From NCBI RefSeq assembly GCF_001544615.1, contig NZ_FCNV02000003.1:1-64000 (forward strand): a stretch of DNA of 64,000 bases, written 5' to 3'. Positions 1 through 64,000 of the stretch are shown here, piece by piece (the stretch's first letter is position 1; each line of letters starts with the position of its first letter). The position numbers were made by a program, and so were the translations under genes. The notes under the pieces were generated by a model, which did no database searches, was not told the origin of the DNA, and was given only the letters and a program-made list of their open reading frames with translations. Source of the DNA: Caballeronia concitans. Its GTDB lineage: Bacteria; Pseudomonadota; Gammaproteobacteria; Burkholderiales; Burkholderiaceae.

Positions 1-617
1 TTCCACGCCCCCAATACATACGACATGCCGAAGCTATACGCGCGATTGTTCGCGAATCCGCCCGCCTGATTGGAGAAGCCGTACAGCCCGCCGACCCTGA
101 AACCCGCCATGTTCGGACTCAGATATTTCACCGCGTTGTTGATCTGAAACGAATCGTTCAGGTTGTCGTTGTCTAGCGGATGCGCGAAGTGCGTGCCGCC
201 GAACTCCGTACCCGTCAATGCAAGCGGCGCGACGAAATCGACCATGCTGTCGGTTTGGCGGCCCAGCGTGAGCGTGCCGTAATCGCGGCTTGATAAACCG
301 ACATACGCCAGGCGATTGAAGATGCGATTGTTCGACGTGTACTGCCCGGTGTTCAGATTGAAGCCGCTTTCCAGCGTGAAGATGGCCTTCATGCCCGCGC
401 CGAGGTCTTCAGCCCCGCGCAAACCCCAGCGGCTGTACTGGACTGCGCCGCTCGTCATTTCCCAGTTGCTGTGCCCGCCGCCCGTCCCGCTGATCTGACT
501 GTTCGTGTAGGTCAGACCCGCATCGATCAGCCCGTAGAGCGTGACACTGCTTTGCGCATGCGCTGCTCCGCCGACGGTGAGGATTGTCGCCGCACCTATC
601 TTAAGCATCTTGTTCAT
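1..617 (-). CDS. Gram-negative porin, 5' part only (cut by window edge)
   Basis: This encodes the N-terminal 205 residues of a trimeric outer-membrane beta-barrel porin for small hydrophilic solutes. It begins MNKMLKIGAATILTVGGAAHA, a signal peptide ending AHA, followed by QSSVTLYGLIDAG, the first strand typical of Burkholderia porins. SRWGLRGAEDLGAGMKA, LGRQ and FQINNAVKY are further family signatures. The ATG is preceded by a GGAG-type site with good spacing. The gene runs out of the window, so the C-terminal half cannot be judged. A second porin of the same family lies near 60.2-61.3 kb. Confidence 0.93.
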   Translation of the reverse strand, partial: MNKMLKIGAATILTVGGAAHAQSSVTLYGLIDAGLTYTNSQISGTGGGHSNWEMTSGAVQYSRWGLRGAEDLGAGMKAIFTLESGFNLNTGQYTSNNRIFNRLAYVGLSSRDYGTLTLGRQTDSMVDFVAPLALTGTEFGGTHFAHPLDNDNLNDSFQINNAVKYLSPNMAGFRVGGLYGFSNQAGGFANNRAYSFGMSYVLGAW

Positions 618-947
618 TTGCCAGCTCCGTGCGAGTCATCGATACGAAAAGGCGCGATGTGCTTTCACCCACTTTATGCGACCACAGTCAGAACCGCCAA
701 CTCGAAAAGCCGTGCGAACATAAACGTCGGGAAATCCGTGTTCAAACAACAGGCACGCAGCTAACGTGTGGGCGCGCAGCCCGGCGGCAATGGAGTGCTT
801 ACTGTTTTCCTTCCGGGCGTAGCTTGCCTTTGCGTGATTCGCAAGTGGATGACCCGGATTGATTTTTCGATTGGGCGTTGCACTCCGAAACACGCCGAGG
901 GGGCGCGGCGTGGCGACCGGAAGCAATGGGTCGATACGTTTGCGCAA
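618..947. other. Intergenic region upstream of the porin gene
   Basis: About 330 bases separate the end of the MATE gene from the start of the porin gene, both on the minus strand. The region should hold the porin promoter and leader. Open frames cross it on both strands, but none has a convincing start, ribosome site or recognisable protein. I see no strong hairpin or repeat. Confidence 0.5.
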
Positions 948-2306
948 TCAGACGCGCCCACTCTCGCCGATCCCCCGCTCGATCGACGGCAGTTGCAAGA
1001 ACAACGTCACCCCGCGCGCCACCATGAACGCAGTAAGCGCGGACCAAAGCCCGTGATTTCCGAGCGGACCGACAAGCGTCCACGCCGCGATCATGAACAC
1101 CGTGAGCGATGCCGCCATCGCCATCATCAGTTCCCGCGTACGCGTCGCGCCGATGAACACGCCGTCGAACAGAAATCCCGCGACGGATGCAAGCGGCAGC
1201 ACCGCAGCCCACGGCAGATAGCGCACCGCCGCCGCGCGCACTACAGCCTGATCCGTCAGCCGCCCGATGATCCATTCCCCGCTGACCCAGTACACGACCG
1301 AAAACCCCGCCGCGCCGATGACCGACCACAGCATCGTCACCTTGACGGCCTGGCGGAACGCATGTCGATCGCGCGCGCCTATCGCCGCGCCGACGAGCGC
1401 CTCGGCGGCGTGCGCGAAGCCGTCGAGCCCGAAGGCCATGAACGTCTGGAAGTTGAGCAGCAGCGCATTGGCGGCGAGCACCGCATCGCCCTGACGCGCG
1501 CCCATATGCGCGAACCAGCCGTACGAGCCGAGCAGACACAGCGTGCGAATGAAAATATCGCGATTGATTGCGATTAGACGGCGAATCGCGCGCAGATCGA
1601 AGAGCGTGGCGAGCGCGATCGGCGGCAGGCCGCGTTCGCGCAGTCGCCAGAGAATCGCCGCGCCCAGCGCGAAGCCGCAGAAATCGGCGAAAGCGGTCGC
1701 CGCGCCGACGCCCGCGATGCCCCAGCCGAAGCGATACACGAACAGCAGCACCGCCACGATATTCACCGCGTTGATGAACACCTGCGTGAGCAGCGCGAGC
1801 CGCACGCGCTGGCAGCCGAGCAGATAGCCGAGCACCGCGTAATTGCCGAGCGCGAACGGCGCGGCCCAGATGCGCGCGTGGCAATACGCGCTCGCCGTTT
1901 CGTGGACCGCGCCGCTGCCGCCGAGCGCTTGCAGCGCGTAACGAATGATCGGCGCCTGCAACGCGAGCACCGCCGCGCCGATCGCGAATGCGAGCATCAG
2001 CGCGCGCAGCACGCTCGCGCGCACGGCGGCGGCATCGCGTGCGCCGAACGCCTGCGCAACGAGGCCCGTCGTGCCCATGCGCAAGAAGCCGAAACCCCAG
2101 AACACGAAGCTGAACACGAGTCCGCCGAGCGCGACGCCGCCCAGATATTGCGGACCGTCGAGATGACCGGCGACGGCGGTATCGACTGAGCCGAGAATCG
2201 GCTGCGTGAGATTCGCTAGGACGATAGGAAAGGCGAGCGTCAGCACCCGGCGATGCCAACGCACAGGCAACGCGTCGCGGTAGGGAAGGTCCGGAGAGTC
2301 GGTCAA
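948..2306 (-). CDS. MATE family efflux transporter (DinF/NorM type)
   Basis: This is an inner-membrane multidrug/toxin exporter, normally driven by proton or sodium antiport. The 452 residues fit the family's usual length of about 450. The first membrane segment contains [26 protein letters not shown], seen here as the [10 protein letters not shown] and VDTAVAGHL signatures. Two bundles of about six helices follow. The most upstream usable start is TTG ([11 protein letters not shown]); there is no in-frame ATG before residue 77, so TTG or one of two nearby GTG codons must be used. It is divergent from the YnfA-type gene. The substrate cannot be told from sequence. Confidence 0.9.
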
Positions 2307-2402
2307 GGCAGCGCGAAGGCGGGCAAAGGCGACATTGTCGTCAGCAGCGGGCGGCGGCGCAACTCAACGACGCGACTCGCCGCGCAACCGATAATGCACG
2401 CC

Positions 2403-2720
2403 ATGAAAACCTTCCTGCTCTATGTCGTGACCGCAGTCGCCGAAATTGCCGGCTGCTATTTCCCGTATCGATGGCTGAAGGCGGGCGGATCGGCGTGGCT
2501 CGTCGTGCCCGGCGCGCTGTCGCTCGCGCTCTTCGCGTGGCTGCTGACGCTGCACGATACCGCCGCCGGCCGCATCTACGCGGCGTATGGCGGCGTGTAC
2601 ATCGGCGTGGCGATTGCGTGGCTATGGGCAGTCGATCGCATCCGGCCGACCGCGTGGGACGTGACCGGCGCGGCCATCGCGCTGATCGGCATGAGCGTGA
2701 TCGCGTTCCAGCCGCGCTGA
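2403..2720 (+). CDS. YnfA/UPF0060 family small membrane protein
   Basis: This is a four-helix inner-membrane protein of 105 residues, the normal size for UPF0060/YnfA, a family related to small multidrug transporters. It starts [20 protein letters not shown]. The AEIAGCY motif, the [12 protein letters not shown] segment and the final helix ending MSVIAFQPR match the family closely. An ATG nine bases upstream (MHAMKTF) is an alternative start. The gene stands alone, divergent from the MATE gene and convergent with the DUF2891 gene. The physiological role of the family is not settled; drug export has been proposed. Confidence 0.9.
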
Positions 2721-2743
2721 TCCGTCCCGATGCACGCGATGGC

Positions 2744-3766
2744 TCACGCTTCCAGCGCGAGCAACGCGAACGTCGCGAGCCAGTGCTCGCCCATGTAGTC
2801 GCCCGCGACGTGCGCGATGCCCGACGCCAGATGCGCGTCGGCCGCCGCTTCGAGCACGCCGATGCGCGCATCGCCTGCCGGCAGCGCCCGCGCGATCGTC
2901 CGCTGGCACCAGGCGCGGCTCAGATTGAGGCCGTCGAGATGCGCGAGCTTGCCGTCGCTGCGATCCGTGACGGTGGCGGGCGTGAAGAGCGTCGCCGGCT
3001 CGCGATCGGCGATGCGCGGCAGGAACGCATCGAACCAGCCGACGAAGCGCTCGGCCGGTAGCACATGGCGCATCAACACGGCTTCCATCAGCGAAGGCGA
3101 GAGGAACTCGTCGCCCGCAGGCTCCCACGCCTGGCACGCGGCGTCGTGCTCGAACCAGCGCATCGCGGTGTCTTCGAGCAGTCGCGCGAACGCCGTATCG
3201 CCGACGATGCGCGCATAGCCCAGCGACAATGTCAGCGCGAACGCCATGTTGAAGTGCGTGCCGACGCGAAGCGGATACGTCGATTTCGGCAAAAAGTCCT
3301 TGAAGCGATCGACGAAGGCATCGGCGAGCGGCTGCAGCGTGCGCGCCCAGCGCTCGGCGTCGGCGGAACGCATCGAGCGAAGCTGGCCCGCGAGCGCGAG
3401 CAGCCACGCCCAGCCGTAAGGCCTCTCGAAACCGCGCGACGCCGGCCGCTGCAAATAAGCGACCTCGGCGGCGACGTTGGCTTCAGTGAAGTGCTCGTCG
3501 ATGACGGCGCGAATGTGCGCAGCCTCGGGCAGGTCGGGGAAACGGTCGTACAGGCGCGCGATCAGCCAATAGCCGTGCACGCACGAATGCCAGTCGAAGC
3601 TGCCGTAGAAGATCGGATGCAGCGCCCGCGGGCTTTGCGCGTCGGCGTCGCCTGCGAGCACGTGATCGAGCTTGTTCGGATACTCGCGCGTCAGATGGCC
3701 GAGCGCGACCTGCGCGAATTTCGATGCCAGCGCGGCGTCCAGCGCCGTCGCGTTCTGCTTGTTCAT
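2744..3766 (-). CDS. DUF2891 family protein
   Basis: This is a soluble protein of 340 residues without signal peptide or membrane segment. The conserved HPIFYGSFDWHSCVHGYW stretch near residues 50-67 and helical repeats with Trp/Arg-rich motifs (RPYGWAWLL, CQAWEPAGDEFLSP) are hallmarks of DUF2891. The repeats resemble alpha/alpha-toroid folds of sugar-processing enzymes, but no activity is established to my knowledge. The ATG (MNKQNATALDAAL) opens the frame. It is divergent from the MHS permease, and a 16-bp inverted repeat lies in the shared promoter region. Confidence 0.8.
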   Translation of the reverse strand: MNKQNATALDAALASKFAQVALGHLTREYPNKLDHVLAGDADAQSPRALHPIFYGSFDWHSCVHGYWLIARLYDRFPDLPEAAHIRAVIDEHFTEANVAAEVAYLQRPASRGFERPYGWAWLLALAGQLRSMRSADAERWARTLQPLADAFVDRFKDFLPKSTYPLRVGTHFNMAFALTLSLGYARIVGDTAFARLLEDTAMRWFEHDAACQAWEPAGDEFLSPSLMEAVLMRHVLPAERFVGWFDAFLPRIADREPATLFTPATVTDRSDGKLAHLDGLNLSRAWCQRTIARALPAGDARIGVLEAAADAHLASGIAHVAGDYMGEHWLATFALLALEA

Positions 3767-3806
3767 TCGGACCTCGCGGGTTCGTGAAAGCGGGACAGGA
3801 ATCTAT

Positions 3807-3845
3807 CACGAGACTTTATCGATAAATAATCGAGAAAGTATCGTG
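3807..3845. promoter_or_regulatory. Imperfect 16-7-16 inverted repeat in divergent promoter region
   Basis: The arms CACGAGACTTTATCGA and TCGAGAAAGTATCGTG are complementary at 14 of 16 positions around a 7-base A/T loop. The element lies about 40 bases upstream of the DUF2891 gene and about 215 bases upstream of the MHS permease gene. Its size and position suit an operator for a dimeric regulator. No regulator gene lies beside it, so the cognate protein is unknown. Confidence 0.5.
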
Positions 3846-4061
3846 TTGGGGTAATTACCTACGCACACGGCTTTCAACGCGCGCGAAGGCTTTAAACGCA
3901 AGGCGCGACGCCCGCAAATGCAACGCGATGAAGCGCGGATGCGCGCGCCGGCGATGAAAGCGTCGTTTAAACTTGCGCCCGAACGCCGACAGAGCGTGCC
4001 ATCCGGAGCCCACGCGCCGGGTTTTCATCCCGATTAGAGACATAAAAGACTTCAGCACATC

Positions 4062-5357
4062 ATGACCGACCTTCCCATCTATACCGCAGAGGACACCCGG
4101 CGACGCGTTTTCGCCATCGTCGGCGCATCGTCGGGCAATCTCGTCGAATGGTTCGATTTCTATATTTATTCGTTCCTCGCGCTGTATTTTTCGGCGGCTT
4201 TCTTTCCGAGCGGCAATTCGACCACGCAATTGCTGAATACCGCCGGCGTGTTCGCGGCGGGCTTCCTGATGCGTCCGATCGGCGGATGGCTCTTCGGCCG
4301 CATCGCGGACAAGCACGGCCGCCGCAACGCGATGATGATCTCCGTGCTGATGATGTGCGGCGGATCGCTCGTCATCACCTTCCTGCCGACGTACGCGACC
4401 ATCGGCGCGTGGGCGCCCGTGCTGCTGCTCGTCGCGCGGCTCTTTCAGGGCTTGTCGGTGGGCGGCGAGTACGGCACGAGCGCCACGTACATGAGCGAAG
4501 TGGCGCTGCGCGGCCGGCGCGGCTTCTTCGCGTCGTTTCAGTATGTGACGCTGATCGGCGGACAGCTCGCCGCGCTGCTCGTGCTCGTCATCCTGCAGCT
4601 TTTCCTGTCGACGGAAGAACTGAAGGCATGGGGCTGGCGCGTTCCGTTTTTCGTCGGTGCGTGCGCGGCGCTGGTGTCGCTTTATCTGCGCCGCTCGCTC
4701 GATGAAACCACGACCGCCGAAACGCGCGAACGCAAGGAAGCGGGCACGCTCGCCGGCCTGATGCAGCACAAGAAAGCGTTCATGACGGTGGTGGGCTTCA
4801 CGGCCGGCGGATCGCTGATCTTCTACACGTTCACCACGTACATGCAGAAGTATCTGGTGAACACGGCGGGCATGCACGCCAAGACCGCCAGCAACGTGAT
4901 GACCGCGGCGCTCCTCGTCTACATGCTGCTGCAGCCGCTGTTCGGTGCGCTGTCGGACCGCATCGGCCGCCGTCGCTCGATGCTGTTCTTCGGCGCGCTC
5001 GCCACCATTTGCACGGTGCCGCTGCTGCACGCACTGCGCGACGTGACGAGCCCGGTCATGGCCTTCGTGCTCGTTGTGGTGGCGCTCGCCATCGTGAGCT
5101 TCTATACGTCGATCAGCGGTCTCATCAAGGCCGAAATGTTCCCGCCCGAAGTGCGCGCGCTGGGCGTCGGGCTTTCGTATGCGGTGGCCAACGCGGTGTT
5201 CGGCGGATCGGCGGAATACGTGGCACTGTTCCTGAAGAACGCCGGGAACGAATCGGCGTTCTATTGGTACGTGACCGTGATGTGCGCGATCTCGTTCGTC
5301 GTGTCCTGGCGAATGATGGATCCGAGCAAGGAAGGGTATCTGCGCAACGAACCGTAA
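4062..5357 (+). CDS. MHS family MFS transporter, KgtP-like
   Basis: This is a 12-helix inner-membrane proton symporter of the metabolite:H+ symporter family, whose members import 2-oxoglutarate, citrate, proline/betaine or shikimate. The 431 residues fit. [17 protein letters not shown] opens helix 1, [15 protein letters not shown] is the loop 2-3 signature, and [20 protein letters not shown] is the helix 4-5 signature closest to KgtP-type dicarboxylate permeases. The ATG start gives [15 protein letters not shown]. The closeness to KgtP suggests a di- or tricarboxylate substrate, but this is inference. The gene is divergent from the DUF2891 gene across about 295 bases. Confidence 0.9.
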
Positions 5358-5563
5358 GGTATGGCGCGTGCGGCGCGCGGCTTCGGGCCTCGCGCCGCTT
5401 GCCGTTGACGGTAGTATGGTGTTTTATGCGGTATGTATCGTTAGAGAACGCGCCCGGTGCGGCGCGCAGCATCATTCGGAAACAGGATACACATGCGCGC
5501 GGGCATCTCGCGCGCCACGGCGATGAGCGCATTCGGGCGCATCGGTCTGCCAGGAGCCTGTCC

Positions 5564-6241
5564 ATGGAAGATTTCGACGAAACGCTATTTGTCGTGTGGC
5601 GAGCGAACATGAACGTGCTGACCGGCTCGCCCGGCGGCGCGACGCGTCTCGCGCGCATGATGAACTTCTCGCCTTCGTTCATGAAGCTGATCGTCGCGGG
5701 GCAGCGCGATTTCAACGAGGAGTTCGTGCGCGGCATCGAACTGGTGTCGGGTTTGCCGCCGCACTGGATGGACGAGCGCCGCGCGCCCGCCGACGTGCCG
5801 CCTGAAGTCAGGCGCGCGCTCGATGAAGAACGGCCGTTCGCGGTATTTCGCGGCACGGCGCATCCCGCGCCGAAGCGCTCGGTGCTGCGCGGCCCCGAGC
5901 CGCTGCTGTCTCAGACGGAAGCCACTCGGCGCGTCGCCGATCTCGCGCAGCAGCAGGCCGAAGCCAACCGGCGCGATCTGCTGTTCCGGAAGAATCGCGA
6001 ACTGCTGTCACAGGATTTGCGACGCCTCGAGCGCCAGCTCGGGCTTCTGCAAGTCGAGCCGATGCTGCCGAAAGCCGATGAACTCATCGCTTCCGACCGC
6101 ATGAGCGAAGCGGCGAAGGCCGATCTCTCCGGCCGGCTCGAACAGATCGACAAGCACGTGAAGCTCTTGCATCAGCACGTGGAAAAGCTCGTCGCGCTGC
6201 TCACCGCGCCGGACGAGCCGGAATCGAACGACGCGAACTGA
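5564..6241 (+). CDS. Hypothetical protein with C-terminal coiled coil
   Basis: I do not recognise this 225-residue protein. The chosen ATG (MEDFDETLFVVWRANMN) follows GGAG at 5553-5556; the frame is open much further upstream, but that part is shadow of the permease gene. Residues 15-75 (RLARMMNFSPSFMKLIVAG, then a Pro/Trp segment) loosely resemble a Cro/C1-like helix bundle without a clear recognition helix. Residues from about 115 to the end are charged and heptad-like (QQQAEANRR, RRLERQLGLL, HVKLLHQHVEKLVALL), pointing to a coiled coil and oligomerisation. There is no signal peptide. A terminator follows directly. It could be a DNA-binding or scaffold protein. Confidence 0.7.
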   Translation: MEDFDETLFVVWRANMNVLTGSPGGATRLARMMNFSPSFMKLIVAGQRDFNEEFVRGIELVSGLPPHWMDERRAPADVPPEVRRALDEERPFAVFRGTAHPAPKRSVLRGPEPLLSQTEATRRVADLAQQQAEANRRDLLFRKNRELLSQDLRRLERQLGLLQVEPMLPKADELIASDRMSEAAKADLSGRLEQIDKHVKLLHQHVEKLVALLTAPDEPESNDAN

Positions 6242-6251
6242 GCCTCGTGAA

Positions 6252-6280
6252 GAAGCCCCGGCTTATTTCCGGGGCGTCTT
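6252..6280. terminator. Hairpin terminator between convergent genes
   Basis: GCCCCGG pairs with CCGGGGC around the 7-base loop CTTATTT, extended by flanking A/T pairs. The loop contains the TAA stop of the small minus-strand gene, so the hairpin overlaps that gene's end. It would terminate the plus-strand transcript. Confidence 0.6.
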
Positions 6281-6421
6281 GCGATCGTCAGTGGGTTCGG
6301 GTTCCGGGTGGACGGCAATCGGATCGCTCGCGGGAAACGTCTCTTCCAGCGCTTCATCCAGCAAATCTTCGTTGTTTTCGGCGGGCGGTTCTTTCGATGC
6401 GTCGGGCGTTCGCTGCGTCAT
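6263..6421 (-). CDS. Small acidic protein with DEALEETFPASDP motif
   Basis: This 52-residue, strongly acidic protein begins MTQRTPDASKEPP and contains LDEALEETFPASDPIAV, a motif I recognise from many short uncharacterised proteobacterial proteins. It has no signal peptide or membrane segment and is probably largely disordered apart from the motif. The longer open frame upstream lacks coding character. The stop codon sits in the loop of a terminator hairpin. Function is unknown. Confidence 0.65.
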   Translation of the reverse strand: MTQRTPDASKEPPAENNEDLLDEALEETFPASDPIAVHPEPEPTDDRKTPRK

Positions 6422-6605
6422 GATGCGCTCCGGATGCGAGTGGAAGTATCTCAATATATCGCAGTGTCCCGTCCGGCGCGCGCGATCCTCGTTCCTTGCA
6501 TTCGGGTTGTCACTAGGTGGCGAAAGCGCGCGGTTCGCGTGATCGTTCTGGTCATCGGCTAACGTCGGACGAAGCGTTCGCACGAGGCCTTCACCGGACC
6601 CATTC

Positions 6606-7742
6606 ATGATCGACAGTTTTCTCACCGAAGAACAGCGCATGATCCGCGACGCGGCGCGCCAGTTCTCGGCCGAAGTGCTCGCGCCGAACGCGGGCCAGTG
6701 GGACAAGGACGCCGCCATTCCCGACGCCGTCGTGCGGCAGCTCGGCGAACTCGGCTTGCTCGGGATGATCGTTCCCGCCGATTTCGGCGGCACGTACAGC
6801 GACTACACCGCCTACGCGCTCGCGATGGAGGAAATCGCGGCCGGCTGCGCCTCGTGCGCGACGATGATGAGCGTGCACAACTCCGTCGGCTGCGGGCCGA
6901 TCCTCGCTTACGGCAACGACGCGCAAAAGGCCGAATGGCTGCCGAAGCTCGCGAGCGGCGAAGTGATCGGCGCGTTCTGCCTGACCGAGCCGCACGCGGG
7001 TTCCGAAGCGAACAACCTGCGCGTGCGCGCCGTCGAGCGCGACGGCCAGTGGATTCTCTCCGGCAGCAAGCAGTTCGTGACGAACGGACGGCGCGCGGGC
7101 GTCGCGATCGTGTTCGCGGTGACGGACCCCGAGTTGGGAAAGCGCGGCCTTTCCGCGTTCATCGTGCCGACGAGCACGCCGGGCTTCAACGTCGGGCCGC
7201 CGGAACACAAGCTCGGCATTCGCGCATCCGATACCTGCCCGATCACCTTCGACGACTGCGCGATTCCCGCCGCCAATCTGCTCGGCGAACGCGGCGAGGG
7301 CTTGCGCATTGCGCTGTCGAATCTGGAAGGCGGGCGCATCGGGATCGCGGCGCAGGCGCTCGGCATCGCGCGCGCGGCCTTCGATGCGGCGCGTGCCTAC
7401 GCGCGCGAACGCGTGCAGTTCGGCAAGCCGATCATCGAGCATCAGTCGGTCGCGAACATGCTCGCGGACATGCAGACGCAGATCAACGCGGCGCGGCTGC
7501 TCGTGCTGCACGCGGCGCGCATGCGGACCGAAGGCGTTCCGTGTCTGTCGGAGGCGTCGCAGGCGAAGCTGTTCGCATCGGAAATGGCCGAGCGCGTGTG
7601 TTCCGACGCGATCCAGATTCACGGCGGATACGGCTATCTGCAGGACTATCCGGTGGAGCGGCATTATCGCGATGCGCGCATCACGCAGATTTACGAAGGA
7701 ACCAGCGAAGTGCAGCGGATGGTGATCGCGCGGAACGTTTGA
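6606..7742 (+). CDS. Acyl-CoA dehydrogenase family protein
   Basis: This FAD enzyme introduces an alpha-beta double bond into acyl-CoA thioesters and passes electrons to ETF. The 378 residues include the three usual domains. [14 protein letters not shown] (near 125) is the FAD/substrate signature, and [21 protein letters not shown] is the C-terminal signature. The catalytic Glu is E364 in IYEGTSE, the position used by short-chain, isobutyryl and related dehydrogenases rather than isovaleryl or long-chain types. The next gene, an acyl-CoA ligase, begins 13 bases after the stop, so the pair probably activates and oxidises one carboxylic acid. The substrate is unknown; a short or branched chain is likely. 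Confidence 0.93.
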
Positions 7743-7755
7743 GCGAGGAGACGCT

Positions 7756-9471
7756 ATGAGCCGGGCTGAGCCGTTCATTGAAGCAAGAGATTTTCTGCTG
7801 CGTCATCGCACCGATTACGACACCGCGTATCGCGACTTCAAATGGCCCGTGCTCGACCGCTTCAACTGGGCGCTCGATTATTTCGACCCGATGGCGCGCG
7901 GCAACGATGCGCCCGCGCTGCATATCGTGAGCGAAAGCGGCGACGAGACGCGGCTTTCTTTCGCGCAGATGAGCGAGCGGTCCGCGCGCGTCGCGAATCA
8001 CTTGCGCGCGCTGAACGTGAAGCGCGGCGAGCGCATTCTGCTGATGCTGCCGAACCGCGTCGAGCTATGGGAAACGATGCTCGCGGCAATGAAGCTCGGC
8101 GCGATTGTGCTGCCCGCGACGACGCAGCTTGCGAGCGGCGACTTGCGCGAACGCATCGCGCTGGGAAGCGTGCAGCATGTCATCGTCGATGCAGGCGAAA
8201 CGCACAAGTTCGATGGCATCGATCTTCCCGGCGTGCGGCTGTCCGTCGGCGGCGCGCGCGAAGGCTGGCTCGCTTACGACGATGCCTACCGCGCATCGCC
8301 TGAATTTGCTTCGGATGCCGAAACAAATGCGCGCGATCCGTATTTGCTGTACTTCACGTCGGGCACGACGTCGAAGCCGAAGCTCGTCGCGCATACGCAC
8401 GAAAGCTATCCGGTGGGGCATCTCTCGACGATGTACTGGATCGGCCTTCAGCCCGGCGACGTGCACTGGAACATCAGTTCGCCCGGCTGGGCCAAGCACG
8501 CGTGGAGCTGTTTCTTCGCGCCGTGGAATGCCGGGGCGTGCGTGTTCATCTACAACTTCAGCCGATTCGACGCCGCCCGCACGCTCGATGCGCTCGTGCA
8601 GCACGAAGTCACCACGCTGTGCGCGCCGCCGACCGTCTGGCGGATGCTCGTGCAGGAGCCGCTCGCGTCGTATCGCGTGAAGCTGCGGGAGATCGTCGGG
8701 GCGGGCGAGCCGCTGAATCCGGAAGTCGTCGAACGCGTGCAGGCCGCGTGGGGCGTGCCCATCCGCGATGGCTACGGCCAGACGGAGACCACCGCGCAGA
8801 TCGCCAACACGCCGGGCCAGCGGCTCGTTCCCGGATCGATGAGCCGCCCGCTGCCGGGTTATCGCGTGGTGCTGCTCGATCCGGACGGTCATCCCGCCGA
8901 CGAAGGGGAAATCACGCTCGCGCTCGATCCGCCGCCGCTCGGCCTGATGACCGGTTACGCCGACAATCCCGCCGCGACGGAGAACGCGATGCGCGGCGGC
9001 TTCTATCGCACGTCCGATGTCGCGGCGCGCGGCGCGGATGGCTATTTCACGTACATCGGCCGCGCGGACGATGTCTTCAAGTCCTCCGATTACCGCCTGA
9101 GTCCGTTCGAGCTGGAAAGCGTGCTGATCGAACACGAGGCGATCGCGGAAGCGGCCGTCGTCCCGAGTCCCGATGCATTGCGGCTGTCCGTGCCCAAGGC
9201 TTTCGTGACGTTGCGGCACGGCTTCACGATCGGTCCGGACGTCGCGCGCAGCGTGTTCGCGTTTTCGCGTGAGCGGCTTGCGCCGTACAAGCGCATCCGT
9301 CGGCTCGAATTCGCCGAATTGCCGAAGACGATTTCCGGCAAGATCCGGCGTGTCGATTTGCGCAGGCACGAAGCATCGCGCACGCAGGACGCGAATCGCG
9401 GCGAACACGAATATTGGGAGGAAGACTTTCCGGAACTGCGTCAGCGAAACGATGCCGATTCCGTGAAATGA
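7756..9471 (+). CDS. AMP-forming acyl-CoA synthetase
   Basis: This ANL-superfamily enzyme makes acyl-CoA from a carboxylate, ATP and CoA through an acyl-adenylate. The 571 residues fit. LYFTSGTTSKPKLVAHTH near residues 195-212 is the P-loop motif, DGYGQTETT the A5 motif, and GRADDVFKSSDYRLSPFE the hinge region. The catalytic Lys of motif A10 lies in LPKTISGKIRR near residue 530. A GAGGAG ribosome site precedes the ATG. The gene is coupled to the acyl-CoA dehydrogenase. The sequence resembles medium-chain or propionyl/benzoyl-type ligases; I cannot assign the acid. Confidence 0.92.
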   Translation: MSRAEPFIEARDFLLRHRTDYDTAYRDFKWPVLDRFNWALDYFDPMARGNDAPALHIVSESGDETRLSFAQMSERSARVANHLRALNVKRGERILLMLPNRVELWETMLAAMKLGAIVLPATTQLASGDLRERIALGSVQHVIVDAGETHKFDGIDLPGVRLSVGGAREGWLAYDDAYRASPEFASDAETNARDPYLLYFTSGTTSKPKLVAHTHESYPVGHLSTMYWIGLQPGDVHWNISSPGWAKHAWSCFFAPWNAGACVFIYNFSRFDAARTLDALVQHEVTTLCAPPTVWRMLVQEPLASYRVKLREIVGAGEPLNPEVVERVQAAWGVPIRDGYGQTETTAQIANTPGQRLVPGSMSRPLPGYRVVLLDPDGHPADEGEITLALDPPPLGLMTGYADNPAATENAMRGGFYRTSDVAARGADGYFTYIGRADDVFKSSDYRLSPFELESVLIEHEAIAEAAVVPSPDALRLSVPKAFVTLRHGFTIGPDVARSVFAFSRERLAPYKRIRRLEFAELPKTISGKIRRVDLRRHEASRTQDANRGEHEYWEEDFPELRQRNDADSVK

Positions 9472-9609
9472 TCCGCGCCGCCGGTTCACGCGCTGGCGGC
9501 GGAAATGGAAAGCAAATGTAACGCGGGTGCCTGTGCGGCGAACCGTCTGAAGGGCCGTTGGTCGAAACGGCTCCATTCACGTCGGATCAATTCAAGGAGG
9601 AACCCGATC

Positions 9610-10311
9610 ATGCCGAATCGCTCGCTCAGGATCGCGCTTCTGACGGCTGGCCTCGCGGGTGCGCTTGCGGCCCCGGCCGCGTCTTACGCACAAATCAATC
9701 TTCAACAATTCGGCTTCGGCAACAAGTCGGATTCATCGGCGACGACCGGCGCGGCGCAGCCGTCCGCGCTGAACTCGCTCGTGCAGAACTATCTGGGCGC
9801 CAATCAGCAAGTGCTGAGCGGACAGTCGAGCCTCGCATCGGCGATGGGCATGTCGAGCGTCGCCAGCCAGGCGCAATCGGCGGCGGGCTTGCTGTCGGGC
9901 GCGTCGAGCGGCAGCGTGCCGAACACCGACGTGCTGTCGCAACTGGGCGGCACGCAGCAGAGTGTCTCGCAATCGCTGATGCAGGCGTTTTCCAGCCAAT
10001 CCGCCACGCCGCCGACCGCCGCCAGCAAGCAGACGTTCACGGACGGACTCGCGTCGCTCGGGCAGGGCGTGAAGCAATACGCGGGTCTGCAATCGGACCT
10101 CGGCGCGGTGAAGAACACGATGAACATGTCGTCGCTGCTTCAGGCCGGAACGAATCCGGGGACGGCGCAGGCGGCGTCGTATATCGCGCAATCCGCGCCG
10201 GGGCAATTGCAATCGCTCGTGCAGACGTTGACGCAGGCGGTGCAGTACGCCAAGACCAACGGCATTTCAGTGCCGGCCATCGCGACGTCGGCGCTCGGCG
10301 CGGGACAATAG
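9610..10311 (+). CDS. DUF2501 (YjjA-like) secreted protein
   Basis: This is a predicted periplasmic or surface protein of 233 residues. It starts MPNRSLRIALLTAGLAGALA with a signal peptide ending around ASYAQ. A perfect AAGGAGG ribosome site lies 9 bases upstream and settles the start. The mature part is rich in Gln, Ser, Ala and Gly (NLQQFGFGNKSDSSATTG). The C-terminal region YAGLQSDLGAVKN through KTNGISVPAIATSALG resembles DUF2501, the family of E. coli YjjA. Function is unknown. A strong bidirectional terminator follows. Confidence 0.75.
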   Translation: MPNRSLRIALLTAGLAGALAAPAASYAQINLQQFGFGNKSDSSATTGAAQPSALNSLVQNYLGANQQVLSGQSSLASAMGMSSVASQAQSAAGLLSGASSGSVPNTDVLSQLGGTQQSVSQSLMQAFSSQSATPPTAASKQTFTDGLASLGQGVKQYAGLQSDLGAVKNTMNMSSLLQAGTNPGTAQAASYIAQSAPGQLQSLVQTLTQAVQYAKTNGISVPAIATSALGAGQ

Positions 10312-10331
10312 CGCGTGCAGTTCGAGGGATG

Positions 10332-10372
10332 AAAAAAAGCGGCGAGCCTCGTGCGAGCTCGCCGCTTTTTTT
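10332..10372. terminator. Bidirectional rho-independent terminator
   Basis: A perfect 16-bp stem (seven A, GCGGCGAGC, complementary to GCTCGCCGC and seven T) encloses a 9-base loop. Because both arms end in A or T runs it works on both strands, serving the DUF2501 gene and the converging DUF6572-like gene. Confidence 0.9.
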
Positions 10373-10386
10373 GCGCGATGCGTGGC

Positions 10387-10950
10387 TTACATCGTCGCCG
10401 ATTTGCGCATCGACAGCCGGCTGAGCACCGGCAGGGCTTGCAAGCGCTGCCGCATCGAAGCGACCGGCGGGAGAAGAGAAATATCGGTGACGTCGGCAAC
10501 GTGCGCCCGCCGTGCATTCGGTTCGGCATCCAGCACTTCGAGCGCGGGCGGTTCGACCAACTCGCTCGCGACCGCTCGATCCATCGCCTCGGCCGGTTCT
10601 TCGACAGTCAAACCCAGCGACCGGCGCACGTTCACGCCGCGTGTGCGCACGCCGAAACCGGCCGCGCGAATGATCTGCTCGCGGGTCTTCCAGAACGCGG
10701 TGGCGGAAGGCGACATGGCGTGCATCGAAACATATTCCACGATGACTTCATAACCGCGCACTTTCGGATAACTCGACAGCAATTGACCCGAGCGAATATA
10801 CCGGCTGTAGTGGTCGATTTTCTTCGTCAGCAATTCCTGATGCAATGGTTCGTCTTGCCAGTCGAGATCATCGAAAATGCCGACATACACTTGCTTGAAC
10901 AGGATATTGATTCCGATGTAATCGATGACGTCCACGTCGCGCAAAGACAT
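10387..10950 (-). CDS. DUF6572-like protein
   Basis: The protein has 187 residues, begins MSLRDVDVIDYIGIN and is soluble. Residues 1-85 (VDVIDYIGINILFKQVYV, then DDLDWQDEPLHQELLTKKID and SRYIRSGQLLSSYPKVRGY) resemble DUF6572, a small family of unknown function. The C-terminal half is Ala/Val/Glu-rich and looks unstructured. An AGGGGA site abuts an earlier ATG six bases upstream, so the second ATG has the better spacing and is chosen here. It converges on the DUF2501 gene and is separated from the AI-2E transporter gene by about 190 bases, in which I see no feature. Confidence 0.6.
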   Translation of the reverse strand: MSLRDVDVIDYIGINILFKQVYVGIFDDLDWQDEPLHQELLTKKIDHYSRYIRSGQLLSSYPKVRGYEVIVEYVSMHAMSPSATAFWKTREQIIRAAGFGVRTRGVNVRRSLGLTVEEPAEAMDRAVASELVEPPALEVLDAEPNARRAHVADVTDISLLPPVASMRQRLQALPVLSRLSMRKSATM

Positions 10951-11141
10951 GGTCATTCCCCTACGCCCTCAGGCGGGCAAGTATTAAAGGTCCGCATTGT
11001 AACGGGTTTGTCGCGTCGAAAAGCCGCGAAACGCTGTATACCGACAGCCATAAGACGCTTTTCGTAAGAGTCCGAAAGCATTGAATTAGAACAAATCCGA
11101 TTATTCTGAAATCGGATTTGTCGAAATCTATTTCGAGATAA

Positions 11142-12314
11142 TCACGGTTGCCGACGCGACGCATCCGCGAGACCTTGTCCCGGCACGGCTTTCACGTTCT
11201 CTTCGTTCGATAATGCGACGGTTTGCGGCAAAGGCGGTTGCTCGTTGATCCACGCTTCCAGAATCGTCGACGTGACGGCGAGAATAACGGGCCCGATGAA
11301 CAATCCGACTATTCCGAACGCAAACATGCCGCCGAGCACGCCGGAAAGAATCAGCAGCATCGACAAATTGACGCCGCGTTGAATGAGCAGCGGGCGCAGG
11401 AAATTGTCGAGCATCGCGATCATGAGCGACCACACGAGCAGCAGCGATGCCGCGACGTGCGAGCCGTGCCAGAAAAGCCACGCGACGCCGCCAAGCAGCG
11501 GCAGCAGCGGCCCGATCTGCGCGAGGCAGAGCATCAGCATGACCGCGGTGATGATGCCCGCCGCCGGCACGCCCGCCACATACAGCCCGATGCCGCCGAG
11601 CGCCGATTGCGTGACCGCCGTGACCACGATGCCCAGCGCGACCGCGCGCACCGCGAGCCCGGCGAGCTTGACCGCTTCCGCGCCGCGCAGTCCGGCGATG
11701 CGCGTCGCGAAGCGCACCACGAAGTTCGCCGCCGCTTCGCCGCGGCTATAGAGAATGCCCGAGATGATGAGCGTGATAACCATATGCACGACGAATACGC
11801 CGACGACGGCCGCGTGCGAGAGCATCCATCGCGCGGCGACGGTCGCGTACGGTTCGAGTTTGGCAAGCAGGCCGCCGGGACCGGCATCGGAAAGCGATTG
11901 CCATTCCGTCGAGACGCGCTGGCCGACGAGCGGCACGTCATGCACCCAGGTCGGCGGCGGAGGCAGCGCGTAAGTCGGCAGGCTCTTGATCGCGGACATG
12001 ATGTCGCCGGCATGCAGCGCGAGCGTCGAGATGGCCTGATAAAGCGGCAGCACGATCACGATCAACAGGCCGAGGAGCATCACGGCTGTGGCGAGCCATC
12101 GGCGATTGCCGCAGCGCCGCTGCACGCCGAGCATCAGCGGCCAGGTGGCGATGACGATGGTCGTCGCCCAGATGAGGCCGGGGATGAACGGCCGCAGGAT
12201 ATAGAGGCTGCCGACGGTGAGCGCCAGCAGAATCGCGATGATGAGCAGAATGCGGGCGATATCGACCGGCTGGCGCGGGTTCAGATTCGGCTGCCCGTTG
12301 GAGGGTGTGGACAT
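11142..12314 (-). CDS. AI-2E family transporter (YdiK-like)
   Basis: This is an inner-membrane protein of 390 residues with about eight helices, of the AI-2 exporter/PerM-like superfamily. The N-terminal pair of helices (LLIIAILLALTVGSLYILRP) is followed by a large amphipathic region, then family motifs GGIGLYVAGVPAAGIITAVM and QIGPLLPLLGG. FGIVGLFIGPVILAV marks the last helix. The ATG of MSTPSNGQPNL is preferred; one 15 codons upstream is possible. The tail after about residue 350 is hydrophilic. Family members move various solutes, and AI-2 transport should not be assumed. Confidence 0.88.
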   Translation of the reverse strand: MSTPSNGQPNLNPRQPVDIARILLIIAILLALTVGSLYILRPFIPGLIWATTIVIATWPLMLGVQRRCGNRRWLATAVMLLGLLIVIVLPLYQAISTLALHAGDIMSAIKSLPTYALPPPPTWVHDVPLVGQRVSTEWQSLSDAGPGGLLAKLEPYATVAARWMLSHAAVVGVFVVHMVITLIISGILYSRGEAAANFVVRFATRIAGLRGAEAVKLAGLAVRAVALGIVVTAVTQSALGGIGLYVAGVPAAGIITAVMLMLCLAQIGPLLPLLGGVAWLFWHGSHVAASLLLVWSLMIAMLDNFLRPLLIQRGVNLSMLLILSGVLGGMFAFGIVGLFIGPVILAVTSTILEAWINEQPPLPQTVALSNEENVKAVPGQGLADASRRQP

Positions 12315-12556
12315 GGTGCGTGCGTTTCGTGAAGAGTCGGGAGTCAAGCGATAAGCCAAAGCGCGCGTGCGGGCAAGCGGCGTCGCGCTAAAGGACGGCG
12401 GAATGATACGGCATGCGATCCATAGTACTAAAAAGCGCGCGTGCGATTACGGGTTTGCTATGGCTGGAAATGCTCACTTAAATTGCCTATCCTTCTTCGG
12501 ACGCATAGAGCGCAACAATGCCCCGTCGCACAACAAGAACGATTTGGGAGACTGTC

Positions 12557-14299
12557 ATGGCCGGTTTTTCCCGTACGTCGCTTGCTTCGCTCCTTCCTTT
12601 TGCTTTCGGCGCGTTTGCGATGCTTTCATCGCCTTCATCGCGCGCCGCCGATGAAATCCAGAACAGCAACACGACGCAGGCATCGCCGGTCCCCGCTTCC
12701 TTGCGATCCGTCTCGCAGCAGCAGCTCGACGCCGCCGCGAGCGACCAGTCGTCGTGGCTGCATTCGAACGGCTCATACGCGGAAACGCGTTACGCGCCCG
12801 CCTCGCAGATCAATACGAAGAACGTGGCGAAGCTCAAGCCCGCGTTCATCTTCCAGACCGCCGTGATGGAATCGATGGAAACCGCGCCGATCGTCAGCAA
12901 CGGCGTGATGTTCCTGACCACGTCCTATAACCACGTCTACGCGATCGATGCCGTCACCGGCAAGGAATTCTGGCACTACAAGCACAAGATGGGACCGGTG
13001 ACGACGTTCTGCTGCGGGCCGAACAATCGCGGCGTCGCGATTGCGGGCGACCGGCTCTTCATGGGCACGCTGGACGCGAAGCTCGTCGCGCTCGATGCGA
13101 AGAACGGCAACGTGCTGTGGTCGTCGCAGATCGCCGATCCCGAAGACGGCTACTCGGAAACAATGGCGCCCGTGGTCGTCGACGGCAAGGTGCTCATCGG
13201 CACGAACGGCGGCGAGTACGGCATACGCGGCTTCGTGAAGGCGTACGACGCGAACTCCGGCCAGTTGCTATGGACCTTCTACACGATTCCCGACACCGGC
13301 AGCGAAGGCGTCTGGGCCGAGAAGGACGCCGTCGGCCGCAACATGAAGCGCGATATCGCGGCTGAAAAGAAGGTGCTCGCCGACAAGGGCGGCGACTTCT
13401 ACAAGACGCTCGGCGGCGGCGTGTGGATGGCGCCCGCAGTCGATCGCGCGACGCACACCGTGTATTTCGTGGTCGGCAATCCGTCGCCGGACCTGTTTGG
13501 CGCGATCCGTCCCGGCGACAACCTGTACACCGATTCGCTCGTCGCCGTCGATCTCGACACCGGCAAGTACAAGTGGCACTACCAGTACATCGCGCACGAC
13601 GTCTGGGATCTCGATGCGGTCAGCCCGCCGGTTCTCATCGACGTGAAGGACGAAAACGGCCGGACCATTCCCGGCATCATCCACGGCGGGAAGACGGGCT
13701 TCGTGTATGTGCACGATCGCCGCGACGGGCATCTCATCCGCGTATCCGAAGCGATGATTCCGCAAGAAGACGTCTGGACCTTGCCGACGCCCACCGGCGC
13801 GCGCATGCTGCCGGGCGCGAACGGCGGCGTCGAATGGTCGCCGATGGCCTTCAGCCCGAAGACGCGCATGGCGTACGCGGCGAACCTGCATCAGCCGATG
13901 ACGTATCAGGTGGAAGAAGCCGCGTATCCCGGCGGCAAGATCTGGCTCGGCGGCGCGTTCAAGGTCATTCCGTCGGAGCAGCAGTGGGGCAGGCTGGTCG
14001 CGGTGAATGTCGATACCGGCAAGATCGCGTGGGGCTACAAGACGGATCAGCCGCTGATCGGCGGCGTGCTCGCGACGGCGGGCGGGCTCGTGTTCAACGG
14101 CGAAGGCAATGGTCTCTTCCGCGCCTTCGACGCCGCGAGCGGCCGCAAGCTCTGGGAGTTCCAGTGCGGCGCGGGCGTGAATGCGCCGGCGGTGTCGTAC
14201 ATGGTCAACGGCAAGCAGTACATCGCGGTCGCGGCGGGCGGCAACACGCAGCTCGACTACAAGCGCGGCAACAGCGTGCTCGTGTTCGCGCTGCCCTGA
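12557..14299 (+). CDS. PQQ-dependent alcohol dehydrogenase, candidate lanthanide type
   Basis: This is a periplasmic quinoprotein that oxidises an alcohol or aldehyde through PQQ. The 580-residue protein has a signal peptide ([20 protein letters not shown], ending SRA) and an eight-bladed propeller. Adjacent C152-C153 form the ring disulfide over PQQ. Metal-ligand positions are E220 (GGEYGIRG), N308 (GNPSPD) and D351 (HDVWDLD), which is also the catalytic base. D353 lies two residues on; in XoxF, PedH and ExaF that Asp is the extra lanthanide ligand, while MxaF and PedE have Ala or Ser. GGGAG at 12546-12550 selects this start over an ATG 13 codons earlier. The stop overlaps the ATG of a di-haem cytochrome gene, the likely electron acceptor. 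The substrate is unknown. Confidence 0.9.
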
Positions 14300-14877
14300 T
14301 GCGGAGCCTGCGCGCGTTTTTGCTCTGCTGTGCGGTATGGTCGATGCCGTCGCTTGCTTTCGCCGACGCGCAAGCCGGCGCGACGAAGGCCGCCGTGTGC
14401 TCCGCCTGTCACGGACCGACCGGCAATTCGACGAACGGCGATTATCCGTCGCTTGCCGGACAAAGCGCGCGCTACATCTATCTGGAGCTGCGCGATTTCA
14501 AGGCGGGCCGCCGCAGCGATCCGCGCATGTCGCCGATGGCCGCGAATCTTTCACCCGACGACATGCACGATCTGGCTGATTACTTCGCCGCGCAAAAGCT
14601 GACCGCCACGGACTTCAAGGCCGATCCGGCGAAAGTGGAGGCGGGCCGCAAGAAGTCGGAGGAACTGCTGTGCACGATGTGCCATCTCGGCGGCTTCACC
14701 GGGCAGAACGAGATACCGCGCGTGGCGGGGCAGCAGTACCCGTATATCGTCAAGCAGTTGCAGGATTTCCGCGCGAAGAAGCGCACCAACGACGCGGGCA
14801 ACATGACGAGCGTGACGAAGACCTTGTCGGACGCGGACATCGAAAATCTGGCGAATTACGTCGCCAATCTTCAGTAA
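14299..14877 (+). CDS. Di-haem cytochrome c (c4 type)
   Basis: This is a periplasmic electron carrier of 192 residues with two class I haem domains. After the signal peptide ([22 protein letters not shown]) come CSACH (C34, C37, H38) and CTMCH (C125, C128, H129), each followed by family c4 features such as YPSLAGQSARYIYLELRDF and RVAGQQYPYIVKQL. M80 in RMSPMA and a later Met in AGNMTSVTK are probable axial ligands. The ATG overlaps the stop of the quinoprotein gene by one base, so the two are translationally coupled and the cytochrome is very likely the electron acceptor of the dehydrogenase. Confidence 0.92.
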   Translation: MRSLRAFLLCCAVWSMPSLAFADAQAGATKAAVCSACHGPTGNSTNGDYPSLAGQSARYIYLELRDFKAGRRSDPRMSPMAANLSPDDMHDLADYFAAQKLTATDFKADPAKVEAGRKKSEELLCTMCHLGGFTGQNEIPRVAGQQYPYIVKQLQDFRAKKRTNDAGNMTSVTKTLSDADIENLANYVANLQ

Positions 14878-14887
14878 CGGTCACACG

Positions 14888-15541
14888 ATGAAACTCGCCG
14901 CGTTATCCGGCTGCATCGCGCTCGCCCTTTCGACGATGCTCGCGCCCGCCCGCGCCGACGACGACGCCTACGCGCTCAACGAACGCCTGCTCGCGGCCAC
15001 GCGCAACGGCGACTCGAACACGGTCGTGCGCTTGCTCGACGAAGGCGCGTCGATCGATTCGCGCAACCGCATCGGCGACACGCCGCTCATCAGCGCATGC
15101 AAGAAGGGCATGACGCCGCTCGCGCGCACGTTGATCGATCGCGGCGCGAACGTGAATCAGGCCGATGTGCAGGGCATCACGCCGTTGATGGCCGCCGCGT
15201 ACGACGGCAACGAGGAAATCGCCGCGCTCCTGCTCGCGCATCGTGCGAACGTGACGGCGACGGATCGCGTCGGCAAGACCGCGATGGAATACGCGGCGGG
15301 GCGCGGCCATACCGCGATCGTGCAGCGCCTGCTCGATGCGGGCGTCGATGTCAACGCGGTGTATCGCAATCATCTGACCGCGCTGATGTGGGCGGCGGGC
15401 TACGATCAGGCGCAGACCGTCTCGATGCTGCTCGATCGCGGCGCGAACCCGGCCTTGCGCGACGACCGCGGCTTGACCGCCCGCGACATCGCGCAGCAAA
15501 CCCATTCGGACAAGGTCGCGACGCTGCTCGCCCATCCCTGA
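14888..15541 (+). CDS. Periplasmic ankyrin-repeat protein
   Basis: This 217-residue protein has a signal peptide (MKLAALSGCIALALSTMLAP, ending ARA) and about five ankyrin repeats, seen as GDTPLISACKKGMTPLARTL, GITPLMAAAYDGNEEIAALL, GKTAMEYAAGRGHTAIVQRL and LTALMWAAGYDQAQTVSML. Ankyrin repeats bind proteins, here in the periplasm. The gene begins 10 bases after the cytochrome stop and is the third member of the quinoprotein operon, so it may stabilise or anchor the dehydrogenase or cytochrome. That role is inferred from position only. Confidence 0.9.
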   Translation: MKLAALSGCIALALSTMLAPARADDDAYALNERLLAATRNGDSNTVVRLLDEGASIDSRNRIGDTPLISACKKGMTPLARTLIDRGANVNQADVQGITPLMAAAYDGNEEIAALLLAHRANVTATDRVGKTAMEYAAGRGHTAIVQRLLDAGVDVNAVYRNHLTALMWAAGYDQAQTVSMLLDRGANPALRDDRGLTARDIAQQTHSDKVATLLAHP

Positions 15542-15554
15542 ACGCGCGGGCGCT

Positions 15555-16406
15555 TCAGTCGTACCGAAACACGCCTTGCCGCGTCTTGCGCCCCAGCCGC
15601 CCGGCCGCGACGTACTCGCGCAAGAGCGGGCACGCGCGATACTTCGAATCGGCGAAGTCCTTGAAGAGCACGTCCATCACGGACAGGCACACGTCGAGGC
15701 CGATCAGGTCCGCGAGCGCGAGCGGGCCGATCGGATGATTCGCACCGAGCTTCATGCCCGCGTCGATTTCCTCCGCCGACGCCACGCCTTCGTACAGCAC
15801 GAAGAACGCCTCGTTGATCATCGGCACGAGAATGCGGTTGACGACGAAGCCCGGCGAATTGCGCACGCCGATCGGCGATTTGTCGAGCTTCTCGGTCAGC
15901 GCGCGCACGGTCTCTGCGGTTTCGTCGCTGGTGCGCACGCCGCGTATCACTTCGACGAGCGGCAGAAGCGGCACCGGATTGAAGAAATGCATGCCGATGA
16001 AGCGCGCCGGGTTCGCGAGCGTCGCGGCGAGCGCGGTGATCGAAATGGACGACGTGTTCGTTGCAATGATCGCGTCGGGCCGCGCGGCGGCTTCGATCTG
16101 CTTCAGGATGCGATGCTTGAGTTCGGCGTTCTCGGTCGCCGCTTCGATCACGATCTCCGCGTCGGCGAGGCGCGCGTAATCGGTCGACGTTTCGATACGC
16201 GCAACGGCCGCATCGCGCGCGGCGGCGTCGAGCTTGTCCTTCGCGACGAGCCGCTCGAGGCTGTTGGTCAGCGTGGCCACGCCTTTGGCGAGCGCGGCGT
16301 CGGCGACGTCGATCATCACGACCTGCAATCCCGCGACGGCCGCGACCTGCGCGATGCCGTTGCCCATCGTTCCCGCGCCGACGATACCGACCTTCTGAAT
16401 GCCCAT
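15555..16406 (-). CDS. 3-hydroxybutyryl-CoA dehydrogenase
   Basis: This NAD-dependent enzyme interconverts 3-hydroxyacyl-CoA and 3-oxoacyl-CoA in fatty acid and polyhydroxybutyrate-linked metabolism. The 283 residues are the standard length of the single-function Hbd/PaaH family. GIVGAGTMGNGIAQV at the N-terminus is the Rossmann dinucleotide site. H140 in GMHFFNPVP and E152 form the catalytic pair. The C-terminal helical domain contains NSPGFVVNRILVPMINEA. It is convergent with the ankyrin gene (13 bases apart) and divergent from the DUF2827 gene. Hbd and PaaH functions cannot be separated here because no pathway genes flank it. Confidence 0.93.
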   Translation of the reverse strand: MGIQKVGIVGAGTMGNGIAQVAAVAGLQVVMIDVADAALAKGVATLTNSLERLVAKDKLDAAARDAAVARIETSTDYARLADAEIVIEAATENAELKHRILKQIEAAARPDAIIATNTSSISITALAATLANPARFIGMHFFNPVPLLPLVEVIRGVRTSDETAETVRALTEKLDKSPIGVRNSPGFVVNRILVPMINEAFFVLYEGVASAEEIDAGMKLGANHPIGPLALADLIGLDVCLSVMDVLFKDFADSKYRACPLLREYVAAGRLGRKTRQGVFRYD

Positions 16407-16621
16407 TGATCTGCTCCTGTTCCGTGATTGGTGCGATGCCTGATTCTACCCAGCGAATTTGTCGAACGTGGGGTGCGCGTGCGCGCCGATCGCTGCGAGT
16501 TTTCCGAAAGTTCCACGGACACCCGCTTTGTCAAACGAGGGCCGACGGCCAGTTGATAGAATCCCGCGCCGTCGGAGCGCGTTCTTGAGCGGGTCTTTTC
16601 GGAGTATTGAAAGTGGTGTCT

Positions 16622-17740
16622 ATGAGAATCGGTATTTCGATGGCGAGCTACGAGGGGCAGAGCATCTGGTCGAACGGGATGGGCCAGAACATCGTCTTTC
16701 TCGCGGAACTGTTTCAGCGCCTGCCTTTCGTGGCGTCGGTCGATCTGATCGATGTCGGCGCGCTCGCCGCCATGCCGCAGGAAGTCGACGTGGCCGGCAA
16801 GAAGCTGCGCGTGATGACCATGCGCGAAGCTACCGACGCGGTGGATGTCGTCATCGAGCTGGGCGGCGCGCTCGACGTCGGCTGGCTCGATTTGATGCGC
16901 GCGCGCGGGCGCAAGGTGGCGTTCTACGTCGTCGGACAGCCGTATCTCGGGCTCACCGAGGCGGCCGTGTTCGAAAAGCCGGGCCACATGCCGCGCCCGG
17001 ACCGCTGCGACGAAGTTTGGCTGCTCGCGAAGGACGCGCCGTCCGCGCCGATCCTGCGCACGCTGCATCGCTGCGACGTGTTCGAAGTGCCCTATATCTG
17101 GCATCCGCAATTTCTCGAACAGCGCATGGCGGATGTCGCGCAGCACGGCCACCACTACGGCTACCGGCCGCGCGCGGAGGCGGGCACGCGGGCGCTGCGC
17201 GTCGGGATCTTCGAGCCGAACATTTCCGTGCAGAAGACATCGAGCATTCCCATGCTCATCTGCGACGAAGCGTATCGCGCGGATCGCGAAAGCATCGCGT
17301 CGATGATCGCGCTCAACACCTTCCACATGAAGGACCACCCGACGCTGCTGTATCTCGCGAACTCGCTCGACCTCGTGCGGGATCATCGTGCGCTGTTCGA
17401 AGGGCGCCACGACATCGTGAGTTTCATGGCGATGCACGGCGACGCGGTCGTGTCGCATCAATGGGCCAACGACCAGAACTACGTCTATCTCGACGCCTTG
17501 CACGGCGGCTATCCGCTCATCCACAACTCGCATTTGATCGGCGATTGCGGGTACCGTTACGACGGCTTCGACAGCGAAGACGCCGGCCGCGTGCTGCGCG
17601 CGGCATTCGAGCGGCACGACGCGAATCTGCAAGCCTATCGCGCCACGGCTCAGGCGTTTCTGCGCACGCTGGACCCGCTCTACGAGGCCAACGTCCGCGC
17701 GTATTCGGACGCACTCGATGCGCTGTTCCGAAAGTCGTGA
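16622..17740 (+). CDS. DUF2827 protein, possible GT-B-like transferase
   Basis: This soluble protein of 372 residues belongs to DUF2827, a family I know mainly from Burkholderiaceae. The ATG start gives MRIGISMASYEGQSIWSNG. Residues 1-190 form an alternating alpha/beta domain (LPFVASVDLIDVGAL, DVVIELGGALDVGWLDLM). The second half (RVGIFEPNISVQKTSSIPML, NDQNYVYLDALHGGYPLIHN, DCGYRYDGFDSEDAGRVL) resembles the donor half of GT-B glycosyltransferases, where a late Glu/Asp region binds the nucleotide sugar. No transferase activity is proven for the family as far as I know. It stands alone, with no polysaccharide genes beside it. Confidence 0.8.
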   Translation: MRIGISMASYEGQSIWSNGMGQNIVFLAELFQRLPFVASVDLIDVGALAAMPQEVDVAGKKLRVMTMREATDAVDVVIELGGALDVGWLDLMRARGRKVAFYVVGQPYLGLTEAAVFEKPGHMPRPDRCDEVWLLAKDAPSAPILRTLHRCDVFEVPYIWHPQFLEQRMADVAQHGHHYGYRPRAEAGTRALRVGIFEPNISVQKTSSIPMLICDEAYRADRESIASMIALNTFHMKDHPTLLYLANSLDLVRDHRALFEGRHDIVSFMAMHGDAVVSHQWANDQNYVYLDALHGGYPLIHNSHLIGDCGYRYDGFDSEDAGRVLRAAFERHDANLQAYRATAQAFLRTLDPLYEANVRAYSDALDALFRKS

Positions 17741-17758
17741 CGTACAACGCCGCGCGTG

Positions 17759-18244
17759 CTATCCGAACGCCGTGAGGTCGCGCGGCGTGATGCCCTGCGC
17801 GTGGCAGTAGGCGGCGTAACGGTCCCAGCCGCTGCGCCAGCTTTCCGTTGCGAGCGTGCGCCCGCTTTCGTCGACGAAAACGAGATCGCCCTGAATGATG
17901 TTGAGCGTGACGATATCCCCAGCATCGGCCTCCGCGAGCGGCGCGACGGCCTCGGGCGTGTGCGTGGACCCCGCCGTCTCGTACACGATGCTCCCTTGCT
18001 CCGCAATCCACTCGTGCTCGCGATACTTCCAGCGCCCCGCAACCGTATAAACGATGACCGTGCCCGTATGCCGATGACGCGGCATCTGGCCTTTTGCCGG
18101 CGCTTTGAGCAGCACGATGGTTTCACCGCGAATCGGATCGAGCTTGAAGTATTTGACGAACACGCGGTCGCTATAGGGCGTGAAGGGTATCCACGGCACG
18201 TCCGAGTCGTTGATGCAGGCGGTGTGTATGCGTTCGAACAACAT
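17759..18244 (-). CDS. Cupin protein, dihydroxyacetophenone dioxygenase-like
   Basis: This 161-residue protein is a single-domain cupin. Metal ligands are in PRHRHTGTVIVYTVAGRWKY (two His, with a later acidic residue) and GSTHTPEA (a later His). The surrounding sequence, from WIPFTPYSDRVFVKYFKLDP onward, resembles 2,4'-dihydroxyacetophenone dioxygenase family proteins, which cleave an aromatic ketone C-C bond with one Fe. Many relatives have no tested activity, so the family name is a guide only. It is convergent with the DUF2827 gene and divergent from the ABC exporter. Confidence 0.8.
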   Translation of the reverse strand: MLFERIHTACINDSDVPWIPFTPYSDRVFVKYFKLDPIRGETIVLLKAPAKGQMPRHRHTGTVIVYTVAGRWKYREHEWIAEQGSIVYETAGSTHTPEAVAPLAEADAGDIVTLNIIQGDLVFVDESGRTLATESWRSGWDRYAAYCHAQGITPRDLTAFG

Positions 18245-18361
18245 GATGGCTCCTTGGCTTGACCGCTTATTCTATGCAGCCGCGCGAGGCGCGAACATTA
18301 GCCATTCGGACGACCCTCGCCATTTGAGCCGACTGGCGCGCTATCTGCTATCGTCCACGCC

Positions 18362-19288
18362 ATGCCGAACATCATCGCTATATCAAACCTTTACAAGACC
18401 TACGCGTCGGGCTTTTCCGCGCTCAAGGACGTGAATCTGGAGATTCGCAGCGGCGAAATTTTCGCGCTGCTCGGGCCGAACGGGGCAGGCAAGACGACGC
18501 TCATCTCCACCGTCTGCGGCATCGTGCGGGCGAGCCAGGGCACGATCACGGTCGCGGGGCACGATATCGTCACCGATTACCGCGCCGCCCGCGCGATGAT
18601 CGGCCTCGTGCCGCAGGAACTCACCACGGACGCGTTCGAGACGGTCTGGGCGACCGTCTCCTTCAGCCGGGGCCTCTTCGGCCGCGCGCCGAATCCGGCG
18701 CATATCGAAAAGGTGCTGAAGGCGCTGTCGCTGTGGAGCAAGAAGGACAACAAGATCATGACGCTTTCGGGCGGCATGAAACGGCGCGTGCTGATCGCGA
18801 AGGCGCTGGCGCACGAACCGGAAATCCTCTTTCTCGACGAACCCACGGCGGGCGTCGATGTAGAGCTGCGCCGCGACATGTGGAATCTCGTGCGCGCGCT
18901 GAAGGCCGACGGCGTGACCATCATCCTGACGACGCATTACATCGAGGAAGCGGAGGAAATGGCGGACCGCATCGGCGTGATCAATCGCGGGGAAATCGTG
19001 CTCGTGGAAGAGAAGGCCGAACTGATGCGCAAGCTCGGGCAGAAAAAGCTCACGCTGCAGCTCGAACAGCCGCTCGCCGCCATTCCCGCGCCGCTCGCGC
19101 CTTACGCGCTCACGCTGTCTTCGAACGGCGCGGAACTCACCTACACGTACGACGCGCACGACGAGCCGGGCCGGATCATCGCGCTGTTGCGCCATGTCGA
19201 CGAAGCCGGCGTGCGTTTCAAGGACCTGCAAACTACGCAAAGCTCGCTGGAAGACATCTTCGTGAGCCTTGTCAGGGAAGCCAAATGA
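18362..19288 (+). CDS. ABC transporter ATP-binding protein (ABC-2 exporter)
   Basis: This is the nucleotide-binding subunit of an inner-membrane ABC exporter. The 308 residues contain Walker [10 protein letters not shown] (38-46), the signature LSGGMKRR (135-142), Walker [10 protein letters not shown] (156-164) and the H-loop [11 protein letters not shown]. The C-terminal 80 residues form the accessory domain common in DrrA/NodI/YadG-type proteins. The stop overlaps the ATG of the permease gene (ATGA). The combination with a 253-residue permease resembles the YadG/YadH pair, for which no substrate is firmly known. Confidence 0.93.
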
Positions 19289-20046
19289 ATCTACACGCAG
19301 TACGCGCAATTTACCGCTTCGAGATGGCGCGCGCCGGCCGCACGCTGATGCAGAGCATCGTCTCGCCCGTCATTTCCACGTCGCTTTACTTCGTCGTGTT
19401 CGGAGCGGCCATCGGCTCGCGCATTCCGGAAGTCGATGGCATCGGCTACGGCGCGTTCATCGTGCCCGGTCTCGTCATGTTGTCGCTGCTCACGCAAAGC
19501 ATCGCGAATGCGTCTTTCGGCATCTATTTCCCGAGGTTCACGGGGACGATTTACGAGCTGCTCTCGGCGCCGGTGTCGTATCTGGAACTCGTCATCAGCT
19601 ACGTGGGCGCGGCGGCGACCAAGTCGATCATCCTCGGTCTCATCATCCTCGCGACGGCGCGGCTGTTCGTGCCGCTGCGCATCGACCATCCGGCGTGGAT
19701 GATCCTGTTTTTGCTGCTGACATCCGTGACGTTCAGCCTGCTTGGGTTCATCATCGGCATATGGGCGGACGGATTCGAGAAACTTCAGATCATTCCGCTT
19801 CTGATCGTCACGCCGCTCACGTTTCTGGGCGGCAGCTTCTACTCGATCAACATTCTTCCGCCGTTCTGGAAGACGGTTGCGCTGTTCAACCCGGTCGTCT
19901 ATCTGATCAGCGGCTTTCGCTGGAGCTTTTACGGACTAGCCGATGTCGATGTCGGCATAAGCCTTGCGATGACGCTGGTGTTCCTTGCGATCTTCGTCGC
20001 GATCGTCGCGTGGATCTTCAAGACGGGGTATCGGCTGAAGGCGTGA
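19285..20046 (+). CDS. ABC-2 type permease (YadH-like)
   Basis: This is the membrane subunit partnered with the preceding ATPase. The 253 residues give six helices. [20 protein letters not shown] in helix 1-2, [20 protein letters not shown] in the last helix and [20 protein letters not shown] before helix 6 are ABC-2 family signatures. The ATG overlaps the upstream stop by four bases, so the subunits are translationally coupled. It most resembles YadH/NodJ-type permeases. The exported compound is unknown. Confidence 0.92.
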
Positions 20047-20135
20047 GTCGTGACGCGAGGGCCGCGCCGGCGCGACAGAAGGCGCGACGAGAAGCGCGAT
20101 GAGAACGCGACGAGAAATGAGAGGGCGTTCATCCG

Positions 20136-20642
20136 ATGAAAATCATGAGGCGCACGAAACGCAATTTCCTCGGCGCGATGGCCGCGACGCTCGCGGGCGG
20201 CGTCGCGCCGTGGCATGCCGGAGCGGCGCAGGCGCGCGGCGGAATGCAACCGTCATACGAGATCGAGCACAGTCAGGCGCACTGGCGGCGGCGTCTTTCC
20301 AGCGAGCAATATCGCGTGCTCCGGCGCGGCGCGACCGAGCCGCCGTTCGCCAGTCCGCTTCTGCATGAACGGCGCGATGGCAGTTTCGCCTGCGCGGGAT
20401 GCGGCCTGCCGCTCTTTTCGTCCGGTGCGAAGTTCGACAGCGGCACCGGCTGGCCGAGCTTCTGGAAGCCGCTCGACGGCGCGGTCGCCACGGAGGCGAG
20501 CGATTCATCCGTCACGCTGGCGAGCGAAGTGCATTGCCGGCGCTGCGGCGGCCATCTCGGTCACGTCTTCGACGACGGTCCGAAGCCGACCGGCCTGCGC
20601 TATTGCATCAACGGAGCGGCGCTCGTTTTTCAACTGGCCTGA
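20136..20642 (+). CDS. msrB: Exported peptide-methionine (R)-S-oxide reductase
   Basis: This enzyme reduces methionine-R-sulfoxide in proteins. The 168-residue protein has an N-terminal export signal (MKIMRRTKRNFLGAMAATLA); TKRNFLG resembles a Tat motif with Lys in place of the first Arg, so export of a folded protein is likely. Zinc is held by CAGC and CRRC pairs. The catalytic Cys is C157 in GLRYCINGAAL, and the usual GTGWPSFW and GHLGHVFDDGP signatures are present. It follows the ABC exporter genes by 90 bases, possibly as part of the same transcript. Periplasmic MsrB is less common than the cytosolic form. Confidence 0.9.
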   Translation: MKIMRRTKRNFLGAMAATLAGGVAPWHAGAAQARGGMQPSYEIEHSQAHWRRRLSSEQYRVLRRGATEPPFASPLLHERRDGSFACAGCGLPLFSSGAKFDSGTGWPSFWKPLDGAVATEASDSSVTLASEVHCRRCGGHLGHVFDDGPKPTGLRYCINGAALVFQLA

Positions 20643-20850
20643 AAGCAACCATATTTAGGATTGTTCTAGTGGTCGCTGCGGCCCCGCTTCTTTAACTTGT
20701 CAATGCTTCGTTGGCGGGAATCCCGCTCGTCGATGAAGGGCGTTCGTTCATTCCCGTGTTCGGGCGCCGCGCTTTTCCCCAAGCGCCGGACGCGCGTCCC
20801 ATCGGCGCGCGTCCACTTCCTCAGTCATCCTCTTCTTGTTTTTCTGCCCG

Positions 20851-22011
20851 TCATGCCGTCGGCGAAACCAGCCGCACGCGCGTGATTTCCGAGGGCGCGC
20901 CAAGCCGTTTCGGCGGTCCCCAGTATCCCGTTCCGCGGCTCGTGTAGACCCACAGCCCGTTGAACTTCACAAGTCCCGCGACGAACGGCTGCTGCAGCCG
21001 CACGAAAAAATTCCACGGCAAGAACTGGCCGCCGTGCGTGTGTCCGGAAAGCTGCAACGTGAAACCGGCTTCGGCTGCGGCCGTCGCGCTACGCGGCTGA
21101 TGCGCGAGCAGCACGCGCACGGCGGCATCGGCGGGTGCGCCGCTGATGGCCTTCGCAGGGTCGCTTTGATGCGCGGGGTCGAAGCTGCCCGCGCTGTAAT
21201 CGGTGACGCCGGCTATCACGGCCTGCGCGCCATCGTGATTCACCACCACGTGCTGATTCAGCAGCACGTTGAGCCCGAGCCGCCGGAACTCCGCGATCCA
21301 CTTGTCCGCGCCCGAATAGTATTCGTGGTTCCCGGTGACGAGAAACGCGCCATGACGCGCGCTCAGTTGCGCGAGCGGGCGCGTATGGTCGGCGAGATTC
21401 GGCACCGCGCCGTCCACGACATCGCCCGTGACGGCGATCACGTCCGGCGCGAGGCCGTTCACCGCCGCGACGATGCGCTCCACGTAATGCCGCTTGATCG
21501 TCGGTCCGACGTGGATGTCGCTGATCTGCACGATCGTGAAGCCGTCGAGCGCGGCGGGCAGGCCGTCGATCGGCACATCGACGCTCACGACCGGCGCGCG
21601 CCGACGCGCGTTGTAGAAGCCGATCGCCGATGACAGCACCGCGAGCAGCGGCACCGCCAGCGCGCTATAGGCGACGAGCGCGGGCGAACCGATCGGCGCG
21701 CCGCGCATCCAGTCGACGAGATGCACGACGAGAAGCAATACATCGCGCGCAAAAGTCAGCAAGAGCAGCGACGAAAAGAACCCGAGCGCGGTCAGGCCGA
21801 ACCACGCGAGGCGGTCGGAGAGCGGTTGCGGTTCGATGTTGCGCGCCATCATCCCGAGCGGAATGAGCACGAGCGACGCGACGAGCCATGCCGCCGCGAG
21901 CACCTTGAGCGGCATGCCGACGGGCGCGGCGGGAATGAGCCGCACGCCCACGTAAAGATGAAACAAGACGCCGATGCCGATGAAACGAAGAAAGAATGCG
22001 GAACGTCGCAT
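20851..22011 (-). CDS. Membrane-anchored metallophosphoesterase
   Basis: This 386-residue protein has about five N-terminal membrane segments (residues 1-140) followed by a calcineurin-like phosphoesterase domain. Its metal motifs are QISDIHVG, GDVVDG, GNHEYY and SGHTHGGQF, with a late H in LLAHQP. The layout matches the YaeI/YkuE-type membrane phosphodiesterases, some of which cleave lipid pyrophosphates, but the substrate is not predictable here. The ATG of MRRSAFFLRF has an AGGGGCG ribosome site; an earlier ATG lacks one. The 208 bases between the MsrB gene and its stop show no feature. Confidence 0.9.
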   Translation of the reverse strand: MRRSAFFLRFIGIGVLFHLYVGVRLIPAAPVGMPLKVLAAAWLVASLVLIPLGMMARNIEPQPLSDRLAWFGLTALGFFSSLLLLTFARDVLLLVVHLVDWMRGAPIGSPALVAYSALAVPLLAVLSSAIGFYNARRRAPVVSVDVPIDGLPAALDGFTIVQISDIHVGPTIKRHYVERIVAAVNGLAPDVIAVTGDVVDGAVPNLADHTRPLAQLSARHGAFLVTGNHEYYSGADKWIAEFRRLGLNVLLNQHVVVNHDGAQAVIAGVTDYSAGSFDPAHQSDPAKAISGAPADAAVRVLLAHQPRSATAAAEAGFTLQLSGHTHGGQFLPWNFFVRLQQPFVAGLVKFNGLWVYTSRGTGYWGPPKRLGAPSEITRVRLVSPTA

Positions 22012-22257
22012 AGCGCCCCTGTGGGAATCGATGAGACGGCGGCGATGCACGTCGATGCAAGGTCCCGCCAGCAACCGATTCTACCGTTTCACTATTAATC
22101 ACGCCGTAGCGGCTGCGAATGGCGTCGAGATACACGATCTTCCACATTCGATTAGACATTTGTCCGAGCCGCCCATGACGCATGGCGGGATTTGATTTTC
22201 ACCGCGCCGACAAAGTGATATTGAATGCGTGGCACGACCAAGACCAACAAGGAATCA

Positions 22258-22878
22258 ATGAACATGACGATGAAACGCCGGGCACTTTCGATTCTCTTTT
22301 TGACGTCCATCGCCGCAGCCGGCGGGGCGGCATCGGCGCAAAACAGCGACGATCTCAACAAACAGGCGCAGCAGGTGATTGCGGAGGTGCCGCCGATACA
22401 CGTTCAGGCGACGATCACGGGCATCGACCCGTCGAGCCGCATGGTGACGGTTCGCGGTCCGCGCGGCGATGCGACCGTGCTCGTCAGCAAGGAGGTGACG
22501 AACTTCGATCAGCTTCGCGTCGGCGACAAGGTGGACGTGCTCTACAAGAACGCGCTGCTCGTGACCGCAGATAAGGTCAGCGGGAGCGGCAAGGGCGTGC
22601 GCAAGCGCGTCGATACGCAGACCTACACGCCGGCATCGGACGCGGGTGGCGTGAGCGGCTTCGAATCGTCGCGCAAGATGGAAGTGCTCGCGACAGTCGA
22701 GAAAGTCGACACGAAGCGGCACACCATTACGCTGCGCGGTCCGTGGCGCACCGAAACGCTGGACATCCCGCCGGATTCCGAAGCGCTGAAGCTGAAGAAG
22801 GGCGATACGGTGCACGCGGTGTTCGTGTCGGCGGCGGCCGTCAAGGTGACGCCGACCGACACGAACGCGCAAAAGTAA
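22258..22878 (+). CDS. Periplasmic protein with two tandem beta-barrel-like repeats
   Basis: I do not know this 206-residue protein by name. It has a signal peptide (MNMTMKRRALSILFLTSIAA, ending ASA). The mature part contains two related segments of about 60 residues: QATITGIDPSSRMVTVRGPR to GDKVDVLYKNALLV, and ATVEKVDTKRHTITLRGPW to GDTVHAVFVSAAAVKV. This suggests an internal duplication of a small OB/SH3-like fold. An AAGGA site lies just upstream, and two ATGs six bases apart are both possible. It ends four bases from the convergent gabD gene. A role in the envelope is inferred from the signal peptide alone. Confidence 0.75.
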   Translation: MNMTMKRRALSILFLTSIAAAGGAASAQNSDDLNKQAQQVIAEVPPIHVQATITGIDPSSRMVTVRGPRGDATVLVSKEVTNFDQLRVGDKVDVLYKNALLVTADKVSGSGKGVRKRVDTQTYTPASDAGGVSGFESSRKMEVLATVEKVDTKRHTITLRGPWRTETLDIPPDSEALKLKKGDTVHAVFVSAAAVKVTPTDTNAQK

Positions 22879-22881
22879 GCG

Positions 22882-24342
22882 TCACACCGCCATGCACAGA
22901 TACTTGATGACAAGATAATCGTCGATGCCGTAATGCGATCCTTCGCGGCCGAGCCCCGACTGCTTGACGCCGCCGAAGGGCGCGACTTCGTTCGAAATCA
23001 GCCCGGTGTTGATGCCGACCATGCCGTATTCGAGCGCCTCCGCCACGCGCCACACGCGGCCGATGTCGCGGCTGTAGAAGTAGGCGGCGAGCCCGAATTC
23101 GGTGTCGTTGGCAAGGCGGACGACTTCGTCGTCGGATGAAAATTTGAAGAGCGGCGCGAGCGGCCCGAACGTCTCTTCTTTCGCAATCCGCATGTCGGGC
23201 GTGACGCCGGTCAGCACCGTCGGCTCGAAAAAGCCGTGGCCGAGCGCGTGACGCTTGCCGCCGGCGGCGACGGCTGCGCCTTTGGCGAGCGCGTCGCCGA
23301 TATGCGATTCGACTTTCTTCACCGCCGCCTCGTTGATCAGCGGCCCGAGCGCGACGCCGCTCTCGGTGCCGCGTCCCACTTTCAGTTCGCCGACGGCATC
23401 GGCCATCTTGCGGGCGAAGGCGTCGTAGACGCGCTCGTGTACATAGAAGCGGTTCGTGCACACGCACGTCTGTCCGCTATTCCGATACTTCGACGCAATC
23501 GCGCCTTGCACGGCGGCGTCGAGATCGGCGTCGTCGAACACGATGAACGGCGCGTTGCCGCCCAGCTCCAGCGTGACTTTCTTGACCGTCGGCGCGCTTT
23601 GCGCCATCAGCAGCCGTCCGACCGCCGTCGATCCCGTGAACGACAGCTTGCGCACGATCGGATTCGCCGTCATTTCGCCGCCGATGGCTTTCGGGTCGCC
23701 GGTCACGATGCTCAGCACGCCCTTCGGCACGCCCGCGCGCTCGGCGAGCACGGCCAGCGCCAGAGCGGAGAAGGGCGTCGCTTCGGCGGGCTTCACGACG
23801 ATCGGACAACCCGCCGCGAGCGCCGGGCCGACCTTGCGCGTGATCATCGCGGCGGGGAAATTCCACGGCGTAATGGCGGCGCAGACGCCGATCGGCTCCT
23901 TCGTCACGACGATGCGCTTGTCGGCGGCGGGCGTGGCGAGCGTATCGCCCGCGACGCGTTTGCCTTCCTCCGCGAACCATTCGATGAACGACGCCGCGTA
24001 CGCAATCTCGCCCTTCGCTTCGGCGAGCGGCTTGCCTTGTTCCGTCGTGAGGATGAGCGCCAGGTCGTCGGCGTTTTCCATCATCAGGTCGTACCAGCGG
24101 CGCATGACGGCCGCGCGTTCCTTCGCGGTCTTCCTGCGCCACGCGGGCCACGCGGCGTTCGCGGCTTCGATGGCGCGGCGCGTTTCAGCCGCGCCCATCT
24201 GCGGGACGCGGCCGAGCGTTTCGCCGTTCGACGGATCGCGGACTTCGAACGTGGCGTGATCGTCGGCATGTTGCCATTCGCCGTCGATATAGGCTTCGTG
24301 ACGCAGCAGCGCCGCGTCTTTCAGTTGGTCGCGCAGGCTCAT
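22882..24342 (-). CDS. gabD: NAD(P)-dependent succinate-semialdehyde dehydrogenase
   Basis: GabD oxidises succinic semialdehyde to succinate, the last step of GABA breakdown. The 486 residues are the family norm. E259 in LELGGNAPF and C293 in NSGQTCVC are the catalytic general base and nucleophile, with PWNFPAAMITRKVGPALAAG as the substrate/cofactor segment and FTGSTAVG as the coenzyme loop. A second Cys two positions after the nucleophile (CVC) matches the redox-sensitive pair of some SSADHs. GGGAG precedes the ATG, and gabT ends 10 bases upstream, so the two form an operon. Confidence 0.95.
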   Translation of the reverse strand: MSLRDQLKDAALLRHEAYIDGEWQHADDHATFEVRDPSNGETLGRVPQMGAAETRRAIEAANAAWPAWRRKTAKERAAVMRRWYDLMMENADDLALILTTEQGKPLAEAKGEIAYAASFIEWFAEEGKRVAGDTLATPAADKRIVVTKEPIGVCAAITPWNFPAAMITRKVGPALAAGCPIVVKPAEATPFSALALAVLAERAGVPKGVLSIVTGDPKAIGGEMTANPIVRKLSFTGSTAVGRLLMAQSAPTVKKVTLELGGNAPFIVFDDADLDAAVQGAIASKYRNSGQTCVCTNRFYVHERVYDAFARKMADAVGELKVGRGTESGVALGPLINEAAVKKVESHIGDALAKGAAVAAGGKRHALGHGFFEPTVLTGVTPDMRIAKEETFGPLAPLFKFSSDDEVVRLANDTEFGLAAYFYSRDIGRVWRVAEALEYGMVGINTGLISNEVAPFGGVKQSGLGREGSHYGIDDYLVIKYLCMAV

Positions 24343-24352
24343 GTCATCTCCC

Positions 24353-25648
24353 TCAGGCCGCCGCGCCGATCTTCTCGCGCAGCGCTTCTTCGAGAATGCC
24401 GAGCGCTTCGTCGAACACGGCTTGCTGAATGGTCAGCGGAAACAGGAATCGCACGACATTGCCGTACACGCCGCACACGAGCAGCAACAGGCCACGTTCG
24501 AGCGCGCGCGCCTGGACGCGCTTGGCGTACTCGGCGTCCGCTTCGCGCGTGCCCGGCTTGCAGAATTCGACGGCGATCATCGCGCCGGGGCCGCGCACAT
24601 CGGCAATATGCGGGACTTCGCGCTTCATGGCTTCGAGCTTCGCCTTCAGCGTGTCGCCGAGTTGCACGGCGCGCTCGCACAGCTTTTCCTCGTCGATGAT
24701 GTCGAGCACCGCGTGCGCCGCCGCCACTGCCAGCGGATTGCCCGCGTACGTGCCGCCGAGACCGCCGGGCGCGGCGGCGTCCATCACGTCCGCGCGGCCG
24801 ACGACGCCCGACAGCGGCATGCCGCCCGCGAGGCTCTTGGCCATCGTCGTCAGGTCGGGCTCGACGCCGTAATGCTCCATTGCGAAGAGCTTGCCGGTGC
24901 GCGCAAAGCCGGTCTGCACTTCGTCGGCGATGAGCAGGATGCCGTGTTCATCGCAGATTTCGCGCAGGCCGCGCACGAATTCCGGCGGCGCGGGATTGAA
25001 GCCGCCTTCGCCCTGCACCGGTTCGAAGATGATCGCCGCGACGCGCTTCGCTTCGACATCCGCCTTGAACAGATGCTCGATGGCGCGCAGCGAGTCGTCG
25101 ACCGACACGCCGTGCAGCGGATTCGGGAACGGCGCGTGATAGACGTCCGACGGGAACGGCCCGAAGCCAATCTTGTACGGCGCGACCTTGCCGGTCAGCG
25201 CCATGCCCATCAGCGTGCGCCCGTGAAAACCGCCCGTGAACGCGATGACGGCGGGCCGCCCGGTCGCCGCGCGCGCGATCTTCACGGCGTTTTCGACGGC
25301 CTCCGCGCCCGTCGTGAAGAACGCGGTCTTCTTCGGCTCCTTGCCCGGCGCGCGCGCGTTGATCTTCTCGGCGAGCGAGACATACGACTCGTACGGCACG
25401 ACCTGATACGCGGTATGCGTGAAGCAATCGAGCTGCGCGCGGATGGCCTCGACGATCTTCGGGTGCCGATGCCCCGTGTTGCACACCGCGATGCCCGCCG
25501 CGAAATCGATGAAGCGCCGGCCCTCGACGTCCCACAGTTCCGCGTTCTCGGCGCGCGCCGCGTAGAAATCACACATGATGCCCACGCCGCGCGGCGTCGC
25601 GGCGTTCTTGCGGGCTTGCAGGTCGGCGTTTTTGAGGGGGGCGTTCAC
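24353..25648 (-). CDS. gabT: 4-aminobutyrate--2-oxoglutarate transaminase
   Basis: GabT transfers the amino group of GABA to 2-oxoglutarate, yielding succinic semialdehyde and glutamate. The 431-residue product is a class III PLP transaminase. The PLP Lys is K271 in TMAKSLAGGMPLSG and the PLP-ring Asp is D242 in IADEVQTGF; GGFHGRTLMGMALTGK is a further signature. The start is GTG, preceded by AAGGAG at 7-base spacing; no ATG lies nearby in frame. It heads the gabT-gabD operon. The promoter region carries GAGCCATTT repeats and a TATAGT -10 candidate at 25724-25729 on this strand. The gabR regulator usually found beside gabT is not in this window. Confidence 0.94.
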   Translation of the reverse strand: MNAPLKNADLQARKNAATPRGVGIMCDFYAARAENAELWDVEGRRFIDFAAGIAVCNTGHRHPKIVEAIRAQLDCFTHTAYQVVPYESYVSLAEKINARAPGKEPKKTAFFTTGAEAVENAVKIARAATGRPAVIAFTGGFHGRTLMGMALTGKVAPYKIGFGPFPSDVYHAPFPNPLHGVSVDDSLRAIEHLFKADVEAKRVAAIIFEPVQGEGGFNPAPPEFVRGLREICDEHGILLIADEVQTGFARTGKLFAMEHYGVEPDLTTMAKSLAGGMPLSGVVGRADVMDAAAPGGLGGTYAGNPLAVAAAHAVLDIIDEEKLCERAVQLGDTLKAKLEAMKREVPHIADVRGPGAMIAVEFCKPGTREADAEYAKRVQARALERGLLLLVCGVYGNVVRFLFPLTIQQAVFDEALGILEEALREKIGAAA

Positions 25649-25736
25649 AGCGAATCTCCTTTTCCGCGTCGGCGCGGCGGTCTGTTTGGTGTCGATCGTG
25701 GCGGCAGCCTCGATACAGCGCCGACTATAGTGAGAT

Positions 25737-25784
25737 TTGGCTCTTCCGTTCAGAGCCATTTCATTAAACGCGGGGGAGCCATTT
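25737..25784. promoter_or_regulatory. Triple GAGCCA operator repeats between gabT and the M20 gene
   Basis: GAGCCATTT occurs twice in direct orientation (25753-25761 and 25776-25784), 23 bases apart, about two helical turns. An inverted partner TTGGCTCT lies at 25737-25744, so GGCTCT-N7-AGAGCC also forms an inverted repeat. The cluster sits just upstream of a TATAGT -10 candidate for gabT. Direct plus inverted half-sites at helical spacing are typical of MocR/GabR-type regulators, which control gabT genes. The regulator assignment is inference. Confidence 0.6.
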
Positions 25785-25927
25785 TTGCCGCCTCGTTCGT
25801 CTGGACGTGCAAAAAACGCACAGTCGCATCGGCGAAACTGGCAAGCGGCGCGCGAGTGGAGGATCATGTGCGCCTTTTCACGCTGCGTCCGTTCGCCGCG
25901 TGGTCAATCAGCAAGGGCTTTTTTTCA

Positions 25928-27124
25928 ATGACGACTGTTTCGTCCGCTTCCCGTTTCACCGAAATCGCCGATCTTTCCGACGACGCGCCCTCGCTGCGCG
26001 AGATTCGCCACGACATCCATCGTCATCCGGAGCTTTCGTACGAAGAGACGCGCACCGCCGCGCTCGTCGCGGAGAAGCTGGAGGAATGGGGCTGGCAAGT
26101 GACGCGCGGCGTCGGCGGGACGGGCGTCGTCGGCACGTTGAAGGCGGGCGAGGGCACGAAGCGCATCGGCTTGCGCGCGGACATGGATGCGCTGCCGATT
26201 ATCGAGCAGACGGGCAAGCCGTACGCGAGCGCGACGCACGGCAAGATGCACGCGTGCGGCCACGACGGCCACACGACGATGCTGCTCGGCGCCGCGCGCC
26301 ATCTCGCGCGCACGCGGCGGTTCAGCGGCACGGTGCATCTGTACTTTCAGCCGGCCGAAGAGCACGGCGTGCCGAGCGGCGCGCAGCGGATGATCGAAGA
26401 GGGCCTGTTCGAGCGCTTTCATTGCGATGCCGTGTTCGGCGTGCACAACCATCCCGGCGCGCAGCCCGGCACGTTCCTCTTCCGCAAGGGGCCGTTCATG
26501 GCGGCGGGCGATCAGGTGTCGATCGTGATCGAAGGCGTAGGCGGCCACGCGGCGCGGCCGCATCTTTCCGTCGATCCGGTCGTCGTCACGGCGAGCATCG
26601 TGATGGCGTTGCAAACCATCGTCGCGCGCAATGTCGATCCGGCGCAGCCCGCGGTCGTCACCGTCGGCTCGATGCACGCGGGCACGGTCAACAACGTCAT
26701 TCCGAACCGCGCGACGCTCGAACTTTCGGTGCGCTCGTTCAGCCCGCAGGTGCGCGAACTGCTGAAGCGGCGCATCGGCGAACTGGTCGAATCGCAGGCG
26801 GCGAGTTACGGCGCGAAGGCGACGGTGTCGTATATGGAAGGCTATCCGGTCGTCGTCAATTCGGATGCCGAAACGGAATTCGCCGCCGAAGTGGCGCGCG
26901 AACTGGTCGGGGAAGAGAACGTCGTCGCGCACGCGGACCTGCTGATGGGCAGCGAGGATTTCGCGTTCATGCTGCAGGAGCGGCCGGGGACGTTCCTGCG
27001 CATCGGCAACGGCGCGGGCGAGGACGGCTGCATGGTCCACAACCCGCATTACGATTTCAACGACAAGAATCTGCCGGTCGGCGCGGCGTACTGGGCGCGC
27101 CTCGTCGAGCGATTCCTCGCGTGA
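25928..27124 (+). CDS. M20 family amidohydrolase (hippurate/N-acyl amino acid type)
   Basis: This binuclear-metal amidohydrolase cleaves an N-acyl amino acid or similar amide. The 398 residues show the M20D subfamily layout: HRHPELSYEE at the N-terminus, GLRADMDALPI, the metal motif MHACGHDGHTTMLLG with a Cys ligand, and FQPAEEHGVPSGAQRM with the catalytic Glu pair. A dimerisation domain (VEGVGGHAARPH-like, near 195) follows. The frame is open well upstream but the ATG giving MTTVSSASRFTEIAD is the credible start. It is divergent from gabT across the repeat-bearing region, so it may share the gab regulator. The substrate is unknown. Confidence 0.92.
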   Translation: MTTVSSASRFTEIADLSDDAPSLREIRHDIHRHPELSYEETRTAALVAEKLEEWGWQVTRGVGGTGVVGTLKAGEGTKRIGLRADMDALPIIEQTGKPYASATHGKMHACGHDGHTTMLLGAARHLARTRRFSGTVHLYFQPAEEHGVPSGAQRMIEEGLFERFHCDAVFGVHNHPGAQPGTFLFRKGPFMAAGDQVSIVIEGVGGHAARPHLSVDPVVVTASIVMALQTIVARNVDPAQPAVVTVGSMHAGTVNNVIPNRATLELSVRSFSPQVRELLKRRIGELVESQAASYGAKATVSYMEGYPVVVNSDAETEFAAEVARELVGEENVVAHADLLMGSEDFAFMLQERPGTFLRIGNGAGEDGCMVHNPHYDFNDKNLPVGAAYWARLVERFLA

Positions 27125-27133
27125 CCGGACGCG

Positions 27134-28684
27134 TCACGCCGGAAGCCTGAAACTCCCGATCGCCTCGCGCAGACCATCCACCTGATCCTTCAGCGAATGC
27201 GCGGCGGCGGCGGCCTCTTCGACGAGCGCCGCGTTCTGCTGCGTCACCTGATCCATTTCGACGACCGCGCGGTTCACCTGTTCGATGCCCGCGCTCTGCT
27301 CGCGCGACGCGTGGCTGATCTCGTCGAGAATTTCGTTCACGCGCCGCACCGATTGCACGATCTCGCCCATCGTCGCGCCCGCGTTCGAGACGAGCGATGC
27401 GCCTTCGTGCACCGTCTGCGTCGACGTTTCGATGAGCGCCTTGATCTCCTTCGCCGCCGTCGCCGATCGTTGCGCGAGGCTGCGCACTTCCGCCGCGACG
27501 ACCGCGAAGCCGCGTCCCTGTTCGCCCGCGCGCGCCGCTTCGACGGCCGCGTTGAGCGCGAGGATGTTCGTCTGGAACGCAATGCCGTCGATCACGCCGA
27601 TGATGTCGCCGATCTGCTGCGAGCTTTCGGTGATGCGCGTCATCGTGTGGATCACGTCGTCGACCACGCCGCTGCCGCGTGTCGCCACGTCGGCCGCCTG
27701 TTCCGCGAGCCGCGCCGCCTGCGCCGCGCTCTCGGCGTTGTGCTTCACGTTGACCGTCATCTCGTCCATGCTCGACGCCGTCTGCACGAGCGCCGCCGCC
27801 TGTTCCTCGGTGCGCTGCGACAGGTCGGTGTTGCCCGCCGCGATTTCCGACGCGCCCACGTTGATGTTTTCCGTGCCGTCCCGCACGCGCGAGACGGTTT
27901 GCACGAGGCCGCGCTGCATCGTCGAAAGCGCGTGGAGCAGGCTCGTGGTGTCGCCGGGGCGCACCTCGACGGTCGCCGTCAGATCGCCGCGCGCGATGCG
28001 ATGCGCCGCGCCGACCGCCAGTTCCAGTTCGCCGCCGAGATGGCGCTTGATGCTGCGCAGGACGACGAGCATCGCCACGGTCGCCGCCGCGCCGAGCATC
28101 GCGGTGATCGCGAGCCAGCGCAGCGCGCTCGCGTAAAACGCGCTCTGCACGTCGTCCATGTACATGCCGGTCACGAGATACCAGTCCCACGGCGCGAAGC
28201 GCTGCGCATACGAGAGCTTCGCGACCGGCTTGTCGCTGCCCGGCTTCGACCACAGATAGTTGACGAAGCCGCCGCCCGGCTGATCGCCCGCCTTGACGAT
28301 ATCGACGAACAGCCGGTTGCCCGCCGGATCGGTGTACGCCGAAAGGTCCTGGCCGATCATCGCGGCTTTGATCGGGTGCATCACCATGGTGGGATGCGAA
28401 TCGTTGATGGACAGATAGCCGTCCGTGCCGTAGCGGATCGCGCCTACGACTTCGAGCGCCTTTTTCCTCGCCTCGTCGTCCGTGAGCGTCTTGTTGGCGG
28501 CGAGCGCCGCGTAGTGCGAAACAATCGCATACGCCTCGCCGACGAGCGTTTTCAACTGCTCCTTGCGATCGTCGATCATCGACGTCCGGTTCTGCCACGC
28601 CCCGATCACGCCAATGGCGATCAGGCCGATCCACAGCACGGCAATCAGCGAGCCGAGCTTTTTGTTCAGGGTCATTCCGTTCAT
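27134..28684 (-). CDS. Methyl-accepting chemotaxis protein with single Cache domain
   Basis: This transmembrane chemoreceptor signals through CheA/CheW. The 516 residues comprise helix TM1 ([20 protein letters not shown]), a periplasmic sCache-like domain of about 140 residues ([20 protein letters not shown] is the ligand-pocket signature) and TM2 near residues 190-210. HAMP and the long cytoplasmic coiled coil follow. The hairpin tip [20 protein letters not shown] is diagnostic. It is convergent with the M20 amidohydrolase. sCache receptors with this pocket often sense short carboxylates, but the ligand is not predictable here. Confidence 0.94.
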
Positions 28685-28847
28685 GTGTGCGCCCGCTCTC
28701 TTTCCGGTTCTTGCAAGGTCTCGAATCGTCTTTTCGACGATGCGACGGCGCGCGCCGCCGCATGCCTGCTTTACGGCGGGCGGGCGGCGGACTATAGGCG
28801 GGGATTACCCGATGCCCGCGGGCGCGGCGGCATCCGGAAAGCGGGCG

Positions 28848-29009
28848 TCAGAAGCGCCGGATCGGGTCCTTGTCGGGCGGCGCTTCCGGATGCTGCGGCT
28901 CGTCCGGACGATGCCCGGGCGAGGGGGGCGTGAGCGGATCGGCTTCGGGATCGCGGTTCGGGTCCGCGATCGGATCGGGGACGGGACTGGTCTGCATGTC
29001 GAATTTCAT
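28848..29009 (-). CDS. Small Pro/Asp-rich protein
   Basis: This is a 53-residue protein starting MKFDMQTSPVPDPIADPNRD, extremely rich in Pro, Asp and Glu and probably disordered. It has no signal peptide. A GGGAG ribosome site with good spacing supports the start. It follows the GT9-like gene by 19 bases on the same strand and probably shares its transcript. The long frame upstream of this ATG has no coding character. Function unknown. Confidence 0.6.
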   Translation of the reverse strand: MKFDMQTSPVPDPIADPNRDPEADPLTPPSPGHRPDEPQHPEAPPDKDPIRRF

Positions 29010-29028
29010 TTTGGCTCCCGAAAGAAAG

Positions 29029-29634
29029 TCAGAGCGCGTCGTGCGCAGCCGGCATGTGCAGCGTGAACGGCCGGCCGGGATGCGCGTGCTCCATGTCCGA
29101 CAGTTCGGCGCGGGCGCGGCGCGTGATCGCATCGCTCGCGGTGTCGCGCGGATGTTCCTTCAACACGATATGCGGCGTGCCGAGCGCCCGCGCGACGGCC
29201 ACGGGGGAAGGCGCGGCGGCGTCGTCGGAGAGCAGGAGCTGCGCATCCGCGATCAGGCGCGGCAGCGTGCGCGGTCCGACCGCGCCGGCCAGAAAGAGCG
29301 CTGCGGTCTGCATCGCGCCGAGCACGCCGGCGGTGCGCTCGGGATCGGGCGTATCGCCGATGATCGCGACCTGCCAGCCATCGGCGGCGAGCTGGTCGGC
29401 GACGTCGGCGTACCGGTCGGCCGGCCACGCGGGCGCGGCGTGATGGCTGCCGGGATGGATCAGCACCAGCCGCTCCCGTTCGATGCCGTGAAACGCGACG
29501 AGCTCGTCGTATTCGGCATCCGACAGCGCGTCGTCGGACGGCGAGCCGCCGGGCGAATCGGGGATCAGCGCCGGGGCGAGCGACAGTTCGGGGGACAGCG
29601 CGTCGGCTAGTTGGGAAAAGGGATTGGCTCGCAT
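29029..29634 (-). CDS. Short glycosyltransferase family 9-like protein
   Basis: The 201-residue protein has the second-domain features of heptosyltransferases (GT9): LVLIHPGSHHAAPAWPADRY with the conserved Gly/Ser and Trp, then ADQLAADGWQVAIIGDTPDP, and a late segment (LPRLIADAQLLLSDDAAAPS) equivalent to the nucleotide-sugar site. Full GT9 enzymes have about 320-350 residues, and the N-terminal acceptor domain is missing here. The diagnostic D-s-G-p-x-H is replaced by DDAAAPSPV, so activity is doubtful. It could be a degenerate or regulatory relative. A small Pro/Asp-rich gene follows 19 bases downstream. Confidence 0.65.
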   Translation of the reverse strand: MRANPFSQLADALSPELSLAPALIPDSPGGSPSDDALSDAEYDELVAFHGIERERLVLIHPGSHHAAPAWPADRYADVADQLAADGWQVAIIGDTPDPERTAGVLGAMQTAALFLAGAVGPRTLPRLIADAQLLLSDDAAAPSPVAVARALGTPHIVLKEHPRDTASDAITRRARAELSDMEHAHPGRPFTLHMPAAHDAL

Positions 29635-29844
29635 CCTGACTCCTGCAAATGGCGTGGCCTCGTGTTTCGACCGCGCATGACGGGCGCGCGGCGGGCGATG
29701 GGAGGCATTAGGTGCAGCACGCCTCGTGCCTATCAGGAATCGGTCTATCGGGGCCGGGTCACGTCATCTCATTGGTATTGAAGGTGGTGGGGCGGGGATC
29801 GTCAAGGCGCGCCTGTCGCGGCTTGTCGCGGCGAGTCGCAGCCG

Positions 29845-29884
29845 AAAAAAACCGCCGCCCTGCATGCAGGAGCGGCGGTTTTTA
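29845..29884. terminator. Bidirectional rho-independent terminator
   Basis: AAAAACCGCCGC pairs perfectly with GCGGCGGTTTTT around a 13-base loop that is itself palindromic (CTGCATGCAG). A and T runs flank both arms. It lies downstream of the minus-strand membrane-protein gene that starts near 30.4 kb. Confidence 0.85.
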
Positions 29885-29910
29885 TGAACGCCGGAAGTGA
29901 AACTTGGCGC

Positions 29911-30405
29911 TCAAGTCTCCGAGTGACCGTCCTCGGCGGGCAGCGTCTTGGGCGTGAAGGCTTCGGCGCGGCGGCGGATGCCATCGACTTCGCCGGTCAC
30001 GAAAGTGCGGTTGTCGGCGGCGAGCGCCTGCTGATACGACGCGCCTTCCGGCACGCGATGCAGCAGCGCGCGAAGTTCGCCCTGCGTGGTCTGCTCGACG
30101 GGCTCGTAGTCGTAGAGCGCGAGCTGGAGTTCGGCGCGCTCGTGCAGCAGGAACAGGCACGACGCGAATACCGCGACGCCCAGCACTTCCTGCGCGCCGA
30201 AGCGGAACTCGTGCGGCACCGGCGAGAACGTGAGCCACGCGACTAAAGCCGCGCCGACGAGCGCCAGCGCGATGGTCGCGTTGAGCAGCCAGCCGGCGCG
30301 CGCGATGAGGCGCTCGCGTTCGCTATGCAATTGCCCGGCCGATTTCGGCACGAGCGCGGTCAGGGTGTGTTGCTGGCGAAGAACTTCGAGCGGCAAAGCG
30401 GCCAT
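29911..30405 (-). CDS. Hypothetical two-helix membrane protein
   Basis: I do not recognise this 164-residue protein. The ATG gives MAALPLEVLRQQHTLTALVP. Two membrane segments lie at about residues 38-60 (LLNATIALALVGAALVAWLT) and 72-88 (EVLGVAVFASCLFLL). A hydrophilic tail (EPVEQTTQGELRALLHRVPE onward) ends in a charged DGHSET. Both termini are probably cytoplasmic. The open frame further upstream has no coding character. A strong terminator follows. Function unknown. Confidence 0.6.
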   Translation of the reverse strand: MAALPLEVLRQQHTLTALVPKSAGQLHSERERLIARAGWLLNATIALALVGAALVAWLTFSPVPHEFRFGAQEVLGVAVFASCLFLLHERAELQLALYDYEPVEQTTQGELRALLHRVPEGASYQQALAADNRTFVTGEVDGIRRRAEAFTPKTLPAEDGHSET

Positions 30406-30520
30406 GAATATCGTCTCGACGAATAGGCGCCGGAAGGCGCGACATCGGTTCAACGCATGGCTTACACGATCGTTGACGAGCCTTTCGTTTTGTTGCTTCC
30501 TGTTTCCTCCTGTTGCATTC

Positions 30521-30542
30521 GCCGATGCCGATGCCGATGCCG
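30521..30542. repeat. Short hexanucleotide tandem repeat
   Basis: Three full copies of GCCGAT plus GCCG occur in the spacer between the UdgX-family gene and the membrane-protein gene. It is a simple slippage-type repeat; the number of copies could vary between strains. Confidence 0.8.
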
Positions 30543-30550
30543 GCACGCCG

Positions 30551-32071
30551 TCAGCGCGTGCGATCCTTCACGGGCGTGCGGACCGTGGCGGTGCCGTCGG
30601 CGATCTGCTGCGCGAACACGAGCGCCTCGACGATCGTCCCGAAGACTTCCTCGCGCACTTTTTCGTCGGTCAGGCGCAGCAAGTACGACGGATGATAGGT
30701 CGGCACGACAATGCGCCCCTTATGCTCGATCGTCTTGCCGAGATACTCCGACAGCGCCGTGCGATGCCCCGTCAGCGCCTTCAGCGCCGTCGCCCCGAGC
30801 GCGACGACCACCTTCGGCGCAATGCGCGTCAGCTCTTCGTCGAGCCAGTAGCGGCACGCCTCGCGCTCGCGCTGCGACGGCGTCACGAGCAACCGTTCCT
30901 TGTCGCCGCCGGCTTCCTGCGCCTGCTCGTCCCACTTGAAGTGCTTCACCGCGTTCGTCAGAAAAAGCGATTCGCGCGTCAACTGCGCCTCGCGGATGGC
31001 GTCGTCGAGCAGCTTGCCCGCCGCGCCGACGAACGGCGTGCCCTCGCGGTCTTCGCTGTCGCCCGGCTGCTCGCCGACCAGCATCACGCGCGCGTTGTCC
31101 GGCCCCGTGCCCGGCACCGCCTGCGTGGCGTTGCGCCAGAGCGAGCAGCGCTTGCACGCGTCGAGCGACGGCGGCGCCTTCAGCGACGTGCCCTTGAGCG
31201 GCTCCAGATCCGTATTGAGCGGGACTTCCATGTCGTCCGGCACGTTGCGCGGTTCGCGGTCGCGCCGCGTGTACGGGTCCGCGCGGGCAATCAGCGCGGG
31301 ATCGGCGCGCTCGTTCGGCGGGCTCTTCCAGTAGCGCACCGGCATGTGCGACGCCATTTCGACGGCGTTTTCCAGCGCGGGCGCGAACGTGCTCTCGTAA
31401 TAGGCGAGCCACAGCGCCTCGATGGCGTCGCCGCTGACTGCCTCGCCGCTCATGGAATCGGCGCTCTCGCCGAAGTCCATCGGCTTTTCTTCCGGCTCGC
31501 TCGTGCGGTCCACGCGCAGCAGCGCGCCGTCCCAGAAGGCCGCGCCGTGCGGCGTGGCGATCATCCACGTGGCGCTGCCCATGCGCGTGGCGAAGTGCAT
31601 GGCGGCGTGTTCCAGCAGGTCGTGCACCGGCTCGCACCAGCTGATGAACTCCGGCGGCCCGAGCGACGCGTCCCGATGCCGGAAGCGCAGCGTCTTGCGC
31701 ATCTTGCTTTCCTCTACCTGCACGGCTTCGATCATGCGATTCAGCCGATGCCCGTCCGCGTCTTCCGGCGATGCGACCGCGCGGTCGCCCTGCGTCCAGC
31801 GCCACAGCACCTTGTAGAGAAACGGCCAGCGGTCCCGCGCGCGGTAACACGCGGCCGTTTCGAGCATGGCCAGGAATTCGCGGGCGATCTTCACCGGCTT
31901 GGGCGCGTTCGGGTCCACCGGGCCGCACGGCGGGGCAATGGTGCCGAACACCGTGGCCGATGCAGCCGACTCGCGCCAGAGCACGTCTTCCGGCGCCACG
32001 CCCTCGGTGACGAGTGAGCGCGCGACGGTGCGCCATGCAGCGAACGATGGGTCGAGGATGACGCTTTTCAT
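30551..32071 (-). CDS. UdgX-family protein fused to a DUF4130 domain, KRRIH histidine absent
   Basis: The 506-residue protein joins an N-terminal DUF4130/TIGR03915 domain (about 1-250, with RFRHRDASLGPPEFISWCEP and VRYWKSPPNE) to a UDG-superfamily domain of the UdgX type. In the latter, CKRC (306-309) and C406 are Fe-S ligands, GEQPGDSED (333-341) is motif I and HPSYLLR (460-466) motif II. The TNAVKHFKW segment matches UdgX. The KRRIH loop, whose His forms the covalent bond to the abasic site in UdgX, is here K-E-R-L-L (391-395), so the His position is Leu. The product may therefore excise uracil without self-crosslinking, or may only bind DNA. Confidence 0.88.
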   Translation of the reverse strand: MKSVILDPSFAAWRTVARSLVTEGVAPEDVLWRESAASATVFGTIAPPCGPVDPNAPKPVKIAREFLAMLETAACYRARDRWPFLYKVLWRWTQGDRAVASPEDADGHRLNRMIEAVQVEESKMRKTLRFRHRDASLGPPEFISWCEPVHDLLEHAAMHFATRMGSATWMIATPHGAAFWDGALLRVDRTSEPEEKPMDFGESADSMSGEAVSGDAIEALWLAYYESTFAPALENAVEMASHMPVRYWKSPPNERADPALIARADPYTRRDREPRNVPDDMEVPLNTDLEPLKGTSLKAPPSLDACKRCSLWRNATQAVPGTGPDNARVMLVGEQPGDSEDREGTPFVGAAGKLLDDAIREAQLTRESLFLTNAVKHFKWDEQAQEAGGDKERLLVTPSQREREACRYWLDEELTRIAPKVVVALGATALKALTGHRTALSEYLGKTIEHKGRIVVPTYHPSYLLRLTDEKVREEVFGTIVEALVFAQQIADGTATVRTPVKDRTR

Positions 32072-32188
32072 CGGAAACCGGAACCAGAAAAGGCTGAAAA
32101 GTACTGTATATCCATACAGTATTCTAGCGATGACTCCGGCTTCGCGGCAACTTTTCTGGGATGGTCGTGCCCTTTTGCCGCGACGGTT

Positions 32189-32770
32189 TTATTGCAGATC
32201 GGCTGGCAGATCGACGTCGCGCAGCACGTTGGGATCGTCGACATCGACGGCGAGCGGCTTCACGTTCGCGAAGAGGCCGCGCGCACCGGCGTCGCCGTCG
32301 AGCGAAACGAGCGCCTCGCGATGCGCCATGCCGAATCCCGCCGGATGCCCCCGCGAGCCGCGATAGAACGGCGCGACCAGTGCCGCGCCGCCGTCGAGCG
32401 CACGCGCGACAGCTTCGATCGTCGCGGGCTCGATCCACGGCATGTCGCCGAGCGCGACGATCCAGCCGTCCGCTTCGGATGTCGCGCGAACGGCGGCGGC
32501 GAGCGTCGCGCCCATGCCGCGCTCCGCGTCCACGCTGAAGATGACGCTGCAGCCGGCTTCGTTGAGCACGTCGGCCAGCTTTTCCGCGCCCGGCCGCACG
32601 ACCGCGACGACTTCCGCCGCGACCGCGAGCAGCCGTCGCGCGGACTGAAACACGACCGGCGTGCCGTTGGGCAGCGGGGCGAGCAGCTTATTGCGCAGGC
32701 CGGACGGGTCGAAGCGGGTGCCGAGGCCCGCCGCCAGCAGGATGCCGGTCGCGTTCGACGAATAGGTCAT
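32189..32770 (-). CDS. MocA-like molybdenum cofactor nucleotidyltransferase
   Basis: This nucleotidyltransferase of 193 residues shows GILLAAGLGTRFDPSGLRNK (the G-x-G-x-R and Lys motifs), an Asp metal site in VALGDMPWI, and HPAGFGMAH near residue 150. These match MocA/MobA-type enzymes that attach CMP or GMP to molybdopterin. Located 118 bases downstream of paoC, it is a good candidate to make the MCD cofactor that PaoC-type enzymes use. E. coli instead has paoD (an XdhC-like chaperone) after paoC. The ATG of MTYSSNATG is preferred over an upstream start. It could alternatively handle a different nucleotide sugar. Confidence 0.75.
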   Translation of the reverse strand: MTYSSNATGILLAAGLGTRFDPSGLRNKLLAPLPNGTPVVFQSARRLLAVAAEVVAVVRPGAEKLADVLNEAGCSVIFSVDAERGMGATLAAAVRATSEADGWIVALGDMPWIEPATIEAVARALDGGAALVAPFYRGSRGHPAGFGMAHREALVSLDGDAGARGLFANVKPLAVDVDDPNVLRDVDLPADLQ

Positions 32771-32888
32771 CGCGCTGCTCGAGGGAAGAGGGAGAAGCCG
32801 ATTGTGCAGCGCGTCGAAGACGGCGGCAAGCGCGCAAAAAATCACGCCGCCCGCGCGCATCGCACGGACGGCGCATCGTTGCCCGCGC

Positions 32889-35111
32889 TTACGCCATCGT
32901 CGGTCCCATCACCTTGTCGAGCGTGATCGGCAAGTCGCGCACGCGCACGCCCGTCGCGTGATAGACGGCGCTTCCGAGCGCGCCCGCCACGCCCGTGATG
33001 CCGATTTCGCCGATCCCGCGCGCGCCGAGCGGATTGATATGCGGGTCCGGCTGGCCGACGAACGAAATGTCCAGCAGGCCGATATCCGCGTTCACCGGCA
33101 CGTGATACTCGGCGAGATTCGCGTTCGTGTAACGGCCGTAGCGCACGTCGAGTTCGCTCTTTTCCAGCAGCGCCGAGCCGACGCCCCACACGATGCCGCC
33201 CATCAACTGGCTATGCGCCGTCTTTTCGTTGAGGAGCGTTCCCACGTCGTAGACCGCGACGATGCGCGGCACGCGGATGACGCCGAGGTCGGCATCGACG
33301 TGCACTTCCGCGAACACCGCGCCGAACGAGTGAAACGAGTACTCCTTCTTCTCGTCGCCAGGGCGCGCGGTCGCGACCGCCTCGATCGGCCTGCCGCCGT
33401 TACGCGCGATGATGGCCGCGGCCGGATCGCGCTTGTCGGGCGTGGACACGCTCACGACCCAGCCGTTGCTCACGGTCACGTCCTCGCGCGGAAGGCCGGC
33501 GACGGGCGATCCGCGATCGGCGATGGCCATCGCGATGAGCTGATCGCGCGCCTGTTTCGCGGCTGCCTGCACCGCCGGCGACACGCTCGCCGCCGATTGC
33601 GAGCCGCCCGACACCGGCGCTTTCGGCAGCGACGAATCGCCGAGCGCGAAGCTCACGTAATCGAGCGGAAAGCCGAGCGCGTCGGCGGCGACCTGCGTCA
33701 TGATCGTGTACGTGCCGGTGCCGAGATCCTGCGTGCCAGAGGCGACCATCGCGGTGCCGTCGGGCAGAATGCGCGCCACCGCCGACGCCTCGCTGCGATT
33801 GGCCGGATATGTCGCCGTCGCCATGCCCCAGCCGACGAGCGTATTGCCTTCGCGCATGGAACGCGGCGCCGCATTGCGCTTCGACCAGCCGAACTTCTCC
33901 GCGCCTTCCCGGTAGCAATCGACGAGCGCCTTGCTCGACCACGGCTTCTTTTCCTGCGGCTCCATGTTCGCGTAATTCTTGATGCGGAACGCGAGCGGGT
34001 CCATGCCGAGCCGGTACGCCATTTCGTCCATCGCCGATTCGAGCGCGAACGAGCCGCTCGTCTCGCCGGGCGCGCGCATGAAGGTCGGCGTGCCGACATC
34101 CAGCCTCACGAGCTTGTGCGATGTCGACTGATTCGGCACCGCGTACAGCATCCGCGTGAGGATGGCCGAGCTTTCCGTCCAGTCCTCGAACGTCGATGTC
34201 GTCGAGATGACGTCGTGGCGCATGCCGGTCATCGTGCCGTCGGCGCGCGCGCTCACCTGGATGCGCTGCTCGGTGAACGGCCGGTTGCCGACCATGCCGA
34301 ACATCTGCGGGCGTTCGAGCACGAGCTTGACGGGCCGGCCGGTCTGCTTCGACGCCATCGCGGCGAGCACCACGTGCGACCACGCCGAGCCCTTGCAGCC
34401 GAAGCCGCCGCCGACGAACGGGCAGATCACGCGCACGTTGTCGTCCGGGATGCCGAAGAACTTCGCCACCGCGCTCTTCGCGCCGGAGACGCCTTGGGTC
34501 GCGTCGTAGAGCGTGAGCTTCGGGCCGTCCCAGCGGGCGAGCGTCGCGTGCGGCTCCATCGGGTTGTGATGCTCGTTGGGCGTCGTGTAGACGGCGTCGA
34601 GGCGCGTCGGCCCCTGGCGCAAGCCGGCTTCGACATCGCCGCGCTGCGTCGTGATCGCGCGGCCCATCATTTTTTCCGGCTGGTACGCGGACGCCCGGGC
34701 GCGCGCGAAATCCGCGTTGGGCGTCGTCGCTTCGTAGCGGATATCGACGAAACGCGCCGCGCCTTGCGCATGCTCCAGCGTATCCGCGACGACGACCGCC
34801 ACCGGCTCGTTGCTGTAGCGCACTTCGTTCGTCTGCAGCAGCGTGAGCTTGCGCACGGCGGGCGGCTGCGCGTCGGGGACGCCGCCGTTCGGCAGGCGCA
34901 TCGCGTTCTGGTACGTCATCACGAGCAGCACGCCGGGCATGGCTTGCGCGCGGCTCGTGTCGATGGATGCGATGCGCGCCTTCGCCACCGTGCTCGTGAC
35001 GAGCACCGCGTGCGCGAGCTTCGATTCGCTGTTGTCGCCCGAATAGCGCGCCTGGCCGGTGACTTTCAGCACGCCGTCGGTGCGGTCGAGCGGTTGACCG
35101 ATGACACTCAT
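32889..35111 (-). CDS. paoC: Aldehyde oxidoreductase molybdenum-binding subunit
   Basis: PaoC is the large subunit of a periplasmic molybdo-flavo-Fe-S enzyme that oxidises aldehydes to acids. The 740-residue product is of the xanthine dehydrogenase large-subunit family. The Mo-cofactor segments [11 protein letters not shown] and [11 protein letters not shown] and the catalytic Glu, E702 in GARGIGEIG, are present. Like E. coli PaoC (732 residues) it has no own signal and is presumably exported with PaoA. The ATG overlaps the paoB stop by four bases. Upstream frames in continuity with this gene are shadow of paoB. Aromatic aldehydes are the substrates known for the E. coli enzyme. Confidence 0.92.
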
Positions 35112-36097
35112 GCGGCACCTCCTGCCTGTTCGACGGCGCGTACGATCGCCCGCTGCGCGAGCGTCACCTTGAATGCGTTGTCGCGCTGCGGCTTCGCGCC
35201 CTGCACGGCGAGCGCGGCGGCGCTTTGCAGCGTCGCGCGGTCGAGCGTCTTGCCGATGAGCGCCGCTTCCGTCGCGTTCGCGCGCCACGGCTTGTGCGCG
35301 ACGCCGCCGAGCGCGATGCGCGCGGTCTTCACCGTGTTGCCGTCCATCTGCAACGCCGCCGCGACCGAGACCAGCGCGAACGCATAGCTCGCGCGGTCGC
35401 GCACCTTCAGATACTTCGAGTGATCGGCGAAAAGCGGCGGCGGAAGATCGACCGCTGTGATCAGCTCGCCGGGTTTCAGCGTCGTATCGAGATCGGGCCG
35501 GTCGCCCGGCAGCCGATGAAACTCCGCGAACGGAATCGCGCGCTCGCCATCGCGGCCGCTCACGCGCACGACGGCATCGAGCGCGGCGAGCGCCACGCTC
35601 ATGTCGGACGGATTCGTCGCGATGCACTGGTTGCTCGCGCCGAGAATCGCGTGAATGCGGGTGTTGCCTTCGAGCGCCGCGCATCCGCTGCCGGGATTGC
35701 GCTTGTTGCACTGGGGAAAGGCGGTGTCGTAGAAGTAATAGCAGCGCGTGCGTTGCATCAGATTGCCGCCGACCGTCGCCATGTTTCGCAATTGCGCCGA
35801 TGCCCCCGCTAGAAACGCCTGCGACAAGAGCGGATAGCGCTCGCGCACCCACGTGTGATTGGCGGCGTCGCTGTTGCGCACGAGCGCGCCGATGCGCAGG
35901 CCGCCGTCCGGCAGCGTCGTGATGGTGTCGAGCCCGCCGATATGCGTGATATCGACGAGCTTCGCGGGCCGCGCGACGCCGCCCTTCATCAGGTCCAGCA
36001 GATTCGTTCCGCCGCCGATGTACACCGTGCCGGGATGGCTGCCCGCCTGAATCGCCGAGCCGATGTCGGCGGCGCGCTGATAGGAGATCGCGTCCAT
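35108..36097 (-). CDS. paoB: Aldehyde oxidoreductase FAD subunit
   Basis: PaoB carries FAD and an extra 4Fe-4S cluster. The 329 residues show the FAD-binding [16 protein letters not shown] and [13 protein letters not shown] segments. Cys residues in RTRCYYF, FPQCNKR, GSGCAAL and NQCIATN match the four ligands of the E. coli 4Fe-4S cluster. A TAAGGAG site precedes the ATG. It sits between paoA (9 bases upstream) and paoC (overlapping). Electrons flow from the Mo centre in PaoC through PaoA to this subunit. Confidence 0.92.
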
Positions 36098-36106
36098 GTC
36101 GTCTCC

Positions 36107-36802
36107 TTAGCTGCGCGTCGAGGCGACGACTTTCACCGCCGCCACGATGTTCGGATACGCGCCGCAGCGGCAGATGTTGCCGCTCATGCGCTCGCGGATT
36201 TCGTCGTCGGAGAGTTGCGGCGGCCGGTAGCGCACGTCGGCGGTCGCGGCGCTCGCATCGCCCGCGCGGTATTCGTCGATGAGCGCCGTCGCCGAACACA
36301 ACTGGCCCGGCGTGCAGTAGCCGCACTGGAACGCGTCCTTGTCGATGAACGCGCGTTGCATGGCGCTCAGCGTATCGGCGGCGGGCGCGAGACCTTCGAC
36401 CGTCGTGACGGATTCGCCGTCGTGCATCACGGCGAGCGTCAGGCACGAATTGATGCGCTTGCCCGCGACGATCACCGTGCACGCGCCGCACTGGCCGCGA
36501 TCGCAGCCTTTCTTCGTGCCGGTGAGACCGGCGTATTCGCGAAGGGCGTCGAGCAGGGTCGTGCGCGCTTCGACCTGCAGTTCATACGGATGACCGTTGA
36601 TGGTCAGCTTGACGGGCATCGTCGGTGCGGCGGAAGGCGGCATCGGCGCGGCGGCGGGCGCGCCCGCGTTTGGTTGCTGCGCGTGGGCGAGCGGTGCGGC
36701 GGTCACGGCCGCTGCCGCTGCGGCCGATTGCAGGAAGCGCCTGCGCGACGGTTTTTGAGCCGCGTCGTCGAGGCCGGAAGAAGGCGTGTTGTCTGGGGAC
36801 AT
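36107..36802 (-). CDS. paoA: Aldehyde oxidoreductase 2Fe-2S subunit with Tat signal
   Basis: PaoA is the small electron-transfer subunit. The 231 residues include a Tat signal (PSRRRFLQSAAAAAAVTAAP, twin Arg), then two 2Fe-2S sites: GCDRGQCGACTV with INSCLTLA, and FQCGYCTPGQ with GNICRCGAYPNI. The similarity to E. coli PaoA extends through TKKGCD, MHDGE and SGNICRCGAY. The Tat signal here probably carries the whole heterotrimer to the periplasm. The start is the ATG of MSPDNTPSSG; two earlier ATGs are in frame and cannot be excluded. It leads the paoABC operon, and the promoter should lie in the region just upstream. Confidence 0.92.
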   Translation of the reverse strand: MSPDNTPSSGLDDAAQKPSRRRFLQSAAAAAAVTAAPLAHAQQPNAGAPAAAPMPPSAAPTMPVKLTINGHPYELQVEARTTLLDALREYAGLTGTKKGCDRGQCGACTVIVAGKRINSCLTLAVMHDGESVTTVEGLAPAADTLSAMQRAFIDKDAFQCGYCTPGQLCSATALIDEYRAGDASAATADVRYRPPQLSDDEIRERMSGNICRCGAYPNIVAAVKVVASTRS

Positions 36803-37201
36803 GGCGAAAGAAGGCTCCTCGCTCGTTCGGAAGGGCGCCATGCGGCTCGGGTCTTGTGAGGCAGTCCGCATGCGGCCGATGCGACGTCGGTCCGCGATGC
36901 GCCGATGCCCGAGTCCGTGGGGCGCGGCGGGCGCGCGCGAGCGATGTTCGCCATCCGTAAGGCGACCGAACGTTCGCTGCGCGCGACCGCCAACCGCAGC
37001 AACTTGGATGCCAAGCGCGGTGCGATCGGCGCGGGAGCGGCGAGTTGAGCCGATTTACGCGAGTGTCATGGACGAAGCAAGTAAAAGCTGCATGAGTTCG
37101 TAAATTCGCGGTTCGCGGCGGCGCACGATGATTTCAATCGGCCTTCGATGCGCGGCTTCGCTTGATGGCAGCCGTGTCAGAAAGCACGCCGCTTGTCCAC
37201 G
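36803..37201. other. Intergenic region upstream of paoA
   Basis: About 400 bases separate the unknown gene (ending at 37202 on the minus strand) from paoA. This is where the paoABC promoter should lie. It has lower coding periodicity than its flanks and no recognisable protein, hairpin with T-run or long repeat. Confidence 0.5.
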
Positions 37202-38521
37202 TCACGCTTCGCTTTCCATGATCCTGTCGATCCATCGCGCGTTCTCGCCCGCCGATCCGATGCCCGCGTGCCGCGCCATCGGCACGAAGAAATGCGTGGC
37301 GATCGGCAGCTTCGAGCGTTCGAGCCAGCTCGTGAGATGCGCTTCGAGCCGCCGGCCCGGCGCCTTCAGTTCCTCGCGCAACACGGGAGGCAGCTTGTCG
37401 AAGTGGCGCATGTCGATCTGATACGGCTCGGGCGCGACGCATAGCGCGTTCGGGCGGCCATCGACATCGACGGGAAGACGCTCCAACGCCTGATGCAGCA
37501 GCGCGACGCCGAGCCCTTCGCCGCGCCACGGCTTGCGCACTTCCCACATGCTGATATAGATCACGCGATGCGTGCCGTACACGTCGCGCAGCCGCTCGTG
37601 CCCGAGCGCTTCCGTCGATGCCAGCGCGAGCGACAGCATCTCGCCCGAATAGGTGTCGAGCGTATAGACGAGGTCGGCGCTCTTCGTGAGGGGCGGCACC
37701 TTGACGAGCTTCAGTTCCACCGCCGCCGCGACGATATCGCTGCCCGCTTCGTGAAACACGGCGAACGCGGTGCCGAGACGCTCGTCGTCGACTTGCGGAT
37801 ACTCGTGGCGATACGTCATCGTGAAAAGAAACGGCCCGATCTTCTCGCGATACGCAAGCGGCCGGTCCACGTCGTAATCGTCGGTGCCGACGAGGCCGTA
37901 GGGATCGTAGTCGCGCTTCTCGCGGCGCTCGCCTTCGTCCATCGCGGAAGCCAGCGCCGCGAGCGGCCGGCGCGATTCCGGCACGAGGTCCTCCGGCAAG
38001 CCTTCCCAACTGAGGCGGAGAAATTCCCGCCCGCCGCGATAGTGCGCTTCGAACAGCGACACAAGCGGCTCGCCCGCGACCGGATCGAGAATGCGTTGCG
38101 CGCATTCCAGCGCGCGGTCGAGCAGTTGATCGGCTTCGGCGGGATCGGGCGCGAGCGGCGGCTCGTCGGCTTGCGGCGCGGCGGGCAGGCCGCGCGCCGC
38201 GCGTTCCTTGTGCGCGATGTCGAGCCACTCGTCGGCGGCGCGCTCGGCGATGAAACCCGCGGCGATGCGATATCCCGACAGCACGATCGACTGTCCGGTG
38301 TCGCCGAGCGGGAACACGTACTCGTCGGACATGGCTTCATCGACGCTCACGCCACGGAAGGTTTCGCGCGGCAAGGCGGCGTTCGCCGCCGTATCGAAAC
38401 GCTGATGCGAAAGCACATGCGCGGCGAGATCGGACGCCGCGGGACCGAACTCGGAACCCGGTCCGGGAAGAAGCTTCAGAAGGGATAACGTGCTGCCGCC
38501 TGCGATGCCCGATGTTGTCAT
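37202..38521 (-). CDS. Hypothetical protein with GNAT-like C-terminal region
   Basis: I do not recognise the family of this 439-residue protein. The ATG gives MTTSGIAGGSTLSLLKLLPG; a run of open frame upstream is not convincing. It is acidic and soluble, with no signal peptide. Residues near 330-355 (RVIYISMWEVRKPWRGEGLG, then VALLHQALERLP) carry an R/Q-x-x-G-x-G/A-like acetyl-CoA loop of GNAT acetyltransferases, but the rest of the fold is not obvious. The first half is Asp/Glu-rich (EGERREKRDYDPYGLVGTDD). It is divergent from the GFA gene, and CGCGAGA-N5-TCTCGCG (38571-38589) lies in the intergenic space. Confidence 0.65.
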   Translation of the reverse strand: MTTSGIAGGSTLSLLKLLPGPGSEFGPAASDLAAHVLSHQRFDTAANAALPRETFRGVSVDEAMSDEYVFPLGDTGQSIVLSGYRIAAGFIAERAADEWLDIAHKERAARGLPAAPQADEPPLAPDPAEADQLLDRALECAQRILDPVAGEPLVSLFEAHYRGGREFLRLSWEGLPEDLVPESRRPLAALASAMDEGERREKRDYDPYGLVGTDDYDVDRPLAYREKIGPFLFTMTYRHEYPQVDDERLGTAFAVFHEAGSDIVAAAVELKLVKVPPLTKSADLVYTLDTYSGEMLSLALASTEALGHERLRDVYGTHRVIYISMWEVRKPWRGEGLGVALLHQALERLPVDVDGRPNALCVAPEPYQIDMRHFDKLPPVLREELKAPGRRLEAHLTSWLERSKLPIATHFFVPMARHAGIGSAGENARWIDRIMESEA

Positions 38522-38654
38522 GAGTGCCGCCTCCGATCGTGATGGGCTATCGTAACAAACCGTGCGACGCCGCGAGAAGGCGTCTCGCGCTCGGGCGGTC
38601 GGGCGCGTGATGTGCTTCGCGCAGAAGACTTCGACTTCAATTGCGGAGAGCGCG

Positions 38655-39053
38655 ATGAACACCGGATTCCACGAAGGCGGCTGCGCGTGCGGGGCGTTTC
38701 GTTTTCGCGCGAGCGGCGAGCCGCGACGCGTGTCGCTGTGTCACTGCATGACGTGTCGACGCGTGCACGGTTCCGCGTTCGGCGCGTATGCGATCTTCGC
38801 GCGCGAGAACGTGGAGATGAGCGGGCGGCTCGAAACCTGGCGCAGCTCCGAGGAAGGGCGGCGGCATTTCTGTCCGGTCTGCGGGTCGGTGGCGTACATG
38901 GAATACGCGAGCCACGCGGAAGTGGATTTGCCGCTCGGCGCATTCGACGAAACCGGCCTCTTCGAGCCCGCGTACGAATTGTGGTGCACGCACCGCGAGC
39001 CGTGGCTGCCCGCCGGGGTGCGCATGGAATATCCGGAAGACCGTCCGAAATGA
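38655..39053 (+). CDS. GFA (glutathione-dependent formaldehyde-activating enzyme) family protein
   Basis: This is a small zinc protein of 132 residues. C10 and C12 (GGCACGAFRF), C29, C31 and C34 (CHCMTC), and C73 and C76 (CPVCGS) are the conserved zinc ligands of the GFA/DUF636 fold. The formaldehyde-activating activity once named for the family is disputed, so only the fold is certain. The ATG has a GGAGAG site. Its stop overlaps the ATG of the DUF72 gene (ATGA), implying coupled expression. Confidence 0.88.
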   Translation: MNTGFHEGGCACGAFRFRASGEPRRVSLCHCMTCRRVHGSAFGAYAIFARENVEMSGRLETWRSSEEGRRHFCPVCGSVAYMEYASHAEVDLPLGAFDETGLFEPAYELWCTHREPWLPAGVRMEYPEDRPK

Positions 39054-39958
39054 GCGCGGCGGGCGGGCGCATTCGCATCGGCATTTCCGGCTGGCGGTAT
39101 GCCGGCTGGCGCGGCGTGTTCTATCCGAAGAAACTCGCGCAGGCGCGCGAACTCGAATTCGCCTCGCGGGCGGTGCAGACGGTCGAAATCAACGGCTCGC
39201 ATTACTCGCTGCAGACGCTGTCCAGCTATCGCGCGTGGCACGACGCGACGCCCGAGCACTTTGTCTTCAGCGTGAAGGGACCGCGCTATCTGACGCACAT
39301 GCTGCGTTTTCGCGATGAAACCGCGCTGCCCGCCATCGCCAATTTCTTCGCTTCGGGCGTGCTCGCGCTCGGCGACAAGCTCGGGCCGTTCCTGTGGCAG
39401 TTTCCGCCGAACTTCAGCTTCAAGCCGGAGCCGTTCGAGCGATTCCTGCAGCTTTTGCCCAAGGACACCTACGCAGCCGCCGCGCTCGCCCAGCAGCACG
39501 ACACGCGCGTGAAAGACCCGTGGTTCGAAGCGCCTCGCAAGCGCGCGCTGCGGCACGCGGTCGAGAGACGCCACGCGAGCTTTTGCACCGATGCCTTCGT
39601 GCGCCTCCTGCGCAAATATGGCGCGGCACTCGTCGTATCGGATTCGGTCATGGACTGGCCGTACGCCGAAGACCTGACTTCCGACTTCGTCTATATGCGG
39701 CTGCACGGCACGGAAACGCTCTACGGCGGCGCGTATTCCGATGATGCGCTCGACGGCTGGGCGCGGCGCATCGAGCGCTGGGCGGCGGGCGGACAGATCG
39801 ACGACGCGCGGCTCATTTCGTCGACGGCGCCGCGTCGCCGGGCATCGCGCGACGTGTTCTGCTACTTCGACAACGACCAGAAAGTGAAAGCGCCTTTCGA
39901 CGCCCGCCGCCTGATGGAACGCCTCGGCGTCGCGCCCGAAGGCGGCGCGCAACCGTGA
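39050..39958 (+). CDS. DUF72 family protein
   Basis: This 302-residue protein belongs to DUF72, a TIM-barrel-like family related to E. coli YecE. IRIGISGWRYAGWRGVFYPK and VQTVEINGSHYSLQTLSSYR at the N-terminus, then FVFSVKGPRYLTHM and YMRLHGTETLYGGAYSDD, are family signatures. Residues R and E in these motifs sit where TIM-barrel active sites do, but no activity is established. It is translationally coupled to the GFA-type gene. A hairpin follows. Confidence 0.9.
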   Translation: MSAAGGRIRIGISGWRYAGWRGVFYPKKLAQARELEFASRAVQTVEINGSHYSLQTLSSYRAWHDATPEHFVFSVKGPRYLTHMLRFRDETALPAIANFFASGVLALGDKLGPFLWQFPPNFSFKPEPFERFLQLLPKDTYAAAALAQQHDTRVKDPWFEAPRKRALRHAVERRHASFCTDAFVRLLRKYGAALVVSDSVMDWPYAEDLTSDFVYMRLHGTETLYGGAYSDDALDGWARRIERWAAGGQIDDARLISSTAPRRRASRDVFCYFDNDQKVKAPFDARRLMERLGVAPEGGAQP

Positions 39959-39963
39959 TCCGA

Positions 39964-39984
39964 CCGGGACAGCAAATGTCCCGG
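39964..39984. terminator. Hairpin after the DUF72 gene
   Basis: CCGGGACA pairs perfectly with TGTCCCGG around a 5-base loop, 5 bases past the stop. There is no T-run downstream, so it is a weak terminator or an mRNA 3'-end structure. Confidence 0.55.
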
Positions 39985-40166
39985 CGACGTCGCATCCTTC
40001 ACTTCACGGTCCAGGCGATTGCATCCATTGCAATCGCGCCAGGAAAATAAGACGATAAGCGGCGTGCTTCGCGCAACGATTATGCGTGGCGAAGTGCGCC
40101 GGATGCGCGGCGAGCGGCAGGATCGAGAACTTCCAAACTCCAAAGCCCACGAGGAGCATCGATACC

Positions 40167-41768
40167 ATGACGAAGCAACCGGTCAGCGGCACCGACAAGA
40201 TTCATCCCGAAGGCGCGAAGTGCATCGGCGCTTGCGATCCCGGCGAACAGATCGAAGTGGTCGTGATGTTGCGGCGCAAGGACGCCGAAGGCTTCCGGCA
40301 GATGATGGCGCGCATCGACGCGGGGGAAGCGCCCGCGCAATCCGTCTCGCGCGAGGAATTCGACAAGCGCTTCGGCGCATCCGATGAAGACGTCGAAAAG
40401 ATCAAGCAATTCGCCGCGCAATATGGCCTCGCCGTCGTGCGCGCGGATCCGAGCACGCGCAGCGTCGTGCTCAAAGGCAGCATTGACGCATTCCAGAAGG
40501 CTTTCGATGTCAAGCTCGAACGCTTTCAGCATCACAACATCGGCGAGTATCGCGGGCGGACCGGGCCGGTCAACGTGCCCGACGACATCCACGACGCCGT
40601 CACCGCCGTGCTCGGCCTCGACAGCAAGCCGCAGGCGCGTCCGCATTTCCGCTTCCGTCCGCCGTTCAAGCCGTTGCGCGGCGTCACGCCGGCGTCGTTT
40701 TCACCGGTCGATCTCGCGCGCCTCTACGCCTTTCCCGACAGCGACGGCGCGGGCGAATGCATCGCGATCGTCGAACTGGGCGGCGGCTATCGCGACAGCG
40801 ATCTGTCGGCCTACTTCTCGAAGCTCGGCGTGAAGGCGCCGAATGTCGTGGCCGTCAGCGTGGACAGCGCGAAGAACGCGCCGACCGGCAATCCGAACGG
40901 CCCGGACGGCGAAGTGACGCTCGATATCGAAATCGCCGGCGCGGTCGCGCCGGGTGCGCGCATCGCCGTGTACTTCGCGCCGAACAGCGACGCCGGTTTC
41001 GTCGATGCCGTCAATCGCGCGATCCACGACAACACGAACAAGCCGTCCGTCGTGTCGATCAGCTGGGGCGGCCCGGAGTCGAACTGGTCGTCGCAGTCCA
41101 TCAGCGCGTTCAACGACGTGCTGCAAAGCGCGGCCGCGCTCGGCGTGACCGTGTGCGCGGCGTCGGGCGACAGCGGATCGTCGGACGGCGTCGGCGATGG
41201 CGCCGATCACGTCGATTTCCCGGCATCGAGCCCGTACGTGCTCGGCTGCGGCGGCACGAGCGTCACGGCCACGGCGCAGGGCATCACGCAGGAAGTGGTC
41301 TGGAACGACGGCGATCAGGGCGGCGCGGGCGGCGGCGGCGTGAGCGGCGTGTTCGCGCTGCCCGCGTGGCAGACGGGCTTGCAGGTGGCGCGCGCGGGCG
41401 GCCGGCAGACGCCGCTGGCGAAGCGCGGCGTGCCCGACGTGGCCGGCGACGCATCGCCGATCACCGGCTACGAAGTGCTGATCGACGGCGACGATACGGT
41501 CGTCGGCGGCACGAGCGCGGTCGCGCCGCTCTGGGCCGCGCTGATCGCGCGCATCAACGCGATCAACGGATCGCCGTCCGGCTTCGTCAATCCGAAGCTG
41601 TACAAGGCGGCGGCCGCGTTCCGCGACATCACGAAGGGCGACAACGGCAGCTTTGCGGCGGCGTCGGGATGGGACGCCTGCACGGGACTCGGCAGTCCGG
41701 ACGGCGGGAAGATCGCCGCGGCGCTCGCGCCCGCCGCCGGTCATGCACGAGTCAAGGCAAGTCAGTGA
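40167..41768 (+). CDS. S53 family peptidase (sedolisin/kumamolisin-like)
   Basis: This is a serine-carboxyl peptidase, typically active at acid pH. The 533 residues comprise a pro-kumamolisin activation domain (1-170) and a catalytic domain. The triad is E249 and D253 (GEVTLDIE) plus S450 (VGGTSAVAPL), with oxyanion D335 (ASGDSG). The Ca site is D487 with neighbours in FRDITKGDNG and GWDACTGLG. A GAGGAG site precedes the ATG (MTKQPVSGTDK). No signal peptide is visible, unusual for an enzyme of this kind, so export by a non-classical route or a cytosolic role is possible. The S10 gene begins 35 bases later and should be co-expressed. Confidence 0.93.
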   Translation: MTKQPVSGTDKIHPEGAKCIGACDPGEQIEVVVMLRRKDAEGFRQMMARIDAGEAPAQSVSREEFDKRFGASDEDVEKIKQFAAQYGLAVVRADPSTRSVVLKGSIDAFQKAFDVKLERFQHHNIGEYRGRTGPVNVPDDIHDAVTAVLGLDSKPQARPHFRFRPPFKPLRGVTPASFSPVDLARLYAFPDSDGAGECIAIVELGGGYRDSDLSAYFSKLGVKAPNVVAVSVDSAKNAPTGNPNGPDGEVTLDIEIAGAVAPGARIAVYFAPNSDAGFVDAVNRAIHDNTNKPSVVSISWGGPESNWSSQSISAFNDVLQSAAALGVTVCAASGDSGSSDGVGDGADHVDFPASSPYVLGCGGTSVTATAQGITQEVVWNDGDQGGAGGGGVSGVFALPAWQTGLQVARAGGRQTPLAKRGVPDVAGDASPITGYEVLIDGDDTVVGGTSAVAPLWAALIARINAINGSPSGFVNPKLYKAAAAFRDITKGDNGSFAAASGWDACTGLGSPDGGKIAAALAPAAGHARVKASQ

Positions 41769-41803
41769 ACAACAACCACGACGACGATTCTGGAGCGACC
41801 ACG

Positions 41804-43549
41804 ATGAACTCCGATCCACTGGAAATGAAGCGCATTCCCGCCACGGGAACTGGCGTCGCGCCCGACCCGGGCGGTATCAAGCAGCCGCCTGCGGCCGAGG
41901 AGCACGCAGCGAAGGCGCCCGCGAAAAGCGCGGGCAAGAAGCATCAGCAAGACCAGCCGTATTTCGATCCGGTCGCATATGGCAACGGGCCCGACGACGC
42001 CATCGATCCGGGCGAAGCCGACGAGAACGCCGCGATCACGCATCACACGGTGTCGATCGGCGGCGAGAAGATCGCGTACACGGCGACGGTCGGCCATCTC
42101 GTCACCGTCGATCCGAGCAGTTCGAAGCCTGAAGCGAAGATGTTCTTCGTCGCGTTCACGAAGGACGGCGCGAAGGAAGAAGAGCGGCCCCTCACGTTCT
42201 TCTATAACGGCGGGCCGGGCTCGTCGTCGGTGTTCGTGCTGCTCGGATCGTTCGCGCCGCGCCGCATCAAGACCTCGATGCCGGGCTTCACGCCGCCCGC
42301 GCCGTACGAGATGGAGGACAACCCCGACAGCCTGCTCGACAAGAGCGATCTCATCTTCATCAATCCGGTCGGCACGGGTTATTCGGCTGCGATCGCGCCG
42401 AACAAGAATCGCGATTTTTGGGGCGTCGATCAGGACGCGGATTCCATCAAGCAGTTCATCAAGCGCTATCTGACGAAGAACAATCGCTGGAATTCGCCGA
42501 AGTTCCTGTTCGGCGAGTCGTATGGCACGGCGCGCAGTTGCGTGCTCGCGTACCGGCTGCATGAAGATGGCGTCGATCTGAACGGCATCACGCTGCAGTC
42601 GTCCATTCTCGATTACAGCCAGGCAGGCAACCCCGTGGGCGCGCTGCCGACCGCCGCCGCCGATGCGTGGTATCACAAGAAGCTCGGCGTGCATCCCACG
42701 CCGACCAATCTCCTGAACTTCATGGAGGAAGTGGCGGAATTCTCGCGCACGGATTACTTGAACGCGTTGCGCAAGTTTCCCCAGACCGACGATGAAGTCG
42801 TCGAGAAGCTCGCGGAATACACGGGCATCGACAAGGTGACGCTGCTTGCGTGGAGCCTCGACATCGCCGCCTACGACAGCCGCGGCAACTCGCTTTTCCT
42901 CACGACGCTGCTGAAATCGAAGGGCGAAGCGCTCGGTTCCTACGATGGCCGCGTGACGGCGATATCGACCGGCATCGCGGGCAAGATCGATCCGAACTCC
43001 GGCGGCAACGACCCGACGATGACCGCCGTGAGCGGCGTCTATACGTCGATGTGGAACAGCTATCTGAACGAGCAGTTGCAGTTCACGTCCACGTCGTCGT
43101 TCACGGATCTCAACGATCAGGCGTTCGTCAACTGGGACTTCAAGCATAAGGACCCGACGGGCGCGGAGAAGGGCGTCGATTCGAAGGGCGATATCGTGCT
43201 CTACACGGCGGGCGATCTCGCCGCAGTGATGGCGCTGAACGTCGATCTGAAGGTGCTGTCGGCGAACGGCATGTACGACTTCGTGACGCCGTTCTACCAG
43301 ACGATCATCGATCTTCAGCGCATGCCGCTCATCGACAAGACCGTGCGGCAGAATCTGTCCGCGACGTTCTATCCGTCCGGGCACATGGTCTATCTCGACG
43401 GCGGCTCGCGCACGCAGCTCAAGGCCGATCTCGCGAAGATGTATGAGGAAGCAACGTCAAACCATGCGGCGATGAGCCGGATCATCACGCTGCAGAAAAG
43501 GACCGCCGACAAGATCGGCGCGGCGCTTTCGCCGGAGAACGCGGGGTAG
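41804..43549 (+). CDS. Serine carboxypeptidase-like S10 protein
   Basis: This is an alpha/beta hydrolase of peptidase family S10, which removes C-terminal residues, usually at acid pH. The 581 residues show NGGPGSSSVF (oxyanion), S239 in GESYGTAR (nucleophile), D492 in NGMYDFVTP and H527 in PSGHMVYLDGG. The N-terminal 75 residues are Pro/Ala/Lys-rich (PPAAEEHAAKAPAKSAGKKH) with no signal peptide. The ATG has a TGGAG site 9 bases upstream. It follows the sedolisin gene by 35 bases; the pair would degrade proteins from internal and C-terminal bonds. A strong terminator follows. Confidence 0.9.
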   Translation: MNSDPLEMKRIPATGTGVAPDPGGIKQPPAAEEHAAKAPAKSAGKKHQQDQPYFDPVAYGNGPDDAIDPGEADENAAITHHTVSIGGEKIAYTATVGHLVTVDPSSSKPEAKMFFVAFTKDGAKEEERPLTFFYNGGPGSSSVFVLLGSFAPRRIKTSMPGFTPPAPYEMEDNPDSLLDKSDLIFINPVGTGYSAAIAPNKNRDFWGVDQDADSIKQFIKRYLTKNNRWNSPKFLFGESYGTARSCVLAYRLHEDGVDLNGITLQSSILDYSQAGNPVGALPTAAADAWYHKKLGVHPTPTNLLNFMEEVAEFSRTDYLNALRKFPQTDDEVVEKLAEYTGIDKVTLLAWSLDIAAYDSRGNSLFLTTLLKSKGEALGSYDGRVTAISTGIAGKIDPNSGGNDPTMTAVSGVYTSMWNSYLNEQLQFTSTSSFTDLNDQAFVNWDFKHKDPTGAEKGVDSKGDIVLYTAGDLAAVMALNVDLKVLSANGMYDFVTPFYQTIIDLQRMPLIDKTVRQNLSATFYPSGHMVYLDGGSRTQLKADLAKMYEEATSNHAAMSRIITLQKRTADKIGAALSPENAG

Positions 43550-43560
43550 TCGCATAGTGA

Positions 43561-43597
43561 ACGAAGCCGCGCCCGGTGGATGAGCGCGGCTTCGTTT
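43561..43597 (+). terminator. Rho-independent terminator of the S53-S10 operon
   Basis: ACGAAGCCGCGC pairs perfectly over 12 bp with GCGCGGCTTCGT around an 11-base loop, followed by TTT. It lies just after the S10 stop. The 280 bases between it and the next gene show nothing else I can support. Confidence 0.8.
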
Positions 43598-43876
43598 GCG
43601 ATAGCCGTTGCGCAGTTCATGCGCGAAGCGGCATTACGTTCATGCCGCAAGAACGATGGCGTCTTGCGTAGCGCACGTTGCAACAGGGCATCGATATGGC
43701 TCAAACGATCGCGCAGACCGGCTCTTCGCGTCGCGCTTTCGCGGTCGCGCGCTTGTCCGTCTGACGTGCATCGGCAGGCGCGCTCCCGCGCGATCGTGTG
43801 TTCTAATTGAACCTCCGTTGATCTCCCAAACCGGCGGCCCTGCAATGGCCGCGCGATCCGTTTGACCCATCGAGGC

Positions 43877-44404
43877 ATGAATCGAAGCGACCCATTCGTT
43901 ATCGAACGCGTCTTCGCGAAGCGTCGGTTCAATGCGCGCGCGGCGTCGCTGGCCGTCGTCGCGCTCGTTGCCATGTTCGGTGGCGGCACGGCGCGCGCCC
44001 AGCGTTCGGACTGGCTCGATGCGCGCGTCACGCAGTCCACTATCGTCGATACGATTTGCGTGCCGGGCTATGCCGATCGCGTGCTGCCGTCGTTCGAAAT
44101 GCAGATGCATCAGAAAGATCGGCTGCTGAAGCAGCGTGGCGTCGATGCATCGTTCGGAGCGGAATATGCGCTCGATCACCGCATGCCGGTGATCCTCGGC
44201 GGCTCGCCGAATTCGCCCGCCAATCTCGATCTGCGTCGCTGGGAAGGCCGCGCCGGCCAGCGCCGCAAGGAGCGGCTCGCGGTCTATCTGAAGCGCTGCG
44301 TCTGCACGGGCGATATCACACTCAAGGCCGCGCAAAGCGCCATTACCGCCGATTGGCCGAATCTTTATCCTAATCTCTCGAGCTTGTCATGCAAGGGACT
44401 CTGA
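43877..44404 (+). CDS. Secreted HNH-like nuclease domain protein
   Basis: The 175-residue protein starts MNRSDPFVIERVFAKRRF with an N-terminal hydrophobic stretch (ARAASLAVVALVAMFGGGTA) and AQ cleavage, so it is likely secreted or periplasmic. Residues 96-119 (EYALDHRMPVILGGSPNS, then PANLDLRR) fit the D-H...N metal core of HNH endonucleases. Four Cys (CVPGYADR, CVCTGD, SLSCKGL) may form disulfides, as expected outside the cytoplasm. A preceding TTG gives a five-residue longer form, but the ATG is preferred. DNase activity is a family inference only. Confidence 0.65.
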   Translation: MNRSDPFVIERVFAKRRFNARAASLAVVALVAMFGGGTARAQRSDWLDARVTQSTIVDTICVPGYADRVLPSFEMQMHQKDRLLKQRGVDASFGAEYALDHRMPVILGGSPNSPANLDLRRWEGRAGQRRKERLAVYLKRCVCTGDITLKAAQSAITADWPNLYPNLSSLSCKGL

Positions 44405-44521
44405 CGCCGTCCCGGAACGAACATTGCTCAGACGAACCGCGATGGATGCGCGAAGCGTCCATCGTTCGAAGCGGAGGATCGTCTCGATCGTCCGTAGTCT
44501 GAAGGCCAAGCGGATCAATCA

Positions 44522-45736
44522 ATGCAGCACGCAGGAAACAACAAGACGCCATTCGGCGCACGAATAACCGGGGTCGCGGCGCTGGCCGTCCTTCTTCTGA
44601 TGACGACGCAGGCAAGCGCTGCGCAAGCGGTATCGGCGGCGTCGGGTGCATCGCAGGCAACCGCGGCGCCGAAGCGCGCCGAGATGCCGCCCATATTGCC
44701 GATACCGCCGCTGCCGAACGGCGCGAGCGCACCGCAAAGCGCAAGCGCGCCCGCGCGGGCGCTTCCCGCGATGCCCGTGCCGATCGCGCCGCAAGCGGCA
44801 TCGTCGGCGTCGCAAGCGTCCGAGGCATCGGCGGCATCGGCTGCGTCGGGGGCTTCCGCAGCCGAAGCGGCATCGGCTGCGAGCGCCGCATCCGAAGCGG
44901 CCGTGCCTGAAGTGCCGCTGCCGCCCGAGCCGCCCGCGCCGAACGTCGGGCAACGCACGGGACTCGCGCCGAAGGGCGCGTACGCGATGCGGCAGACTTT
45001 CGCGAAGGAAGTCAATCGCCGCCTCGACGTGCCGGCCGCCGATCAGCAAGCCTATGGCCGCGCGCTTCAGCAGGCGCTCGACGCGCACGGTCAGGGCGAT
45101 CTCGCCAACGAATTCGTCGTGCTCGTCGATCGCGCGGAGAACGTGCAGGCGCTCTTCGTCTACTTTCGCGCCAAGTCGGGCGAGGCGTGGTCGATGATCG
45201 GCGCATCGCCCGTATCGACAGGACGCCCCGGCACCTACGATCACTTTCTGACGCCGCTCGGCGTGTTCCAGCACATGCCGGGCAACATGGACTTTCGCGC
45301 GGAAGGCACGCTGAACGAGTTCGGCATTCGCGGCTACGGCGCACGCGACATGCGTATCTACGATTTCGGCTGGGCCGATGGCGAACGCGGCTGGGGCAAG
45401 GGCGGCGTGTCGCCGATGCGCTTCCAGATGCATGCGACCGACCCCGAGAAGCTCGAACCCGTGCTGGGCATGCGTCATTCGAAGGGCTGCGTGCGGATTC
45501 CGGCGACGCTGAACGCGTTCTTCGATCACCACGGCATCATCGACGCGCAGTACGATGCGCGCGCGGCCGAAGGGCAATCGATGTGGGTGCTGAAGTCCAA
45601 TCGGCAGACGACGCCGTGGGCGGGGCGTTATCTCGTCGTCATCGATACGGCGAAGAAGGCGCGGCCCGCGTGGTCGCCCCGGCCCGGCAAGGCCGCGCGC
45701 CAGCAGGTGCCGGCGGGGGCGAACAACGTCGATTGA
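44522..45736 (+). CDS. L,D-transpeptidase with Ser/Ala-rich linker
   Basis: This periplasmic enzyme of the YkuD superfamily makes or edits peptidoglycan crosslinks. The 404-residue product has a signal segment (ITGVAALAVLLLMTTQASA). A long Ser/Ala/Pro linker (about 33-140) has repeated SAASAASGASAAEAASAA-like units. The catalytic part has H304 (QMHATDPEK) and nucleophile C323 (RHSKGCVRIP), with family features such as GPxG-like GRPGTYDHFLTPLGVF. The Cys motif HSKGCVR is standard, whereas the His is followed by Ala rather than Gly. The linker could span the periplasm to reach the sacculus. Confidence 0.85.
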   Translation: MQHAGNNKTPFGARITGVAALAVLLLMTTQASAAQAVSAASGASQATAAPKRAEMPPILPIPPLPNGASAPQSASAPARALPAMPVPIAPQAASSASQASEASAASAASGASAAEAASAASAASEAAVPEVPLPPEPPAPNVGQRTGLAPKGAYAMRQTFAKEVNRRLDVPAADQQAYGRALQQALDAHGQGDLANEFVVLVDRAENVQALFVYFRAKSGEAWSMIGASPVSTGRPGTYDHFLTPLGVFQHMPGNMDFRAEGTLNEFGIRGYGARDMRIYDFGWADGERGWGKGGVSPMRFQMHATDPEKLEPVLGMRHSKGCVRIPATLNAFFDHHGIIDAQYDARAAEGQSMWVLKSNRQTTPWAGRYLVVIDTAKKARPAWSPRPGKAARQQVPAGANNVD

Positions 45737-45743
45737 TGATCGA

Positions 45744-46634
45744 CTACTGCGACCGCGCGAGCAGCACGCCCGCCAGCGCGACGCAGAAGCCCGCGATCTG
45801 AATGGCGCCGAGCGTTTCGCCGAACGCGACGTAGCTTTCGATCGCGGCGAGCGGCGGCGCGAGAAAGAGCAGCGCCGTCGCGCGTGATGCATCGCCGCGC
45901 CGGACCATCCACACGAGCAGCGTCGTCGCGACGCCGGAGAGCATCACGATGCCCCATGCGAGCGAGATCCATGTCGTTATCGAGGGAATGAAGCGATGTT
46001 CCCCGAGCGATGCAGCCAGCACCGCCGCGACGATCGCCGCGCCCGCGTTTTGCAGGGCGCTCGCGCTGCGAATGTCCGCGTTTGCAAGCGATGTCTTCTG
46101 ATACAGCGTGCCCGCCGTGATCGCGAAGACAGCGAGGATGGCGACCGTCACCACGAGCCATTGCGGCGCTGTGTTCACCGCGTTCGCCGCATGCGCGGCC
46201 GGACCCACGCTTTCCGCGATCTTCGGCGCGAGCACGAGCGCCACGCCCGCGAGTCCGAGCGCGAGGCCGCTCCAGGCGCGCATCGAAAGCTTTTCGCCGA
46301 AAAGACGCGCCGCGAGGGCCGCGGTCAGAAGCGGCTGCAGCGCGCCGAGCAGCGCCATGACGCCCGCGCCGAGCCCGCGCGCCACGGCCCAATAGCTCGC
46401 GCCGAGGTATACGCCCTGCAGTAGTGCGCCCGCGAACATCTGCCGAATGGCGTCGCGGCCCGTTGGCCAGCGCACACGCGCGATGAGCGCGCCCGCGACG
46501 AACAGCATCGCCGTTCCGCAAAAGCGTGCGAGCAGGTAGAGATTCGGATCGACGTAAGGCGTGATCGCCCGCGCGACGATGAAGCCCGTCGACCAGAGAA
46601 ACACGAAGACGGACGCGGTGAGCAACGGAAACAT
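45744..46634 (-). CDS. DMT-superfamily exporter (EamA domain)
   Basis: This inner-membrane protein has 296 residues and about ten helices in two EamA repeats. LTASVFVFLWSTGFIVARA is helix 1, and ALLGALQPLLTAALAARLFG is the first EamA signature. LFLAPPLAAIESYVAFGETL is the equivalent segment in the second repeat, preceding the last helix. EamA proteins export amino acids or metabolites. The ATG of MFPLLTASV is preferred; the open frame upstream lacks coding character. It converges with the L,D-transpeptidase gene 8 bases away. The substrate is unknown. Confidence 0.88.
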   Translation of the reverse strand: MFPLLTASVFVFLWSTGFIVARAITPYVDPNLYLLARFCGTAMLFVAGALIARVRWPTGRDAIRQMFAGALLQGVYLGASYWAVARGLGAGVMALLGALQPLLTAALAARLFGEKLSMRAWSGLALGLAGVALVLAPKIAESVGPAAHAANAVNTAPQWLVVTVAILAVFAITAGTLYQKTSLANADIRSASALQNAGAAIVAAVLAASLGEHRFIPSITTWISLAWGIVMLSGVATTLLVWMVRRGDASRATALLFLAPPLAAIESYVAFGETLGAIQIAGFCVALAGVLLARSQ

Positions 46635-46725
46635 GAGCGAAGCGTTGAGCCTGAATTCGCGCAGTATCAGCGCGATTGGCCGCTTCGTCTTGTTCAACCG
46701 TGCACTGCGCTTGTTCTTTGCCCCG

Positions 46726-46917
46726 CTATTCGATGGAGAACGTGTCGAGCGGCTGATTCGCGCGGGCATCGCTTTCCGTGGCGAAGCGCCGCGAAAGCTG
46801 CGCATGCAGCCGGCGCGCTTCGTCGAGTGTGAGATCGATCCAGTAAGGATCGCCGGCGGCGTCGTTCAGGCGCTCGGGCGGGAATTGAATTTCGATCACC
46901 ACGCCTTTCTTGTACAT
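46726..46917 (-). CDS. Small hypothetical protein
   Basis: This 63-residue protein begins MYKKGVVIEIQFPPERLNDA and contains PYWIDLTLDEARRLHAQL. It has an N-terminal beta segment and a helix and no signal peptide. The base composition and the ribosome-site region are acceptable but not strong. It stands 91 bases upstream of the DMT exporter on the same strand. Function unknown. Confidence 0.5.
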   Translation of the reverse strand: MYKKGVVIEIQFPPERLNDAAGDPYWIDLTLDEARRLHAQLSRRFATESDARANQPLDTFSIE

Positions 46918-47279
46918 CGATAGCCTCTTCGATTGCTTGCACGCAAAGCCGGGAGTCTAGCCGATGCTTTCCCACATATTGCGCACTGAGCGGAAAGAAT
47001 GCATTGCCCCCACATTCACGCCGTTGTCACAATAATGATTCGGAGACCGAAATAATATTTACCGATTGTGGCGGAAATGCAAGGCCGGGGAACCATCGCG
47101 CGGATCGTCGTACCAAAAAAAATAAAAGTGGCGTAACCTGCATTTTTGCCCTCACGGAGATTCCCCGCGGGGCGCGCACGGCCGTCATTCGCGCCCCGAA
47201 TCGATCGCCACGGGCGCGGCGCTGAACTCACGGCGCGCTTTGACGGTCGTTGCTCAAGATGCAAACACCGGAGGTACCG
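46918..47279. other. AT-richer region upstream of glgP
   Basis: This 362-base stretch between the small minus-strand gene and glgP is locally richer in A and T than its flanks (for example AATAATATTT at 47051-47060). It should carry the glgP promoter. A short plus-strand frame inside it has no ribosome site or recognisable product. Confidence 0.5.
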
Positions 47280-49733
47280 ATGACATCCGTCGACCTGGAA
47301 TTCGACCAGCTCAACAGCACCGTCGATGCGCTGCGGCGCTCCATCTCGAACCGCCTGATGTACGGCGTCGGCAAGGATGCGGCGACCGCGCAGCCGCGCG
47401 ACTGGCTGCACGCGGCCGAACTTGCCGTGCGCGACCGCCTCGTCGCGCGCTGGATGCGCACCACGCGCCAGCAATATGAACAGGACGTGAAACGCGTCTA
47501 TTACCTGTCGATGGAATTTCTCATCGGCAGGACGTTTACCAATGCGCTGCTTGCGCTCGGCATCCACGACGAAGTGCGCGACGCGCTCGCGAGCCTCGGC
47601 GTCGATCTGGCCACGCTCGAAGAACTGGAGCCGGACGCGGCGCTCGGCAACGGCGGCCTCGGGCGGCTCGCGGCCTGCTTTCTGGATTCGATGGCGACGG
47701 TCGGCGTGCCCGGCTTCGGCTACGGCATCCGCTATGAATACGGCATGTTCCGGCAGACGATCGTCGAGGGCAATCAGGTCGAAATGCCCGATTACTGGCT
47801 GCGCGCGGGCAATCCGTGGGAATTTCCGCGGCCCGAAGTGGTGTACACCGTGCATTTCGGCGGGCGCACGGTGCAGCACGGCGATCGCACCGAATGGATC
47901 GATACCGAGCATGTGAACGCGATGGCCTACGACACGGTCATCCCCGGTTACGCGACGACCGCGACTAACACGCTGCGCCTGTGGTCCGCGCGCGCCACCG
48001 ACGAATTCGATCTCTCCGCGTTCAATCAGGGCGATTATCGTCGCGCGGTGGAGGCGAAGAACACGTCCGAGCACGTATCGCGTCTGCTTTATCCCGACGA
48101 TTCCACGCAAGCCGGACGCGAACTGCGCCTGCGCCAGGAATATTTCTTCGTCTCCGCGACGATGCAGGATCTGATCCGCCGCTATCAGCGCACGCACACG
48201 CATTTCGGGCGGCTCGCGGAAAAAGTCGCGGTGCATCTGAACGACACGCACCCGGTGCTCGCGATTCCCGAACTGATGCGCCTGCTCGTCGATACGCATC
48301 ATGTTCCGTGGGACAAGGCGTGGAAGCTCGTGCAGCAGATGTTCTCGTACACGAATCACACGCTCATGCCCGAGGCGCTCGAAACGTGGGACGTCGAAAT
48401 GCTCGCCCGCCTCTTGCCACGGCATCTCGAGATCATCTTCGAGATCAACGCGCAGTTCCTGAAGCAAGTGACCGAGAAGTTCGGACGCGATGTCGATCTG
48501 ATCCGCCGCATATCGCTCGTCGATGAATACGGCCAGCGCCGGGTGCGCATGGCGCATCTCGCGATCGTCGCGAGCCAGAAGGTCAATGGCGTATCGAAGC
48601 TGCACTCGCAACTGATGGTGCAGAACATCTTCTCCGACTTCGCGCGCATGTATCCCGAGCGCTTCACCAACGTGACGAACGGCATCACGCCGCGCCGCTG
48701 GCTTGCGCAGGCGAGTCCTTCGTTGTCGTCGCTGATCGACAAGCGGCTCGGCACGCGCTGGCGCACCGACTTGTTCGAACTCGCGCGGCTGCGCGAATGG
48801 CGCGACGATCCCGAGTTTCGCCAGGCTTTTCACGAAGCGAAGTTCGCGAACAAGATGCGGCTCGTCGAACGCGCGAAACGCGAGGCCAACGCCATCATCA
48901 ATCCCGAGGCGCTGTTCGATCTGCAAGTGAAGCGCATCCACGAATACAAGCGGCAGTTGCTCAACATCCTGTATGTGATCGTGCGCTACAACCGCATTCG
49001 CGAGAATCCGGAAAAGGACTGGACGCCGCGCGTGGTGATGTTCGCGGGCAAGGCTGCGTCCGCGTACAAGATGGCGAAGAACATCATCAAGCTCATCAAC
49101 GATGTCGCGAAGCGTATCAACGCGGACCCGCTCGTCGGCGATCGCCTGAAAGTGGGCTTCATTCCGAACTACGGCGTGAGCGTGGCGGAACTCATCATTC
49201 CGGCGGCCGACCTTTCACAGCAGATTTCGATGGCCGGCACCGAAGCATCCGGCACCGGCAACATGAAGCTCGCGTTGAACGGGGCGCTGACCATCGGCAC
49301 GCTGGATGGCGCGAACATCGAGATATGCGATGCCGTCGGGCGCGAGAACATCTTCATCTTCGGGCACACGACGGACGAGATCGAATCGCTTCGCGCGGCG
49401 GGGTATCGGCCGCGGCAGATTTACGAGGAGAACGCGGAGTTGAAGCTCGCGCTCGATCAGATCCGGCTCGGGCATTTCTCGCCGGAAGAGCCGCATCGTT
49501 TCTATGACATCTTCCACACGCTCGTGGACTGGGGCGATCACTACATGGTGCTCGCCGACTTCGACAGCTTCGACAAGACGCAAACCGAAGTCGATCTCAA
49601 GTACCGCGACAAGGAAGCGTGGACGAAGAGCGCCATTGAAAACGTCGCGGGTATGGGGATATTTTCATCGGACCGCACGATCGCGGAGTATGCGCGCGAG
49701 ATCTGGCACGTCGAGCCGCTGGACTTCAATTGA
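47280..49733 (+). CDS. glgP: Glycogen/starch/alpha-glucan phosphorylase
   Basis: GlgP releases glucose-1-phosphate from glycogen with PLP as cofactor. The 817 residues fit the usual length of about 800-840. [20 protein letters not shown] near residue 120, RYEYGMFRQ, and the PLP-Lys segment [20 protein letters not shown] near residue 665 are family signatures. GGAGGT lies just upstream of the ATG ([11 protein letters not shown]). No other glycogen gene is adjacent. It converges with the DUF6232 gene. Confidence 0.96.
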
Positions 49734-49757
49734 CCGCCGATCGCCGCGCGCCTTGCA

Positions 49758-50162
49758 TCACGCCTGCGGGCGCGCGGCGGCGGTTTGCGCATGTTTCGCG
49801 ACCGCTTCGCCGACGAGCGCGGCCACGCGGTCCGCGAATTTCTGATCCTTCGTGATGAGCACTTCGCGTTCGCCATCGGGCGTCGATACCATCAACTGAT
49901 AGATGACGTCCTGCGTAATCCACGACAGATAACCGACCACGACGATCATCACGCCCAGCACGAGCGCGGCGCCCACGCCGGTCGCGATGCCCGCGCCCAA
50001 TGCGACGAGCCCGATCACCGCAAGGCCGATCGGCAGCGGCTTCTTGCGCTCGATTTTCACGACTCGCGCGGTGCGCAATTCGCGCATCGGAATCATCTGG
50101 CCCGAAGCTGAAAGGCCTGCGCGCGACAACGTGACGCCGCGTTCGTTGAAGGGTGTATCCAT
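49758..50162 (-). CDS. DUF6232-like membrane protein
   Basis: The 134-residue protein has an N-terminal beta-rich part (NERGVTLSRAGLSASGQMIP), a strongly hydrophobic pair of segments (PIGLAVIGLVALGAGIATGV, then LVLGVMIVVVGYLSWI), and a basic-to-acidic tail (DGEREVLITKDQKFADRVAA). This order fits DUF6232, a family of unknown function. It is convergent with glgP and separated by 238 bases from the MarR gene, in which I see no feature. Confidence 0.65.
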   Translation of the reverse strand: MDTPFNERGVTLSRAGLSASGQMIPMRELRTARVVKIERKKPLPIGLAVIGLVALGAGIATGVGAALVLGVMIVVVGYLSWITQDVIYQLMVSTPDGEREVLITKDQKFADRVAALVGEAVAKHAQTAAARPQA

Positions 50163-50400
50163 GTTTCGATCGTTCCAAATTGACGGCAGAGGAAATCGCG
50201 GAGATTACCAGACCGTTGTCGGAGAACGCATAAATCGGTGACATCGACGTTCGGGGCGCGTTCCGCGCGCGCGTTGTGCGTTGGCAGATTCGATCCGTGC
50301 CGAAGCGCGCTGAAAGCGCTCCGGTTCGCGCAAGAGGAGGGCGACGTCACAGTTAGGTCACAACATGACTGAACTGTGCATCTTATGCGCGGCCCCGGCG

Positions 50401-50817
50401 CTACACGCTGTCGGCAAGCCAGCCGAAGGCCTGAATCTCCCTTAAATGGCGCGATGCAAGCAAGAGCAGGCATTGCTCGCCTTTCTGCGTGAGATGCACT
50501 TCGACTTGCCGACGGTCTGCTTCGCCAGGCTTGCGCACGACGAGACCGGCGGCCTCGCATCGGCTCACCAGCGCGGCGGTGCCATTGGGCGCTGCCTGCA
50601 GCCGTTCGGCCAGTTCGCCGACCGTGGCCCACGACTTTCCCGGCATTCCGCGCACATGCAGCAGCATCTGATATTGCAGCGGTGTAATTCCGGCAGCTTG
50701 CGTGACTTCTTCCGAATAGCGAAGGAACTTCCGCAACTGGTAGCGGAAGTTCGACATTGCCTCCAGATCTTTTTTCGATGGCAAGCCTTTCTTGCCGGAT
50801 GCCTTTTGACGACTCAT
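50401..50817 (-). CDS. MarR family transcriptional regulator
   Basis: The 138-residue protein has the winged-helix of MarR regulators: ITPLQYQMLLHVRGMPGKSW, then VGELAERLQAAPNGTAALVS as the recognition region, and EADRRQVEVHLTQKGEQCL as the wing. The N-terminal 20 residues are Lys-rich (MSRQKASGKKGLPSKKDLEA). A TCACAC-N8-GTGTGA repeat lies 33 bases upstream and may be its own operator. No drug-resistance or catabolic gene is next to it, so the target is unknown. Confidence 0.88.
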   Translation of the reverse strand: MSRQKASGKKGLPSKKDLEAMSNFRYQLRKFLRYSEEVTQAAGITPLQYQMLLHVRGMPGKSWATVGELAERLQAAPNGTAALVSRCEAAGLVVRKPGEADRRQVEVHLTQKGEQCLLLLASRHLREIQAFGWLADSV

Positions 50818-50849
50818 ACGTGTTTCTCGATGACCGAAAAGTATTTGCG

Positions 50850-50869
50850 TCACACCGCGACGCGTGTGA
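50850..50869. promoter_or_regulatory. TCACAC-N8-GTGTGA inverted repeat upstream of marR
   Basis: A perfect 6-base inverted repeat with an 8-base centre, 33 bases upstream of the MarR start. The total length of 20 bases is close to known MarR operators. Auto-repression is inferred from position. Confidence 0.45.
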
Positions 50870-51241
50870 ATTTCATCGTAGCAGGGCATTGTCGAAGCGC
50901 TGTCTTTGAAGTCACGAAAAACAGCACACTGTGACAGAACTCATTTGTCGCGTTGAACCTTGAGAAACTGACTTGCTCGTCTAGTCGAAGGGTTAATGCG
51001 AACCGTTCTGACAGCCGCAGGAATGAGAACGCCGGTCAAATGGAGGATAGACCACAGTCCTTAGCAAGATGCGCGGGTTTGCACCTACCGCGCGATAAAC
51101 AAATGGAATCGGTTTGCGGGTAAATTTGATTGGATTTCTGACCGATGCGGTCATATCGTGCGTCAGTTCACGACTGCCTTACGCGCACGTGAATTCCAAT
51201 AACAGATTCGCCAAGAACAGACCTTCCCAGGAGACTTTCAT
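50870..51241. other. Divergent promoter region between marR and the ACS permease gene
   Basis: These 372 bases hold no coding sequence I can support. The last part should carry the permease promoter. I see no strong hairpin apart from the MarR-side repeat. Confidence 0.45.
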
Positions 51242-52594
51242 ATGGAGCAGTCGTCCCCCGTTTCGGGCGTGCCGCAGCCGGACGCAAGCGGCGCTCATGA
51301 CATCGCCAGCAGTGACAAGGCTTCGGCGAGAGTGCGGAGAATTCAACGTACCGCGCTTGCGTTGCTCCTACTAAGTGGGATCGTCAACTATATCGATCGC
51401 GCGACGCTTTCCATTGCGAATCCACTCATCCGGCAAGACCTCGGGCTTTCGGTCGCGGAAATGGGCTTGCTGCTCTCGGCATTCCTATGGGCCTATGCGT
51501 TTGCGCAATTGCCGGCAGGCGCATTCGTCGATCGCTTCGGCGCGCGCGTCATGCTCTCGGTCAGTCTCGCGACGTGGTCCGTCGCGCAGGCGTTCGGCGG
51601 CGTGGTGAGCAGCTTCGGACAGTTCTTTGCCGCTCGCATGGTCCTCGGCGTCGGCGAAGCGCCGCAATTCCCGACGAGCGCGAAAGTCGTTCGTGACTGG
51701 TTCGGCAAGAAGGAGCGCGGCGCGGCCACGGGCATCTGGAACAGTTCATCGACGCTCGGCACCGCCATATCCGCGCCCTTGCTGACCGTCGTGATGCTGA
51801 CTGTAGGCTGGCGATGGATGTTCGGCATCATGGGCATTGCCGGACTCGTGCTCGCATTGGCCTTTTACCTCGTGCATCGCGACCCGCATCAAGTCAATCT
51901 CACTCAGCGCGAGCGCGCCTATCTGACCGATGTCGATGGCGAAGTCGCGTCGCGGCCGACGTGGAACGACTGGCGGCGTCTCTTCGGATTCGGCACGACG
52001 TGGGGCATGCTGCTGGGCTTCTTCGGCACGATCTACGTTCTCTGGCTCTACAACGCGTGGCTGCCGACGTACCTTCAGATGGAGTTTCACCTGACCATCT
52101 CGAAGTCTGGATGGGTCGCGGCGGTTCCGTATTTGTTCGGCGTGGTGGGCAGTCTGTCGGGCGGCAAGGTATGCGATGTGCTCGCAAAGCGTGGTGTCTC
52201 CGCCATCAACAGCCGCAAGTATCCGATGGCTGCATCGCTGCTGGGCGTGGCTATCTTCACGGTCCTCACGGGCCTCACGCATAGCGCGACGCTCGCGGTG
52301 GTCTTCATCTCGATCTCGATGCTGCTGCTGTACGTGTCGAGCAGCGCGGCCTGGGCGATGGCTTCCGTCGCGGCGCCGGCGAACTGCACCGCATCCATCG
52401 GTTCGATGCAGAATTTCGGGGGCTATTTCGGGGGCGCACTGGCGCCGGTGATCACCGGCTTCATCGTGCAGCAGACGCACTCGTTCCATCCTGCGTTGTT
52501 CGTCGGCGCGGGCGTGGCGGGTGTCGCGGTCATTGGCTATTGGTTGCTCGTGCGCGATCCGATTCCGGCGGCAGTGCAGGGCAGCAAGCGTTGA
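51242..52594 (+). CDS. ACS-family MFS transporter
   Basis: This proton-driven importer of organic anions (anion:cation symporter family, as for D-galactonate, glucarate or phthalate) has 450 residues and 12 helices. SGIVNYIDRATLSIANPLIR in helix 1, GAFVDRFGARVMLSVSLATW in loop 2-3 and VLGVGEAPQFPTSAKVVRDW in helix 4-5 are ACS signatures. AGGAG at 51229-51233 precedes the ATG. With the Ldh-type dehydrogenase and LysR regulator it suggests uptake and oxidation of a hydroxy acid. Substrate unknown. Confidence 0.9.
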   Translation: MEQSSPVSGVPQPDASGAHDIASSDKASARVRRIQRTALALLLLSGIVNYIDRATLSIANPLIRQDLGLSVAEMGLLLSAFLWAYAFAQLPAGAFVDRFGARVMLSVSLATWSVAQAFGGVVSSFGQFFAARMVLGVGEAPQFPTSAKVVRDWFGKKERGAATGIWNSSSTLGTAISAPLLTVVMLTVGWRWMFGIMGIAGLVLALAFYLVHRDPHQVNLTQRERAYLTDVDGEVASRPTWNDWRRLFGFGTTWGMLLGFFGTIYVLWLYNAWLPTYLQMEFHLTISKSGWVAAVPYLFGVVGSLSGGKVCDVLAKRGVSAINSRKYPMAASLLGVAIFTVLTGLTHSATLAVVFISISMLLLYVSSSAAWAMASVAAPANCTASIGSMQNFGGYFGGALAPVITGFIVQQTHSFHPALFVGAGVAGVAVIGYWLLVRDPIPAAVQGSKR

Positions 52595-52597
52595 ACG

Positions 52598-52631
52598 CGA
52601 TGCACCCGCGATGTTCGTCGCGGGTGCATCG
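52598..52631. terminator. Hairpin between convergent permease and Ldh genes
   Basis: CGATGCACCCGCGA pairs perfectly with TCGCGGGTGCATCG over 14 bp with a 6-base loop, lying 4 bases after the permease stop. There is no clear T-run, so it may act as a terminator or stabiliser for either strand. Confidence 0.65.
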
Positions 52632-52637
52632 TATGCA

Positions 52638-53702
52638 TTACTCGGTCAATGCAGCGGGAAACCGCAAGTCGTAGCGCTCGGCGCAGGCTTCGAGCGCGGG
52701 CGCGATGGTCGGATGCAGCGCAACGCCATCGCGCAGTTGATCGCGCTTGAGGCTCAGTCCGCGATCGCCCGGCATCCGCACATTCGCAACGCCCGGGCGG
52801 GGCGGATTTTCGCGGCATGCATCGCCGATCCAGTCCATCTGTCTCGTGAACGCATCGGGGCCGCCGAAAGCGGCCGGATCGTATAGCGAGAGGAACACGG
52901 TGGCGCCCCATCCGTCAGCGGGATCGGCGCGACCGTGACCCGCGAGTCCTCCCGTCATCGCCTCGATCAGCAGCGCGAGGCCGAATCCTTTATGTCCCCA
53001 CGTCAGGCCGCCGACCGGCAGGATGGACCCCGGCGGATTGGCCGACAGCACGCCGGGATCGCGGCTCGGCTCTCCGTTCGCATCGATGAAGCATGCTTCG
53101 TCGAAGAGTTGCCCGGCCTTGTGCCGGCGCGCGGTCATGGCGTTGGTCACCGTCGATGACGAAACGTCGATCAGGAACGGCGTGCCGGAAGTAGGGATGC
53201 CGGCTGCGATCGGATTGGGCGTGAAGACGGAGCGCGTGCCGCCGTGCGGTGCCACGCTCTGCACCGCCGGATCGGAACTGCTGAGCACGATCATGAATCC
53301 GTCGGCCGTGGCCTTCTCCAGATAGCTCGCCAGGCAGGCGATGTGATGACTGCGGCGAATCACCAGCGTCGCGCTTCCATACTCTCTCGCGCGCGGCGCG
53401 AGCGTTTCGATGCCCTTGAGCACGAGCCACGGACCGGGAAGACGCCGGCCATCCCATAGCAGGCTCGCGCCGCGATCCGAGATCACGTCCGGCTCGCCGG
53501 TACGGGTCATGGTTGCACGTTCGATCTCGCCGATATACGGCGCGAGCAACGCGAGACCGTGTGTATCGTGTCCCATCAGGTCGCCGTCGACGAGCGTCGC
53601 CGCGACGGCTTTCGCCTTCGGTTCGTCGAGACCCGCTTTGCTCAATAAAGCCTGTGCGAAGTGTTGCAGCTCGGTAGCGGAATAGCGGACTTTTTCGTTC
53701 AT
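52638..53702 (-). CDS. Ldh family NAD(P)-dependent oxidoreductase
   Basis: This non-Rossmann malate/L-lactate/ureidoglycolate dehydrogenase-like enzyme has 354 residues. It starts MNEKVRYSATELQHFAQALL. LVDGDLMGHDTHGLALLAPY (substrate His/Asp), RRSHHIACLASY (catalytic His) and GGLTWGHKGFGLALLIEAMT are family signatures. It reduces or oxidises 2-oxo/2-hydroxy acids. It faces the ACS permease, and its promoter faces the LysR gene, fitting a small catabolic cluster. Substrate unknown; ureidoglycolate or a sugar acid are possibilities. Confidence 0.88.
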   Translation of the reverse strand: MNEKVRYSATELQHFAQALLSKAGLDEPKAKAVAATLVDGDLMGHDTHGLALLAPYIGEIERATMTRTGEPDVISDRGASLLWDGRRLPGPWLVLKGIETLAPRAREYGSATLVIRRSHHIACLASYLEKATADGFMIVLSSSDPAVQSVAPHGGTRSVFTPNPIAAGIPTSGTPFLIDVSSSTVTNAMTARRHKAGQLFDEACFIDANGEPSRDPGVLSANPPGSILPVGGLTWGHKGFGLALLIEAMTGGLAGHGRADPADGWGATVFLSLYDPAAFGGPDAFTRQMDWIGDACRENPPRPGVANVRMPGDRGLSLKRDQLRDGVALHPTIAPALEACAERYDLRFPAALTE

Positions 53703-53730
53703 CGGTTTCGCTTAAATAGAGGGAGTGAGT

Positions 53731-53740
53731 TTGGATCCAA
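53731..53740. promoter_or_regulatory. TTGGATCCAA palindrome in the divergent Ldh-LysR promoter region
   Basis: A perfect 10-bp palindrome lies about 30 bases upstream of the Ldh-type gene and about 100 upstream of the LysR start. LysR-type regulators bind such divergent regions, usually at T-N11-A motifs, so this is a candidate only. Confidence 0.3.
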
Positions 53741-53839
53741 TACTTTGCTCGATTGTCCGTTGGCCGTTCGATAAGCGTCCAATCGCTAATTGCGTAGAAT
53801 CGATTCCATCCGGTTATGAGGTCGTCTGCGTTTACCCTT

Positions 53840-54796
53840 ATGTCGCACGATTCCGCCATCTCGACGTCCCAAGTCCTGACGAAGCTGCGCTTCAGGCATC
53901 TGCAATTGCTCGAACTGCTCGGCCGCACCCGCAACCTGCGCATCGCGGCTGAACAGATGCACGTGACACAGCCCGCGGCCACGAAGATCCTGAGCGACGT
54001 CGAAGCGATGTTCGGCGCGCCGCTCTTCGAACGGCTGCCGCGCGAAATGCGGCCCACGAATCTCGGTGCCTTGTCGGTGCGATACGCCAGCACCACGCTC
54101 GCCAATCTCGGCAAGTTCTCGGGCGAGTTCGCCACGCTGAAGAACGGCGGCTACGGCCATCTCACGGTGGGATTCATTCCGGCTTCCGCCGCGCAACTCG
54201 TCATCGCCGCCGTGAAGGAGATTCAGCGACGACGGCCGCGGCTCATCATCAAGCTCGTCGAACAGAGCAGCGATCAACTCGCGATGTGGCTCGAAGAAAA
54301 GCGGCTCGATGTGATGGTCGGCCGCCCGACGGAGCCGAGGCACGGTGCGCTCTTCGATGTCGTCGATCTCTTGGCGGAACCCGCGCGTGCGGTTGTCGGG
54401 CAGCATCATCCGTTGCTCGAACAAGAGCATGTGGAGATTGCCGATCTCGGACGATGGCCGTGGATTCTGTATCCGCCCGGCACCGCGATGCGTCAGCTCT
54501 TCGAGGAGACGTTCGCGGCGGCGGGCATCGTCGCGCCCGTGGGAATCGTGGAGACGCCTTCCATCTTCTCGACGCTCGAGCTATTGCAGGCCACCGACAT
54601 GCTTTCCCTCCAGCCGCAAGCCGCAATGGACCGATACGTCAGGAACGGCCTGCTGGGCTACGTGAGCGTGCCGATCCGCCGGACCTTGACGAACTACAGC
54701 GTCATCACGCGGAAGAACGAAGCGTCGTCGCAGGCGACGGACGAATTCATTTCCATTCTTCTCGCGCTCGCCGGGCAGTTCAGGGACCGCGCGTGA
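53840..54796 (+). CDS. LysR family transcriptional regulator
   Basis: The 318-residue product has the N-terminal HTH (LRFRHLQLLELLGRTRNLRI, then AAEQMHVTQPAATKILSDVE) and an effector domain of about 200 residues (LTVGFIPASAAQLVIAAVKE). The start at ATG-Ser-His-Asp is chosen because it leaves the usual short lead before the HTH. An ATG eight codons earlier is possible. Neither has a good ribosome site. Divergence from the Ldh-type gene suggests it controls that gene and probably the ACS permease. Confidence 0.9.
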   Translation: MSHDSAISTSQVLTKLRFRHLQLLELLGRTRNLRIAAEQMHVTQPAATKILSDVEAMFGAPLFERLPREMRPTNLGALSVRYASTTLANLGKFSGEFATLKNGGYGHLTVGFIPASAAQLVIAAVKEIQRRRPRLIIKLVEQSSDQLAMWLEEKRLDVMVGRPTEPRHGALFDVVDLLAEPARAVVGQHHPLLEQEHVEIADLGRWPWILYPPGTAMRQLFEETFAAAGIVAPVGIVETPSIFSTLELLQATDMLSLQPQAAMDRYVRNGLLGYVSVPIRRTLTNYSVITRKNEASSQATDEFISILLALAGQFRDRA

Positions 54797-54807
54797 ACGC
54801 AGCTTGC

Positions 54808-54827
54808 ATATCGGACATTAACGATAT
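54808..54827. promoter_or_regulatory. ATATCG-N8-CGATAT operator candidate upstream of arsR-type gene
   Basis: A perfect 6-base inverted repeat with an 8-base spacer lies 68 bases upstream of the ArsR-type regulator start. ArsR-family dimers typically bind A/T-rich inverted repeats of this size at their own promoters. Position makes auto-repression likely but unproven. Confidence 0.55.
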
Positions 54828-54894
54828 ATACTTCGTTCTGAGACGATTCGGTACACGGCAGCATGCATGAATCGTCAGACGTTTGAGCAACGAA

Positions 54895-55188
54895 ATGGAC
54901 ATCGACGCAATTCACAAGGCCCTCGCCAACCCCCTTCGCCGCGAGATTCTCGAGTGGCTGAAGGAGCCGGAGCAGCATTTCCCGAATCAGGAATTGCCGC
55001 TGTCGCATGGCGTCTGCGCGGGTCAGATCGATGGGCGCTGCGGCATGTCGCAGTCCACCGTTTCCGCGCATCTCGCGACCTTGCATAAGGCCGGGCTCGT
55101 CACCACGAAGCGCGTCGGGCAATGGGTGTTCTTCAAGCGCGACGAAGCGGTCATTCAGGCGTTCCGCGATTCCATCGGAAATCTTTGA
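54895..55188 (+). CDS. ArsR-type winged-helix regulator with two cysteines
   Basis: The 97-residue protein begins MDIDAIHKALANPLRREILE. The HTH is GMSQSTVSAHLATLHKAGLV and the wing GQWVFFKRDEAVIQ. C41 and C49 (GVCAGQIDGRCGM) lie just before the recognition helix. This C-x7-C pair could sense electrophiles or oxidants rather than metal; ArsR metal sites usually have ELCVCDL, which is absent. The following gene is an old yellow enzyme that reduces electrophilic alkenes, which fits an electrophile sensor. The ATG is preferred over a TTG four codons upstream. Confidence 0.88.
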   Translation: MDIDAIHKALANPLRREILEWLKEPEQHFPNQELPLSHGVCAGQIDGRCGMSQSTVSAHLATLHKAGLVTTKRVGQWVFFKRDEAVIQAFRDSIGNL

Positions 55189-55247
55189 GCCTTCGAGTAC
55201 CGTCCCGGTGACAGCAAACTTTCAATTTACTTAGGATACCTTCCGTT

Positions 55248-56309
55248 ATGCCGACTCTTTTCGATCCGCTTCAAGCAGGTGCGTTGACGCTCAAGAACCG
55301 CATCGTCATGGCGCCGCTCACGCGTCAGCGCGCGGGCGTGGAACGTGTGCCGAACGCGCTGATGGCGCAGTATTACGCCGATCGCGCATCGGCGGGTCTC
55401 ATCATCAGCGAGGCGACGTCCGTCACGCCGCAAGGCGTCGGTTATGCCGATACGCCGGGCATCTGGTCCGACGAACAGGTCGAAGGCTGGAAGCTCGTCA
55501 CGAAGGCGGTGCACGATGCAGGCGGCAAGATCGTGCTGCAACTGTGGCACGTGGGCCGCATCTCCGATCCGGTCTTCCTGGACGGCGAATTGCCGGTTGC
55601 GCCGAGCGCGATCGCAGCGGAAGGCCACGTGAGCCTCGTGCGTCCGCAGCGTCCGTATGTGACGCCGCGCGCACTCGAACTCGATGAAATCGCGGGCATC
55701 GTCGCGGCTTATCGCAAGGGCGCGGAGAACGCGAAGCGCGCCGGTTTCGATGGCGTCGAAGTGCATGGCGCGAACGGTTATCTGCTCGACCAGTTCCTGC
55801 AGGACAGCACCAACAAGCGCACCGACGCATACGGCGGCCCGGTCGAAAACCGCGCACGCCTGATGCTCGAAGTGACCGATGCGTGTATTGAAGTGTGGGG
55901 CGCGGATCGCGTCGGCATGCACCTCGCGCCGCGCGCCGATTCGCACACGATGGGCGACAGCGATCGCGCTGCGACCTTCGGTTATGTCGCGCGCGAGCTG
56001 GGCAAGCGCAAGATCGCGTTCATCGCGGCGCGTGAGGCGGAAGGCCCGGACAGCCTCGGCCCGCAATTGAAGAAGGAATTCGGCGGCGTGTATATCGTCA
56101 ACGAGAAGTTCACGAAGGAAAGCGCCGAAGCGATCATCGCGCGCGGCGATGCCGACGCGGTGGCCTGGGGCAAGTCGTTCATCGCGAATTCGGACCTCGT
56201 GCGCCGCCTGGAACTCGGTGCGCAGTGGAACGAGCCGGACACGTCGACGTTCTATGCGCCGGGCGAGAAAGGTTATACGGATTATCCGCTGCTGGAAACG
56301 GCGGAGTAA
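55248..56309 (+). CDS. nemA: Old yellow enzyme, alkene/N-ethylmaleimide reductase
   Basis: This FMN enzyme reduces electrophilic alkenes and nitro compounds with NAD(P)H. The 353 residues form the usual TIM barrel. MAPLTRQRAG (FMN site), QLWHVGRIS, GVEVHGANGYLLDQFLQDST (substrate His and Asn) and ENRARLMLEVTD are family signatures. It follows the ArsR-type regulator by 59 bases and is probably in the same operon, so it may be induced by electrophiles. The name is by similarity to E. coli NemA. A terminator follows. Confidence 0.9.
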   Translation: MPTLFDPLQAGALTLKNRIVMAPLTRQRAGVERVPNALMAQYYADRASAGLIISEATSVTPQGVGYADTPGIWSDEQVEGWKLVTKAVHDAGGKIVLQLWHVGRISDPVFLDGELPVAPSAIAAEGHVSLVRPQRPYVTPRALELDEIAGIVAAYRKGAENAKRAGFDGVEVHGANGYLLDQFLQDSTNKRTDAYGGPVENRARLMLEVTDACIEVWGADRVGMHLAPRADSHTMGDSDRAATFGYVARELGKRKIAFIAAREAEGPDSLGPQLKKEFGGVYIVNEKFTKESAEAIIARGDADAVAWGKSFIANSDLVRRLELGAQWNEPDTSTFYAPGEKGYTDYPLLETAE

Positions 56310-56336
56310 GTTCGCATCTGTTTTTGCGTGAGAATG

Positions 56337-56365
56337 AAAACGGCGGCTTCGGCCGCTGTTTTATT
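56337..56365 (+). terminator. Rho-independent terminator after nemA
   Basis: AAAACGGCGGC pairs with GCCGCTGTTTT around a TTCG tetraloop, followed by ATT. The UUCG-type loop is typical of stable hairpins. It ends the ArsR-type/nemA transcript. Confidence 0.85.
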
Positions 56366-56450
56366 GTGCGCTCTGGTAGTTCGGCATCCGAAATGAAATG
56401 CAAGTGAATTGATAGCGCACTCTGAAACGATGAAGCTCATACGAGCGCGC

Positions 56451-56468
56451 ATCGAAATTATCGAAATT
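56451..56468. repeat. Tandem ATCGAAATT repeat upstream of aspT
   Basis: Two exact head-to-tail copies of the 9-mer ATCGAAATT occur in the AT-richer promoter region of aspT. The rest of the 390 bases between nemA and aspT holds the nemA terminator and no coding sequence I can support. Confidence 0.6.
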
Positions 56469-56698
56469 GATCTCAACTGCATCTCCGAAATAGTGTATTG
56501 GTGACTGCCAATCTGCTTTAAGCCTACATGCCGGGATTCGTTTCCATGAACGATCCAACGCATCTTCGACATTTGGTGGACGCGCATCGTCCGTCAGCAT
56601 CGACGCACGTGCGCCGCTCTGCCCGCTCATTCCCTGCGTTTCCCTCGTGCTCGGGGAGCACGTAACGGTCGCGAGAGTCATCGCGCAAAGGAGTGCAT

Positions 56699-58390
56699 AT
56701 GTCGTGGCTTACACAAGCGCTGCGCGCGTACCCGGAAATCGCCATCTTTCTTTCTCTTGGAATCGGGTATTGGGTCGGCGGAAAAAGTTTTAAAGGATTC
56801 AGCCTCGGCGCGGTCACGGCAACCTTGCTTGCAGCTATCGCAATCGGGCAACTCGGCATCACGATTTCATCGAATGTCAAAGCCGTTTTCTTTCTGATGT
56901 TTCTTTTTGCAGTCGGTTATGGCGTCGGTCCGCAATTCGTGCGCGGCATTGCGAAAGACGGCTTGCCGCAGGCGCTTTTCTCCGTCATTCAATGCGTGCT
57001 CTGTCTCGCCGCGCCCTATGCCGCCGCGAAGATAGCGGGTTATGACATCGGATCGGCGGCCGGGCTTTTCGCCGGATCCCAGACGATATCGGCATCGATG
57101 GGCCTCGCCACCGACGCCATCAACAGGCTCGGCCTGCCGCCTGCCGAGACCAAGGCGCTGCTCGACGCGATGCCCACCGCCTACGCCGTCACCTATATCT
57201 TCGGCACCATCGGCTCCGCGCTGATTCTCGCGATGCTCGGGCCGAAGCTCCTCAACATCGATCTCGTCGCGGCCTGCAAGGACTACGAGCAACAACTGGC
57301 CGGATCGTCGGAACTCGGCGGCGCGGGCATGGGCTGGCATCAGTTCTCGTTGCGCGCGTATCGCGTGGCGGAGCAGGGGCGGGCTGTCGGCATGACCGTG
57401 GGCGAGGCGGAGTCCGTGCTGCCCGGCGGCGCGCGGCTTTTCATCGAGCGAATCCGGCGCAACGGCGCGATGCAGGAAGCGAAGCTCGACGACGTGCTCC
57501 AGGCGGGCGATATCGTCGCGGTCGTCGGGCGGCGCGAGCAGCTCGTCGATGTGCTCGGCTCGGCCGCGAAAGAAGTGGACGATGCCGAACTGCTGTCCGT
57601 GCCGGTCGAAGGCGTCGACATCTATCTGACGAACAAGCGCATCGAGGGCAAAACGCTCGCGGAACTGGCGCAAACGCCGGGCGCGCGCGGCGTGTTCATC
57701 CGCAAGATCAAGCGCGGCATCACCGAAACGCCGATTCCCGTGCTGCCGAGCACCAAGCTGTATCGCGGCGACACGGTGACGATCGTCGGCCGCACGCAGG
57801 ACACGACCGCCGTGGCGAACGCGGTCGGCGTGATCGACCGCCCGAGCGATGCGGCGGACATGGCGTTCGTCGGCCTCGCCATCACGCTGGGCGCGCTGAT
57901 CGGCGCGATCGTCATTCGCTTCGGCGCAATTCCGATCACGCTGTCCACGGCGGGCGGCGCGCTGATCGCGGGCATCGTGTTCGGCTGGCTGCGCGCCATT
58001 CATCCGACCTTCGGCCGCATTCCCTCGCCGACGATCTGGTTCATGAACTCCGTCGGCCTCAACGTGTTTATCGCGGTGGTCGGGATATCGGCGGGGCCGG
58101 GGTTCGTCGCGGGTCTGCAAAAGCTCGGCGTGAGTCTGTTTTTATGGGGCATTTTCGCGTCGTCGGTGCCGCTCATCATCGGCATGTATATCGCCAAGTA
58201 CGTGTTCAAGTTTCATCCCGCGCTCGTGCTCGGCATCTGCGCGGGCGCCCGCACGACTACCGCCGCGCTCGGCATGATCTGCGACGCCGCGAAGAGCCAG
58301 GTGCCGGGCCTCGGCTACACGGTCACGTATGCCGTCGGCAACACGCTGCTGACCATCTGGGGGATGGTCATGGTGATGCTTCTGACCTGA
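56699..58390 (+). CDS. aspT: Aspartate:alanine antiporter
   Basis: AspT exchanges external L-aspartate for internal L-alanine. The 563-residue protein has about six N-terminal and five C-terminal helices around two hydrophilic RCK_C/TrkA_C-like domains (about 200-375; [20 protein letters not shown] and [15 protein letters not shown]). [20 protein letters not shown] and [16 protein letters not shown] are AAEx signatures. AAGGAG lies 5 bases before the ATG ([12 protein letters not shown]). It is followed 65 bases later by aspartate 4-decarboxylase, as in known AspD-AspT pairs that build a proton-motive force. Confidence 0.93.
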
Positions 58391-58455
58391 GAGTGGGACG
58401 CGCCCGCGTCTCTTCGTGTCTTCCCGTTTGATTGCTCATTTCCTGGGGGTGTTGG

Positions 58456-60099
58456 ATGTCAAAGTCCTCGAAGTCCGGTTCCGACGGCCGCGCCGCGATG
58501 GCATCGCTCAGTCCGTTCGAACTCAAGGACGAACTCATCAAGGCGGCAGGCGGCGGCGTGGTGGATCGCCCGGCCAATGTGGCCATGCTCAACGCGGGGC
58601 GCGGCAATCCGAATTTCCTGGCGACGATTCCGCGTCACGGTTTCTGGCAACTCGGACTCTTTGCGATGCGCGAATCCGAGCGCTCGTTTGCGTACATGCC
58701 CGAAGGCATCGGCGGGTTTCCGAAGCATGAGGGGCTAGAAGAGCGCTTCGAAATCTTCGCGCGCGACAACAAGGGGACGCCGGGCATCGACTTTCTGGTC
58801 GGCGCGGTGTCGTATGTACGCGATCAGCTCGGCCTCAACGCGGGCGACTTTCTCTACGAGATGTGCGAAGGCATTCTCGCGTCGAATTACCCGGTGCCGG
58901 ACCGCATGCTCAAGCTGTCGGAAGTGATCGTCGGGCAATATTTGCGGCGCGAGATGATCGGCAGGCATCCGTTCGTCGGCGAGTTCGACATCTTCGCGGT
59001 CGAAGGCGGAACCGCCGCGATGACGTACATCTTCAACACGATGCGCGAGAACTTCCTCATCAAGCCCGGCGATACGATTGCGCTCGGCGTGCCGATCTTC
59101 ACGCCGTACATCGAGATTCCGCGTCTAAACGACTACAAGCTCGAAGTGGTGAACCTCAACGCGGATGTCACGCGAGGCTGGCAATACTCGAAGGAGGAAC
59201 TCGACAAGCTGCGCGATCCGAAGGTCAAGGCGTTCTTTCTCGTGAATCCGAGCAATCCGCCCTCGGTGAAAATGGACGACGACAGTCTCGCGTATATCGC
59301 GGAAATCGTGAAGGAAAGGCCCGATCTCATTCTGCTGACCGACGACGTCTACGGCACTTTCGCCGACGACTTCGTTTCGCTCTTCGCGCTGTGCCCGAAG
59401 AACACGATTCTCGTCTATTCGTATTCGAAGTATTTCGGCGCGACTGGCTGGCGGCTCGGCGCCATTGCGACGCATCGCGAGAATATCTTCGACGAGCAGC
59501 TTGCCGCGCTGCCCGCCAATGAGAAAGCGATCCTTCACGAACGCTATGAATCCATCACCACGGAGCCGGACAAGCTGAAGTTCATCGACCGTCTGGTGGC
59601 CGATAGCCGCACCGTCGCGCTGAATCACACGGCGGGTTTGTCGACGCCGCAGCAGGTGCAGATGGTGCTGTTCTCGCTCTTCGCGCTGATGGATACGCCC
59701 GATGCCTACAAGAACGCGTTAAAGCGGCTCATTCGGAATCGCAAGCAGGCGTTGTATCGCGAACTCGGCATTCCGCTCGAGGACGACGACAAGAATCTCG
59801 TGGACTACTACACGATTCTCGATGCCGAATATATCGGCGAGCGCATGCACGGACGCGAGTATGTCGAGTGGCTCATGAAGAACACGCAGCCGTCCGAGCT
59901 GCTCTTCAGGCTCGCGAAGGAAGCGCGCGTGGTGCTGCTGCCGGGTCGCGGCTTCGGCACGCAGCATCCGTCCGGGCGCGTGTCGCTCGCGAATCTCAAC
60001 GAGAGCGATTACAGGCTGATTGGCCGCGCAATTCGCAAGATGATGGACGAGCGCGTCGCGCAGTTCAAGGCGGAGAGCAACGGCAAGAAGGGCAAGTAA
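58456..60099 (+). CDS. aspD: Bifunctional aspartate transaminase / aspartate 4-decarboxylase
   Basis: AspD is a PLP enzyme that decarboxylates L-aspartate to L-alanine and CO2. The 547-residue product has the fold type I core with an extended N-terminus. The PLP-binding Lys is K325 in VYSYSKYFGATGWRLG, and FLVNPSNPPSVKMDDD with DDVYGTFADD gives the PLP Asn and Asp. The length is typical of Asd (about 530-550) rather than ordinary AspC (about 400). It forms a module with aspT. Consuming a proton inside while exchanging Asp for Ala yields a proton gradient. A strong terminator follows. Confidence 0.93.
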   Translation: MSKSSKSGSDGRAAMASLSPFELKDELIKAAGGGVVDRPANVAMLNAGRGNPNFLATIPRHGFWQLGLFAMRESERSFAYMPEGIGGFPKHEGLEERFEIFARDNKGTPGIDFLVGAVSYVRDQLGLNAGDFLYEMCEGILASNYPVPDRMLKLSEVIVGQYLRREMIGRHPFVGEFDIFAVEGGTAAMTYIFNTMRENFLIKPGDTIALGVPIFTPYIEIPRLNDYKLEVVNLNADVTRGWQYSKEELDKLRDPKVKAFFLVNPSNPPSVKMDDDSLAYIAEIVKERPDLILLTDDVYGTFADDFVSLFALCPKNTILVYSYSKYFGATGWRLGAIATHRENIFDEQLAALPANEKAILHERYESITTEPDKLKFIDRLVADSRTVALNHTAGLSTPQQVQMVLFSLFALMDTPDAYKNALKRLIRNRKQALYRELGIPLEDDDKNLVDYYTILDAEYIGERMHGREYVEWLMKNTQPSELLFRLAKEARVVLLPGRGFGTQHPSGRVSLANLNESDYRLIGRAIRKMMDERVAQFKAESNGKKGK

Positions 60100-60100
60100 A

Positions 60101-60135
60101 ATGAAACCGGGCCGCGATTCGCGGCCCGGTTTCAT
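60101..60135. terminator. Bidirectional rho-independent terminator
   Basis: ATGAAACCGGGCCGCG and CGCGGCCCGGTTTCAT form a perfect 16-bp stem with a 3-base ATT loop. It sits between the convergent aspD and porin genes and can act on both transcripts. Confidence 0.85.
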
Positions 60136-60162
60136 GCGTGATTCGACAGCTTCAACGCGCGA

Positions 60163-61335
60163 TCAGAACTTGTGACGCACGCCGATGCGGAACGCGAGCT
60201 GATTGTTTTCACCCGCGCCCGAGGTGCCGAAGTAGCTCGTTGCGGAGCCGATCTGCGCCTGGTTCTGGACGCCGCGATTCGCACCCGACGCCTTCTGGTA
60301 GATCGCGAGCACGTACACATCGGTGCGCTTGCTGAGCGCGTAGTCGGCGCTCGCGTCGATCTGATGCCAGTGGCCCTGGAACGCATCGGACAGGTTCATG
60401 TACGTGTAGCCGAGGCCTGCGGTGACCGCCGGCGTGAATGCGTACTTGCCGCCGATTTCATATGCGTTGAACTTCGAGCTTCCGCCCGTGACCGGTTCGA
60501 AACGCGTGTTGGTCCAGAGGCCGAACACCGTCGCCGCGCCGAACGCGTAGTTCGCGCCGATGCCGAACGTGCGCAGGTCCTTCGCGCCGCCCGTCGCGAT
60601 GTTCGCGATGCTCGTGCTGAACGCGGGCGTCGCCGCACCGGGGAAGCGGATGTCGGTATAGGCCGCGCCGATGCCGAACGGGCCTGCCTTGTAGTTCAGG
60701 CCGAAGCTGTAAGCACGCGACGAACCCGCGACGGTCGTCGTGCCGACCGTCGTGTTGGGCGCGCCGGCGAATGCGCCCGCCTGGTTCGAGAAGCCGTACA
60801 TCGCGCCGAACGTCACGCCGTAGAAGCTCGCGCTGCTGAACTTCACCGCGTTGTTGATGCGGCTCGACGTGAGTTGATCGACGTCGTTGATGTGATACGC
60901 GTAGTTGCCCGCGACGGTTTGGCCGCCGATCGAGTAGGCCGAGCCGAGATAATCGGTCGAGAACGAGTACTGACGGCCGAACGTGAGCGAGCCGACATCG
61001 TTCTTCGCGAGGCCGACGTACGCCTGACGGCCGAATTCCGCGCCGCCCTGACCGAGCGCGCCCGTGCCGCTATTGAAGCCGTTTTCGAGCACGAAGAGCG
61101 CCTTCAGTCCGCCGCCCAGATCTTCCGAGCCGCGCAGGCCCCAGCGGCTGCCCTGAGCGACGCCGTCGTCGTACTTGAACAGATGATCGCTGCCGGTGCG
61201 CGTGGCGCTGTTGTTCGCGTAACTGATACCGGCGTCGATGACGCCGTACAGCGTCACGCTGCTCTGTGCGTGGGCGGAAGTCGCGATGCACGCGAATGCG
61301 GCGAGCGCGGCGGCTGCCAAGAGGTTCTTCTTCAA
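60163..61335 (-). CDS. Gram-negative porin (TTG start)
   Basis: This is an outer-membrane trimeric beta-barrel porin of 390 residues. The signal peptide is KKNLLAAAALAAFACIATSA ending AHA, then QSSVTLYGVIDAGISYANNS. SRWGLRGSEDLGGGLKALF, the loop with LGRQYSFSTDY, and the C-terminal FRIGVRHKF ending in Phe are porin hallmarks. The start must be TTG: no ATG or GTG lies near the signal peptide, and a GGAG site lies 7 bases upstream. It converges on aspD, with a shared terminator. Specificity cannot be read from sequence. Confidence 0.93.
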   Translation of the reverse strand: MKKNLLAAAALAAFACIATSAHAQSSVTLYGVIDAGISYANNSATRTGSDHLFKYDDGVAQGSRWGLRGSEDLGGGLKALFVLENGFNSGTGALGQGGAEFGRQAYVGLAKNDVGSLTFGRQYSFSTDYLGSAYSIGGQTVAGNYAYHINDVDQLTSSRINNAVKFSSASFYGVTFGAMYGFSNQAGAFAGAPNTTVGTTTVAGSSRAYSFGLNYKAGPFGIGAAYTDIRFPGAATPAFSTSIANIATGGAKDLRTFGIGANYAFGAATVFGLWTNTRFEPVTGGSSKFNAYEIGGKYAFTPAVTAGLGYTYMNLSDAFQGHWHQIDASADYALSKRTDVYVLAIYQKASGANRGVQNQAQIGSATSYFGTSGAGENNQLAFRIGVRHKF

Positions 61336-61600
61336 AACAAGCTCCGTGAGTAGGTTCGCGGTGTGTGGCCGCGCTGCGAGAGAGTGCACGGGCAGCGCGT
61401 GTCGGCGGCGCGTCGCGCTCTGAACGGCGCGTGGCGGCGACGGGCGCAAATGTAGCGGTCGGTGACGAAAGAAATGTGACAGCGGTCTCGAAGCCTGCCG
61501 CTGTGTCGCGTGTGCAACGGGACTGGCGCATCGCGGCCGCGTGTGAGCACGCACGCACGCGCGCGGTATGCCGGCGGTTCCATTCACCGCGAGCGAGAAC

Positions 61601-61969
61601 ATGGACGAGAAAGGAATCCGCGAACTGGAAGAGCAGCTCAGGAAGGCGATGACGACATCGGACGTGAAGGCGCTCGATGCGCTGCTCGCCGACGACCTGA
61701 GTTTCGTCGATGCCACCGGCAAGGTCTGGAGCAAGTCGGACGACCTGAACGGCCATCGCTATGGCATGCAGCGCATCGACCGGCTCGATGTGGAAGAGCA
61801 GAGCGTTCGCCTGTACGGTGCGTTTGCCGTGACCGTCACGCGCGTGGCGCTTTCCGGCACGTTCGCCGGCGCGCCGTTCGCGGGCAGCTTGCGCTACACG
61901 CGAACGTGGGGAGAGACCGCGGGCGGCTGGCGTGTCGTCGCCGCGCAGTGCGGTCTCGTGGCGTTTTAA
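61601..61969 (+). CDS. NTF2-like (DUF4440) protein
   Basis: The 122-residue protein (MDEKGIRELEEQLRKAMTTS) folds as an NTF2-like cone: DALLADDLSFVDATGKVWSK is the diagnostic turn, then VRLYGAFAVTVTRVALSG and GGWRVVAAQCGLVAF. Such proteins bind small molecules or serve as orphan enzymes. An ATG 11 codons upstream (MPAVPFTASEN) is possible; both have weak ribosome sites. It is divergent from the porin and ends 13 bases from the convergent deacylase. Function unknown. Confidence 0.75.
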   Translation: MDEKGIRELEEQLRKAMTTSDVKALDALLADDLSFVDATGKVWSKSDDLNGHRYGMQRIDRLDVEEQSVRLYGAFAVTVTRVALSGTFAGAPFAGSLRYTRTWGETAGGWRVVAAQCGLVAF

Positions 61970-61982
61970 CTCAAGGCGCGCG

Positions 61983-63098
61983 TCACGCCGATAACAACGA
62001 GCCCGTGCGATACGCCGTCGCCCCCGCGATGCGCGCCACTTCCATGCCCGCCGGCGCGAAGCGCATGATCTGCCGCGCGTACATCACGCCGGAGGTCGTG
62101 CACTTGAGCGTGGTGACGGTGTCCGTGAGCGGATCGATGATATCGGCGATGGCTTCGCCCGCATCGATGAACGCGCCCACTTGCGCGCGAAACACGAGCA
62201 CGCCCGACACCGGCGCGACGATCGGCTCCGCGCCCGCAAGGGGCGTCGCCGGGAACGCGAGCGGCGGCTGCTCGACGGCGGGGGCATCGATCACGCCGCG
62301 GTGAATCAGATAGTTGACGATGGCCTGCGCGTCTTTATCGGCGAGTTCGTGCGTCACGTCATGCTGGCTGCGCAGTTCGACCGTCACCGAAATGCCGCCG
62401 TTCGGAATCGGGAAGCGCTCGCCGTAGCGCGCACGCAGGTCCGACCAGCAGAAGCTGTGGATTTCGTCGAACGGATTGCCGACCGAATTCAGCGCGAGCA
62501 GCGACGCCTTCGCATCGAGATAGCGCGCGAGCGGCTCGACTTCGTCCCAGATGTCCGGGTTCGTGTACAGATGCAGCGCGGCGTCGAGGTCGCAATGCAG
62601 GTCCAGCACGACATCGGCGTCGAACGACAGCTTCTGCAGCGCGAGACGTTGCGATTCCAGTTCGGTGCGCGGCGTCTGTTCGTCGAGCGCTTCTTTCATC
62701 GCGGCGCGCACGGCGAGCTTGTTGGCGTCGGCGTCCTTGCCGAGACGCGCTTCGACGCGCGGCGCGATCAGCGCGGCAAGATCGTAGAAATTGCGGTTGA
62801 AGTTGTGGCCGCTGTTGGTTTCGAAGCGGCCGAGCAGATTGCCGTGCAGGAATTGGCTCAGGCCGATCGGATTCGGCACCGGCACGATCACCACTTCGCC
62901 GCGCAGCTTGCCGGCGGTTTCGAGCGCGGCGAGATGGCGGCGCAGTTTCCACGCGACCAGCATGCCCGGCAGTTCGTCGGCGTGCAGCGACGATTGAATA
63001 TAGATTTTCTGTCCGCCGCCCGGGCCGTAATGAAAACTCGTGATGCTGCGGGAAGTGCCGAGCGTCGGCGAGATCAGTTGATGAGTTTTAGTCTGCAT
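61983..63098 (-). CDS. AstE/AspA-like zinc deacylase with C-terminal barrel
   Basis: This is a zinc carboxypeptidase-like protein of 371 residues. The N-terminal 270 residues carry the metal motif SSLHADELPGML (His and Glu) and the third His in VVLDLHCDLDA, with NFNRNF near residue 108. The C-terminal 80 residues (APVSGVLVFRAQVGAFIDAG, then IADIIDP) form a biotinyl/lipoyl-like beta barrel. This layout fits succinylglutamate desuccinylase/aspartoacylase family proteins. The neighbour upstream is a polar amino-acid binding protein, so the substrate may be an N-acyl amino acid that is imported. The ATG giving MQTKTHQL is preferred. Confidence 0.9.
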   Translation of the reverse strand: MQTKTHQLISPTLGTSRSITSFHYGPGGGQKIYIQSSLHADELPGMLVAWKLRRHLAALETAGKLRGEVVIVPVPNPIGLSQFLHGNLLGRFETNSGHNFNRNFYDLAALIAPRVEARLGKDADANKLAVRAAMKEALDEQTPRTELESQRLALQKLSFDADVVLDLHCDLDAALHLYTNPDIWDEVEPLARYLDAKASLLALNSVGNPFDEIHSFCWSDLRARYGERFPIPNGGISVTVELRSQHDVTHELADKDAQAIVNYLIHRGVIDAPAVEQPPLAFPATPLAGAEPIVAPVSGVLVFRAQVGAFIDAGEAIADIIDPLTDTVTTLKCTTSGVMYARQIMRFAPAGMEVARIAGATAYRTGSLLSA

Positions 63099-63264
63099 AG
63101 TATTCGCGCGCACGCGGGTGCGCGGGTCTTGCCTCTGTGGGTTGCTGATCCGGACGGGGCGTGGCGCGGCGGTGTCTCTGCCCGCGAGCGCAGCCCCGGA
63201 CGTTCGATCTTAGCCGAAATCCGAAGCGCCGGAAGCGGGCGGTTTCAGCGCCTGCAAAAGACAA

Positions 63265-63294
63265 CGGGCTCCGCGTCTGGAAACGCGGAGCCCG
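63265..63294. terminator. Hairpin terminator after the binding-protein gene
   Basis: CGGGCTCCGCGT pairs perfectly with ACGCGGAGCCCG over 12 bp around a 6-base loop. It follows the stop of the minus-strand binding-protein gene by 23 bases, with TTG-TCTTTTG after the stem on that strand. Confidence 0.75.
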
Positions 63295-63317
63295 CTTGTT
63301 GAACGCTCAGGAAGCGA

Positions 63318-64000
63318 TTAGCCGCCGTACACGTCGAAGTCGAAGTACTTCTTCTCGAGCTTCTTGTAGGTGCCGTCCTTGATGATGTCGGCGATCGCCT
63401 TGTCGATCTTCGCCTTCAGGTCGGTGTCTTCCTTGCGCAGACCGATGCCCGCGCCGTTGCCGAGGATCTTCGCATCGACGAGATCCTTGCCCGCGAAGTC
63501 GAAGCCCGCGCCGCGCGGCGTCTTCAGGAAGCCGAGGTCGGCCTGCACCGCGTCTTGCAGCGCGGCGTCCAGACGGCCCGAGGTCAGGTCGGCGTAGACC
63601 TGGTCCTGGTTCTGGTACGGCGTGACCGTCACGCCCTTCGGCGCCCAGTAGGTCTTCGCGTACGTTTCCTGGATCGTGCCCTGTTCGACGCCCACGTTCT
63701 TGCCCTTCAGGCTTTCAGCCGTCGGCTGGATGTTGCTGCCTTTCTTCGCGACGAGGCGCGTCGGCGTGTTGAAGAGCTTGCTCGAGAAGGCGATCTGCTC
63801 GGCGCGTTGCGGCGTCATCGACATGGACGAGAGCACGCCGTCGAACTTCTTGGCCTTGAGCGCGGGGATCATGCCGTCGAAGTCGTTTTCGATCCACACG
63901 CACTTGGCCTTCAGGCGCGTGCAGATTTCATTGCCGAGATCGATGTCGAAACCGACCAGCTTGCCGTCCGAACCCTTCGATTCGAACGGGGGGTAGCTTG
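63318..64000 (-). CDS. ABC transporter periplasmic binding protein for polar amino acids, 3' part
   Basis: This encodes the C-terminal 226 or so residues of a solute-binding protein of the HisJ/ArgT/LAO family, cut by the window edge. YPPFESKGSDGKLVGFDIDL, DFDGMIPALKAKKFDGVLSS and PQRAEQIAFSSKLFNTPTR are ligand-site signatures. A GMTITPxR-like SSMSMTPQRAEQIAFS segment and KKYFDFDVYGG at the C-terminus support the lysine/arginine/ornithine/histidine group. The signal peptide lies outside the window. It is upstream of the deacylase gene on the same strand, with a hairpin between. Confidence 0.92.
   Translation of the reverse strand, partial: SYPPFESKGSDGKLVGFDIDLGNEICTRLKAKCVWIENDFDGMIPALKAKKFDGVLSSMSMTPQRAEQIAFSSKLFNTPTRLVAKKGSNIQPTAESLKGKNVGVEQGTIQETYAKTYWAPKGVTVTPYQNQDQVYADLTSGRLDAALQDAVQADLGFLKTPRGAGFDFAGKDLVDAKILGNGAGIGLRKEDTDLKAKIDKAIADIIKDGTYKKLEKKYFDFDVYGG

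Follow-up and report, generated by a model that had tools for sequence, protein, structure and literature searches.

UdgX excises uracil and then remains bonded to the DNA, unlike other uracil-DNA glycosylases (UDGs). The gene studied here lies in a 64,000-nucleotide stretch of DNA, analysed as a whole and referred to as the window, from a soil bacterium of the genus Caballeronia with a genome of 6.17 Mb. It raises the question of what a protein built like UdgX does when the histidine that forms this bond has been replaced by another residue. Coordinates of the gene, its domains and diagnostic residues are collected in Table 1.

Table 1. Features of the DUF4130-UdgX-like gene and its upstream region, in window coordinates.
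Feature	Position	Strand	Basis or remark
DUF4130-UdgX-like fusion gene ("orphan" paralogue)	30551..32071	(-)	506 aa, ATG start
DUF4130 domain, residues 80-250	31322..31834	(-)	Pfam PF13566, E 5.1e-24
UdgX-type UDG domain, residues 299-482	30626..31177	(-)	TIGR03914, phmmer to M. smegmatis UdgX, Foldseek
CKRC, residues 306-309	31145..31156	(-)	conserved cysteines, together with C406 at 30854-30856
Motif A GEQPG, residues 333-337 (E334 = E52, Q335 = Q53)	31061..31075	(-)	sequence alignment
Asn373 (= N91, holds uracil in M. smegmatis UdgX), kept	30953..30955	(-)	
Four extra loop codons (EAGG, residues 386-389)	30905..30916	(-)	codon alignment
R-loop K391-E-R-L-L395 (KRRIH in UdgX)	30887..30901	(-)	alignment to UdgX
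Leu395 codon CTC at the position of the crosslinking His	30887..30889	(-)	the five closest relatives with His have CAC or CAT
His460 (= H178, motif B HPSYLLR), kept	30692..30694	(-)	
Perfect LexA-type (SOS) box TACTGTATGGATATACAGTA	32102..32121	(-)	ends 30 nt before the ATG of the fusion gene
MobA-like nucleotidyltransferase gene, conserved upstream neighbour	32189..32860	(-)	Pfam NTP_transf_3, E 1.9e-31

The protein was assigned to its families by profile searches. The UdgX profile TIGR03914 matches residues 299-482 with 211.2 bits (cut-off 189.95), and the DUF4130 profile TIGR03915 matches residues 6-250 with 142.6 bits (cut-off 112.25). Pfam places a UDG domain at 320-471, in addition to DUF4130 within the limits given in Table 1, and the score for the family 4 profile TIGR00758 (120.7) is below the cut-off of 125.3. 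The top solved relative in phmmer is the UdgX of M. smegmatis (MsmUdgX; 6iob, E 1.4e-44). The 6iob chain represents the H109A mutant, and the wild-type loop sequence KRRIH was taken from PMC10359453. The first Foldseek matches of the full AlphaFold model are also UdgX structures, found via the UDG part (6ajr, E 3.9e-18), and identity between the UDG domain and MsmUdgX in these matches is about 46-47%. The model is poor (mean pLDDT 68.8, pTM 0.43), and because pLDDT in the R-loop is only about 50, conclusions on the loop draw nothing from it. We regard the open reading frame as a real gene, since it is present in full length in 35 of 58 Caballeronia genomes and dN/dS is about 0.2 over both domains.

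Leu395 occupies the position of H109, the crosslinking histidine of MsmUdgX, as determined by an alignment anchored by KRRI-x-KTPS in UdgX and KERLLVTPS in the window protein. The possibility of an alignment slip was ruled out by scanning all residues between H377 and H436, among which there is no His. An earlier note on this DNA, made from the letters alone, had proposed a UdgX-type domain with Leu in place of the loop His and an N-terminal DUF4130 domain; both proposals were confirmed, and the displaced His that the note named as counter-evidence is absent. The R-loop also exceeds that of the five closest His-bearing relatives by four residues. Among the seven nearest aligned sequences, the extra codons are common only to the window gene and its nearest orthologue (L035, 93% identical), in which the loop is the same as in C. 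grimmiae (L064). A sequencing error is unlikely, as the CTC codon and the same four extra codons are found in this second genome as well. The change in the window group can be described as CAC or CAT to CTC, accompanied by four extra codons. Two close natural relatives that carry His, L036 and L038, are 91% and 88% identical to the window protein.

The UdgX positions E52, Q53, D56, D59, F65, N91, K94, R107, H178 and R184 are all kept in the window protein. Counterparts of R107, D59 and D56 are R393, D341 and D338, respectively, and the pocket residues E334, Q335, N373, H460 and R466 are retained together with the R393-D341 clamp. Both UdgX motifs are present, GEQPG with Q53 and HPSYLLR at 460-466, the latter with Tyr at the S/A place of HPS(S/A)(L/V)(L/V)R, where all other compared sequences except a Gemmatimonadaceae UdgX (L091) carry Tyr or Phe. 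The cysteines C306, C309 and C406, which we take to be iron-sulphur ligands as in the rest of the family, are invariant in 43 of 43 aligned fusions. Family 4 UDGs are characterized by GE(A/G)PG and have no UdgX R-loop, so the window protein, having GEQPG and the loop, does not belong to them. In PMC10359453, R107 and H109 are called the UdgX signature, and its authors report hand-checking of more than 1000 sequences. On sequence grounds, we class the protein as a paralogue derived from UdgX and not among the crosslinking members, because R107, Q53 and the profile match are present but H109 is missing.

The window genome contains three genes of UdgX type and, in addition, a family 4 UDG gene (L004, motif GEAPG). 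Two of the UdgX copies carry His, a stand-alone gene with KRRMH and a DUF4130 fusion with KRRLH, while the third is the window gene, whose product is 48% identical to the KRRLH fusion. The sole match to the radical-SAM profile TIGR03916 in this genome is on another contig, directly upstream of the KRRLH fusion, and none adjoins the window gene. For this reason we consider the window gene a second fusion without the partner, having the DUF4130 part of the radical-SAM-linked system (TIGR03915) but not its adjacent TIGR03916 gene. The lineage of such second fusions is referred to here as orphans, and the partnered fusions as canonical. In addition to the 35 Caballeronia genomes with a full-length orphan, three of the 58 have fragments only and 20 have none. 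A search through 298 genomes of the family revealed orphans, among the matches listed, in two further genera, designated g13 (at least three genomes) and g20 (at least eight). In an unrooted maximum-likelihood tree of 60 fusions, built with the loop columns removed, a 100/100 branch splits 46 orphans from 14 canonical fusions. The tree comprises 60 of the 94 distinct sequences used below in the loop comparison; the 34 omitted, all with His, are stand-alone UdgX, unlabelled fusions (at least L005, L007, L116, L117 and L119), an orphan pseudogene piece (L089) and L091. Broken remnants of the orphan gene were observed in the leaf symbionts Candidatus Paraburkholderia kirkii (L090/L123), Candidatus Burkholderia brachyanthoides (L088/L122) and Candidatus Paraburkholderia calva (L089/L121).

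The genomic position of orphans was found to be stable. A MobA-like gene is located upstream in 22 of the 23 orphan loci given, which include two pseudogene loci and one genome represented twice (L084, L109), versus none of three canonical loci. The lone orphan locus without a match, L067, holds only 1167 bases upstream. This arrangement extends over three genera, and in Caballeronia and g20 loci a xanthine-dehydrogenase-like gene follows beyond the MobA-like gene. On the downstream side, a gene for a 211-aa protein (29911-30546, minus strand) is conserved beside the orphan in Caballeronia loci; the protein has no Pfam match at E 0.01 and no match in the g13 and g20 loci given.

The sequence preceding the window gene is a perfect TACTGTAT-N4-ATACAGTA 20-mer, one of four perfect matches in the whole genome, with no match for the reversed-pattern control. 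It is also the only CTGT-N8-ACAG occurrence within the 64 kb, for which 0.69 matches to this loose pattern and 7e-7 matches to the strict pattern are expected from base composition. When up to one mismatch was allowed, the strict pattern was found at seven sites in the genome (none in the reversed control), preceding three imuA genes, uvrA, the radical-SAM gene of the canonical operon, the window gene and one short ORF. The three imuA genes are separate, each with its own box in the one genome (G000:C13:224-243, C7:5497-5516 and C10:44626-44645). The short ORF (L213:1118-1480, minus strand; 120 aa from GTG, overlapped by a 190-aa frame) stands behind a perfect box at G000:C22:69258-69277 and is a candidate SOS gene.

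A CTGT-N8-ACAG box was found at the gene start in all 46 distinct orphans, in 40 of them at a measured distance of 12-101 nt and in the other six placed from the reading frame. All 18 His-bearing fusion loci taken with their flanks have such a box as well, and neither of the two stand-alone UdgX loci taken in the same way does. The window gene is thus apparently under LexA/SOS control, as predicted from the conserved box. SOS control itself is not new, since it is described for UDG plus COG4277 operons in Bacteroidetes, Alphaproteobacteria and Verrucomicrobia (PMC8565304) and for an splB-type gene in Alpha- and Betaproteobacteria (PMC3323433). For DUF4130, an enzymatic role related to mutagenesis, with links to radical-SAM proteins and UDGs, has been predicted (PMC3765255). 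The COG1573-COG4277 SOS operon, as presented in PMC8565304, appears to be of the radical-SAM-linked fusion kind. No paper pairing UdgX with radical SAM was found among open-access full texts. Orphans are marked as a subgroup by forming one clade, by the LexA box immediately before the gene and by a fixed place behind the MobA-like gene, and the lack of a radical-SAM neighbour, tested in the window genome only, is a putative further mark. Of the options left by the earlier note, a distinct subclass is in this respect supported by the 100/100 branch, the box and the neighbour.

To compare loops, 94 distinct UDG domains were inspected. Position 109 in the 46 orphans is occupied by His (38), Gln (4), Leu (2) or Pro (2). 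All other 48 sequences have His, 47 of them within KRR[LMI]H and one, the orphan pseudogene piece, within DERLH. Loss of His in eight of the 46 orphans needs three changes on the tree, and three are forced by supported branches, indicating at least three events: to Leu in the window gene and L035/C. grimmiae, to Gln and Pro in the C. glathei group, and to Gln in Candidatus B. humilis, in which motif B reads HTSYLLR. In general, the orphan loop is hypervariable (NERLH, EERAH, GERLH, DERLH, KERLQ, EERVQ, KERLP, DERQQ, RERPL, KERLL). All 35 Caballeronia orphans carry Glu at position 106, and E52, N91 and H178 are invariant in the same set. KERLL was rejected as a clade signature, a point that the earlier note had proposed to check: among the sequences read it occurs only in the window gene, and the nearest relative has RERPL.

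A phylum sample of 398 genomes gave 75 UdgX domains over the TIGR03914 cut-off outside the family, of which 74 were readable, the omitted one (L207) being a truncated match. E52, F65, N91, K94, H109, H178 and R184 are present in all 74 domains, Q53 and R107 in 73, and D59 in 72. As the survey comprises domains over the cut-off, divergent relatives outside the family could be missed, because the best match of at least one g13 orphan genome is under it (E 6.2e-51). In the open-access literature, with supplementary files outside the scope, we found no report of a natural UdgX without the His. The second fusions of g20 (L096, L098, L100, L102, L104, L106, L129, L130) keep H109, while all eight have Tyr in place of N91 (TYAVKHYKW), Asn in place of D59 and Glu in place of D56. 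By alignment, the same lineage has here diverged from the UdgX active site in another way.

Selection was assessed in 35 Caballeronia orphans, 10 canonical fusions and 17 stand-alone UdgX. In the R-loop, which has few codons, dN/dS (pooled pairwise NG86, without a significance test here and below) was 0.409 in orphans versus 0.013 in canonical fusions and 0.046 in stand-alone UdgX; loop columns of the canonical set show zero variation. Taken over 12-residue segments, diversity along the orphan UDG domain peaks in the loop, in the segment starting at 388 (0.36), with the segment starting at 357 close behind (0.34). Outside the loop, the orphan UDG domain is constrained as in canonical fusions but less than in stand-alone UdgX (0.206, 0.233 and 0.094, respectively), and values for DUF4130 are 0.218 in orphans and 0.193 in canonical fusions. 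Relaxation confined to the loop was dropped as a description, since the orphan linker (251-300) is also looser (0.423 vs 0.196). Judged by these ratios, selection has let go of the crosslinking loop and partly of the linker, whereas it still acts on the pocket and DUF4130. Though no formal test, this pattern speaks against simple decay and in favour of a role for which crosslinking is dispensable.

With a probability of about one half, we suggest that the window gene encodes a LexA-controlled DUF4130-UdgX paralogue which has lost suicide crosslinking and probably excises uracil without trapping itself. DNA damage would cause LexA to release the gene, as the conserved box implies, and the UDG domain would find uracil in DNA by means of the usual, retained pocket. 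With Leu395 at the place of the nucleophilic His, a bond between His and the sugar would almost certainly be precluded. Uracil would be excised slowly, water would complete the reaction and the enzyme would leave, as suggested by the kept excision residues and by H109 mutants of MsmUdgX, to which the window protein is most likely comparable in its action. The mutants H109A/S/G/Q/C/K are reported to gain conventional UDG activity (PMC10359453), and H109A to excise uracil about ten times more slowly with no crosslinking (PMC10776899). In the latter source, D59 and R107, both kept in the window protein, are needed for folding of MsmUdgX, and N91A and D59A are inactive, D59A by unfolding. Loss of the hook may have been tolerated or even favoured, because the genome retains crosslinking-type KRRMH and KRRLH copies.

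Several observations speak against this interpretation. Leu, with its large apolar side chain, could keep out the water needed to finish excision. UDG activity is reported first to rise and then to fall with cavity size (PMC10359453), and an H109L mutant is not mentioned in the main texts of PMC10359453 and PMC10776899. Loss of crosslinking is not a common orphan trait, as 38 of 46 retain His. Given the g20 proteins with His kept and N91 and D59 changed, the lineage may also be abandoning uracil chemistry, each genus in its own way. The looser linker, and a UDG domain less constrained outside the loop than stand-alone UdgX, likewise count against it. In addition, a residue other than His could in principle crosslink.

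The main rival to excision is pure binding. In that case Leu would fill the water site and excision would be lost, and during SOS the protein would mark or shield uracil-DNA or lesions, its work being done by DUF4130. We consider this possible. The nature of Leu and the roughly ten-fold decrease already seen in H109A fit with it, as do the substitutions in g20 orphans and an orphan DUF4130 as constrained as the UDG domain (0.218 vs 0.225); on the other hand, a pure binder might not need E52, N91 and H178, which do not vary in Caballeronia orphans. That the gene is a redundant paralogue sliding to loss, its R-loop decaying by relaxed selection with no new role, is unlikely. The hypervariable loop, the looser linker, the three independent losses of His and the genomes with fragments or no orphan would be expected from such decay, but purifying selection outside loop and linker roughly matches that on canonical fusions, the LexA box accompanies every orphan, and the MobA-like neighbour is retained in three genera. 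Crosslinking via another loop residue, e.g. Glu392, Lys391 or Asp390, is highly improbable: the title of PDB entry 6l6s does name MsmUdgX H109E crosslinked to single-stranded DNA, and the longer window loop and the fixed Glu at 106 could be seen in its favour, but Glu392 shows the same fixation in orphans that carry His and is three residues off the nucleophile position, H109K gains conventional UDG activity (PMC10359453), and the loop model is unreliable.

Excision without self-trapping, the reading preferred for the window protein, can be placed in a broader scenario, which we offer tentatively. A LexA-controlled UdgX paralogue of Burkholderiaceae may have left suicide crosslinking and be diverging, with repeated loss of His and an intact uracil pocket in Caballeronia (a natural return to a turnover glycosylase), and with the uracil-holding Asn changed to Tyr and His kept in a sister genus (perhaps a switch to another target base). 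On this view, orphans would be SOS-induced proteins, coupled to DUF4130, that act on a new substrate either as glycosylases or as receptors for lesions. The precise physiological role of UdgX remains largely unknown according to PMC10359453. Orphans provide a natural series of close relatives, hooked and unhooked, behind one LexA-type box and with hooked copies in the same genome, and a comparison of hooked with unhooked members would test the purpose of crosslinking. Uracil probes that do not crosslink, or that are retargeted, could also be built on these natural templates.

Compared with known systems, the window protein shares with MsmUdgX (PDB 6ail/6ajo/6iod; TIGR03914) the fold, the conserved cysteines, GEQPGD.ED, TNAVKHFK, R107 and HPS..LR, and differs from it in Leu for H109, Glu for R106, the longer loop and the N-terminal DUF4130. 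The radical-SAM-linked DUF4130-UdgX fusion (TIGR03915/TIGR03914 beside TIGR03916) has the same two-domain architecture and, in the window genome, a LexA box before its operon, whereas the window gene is found behind a MobA-like gene, without the radical-SAM neighbour and with a relaxed R-loop. Family 4 uracil-DNA glycosylase (UdgA) has the same fold (1ui0, 1l9g) and probably the same non-crosslinking chemistry, but UdgX-type GEQPG and the R-loop are retained in the window protein. Finally, the laboratory H109 mutants of MsmUdgX resemble it in having a residue other than His at 109 and the rest of the pocket intact, and the orphan lineage includes natural Gln members; in contrast to these mutants, the window loop is natural and rebuilt, with Glu at 106 and insertions, and Leu and Pro are outside the mutant set found in the cited descriptions.
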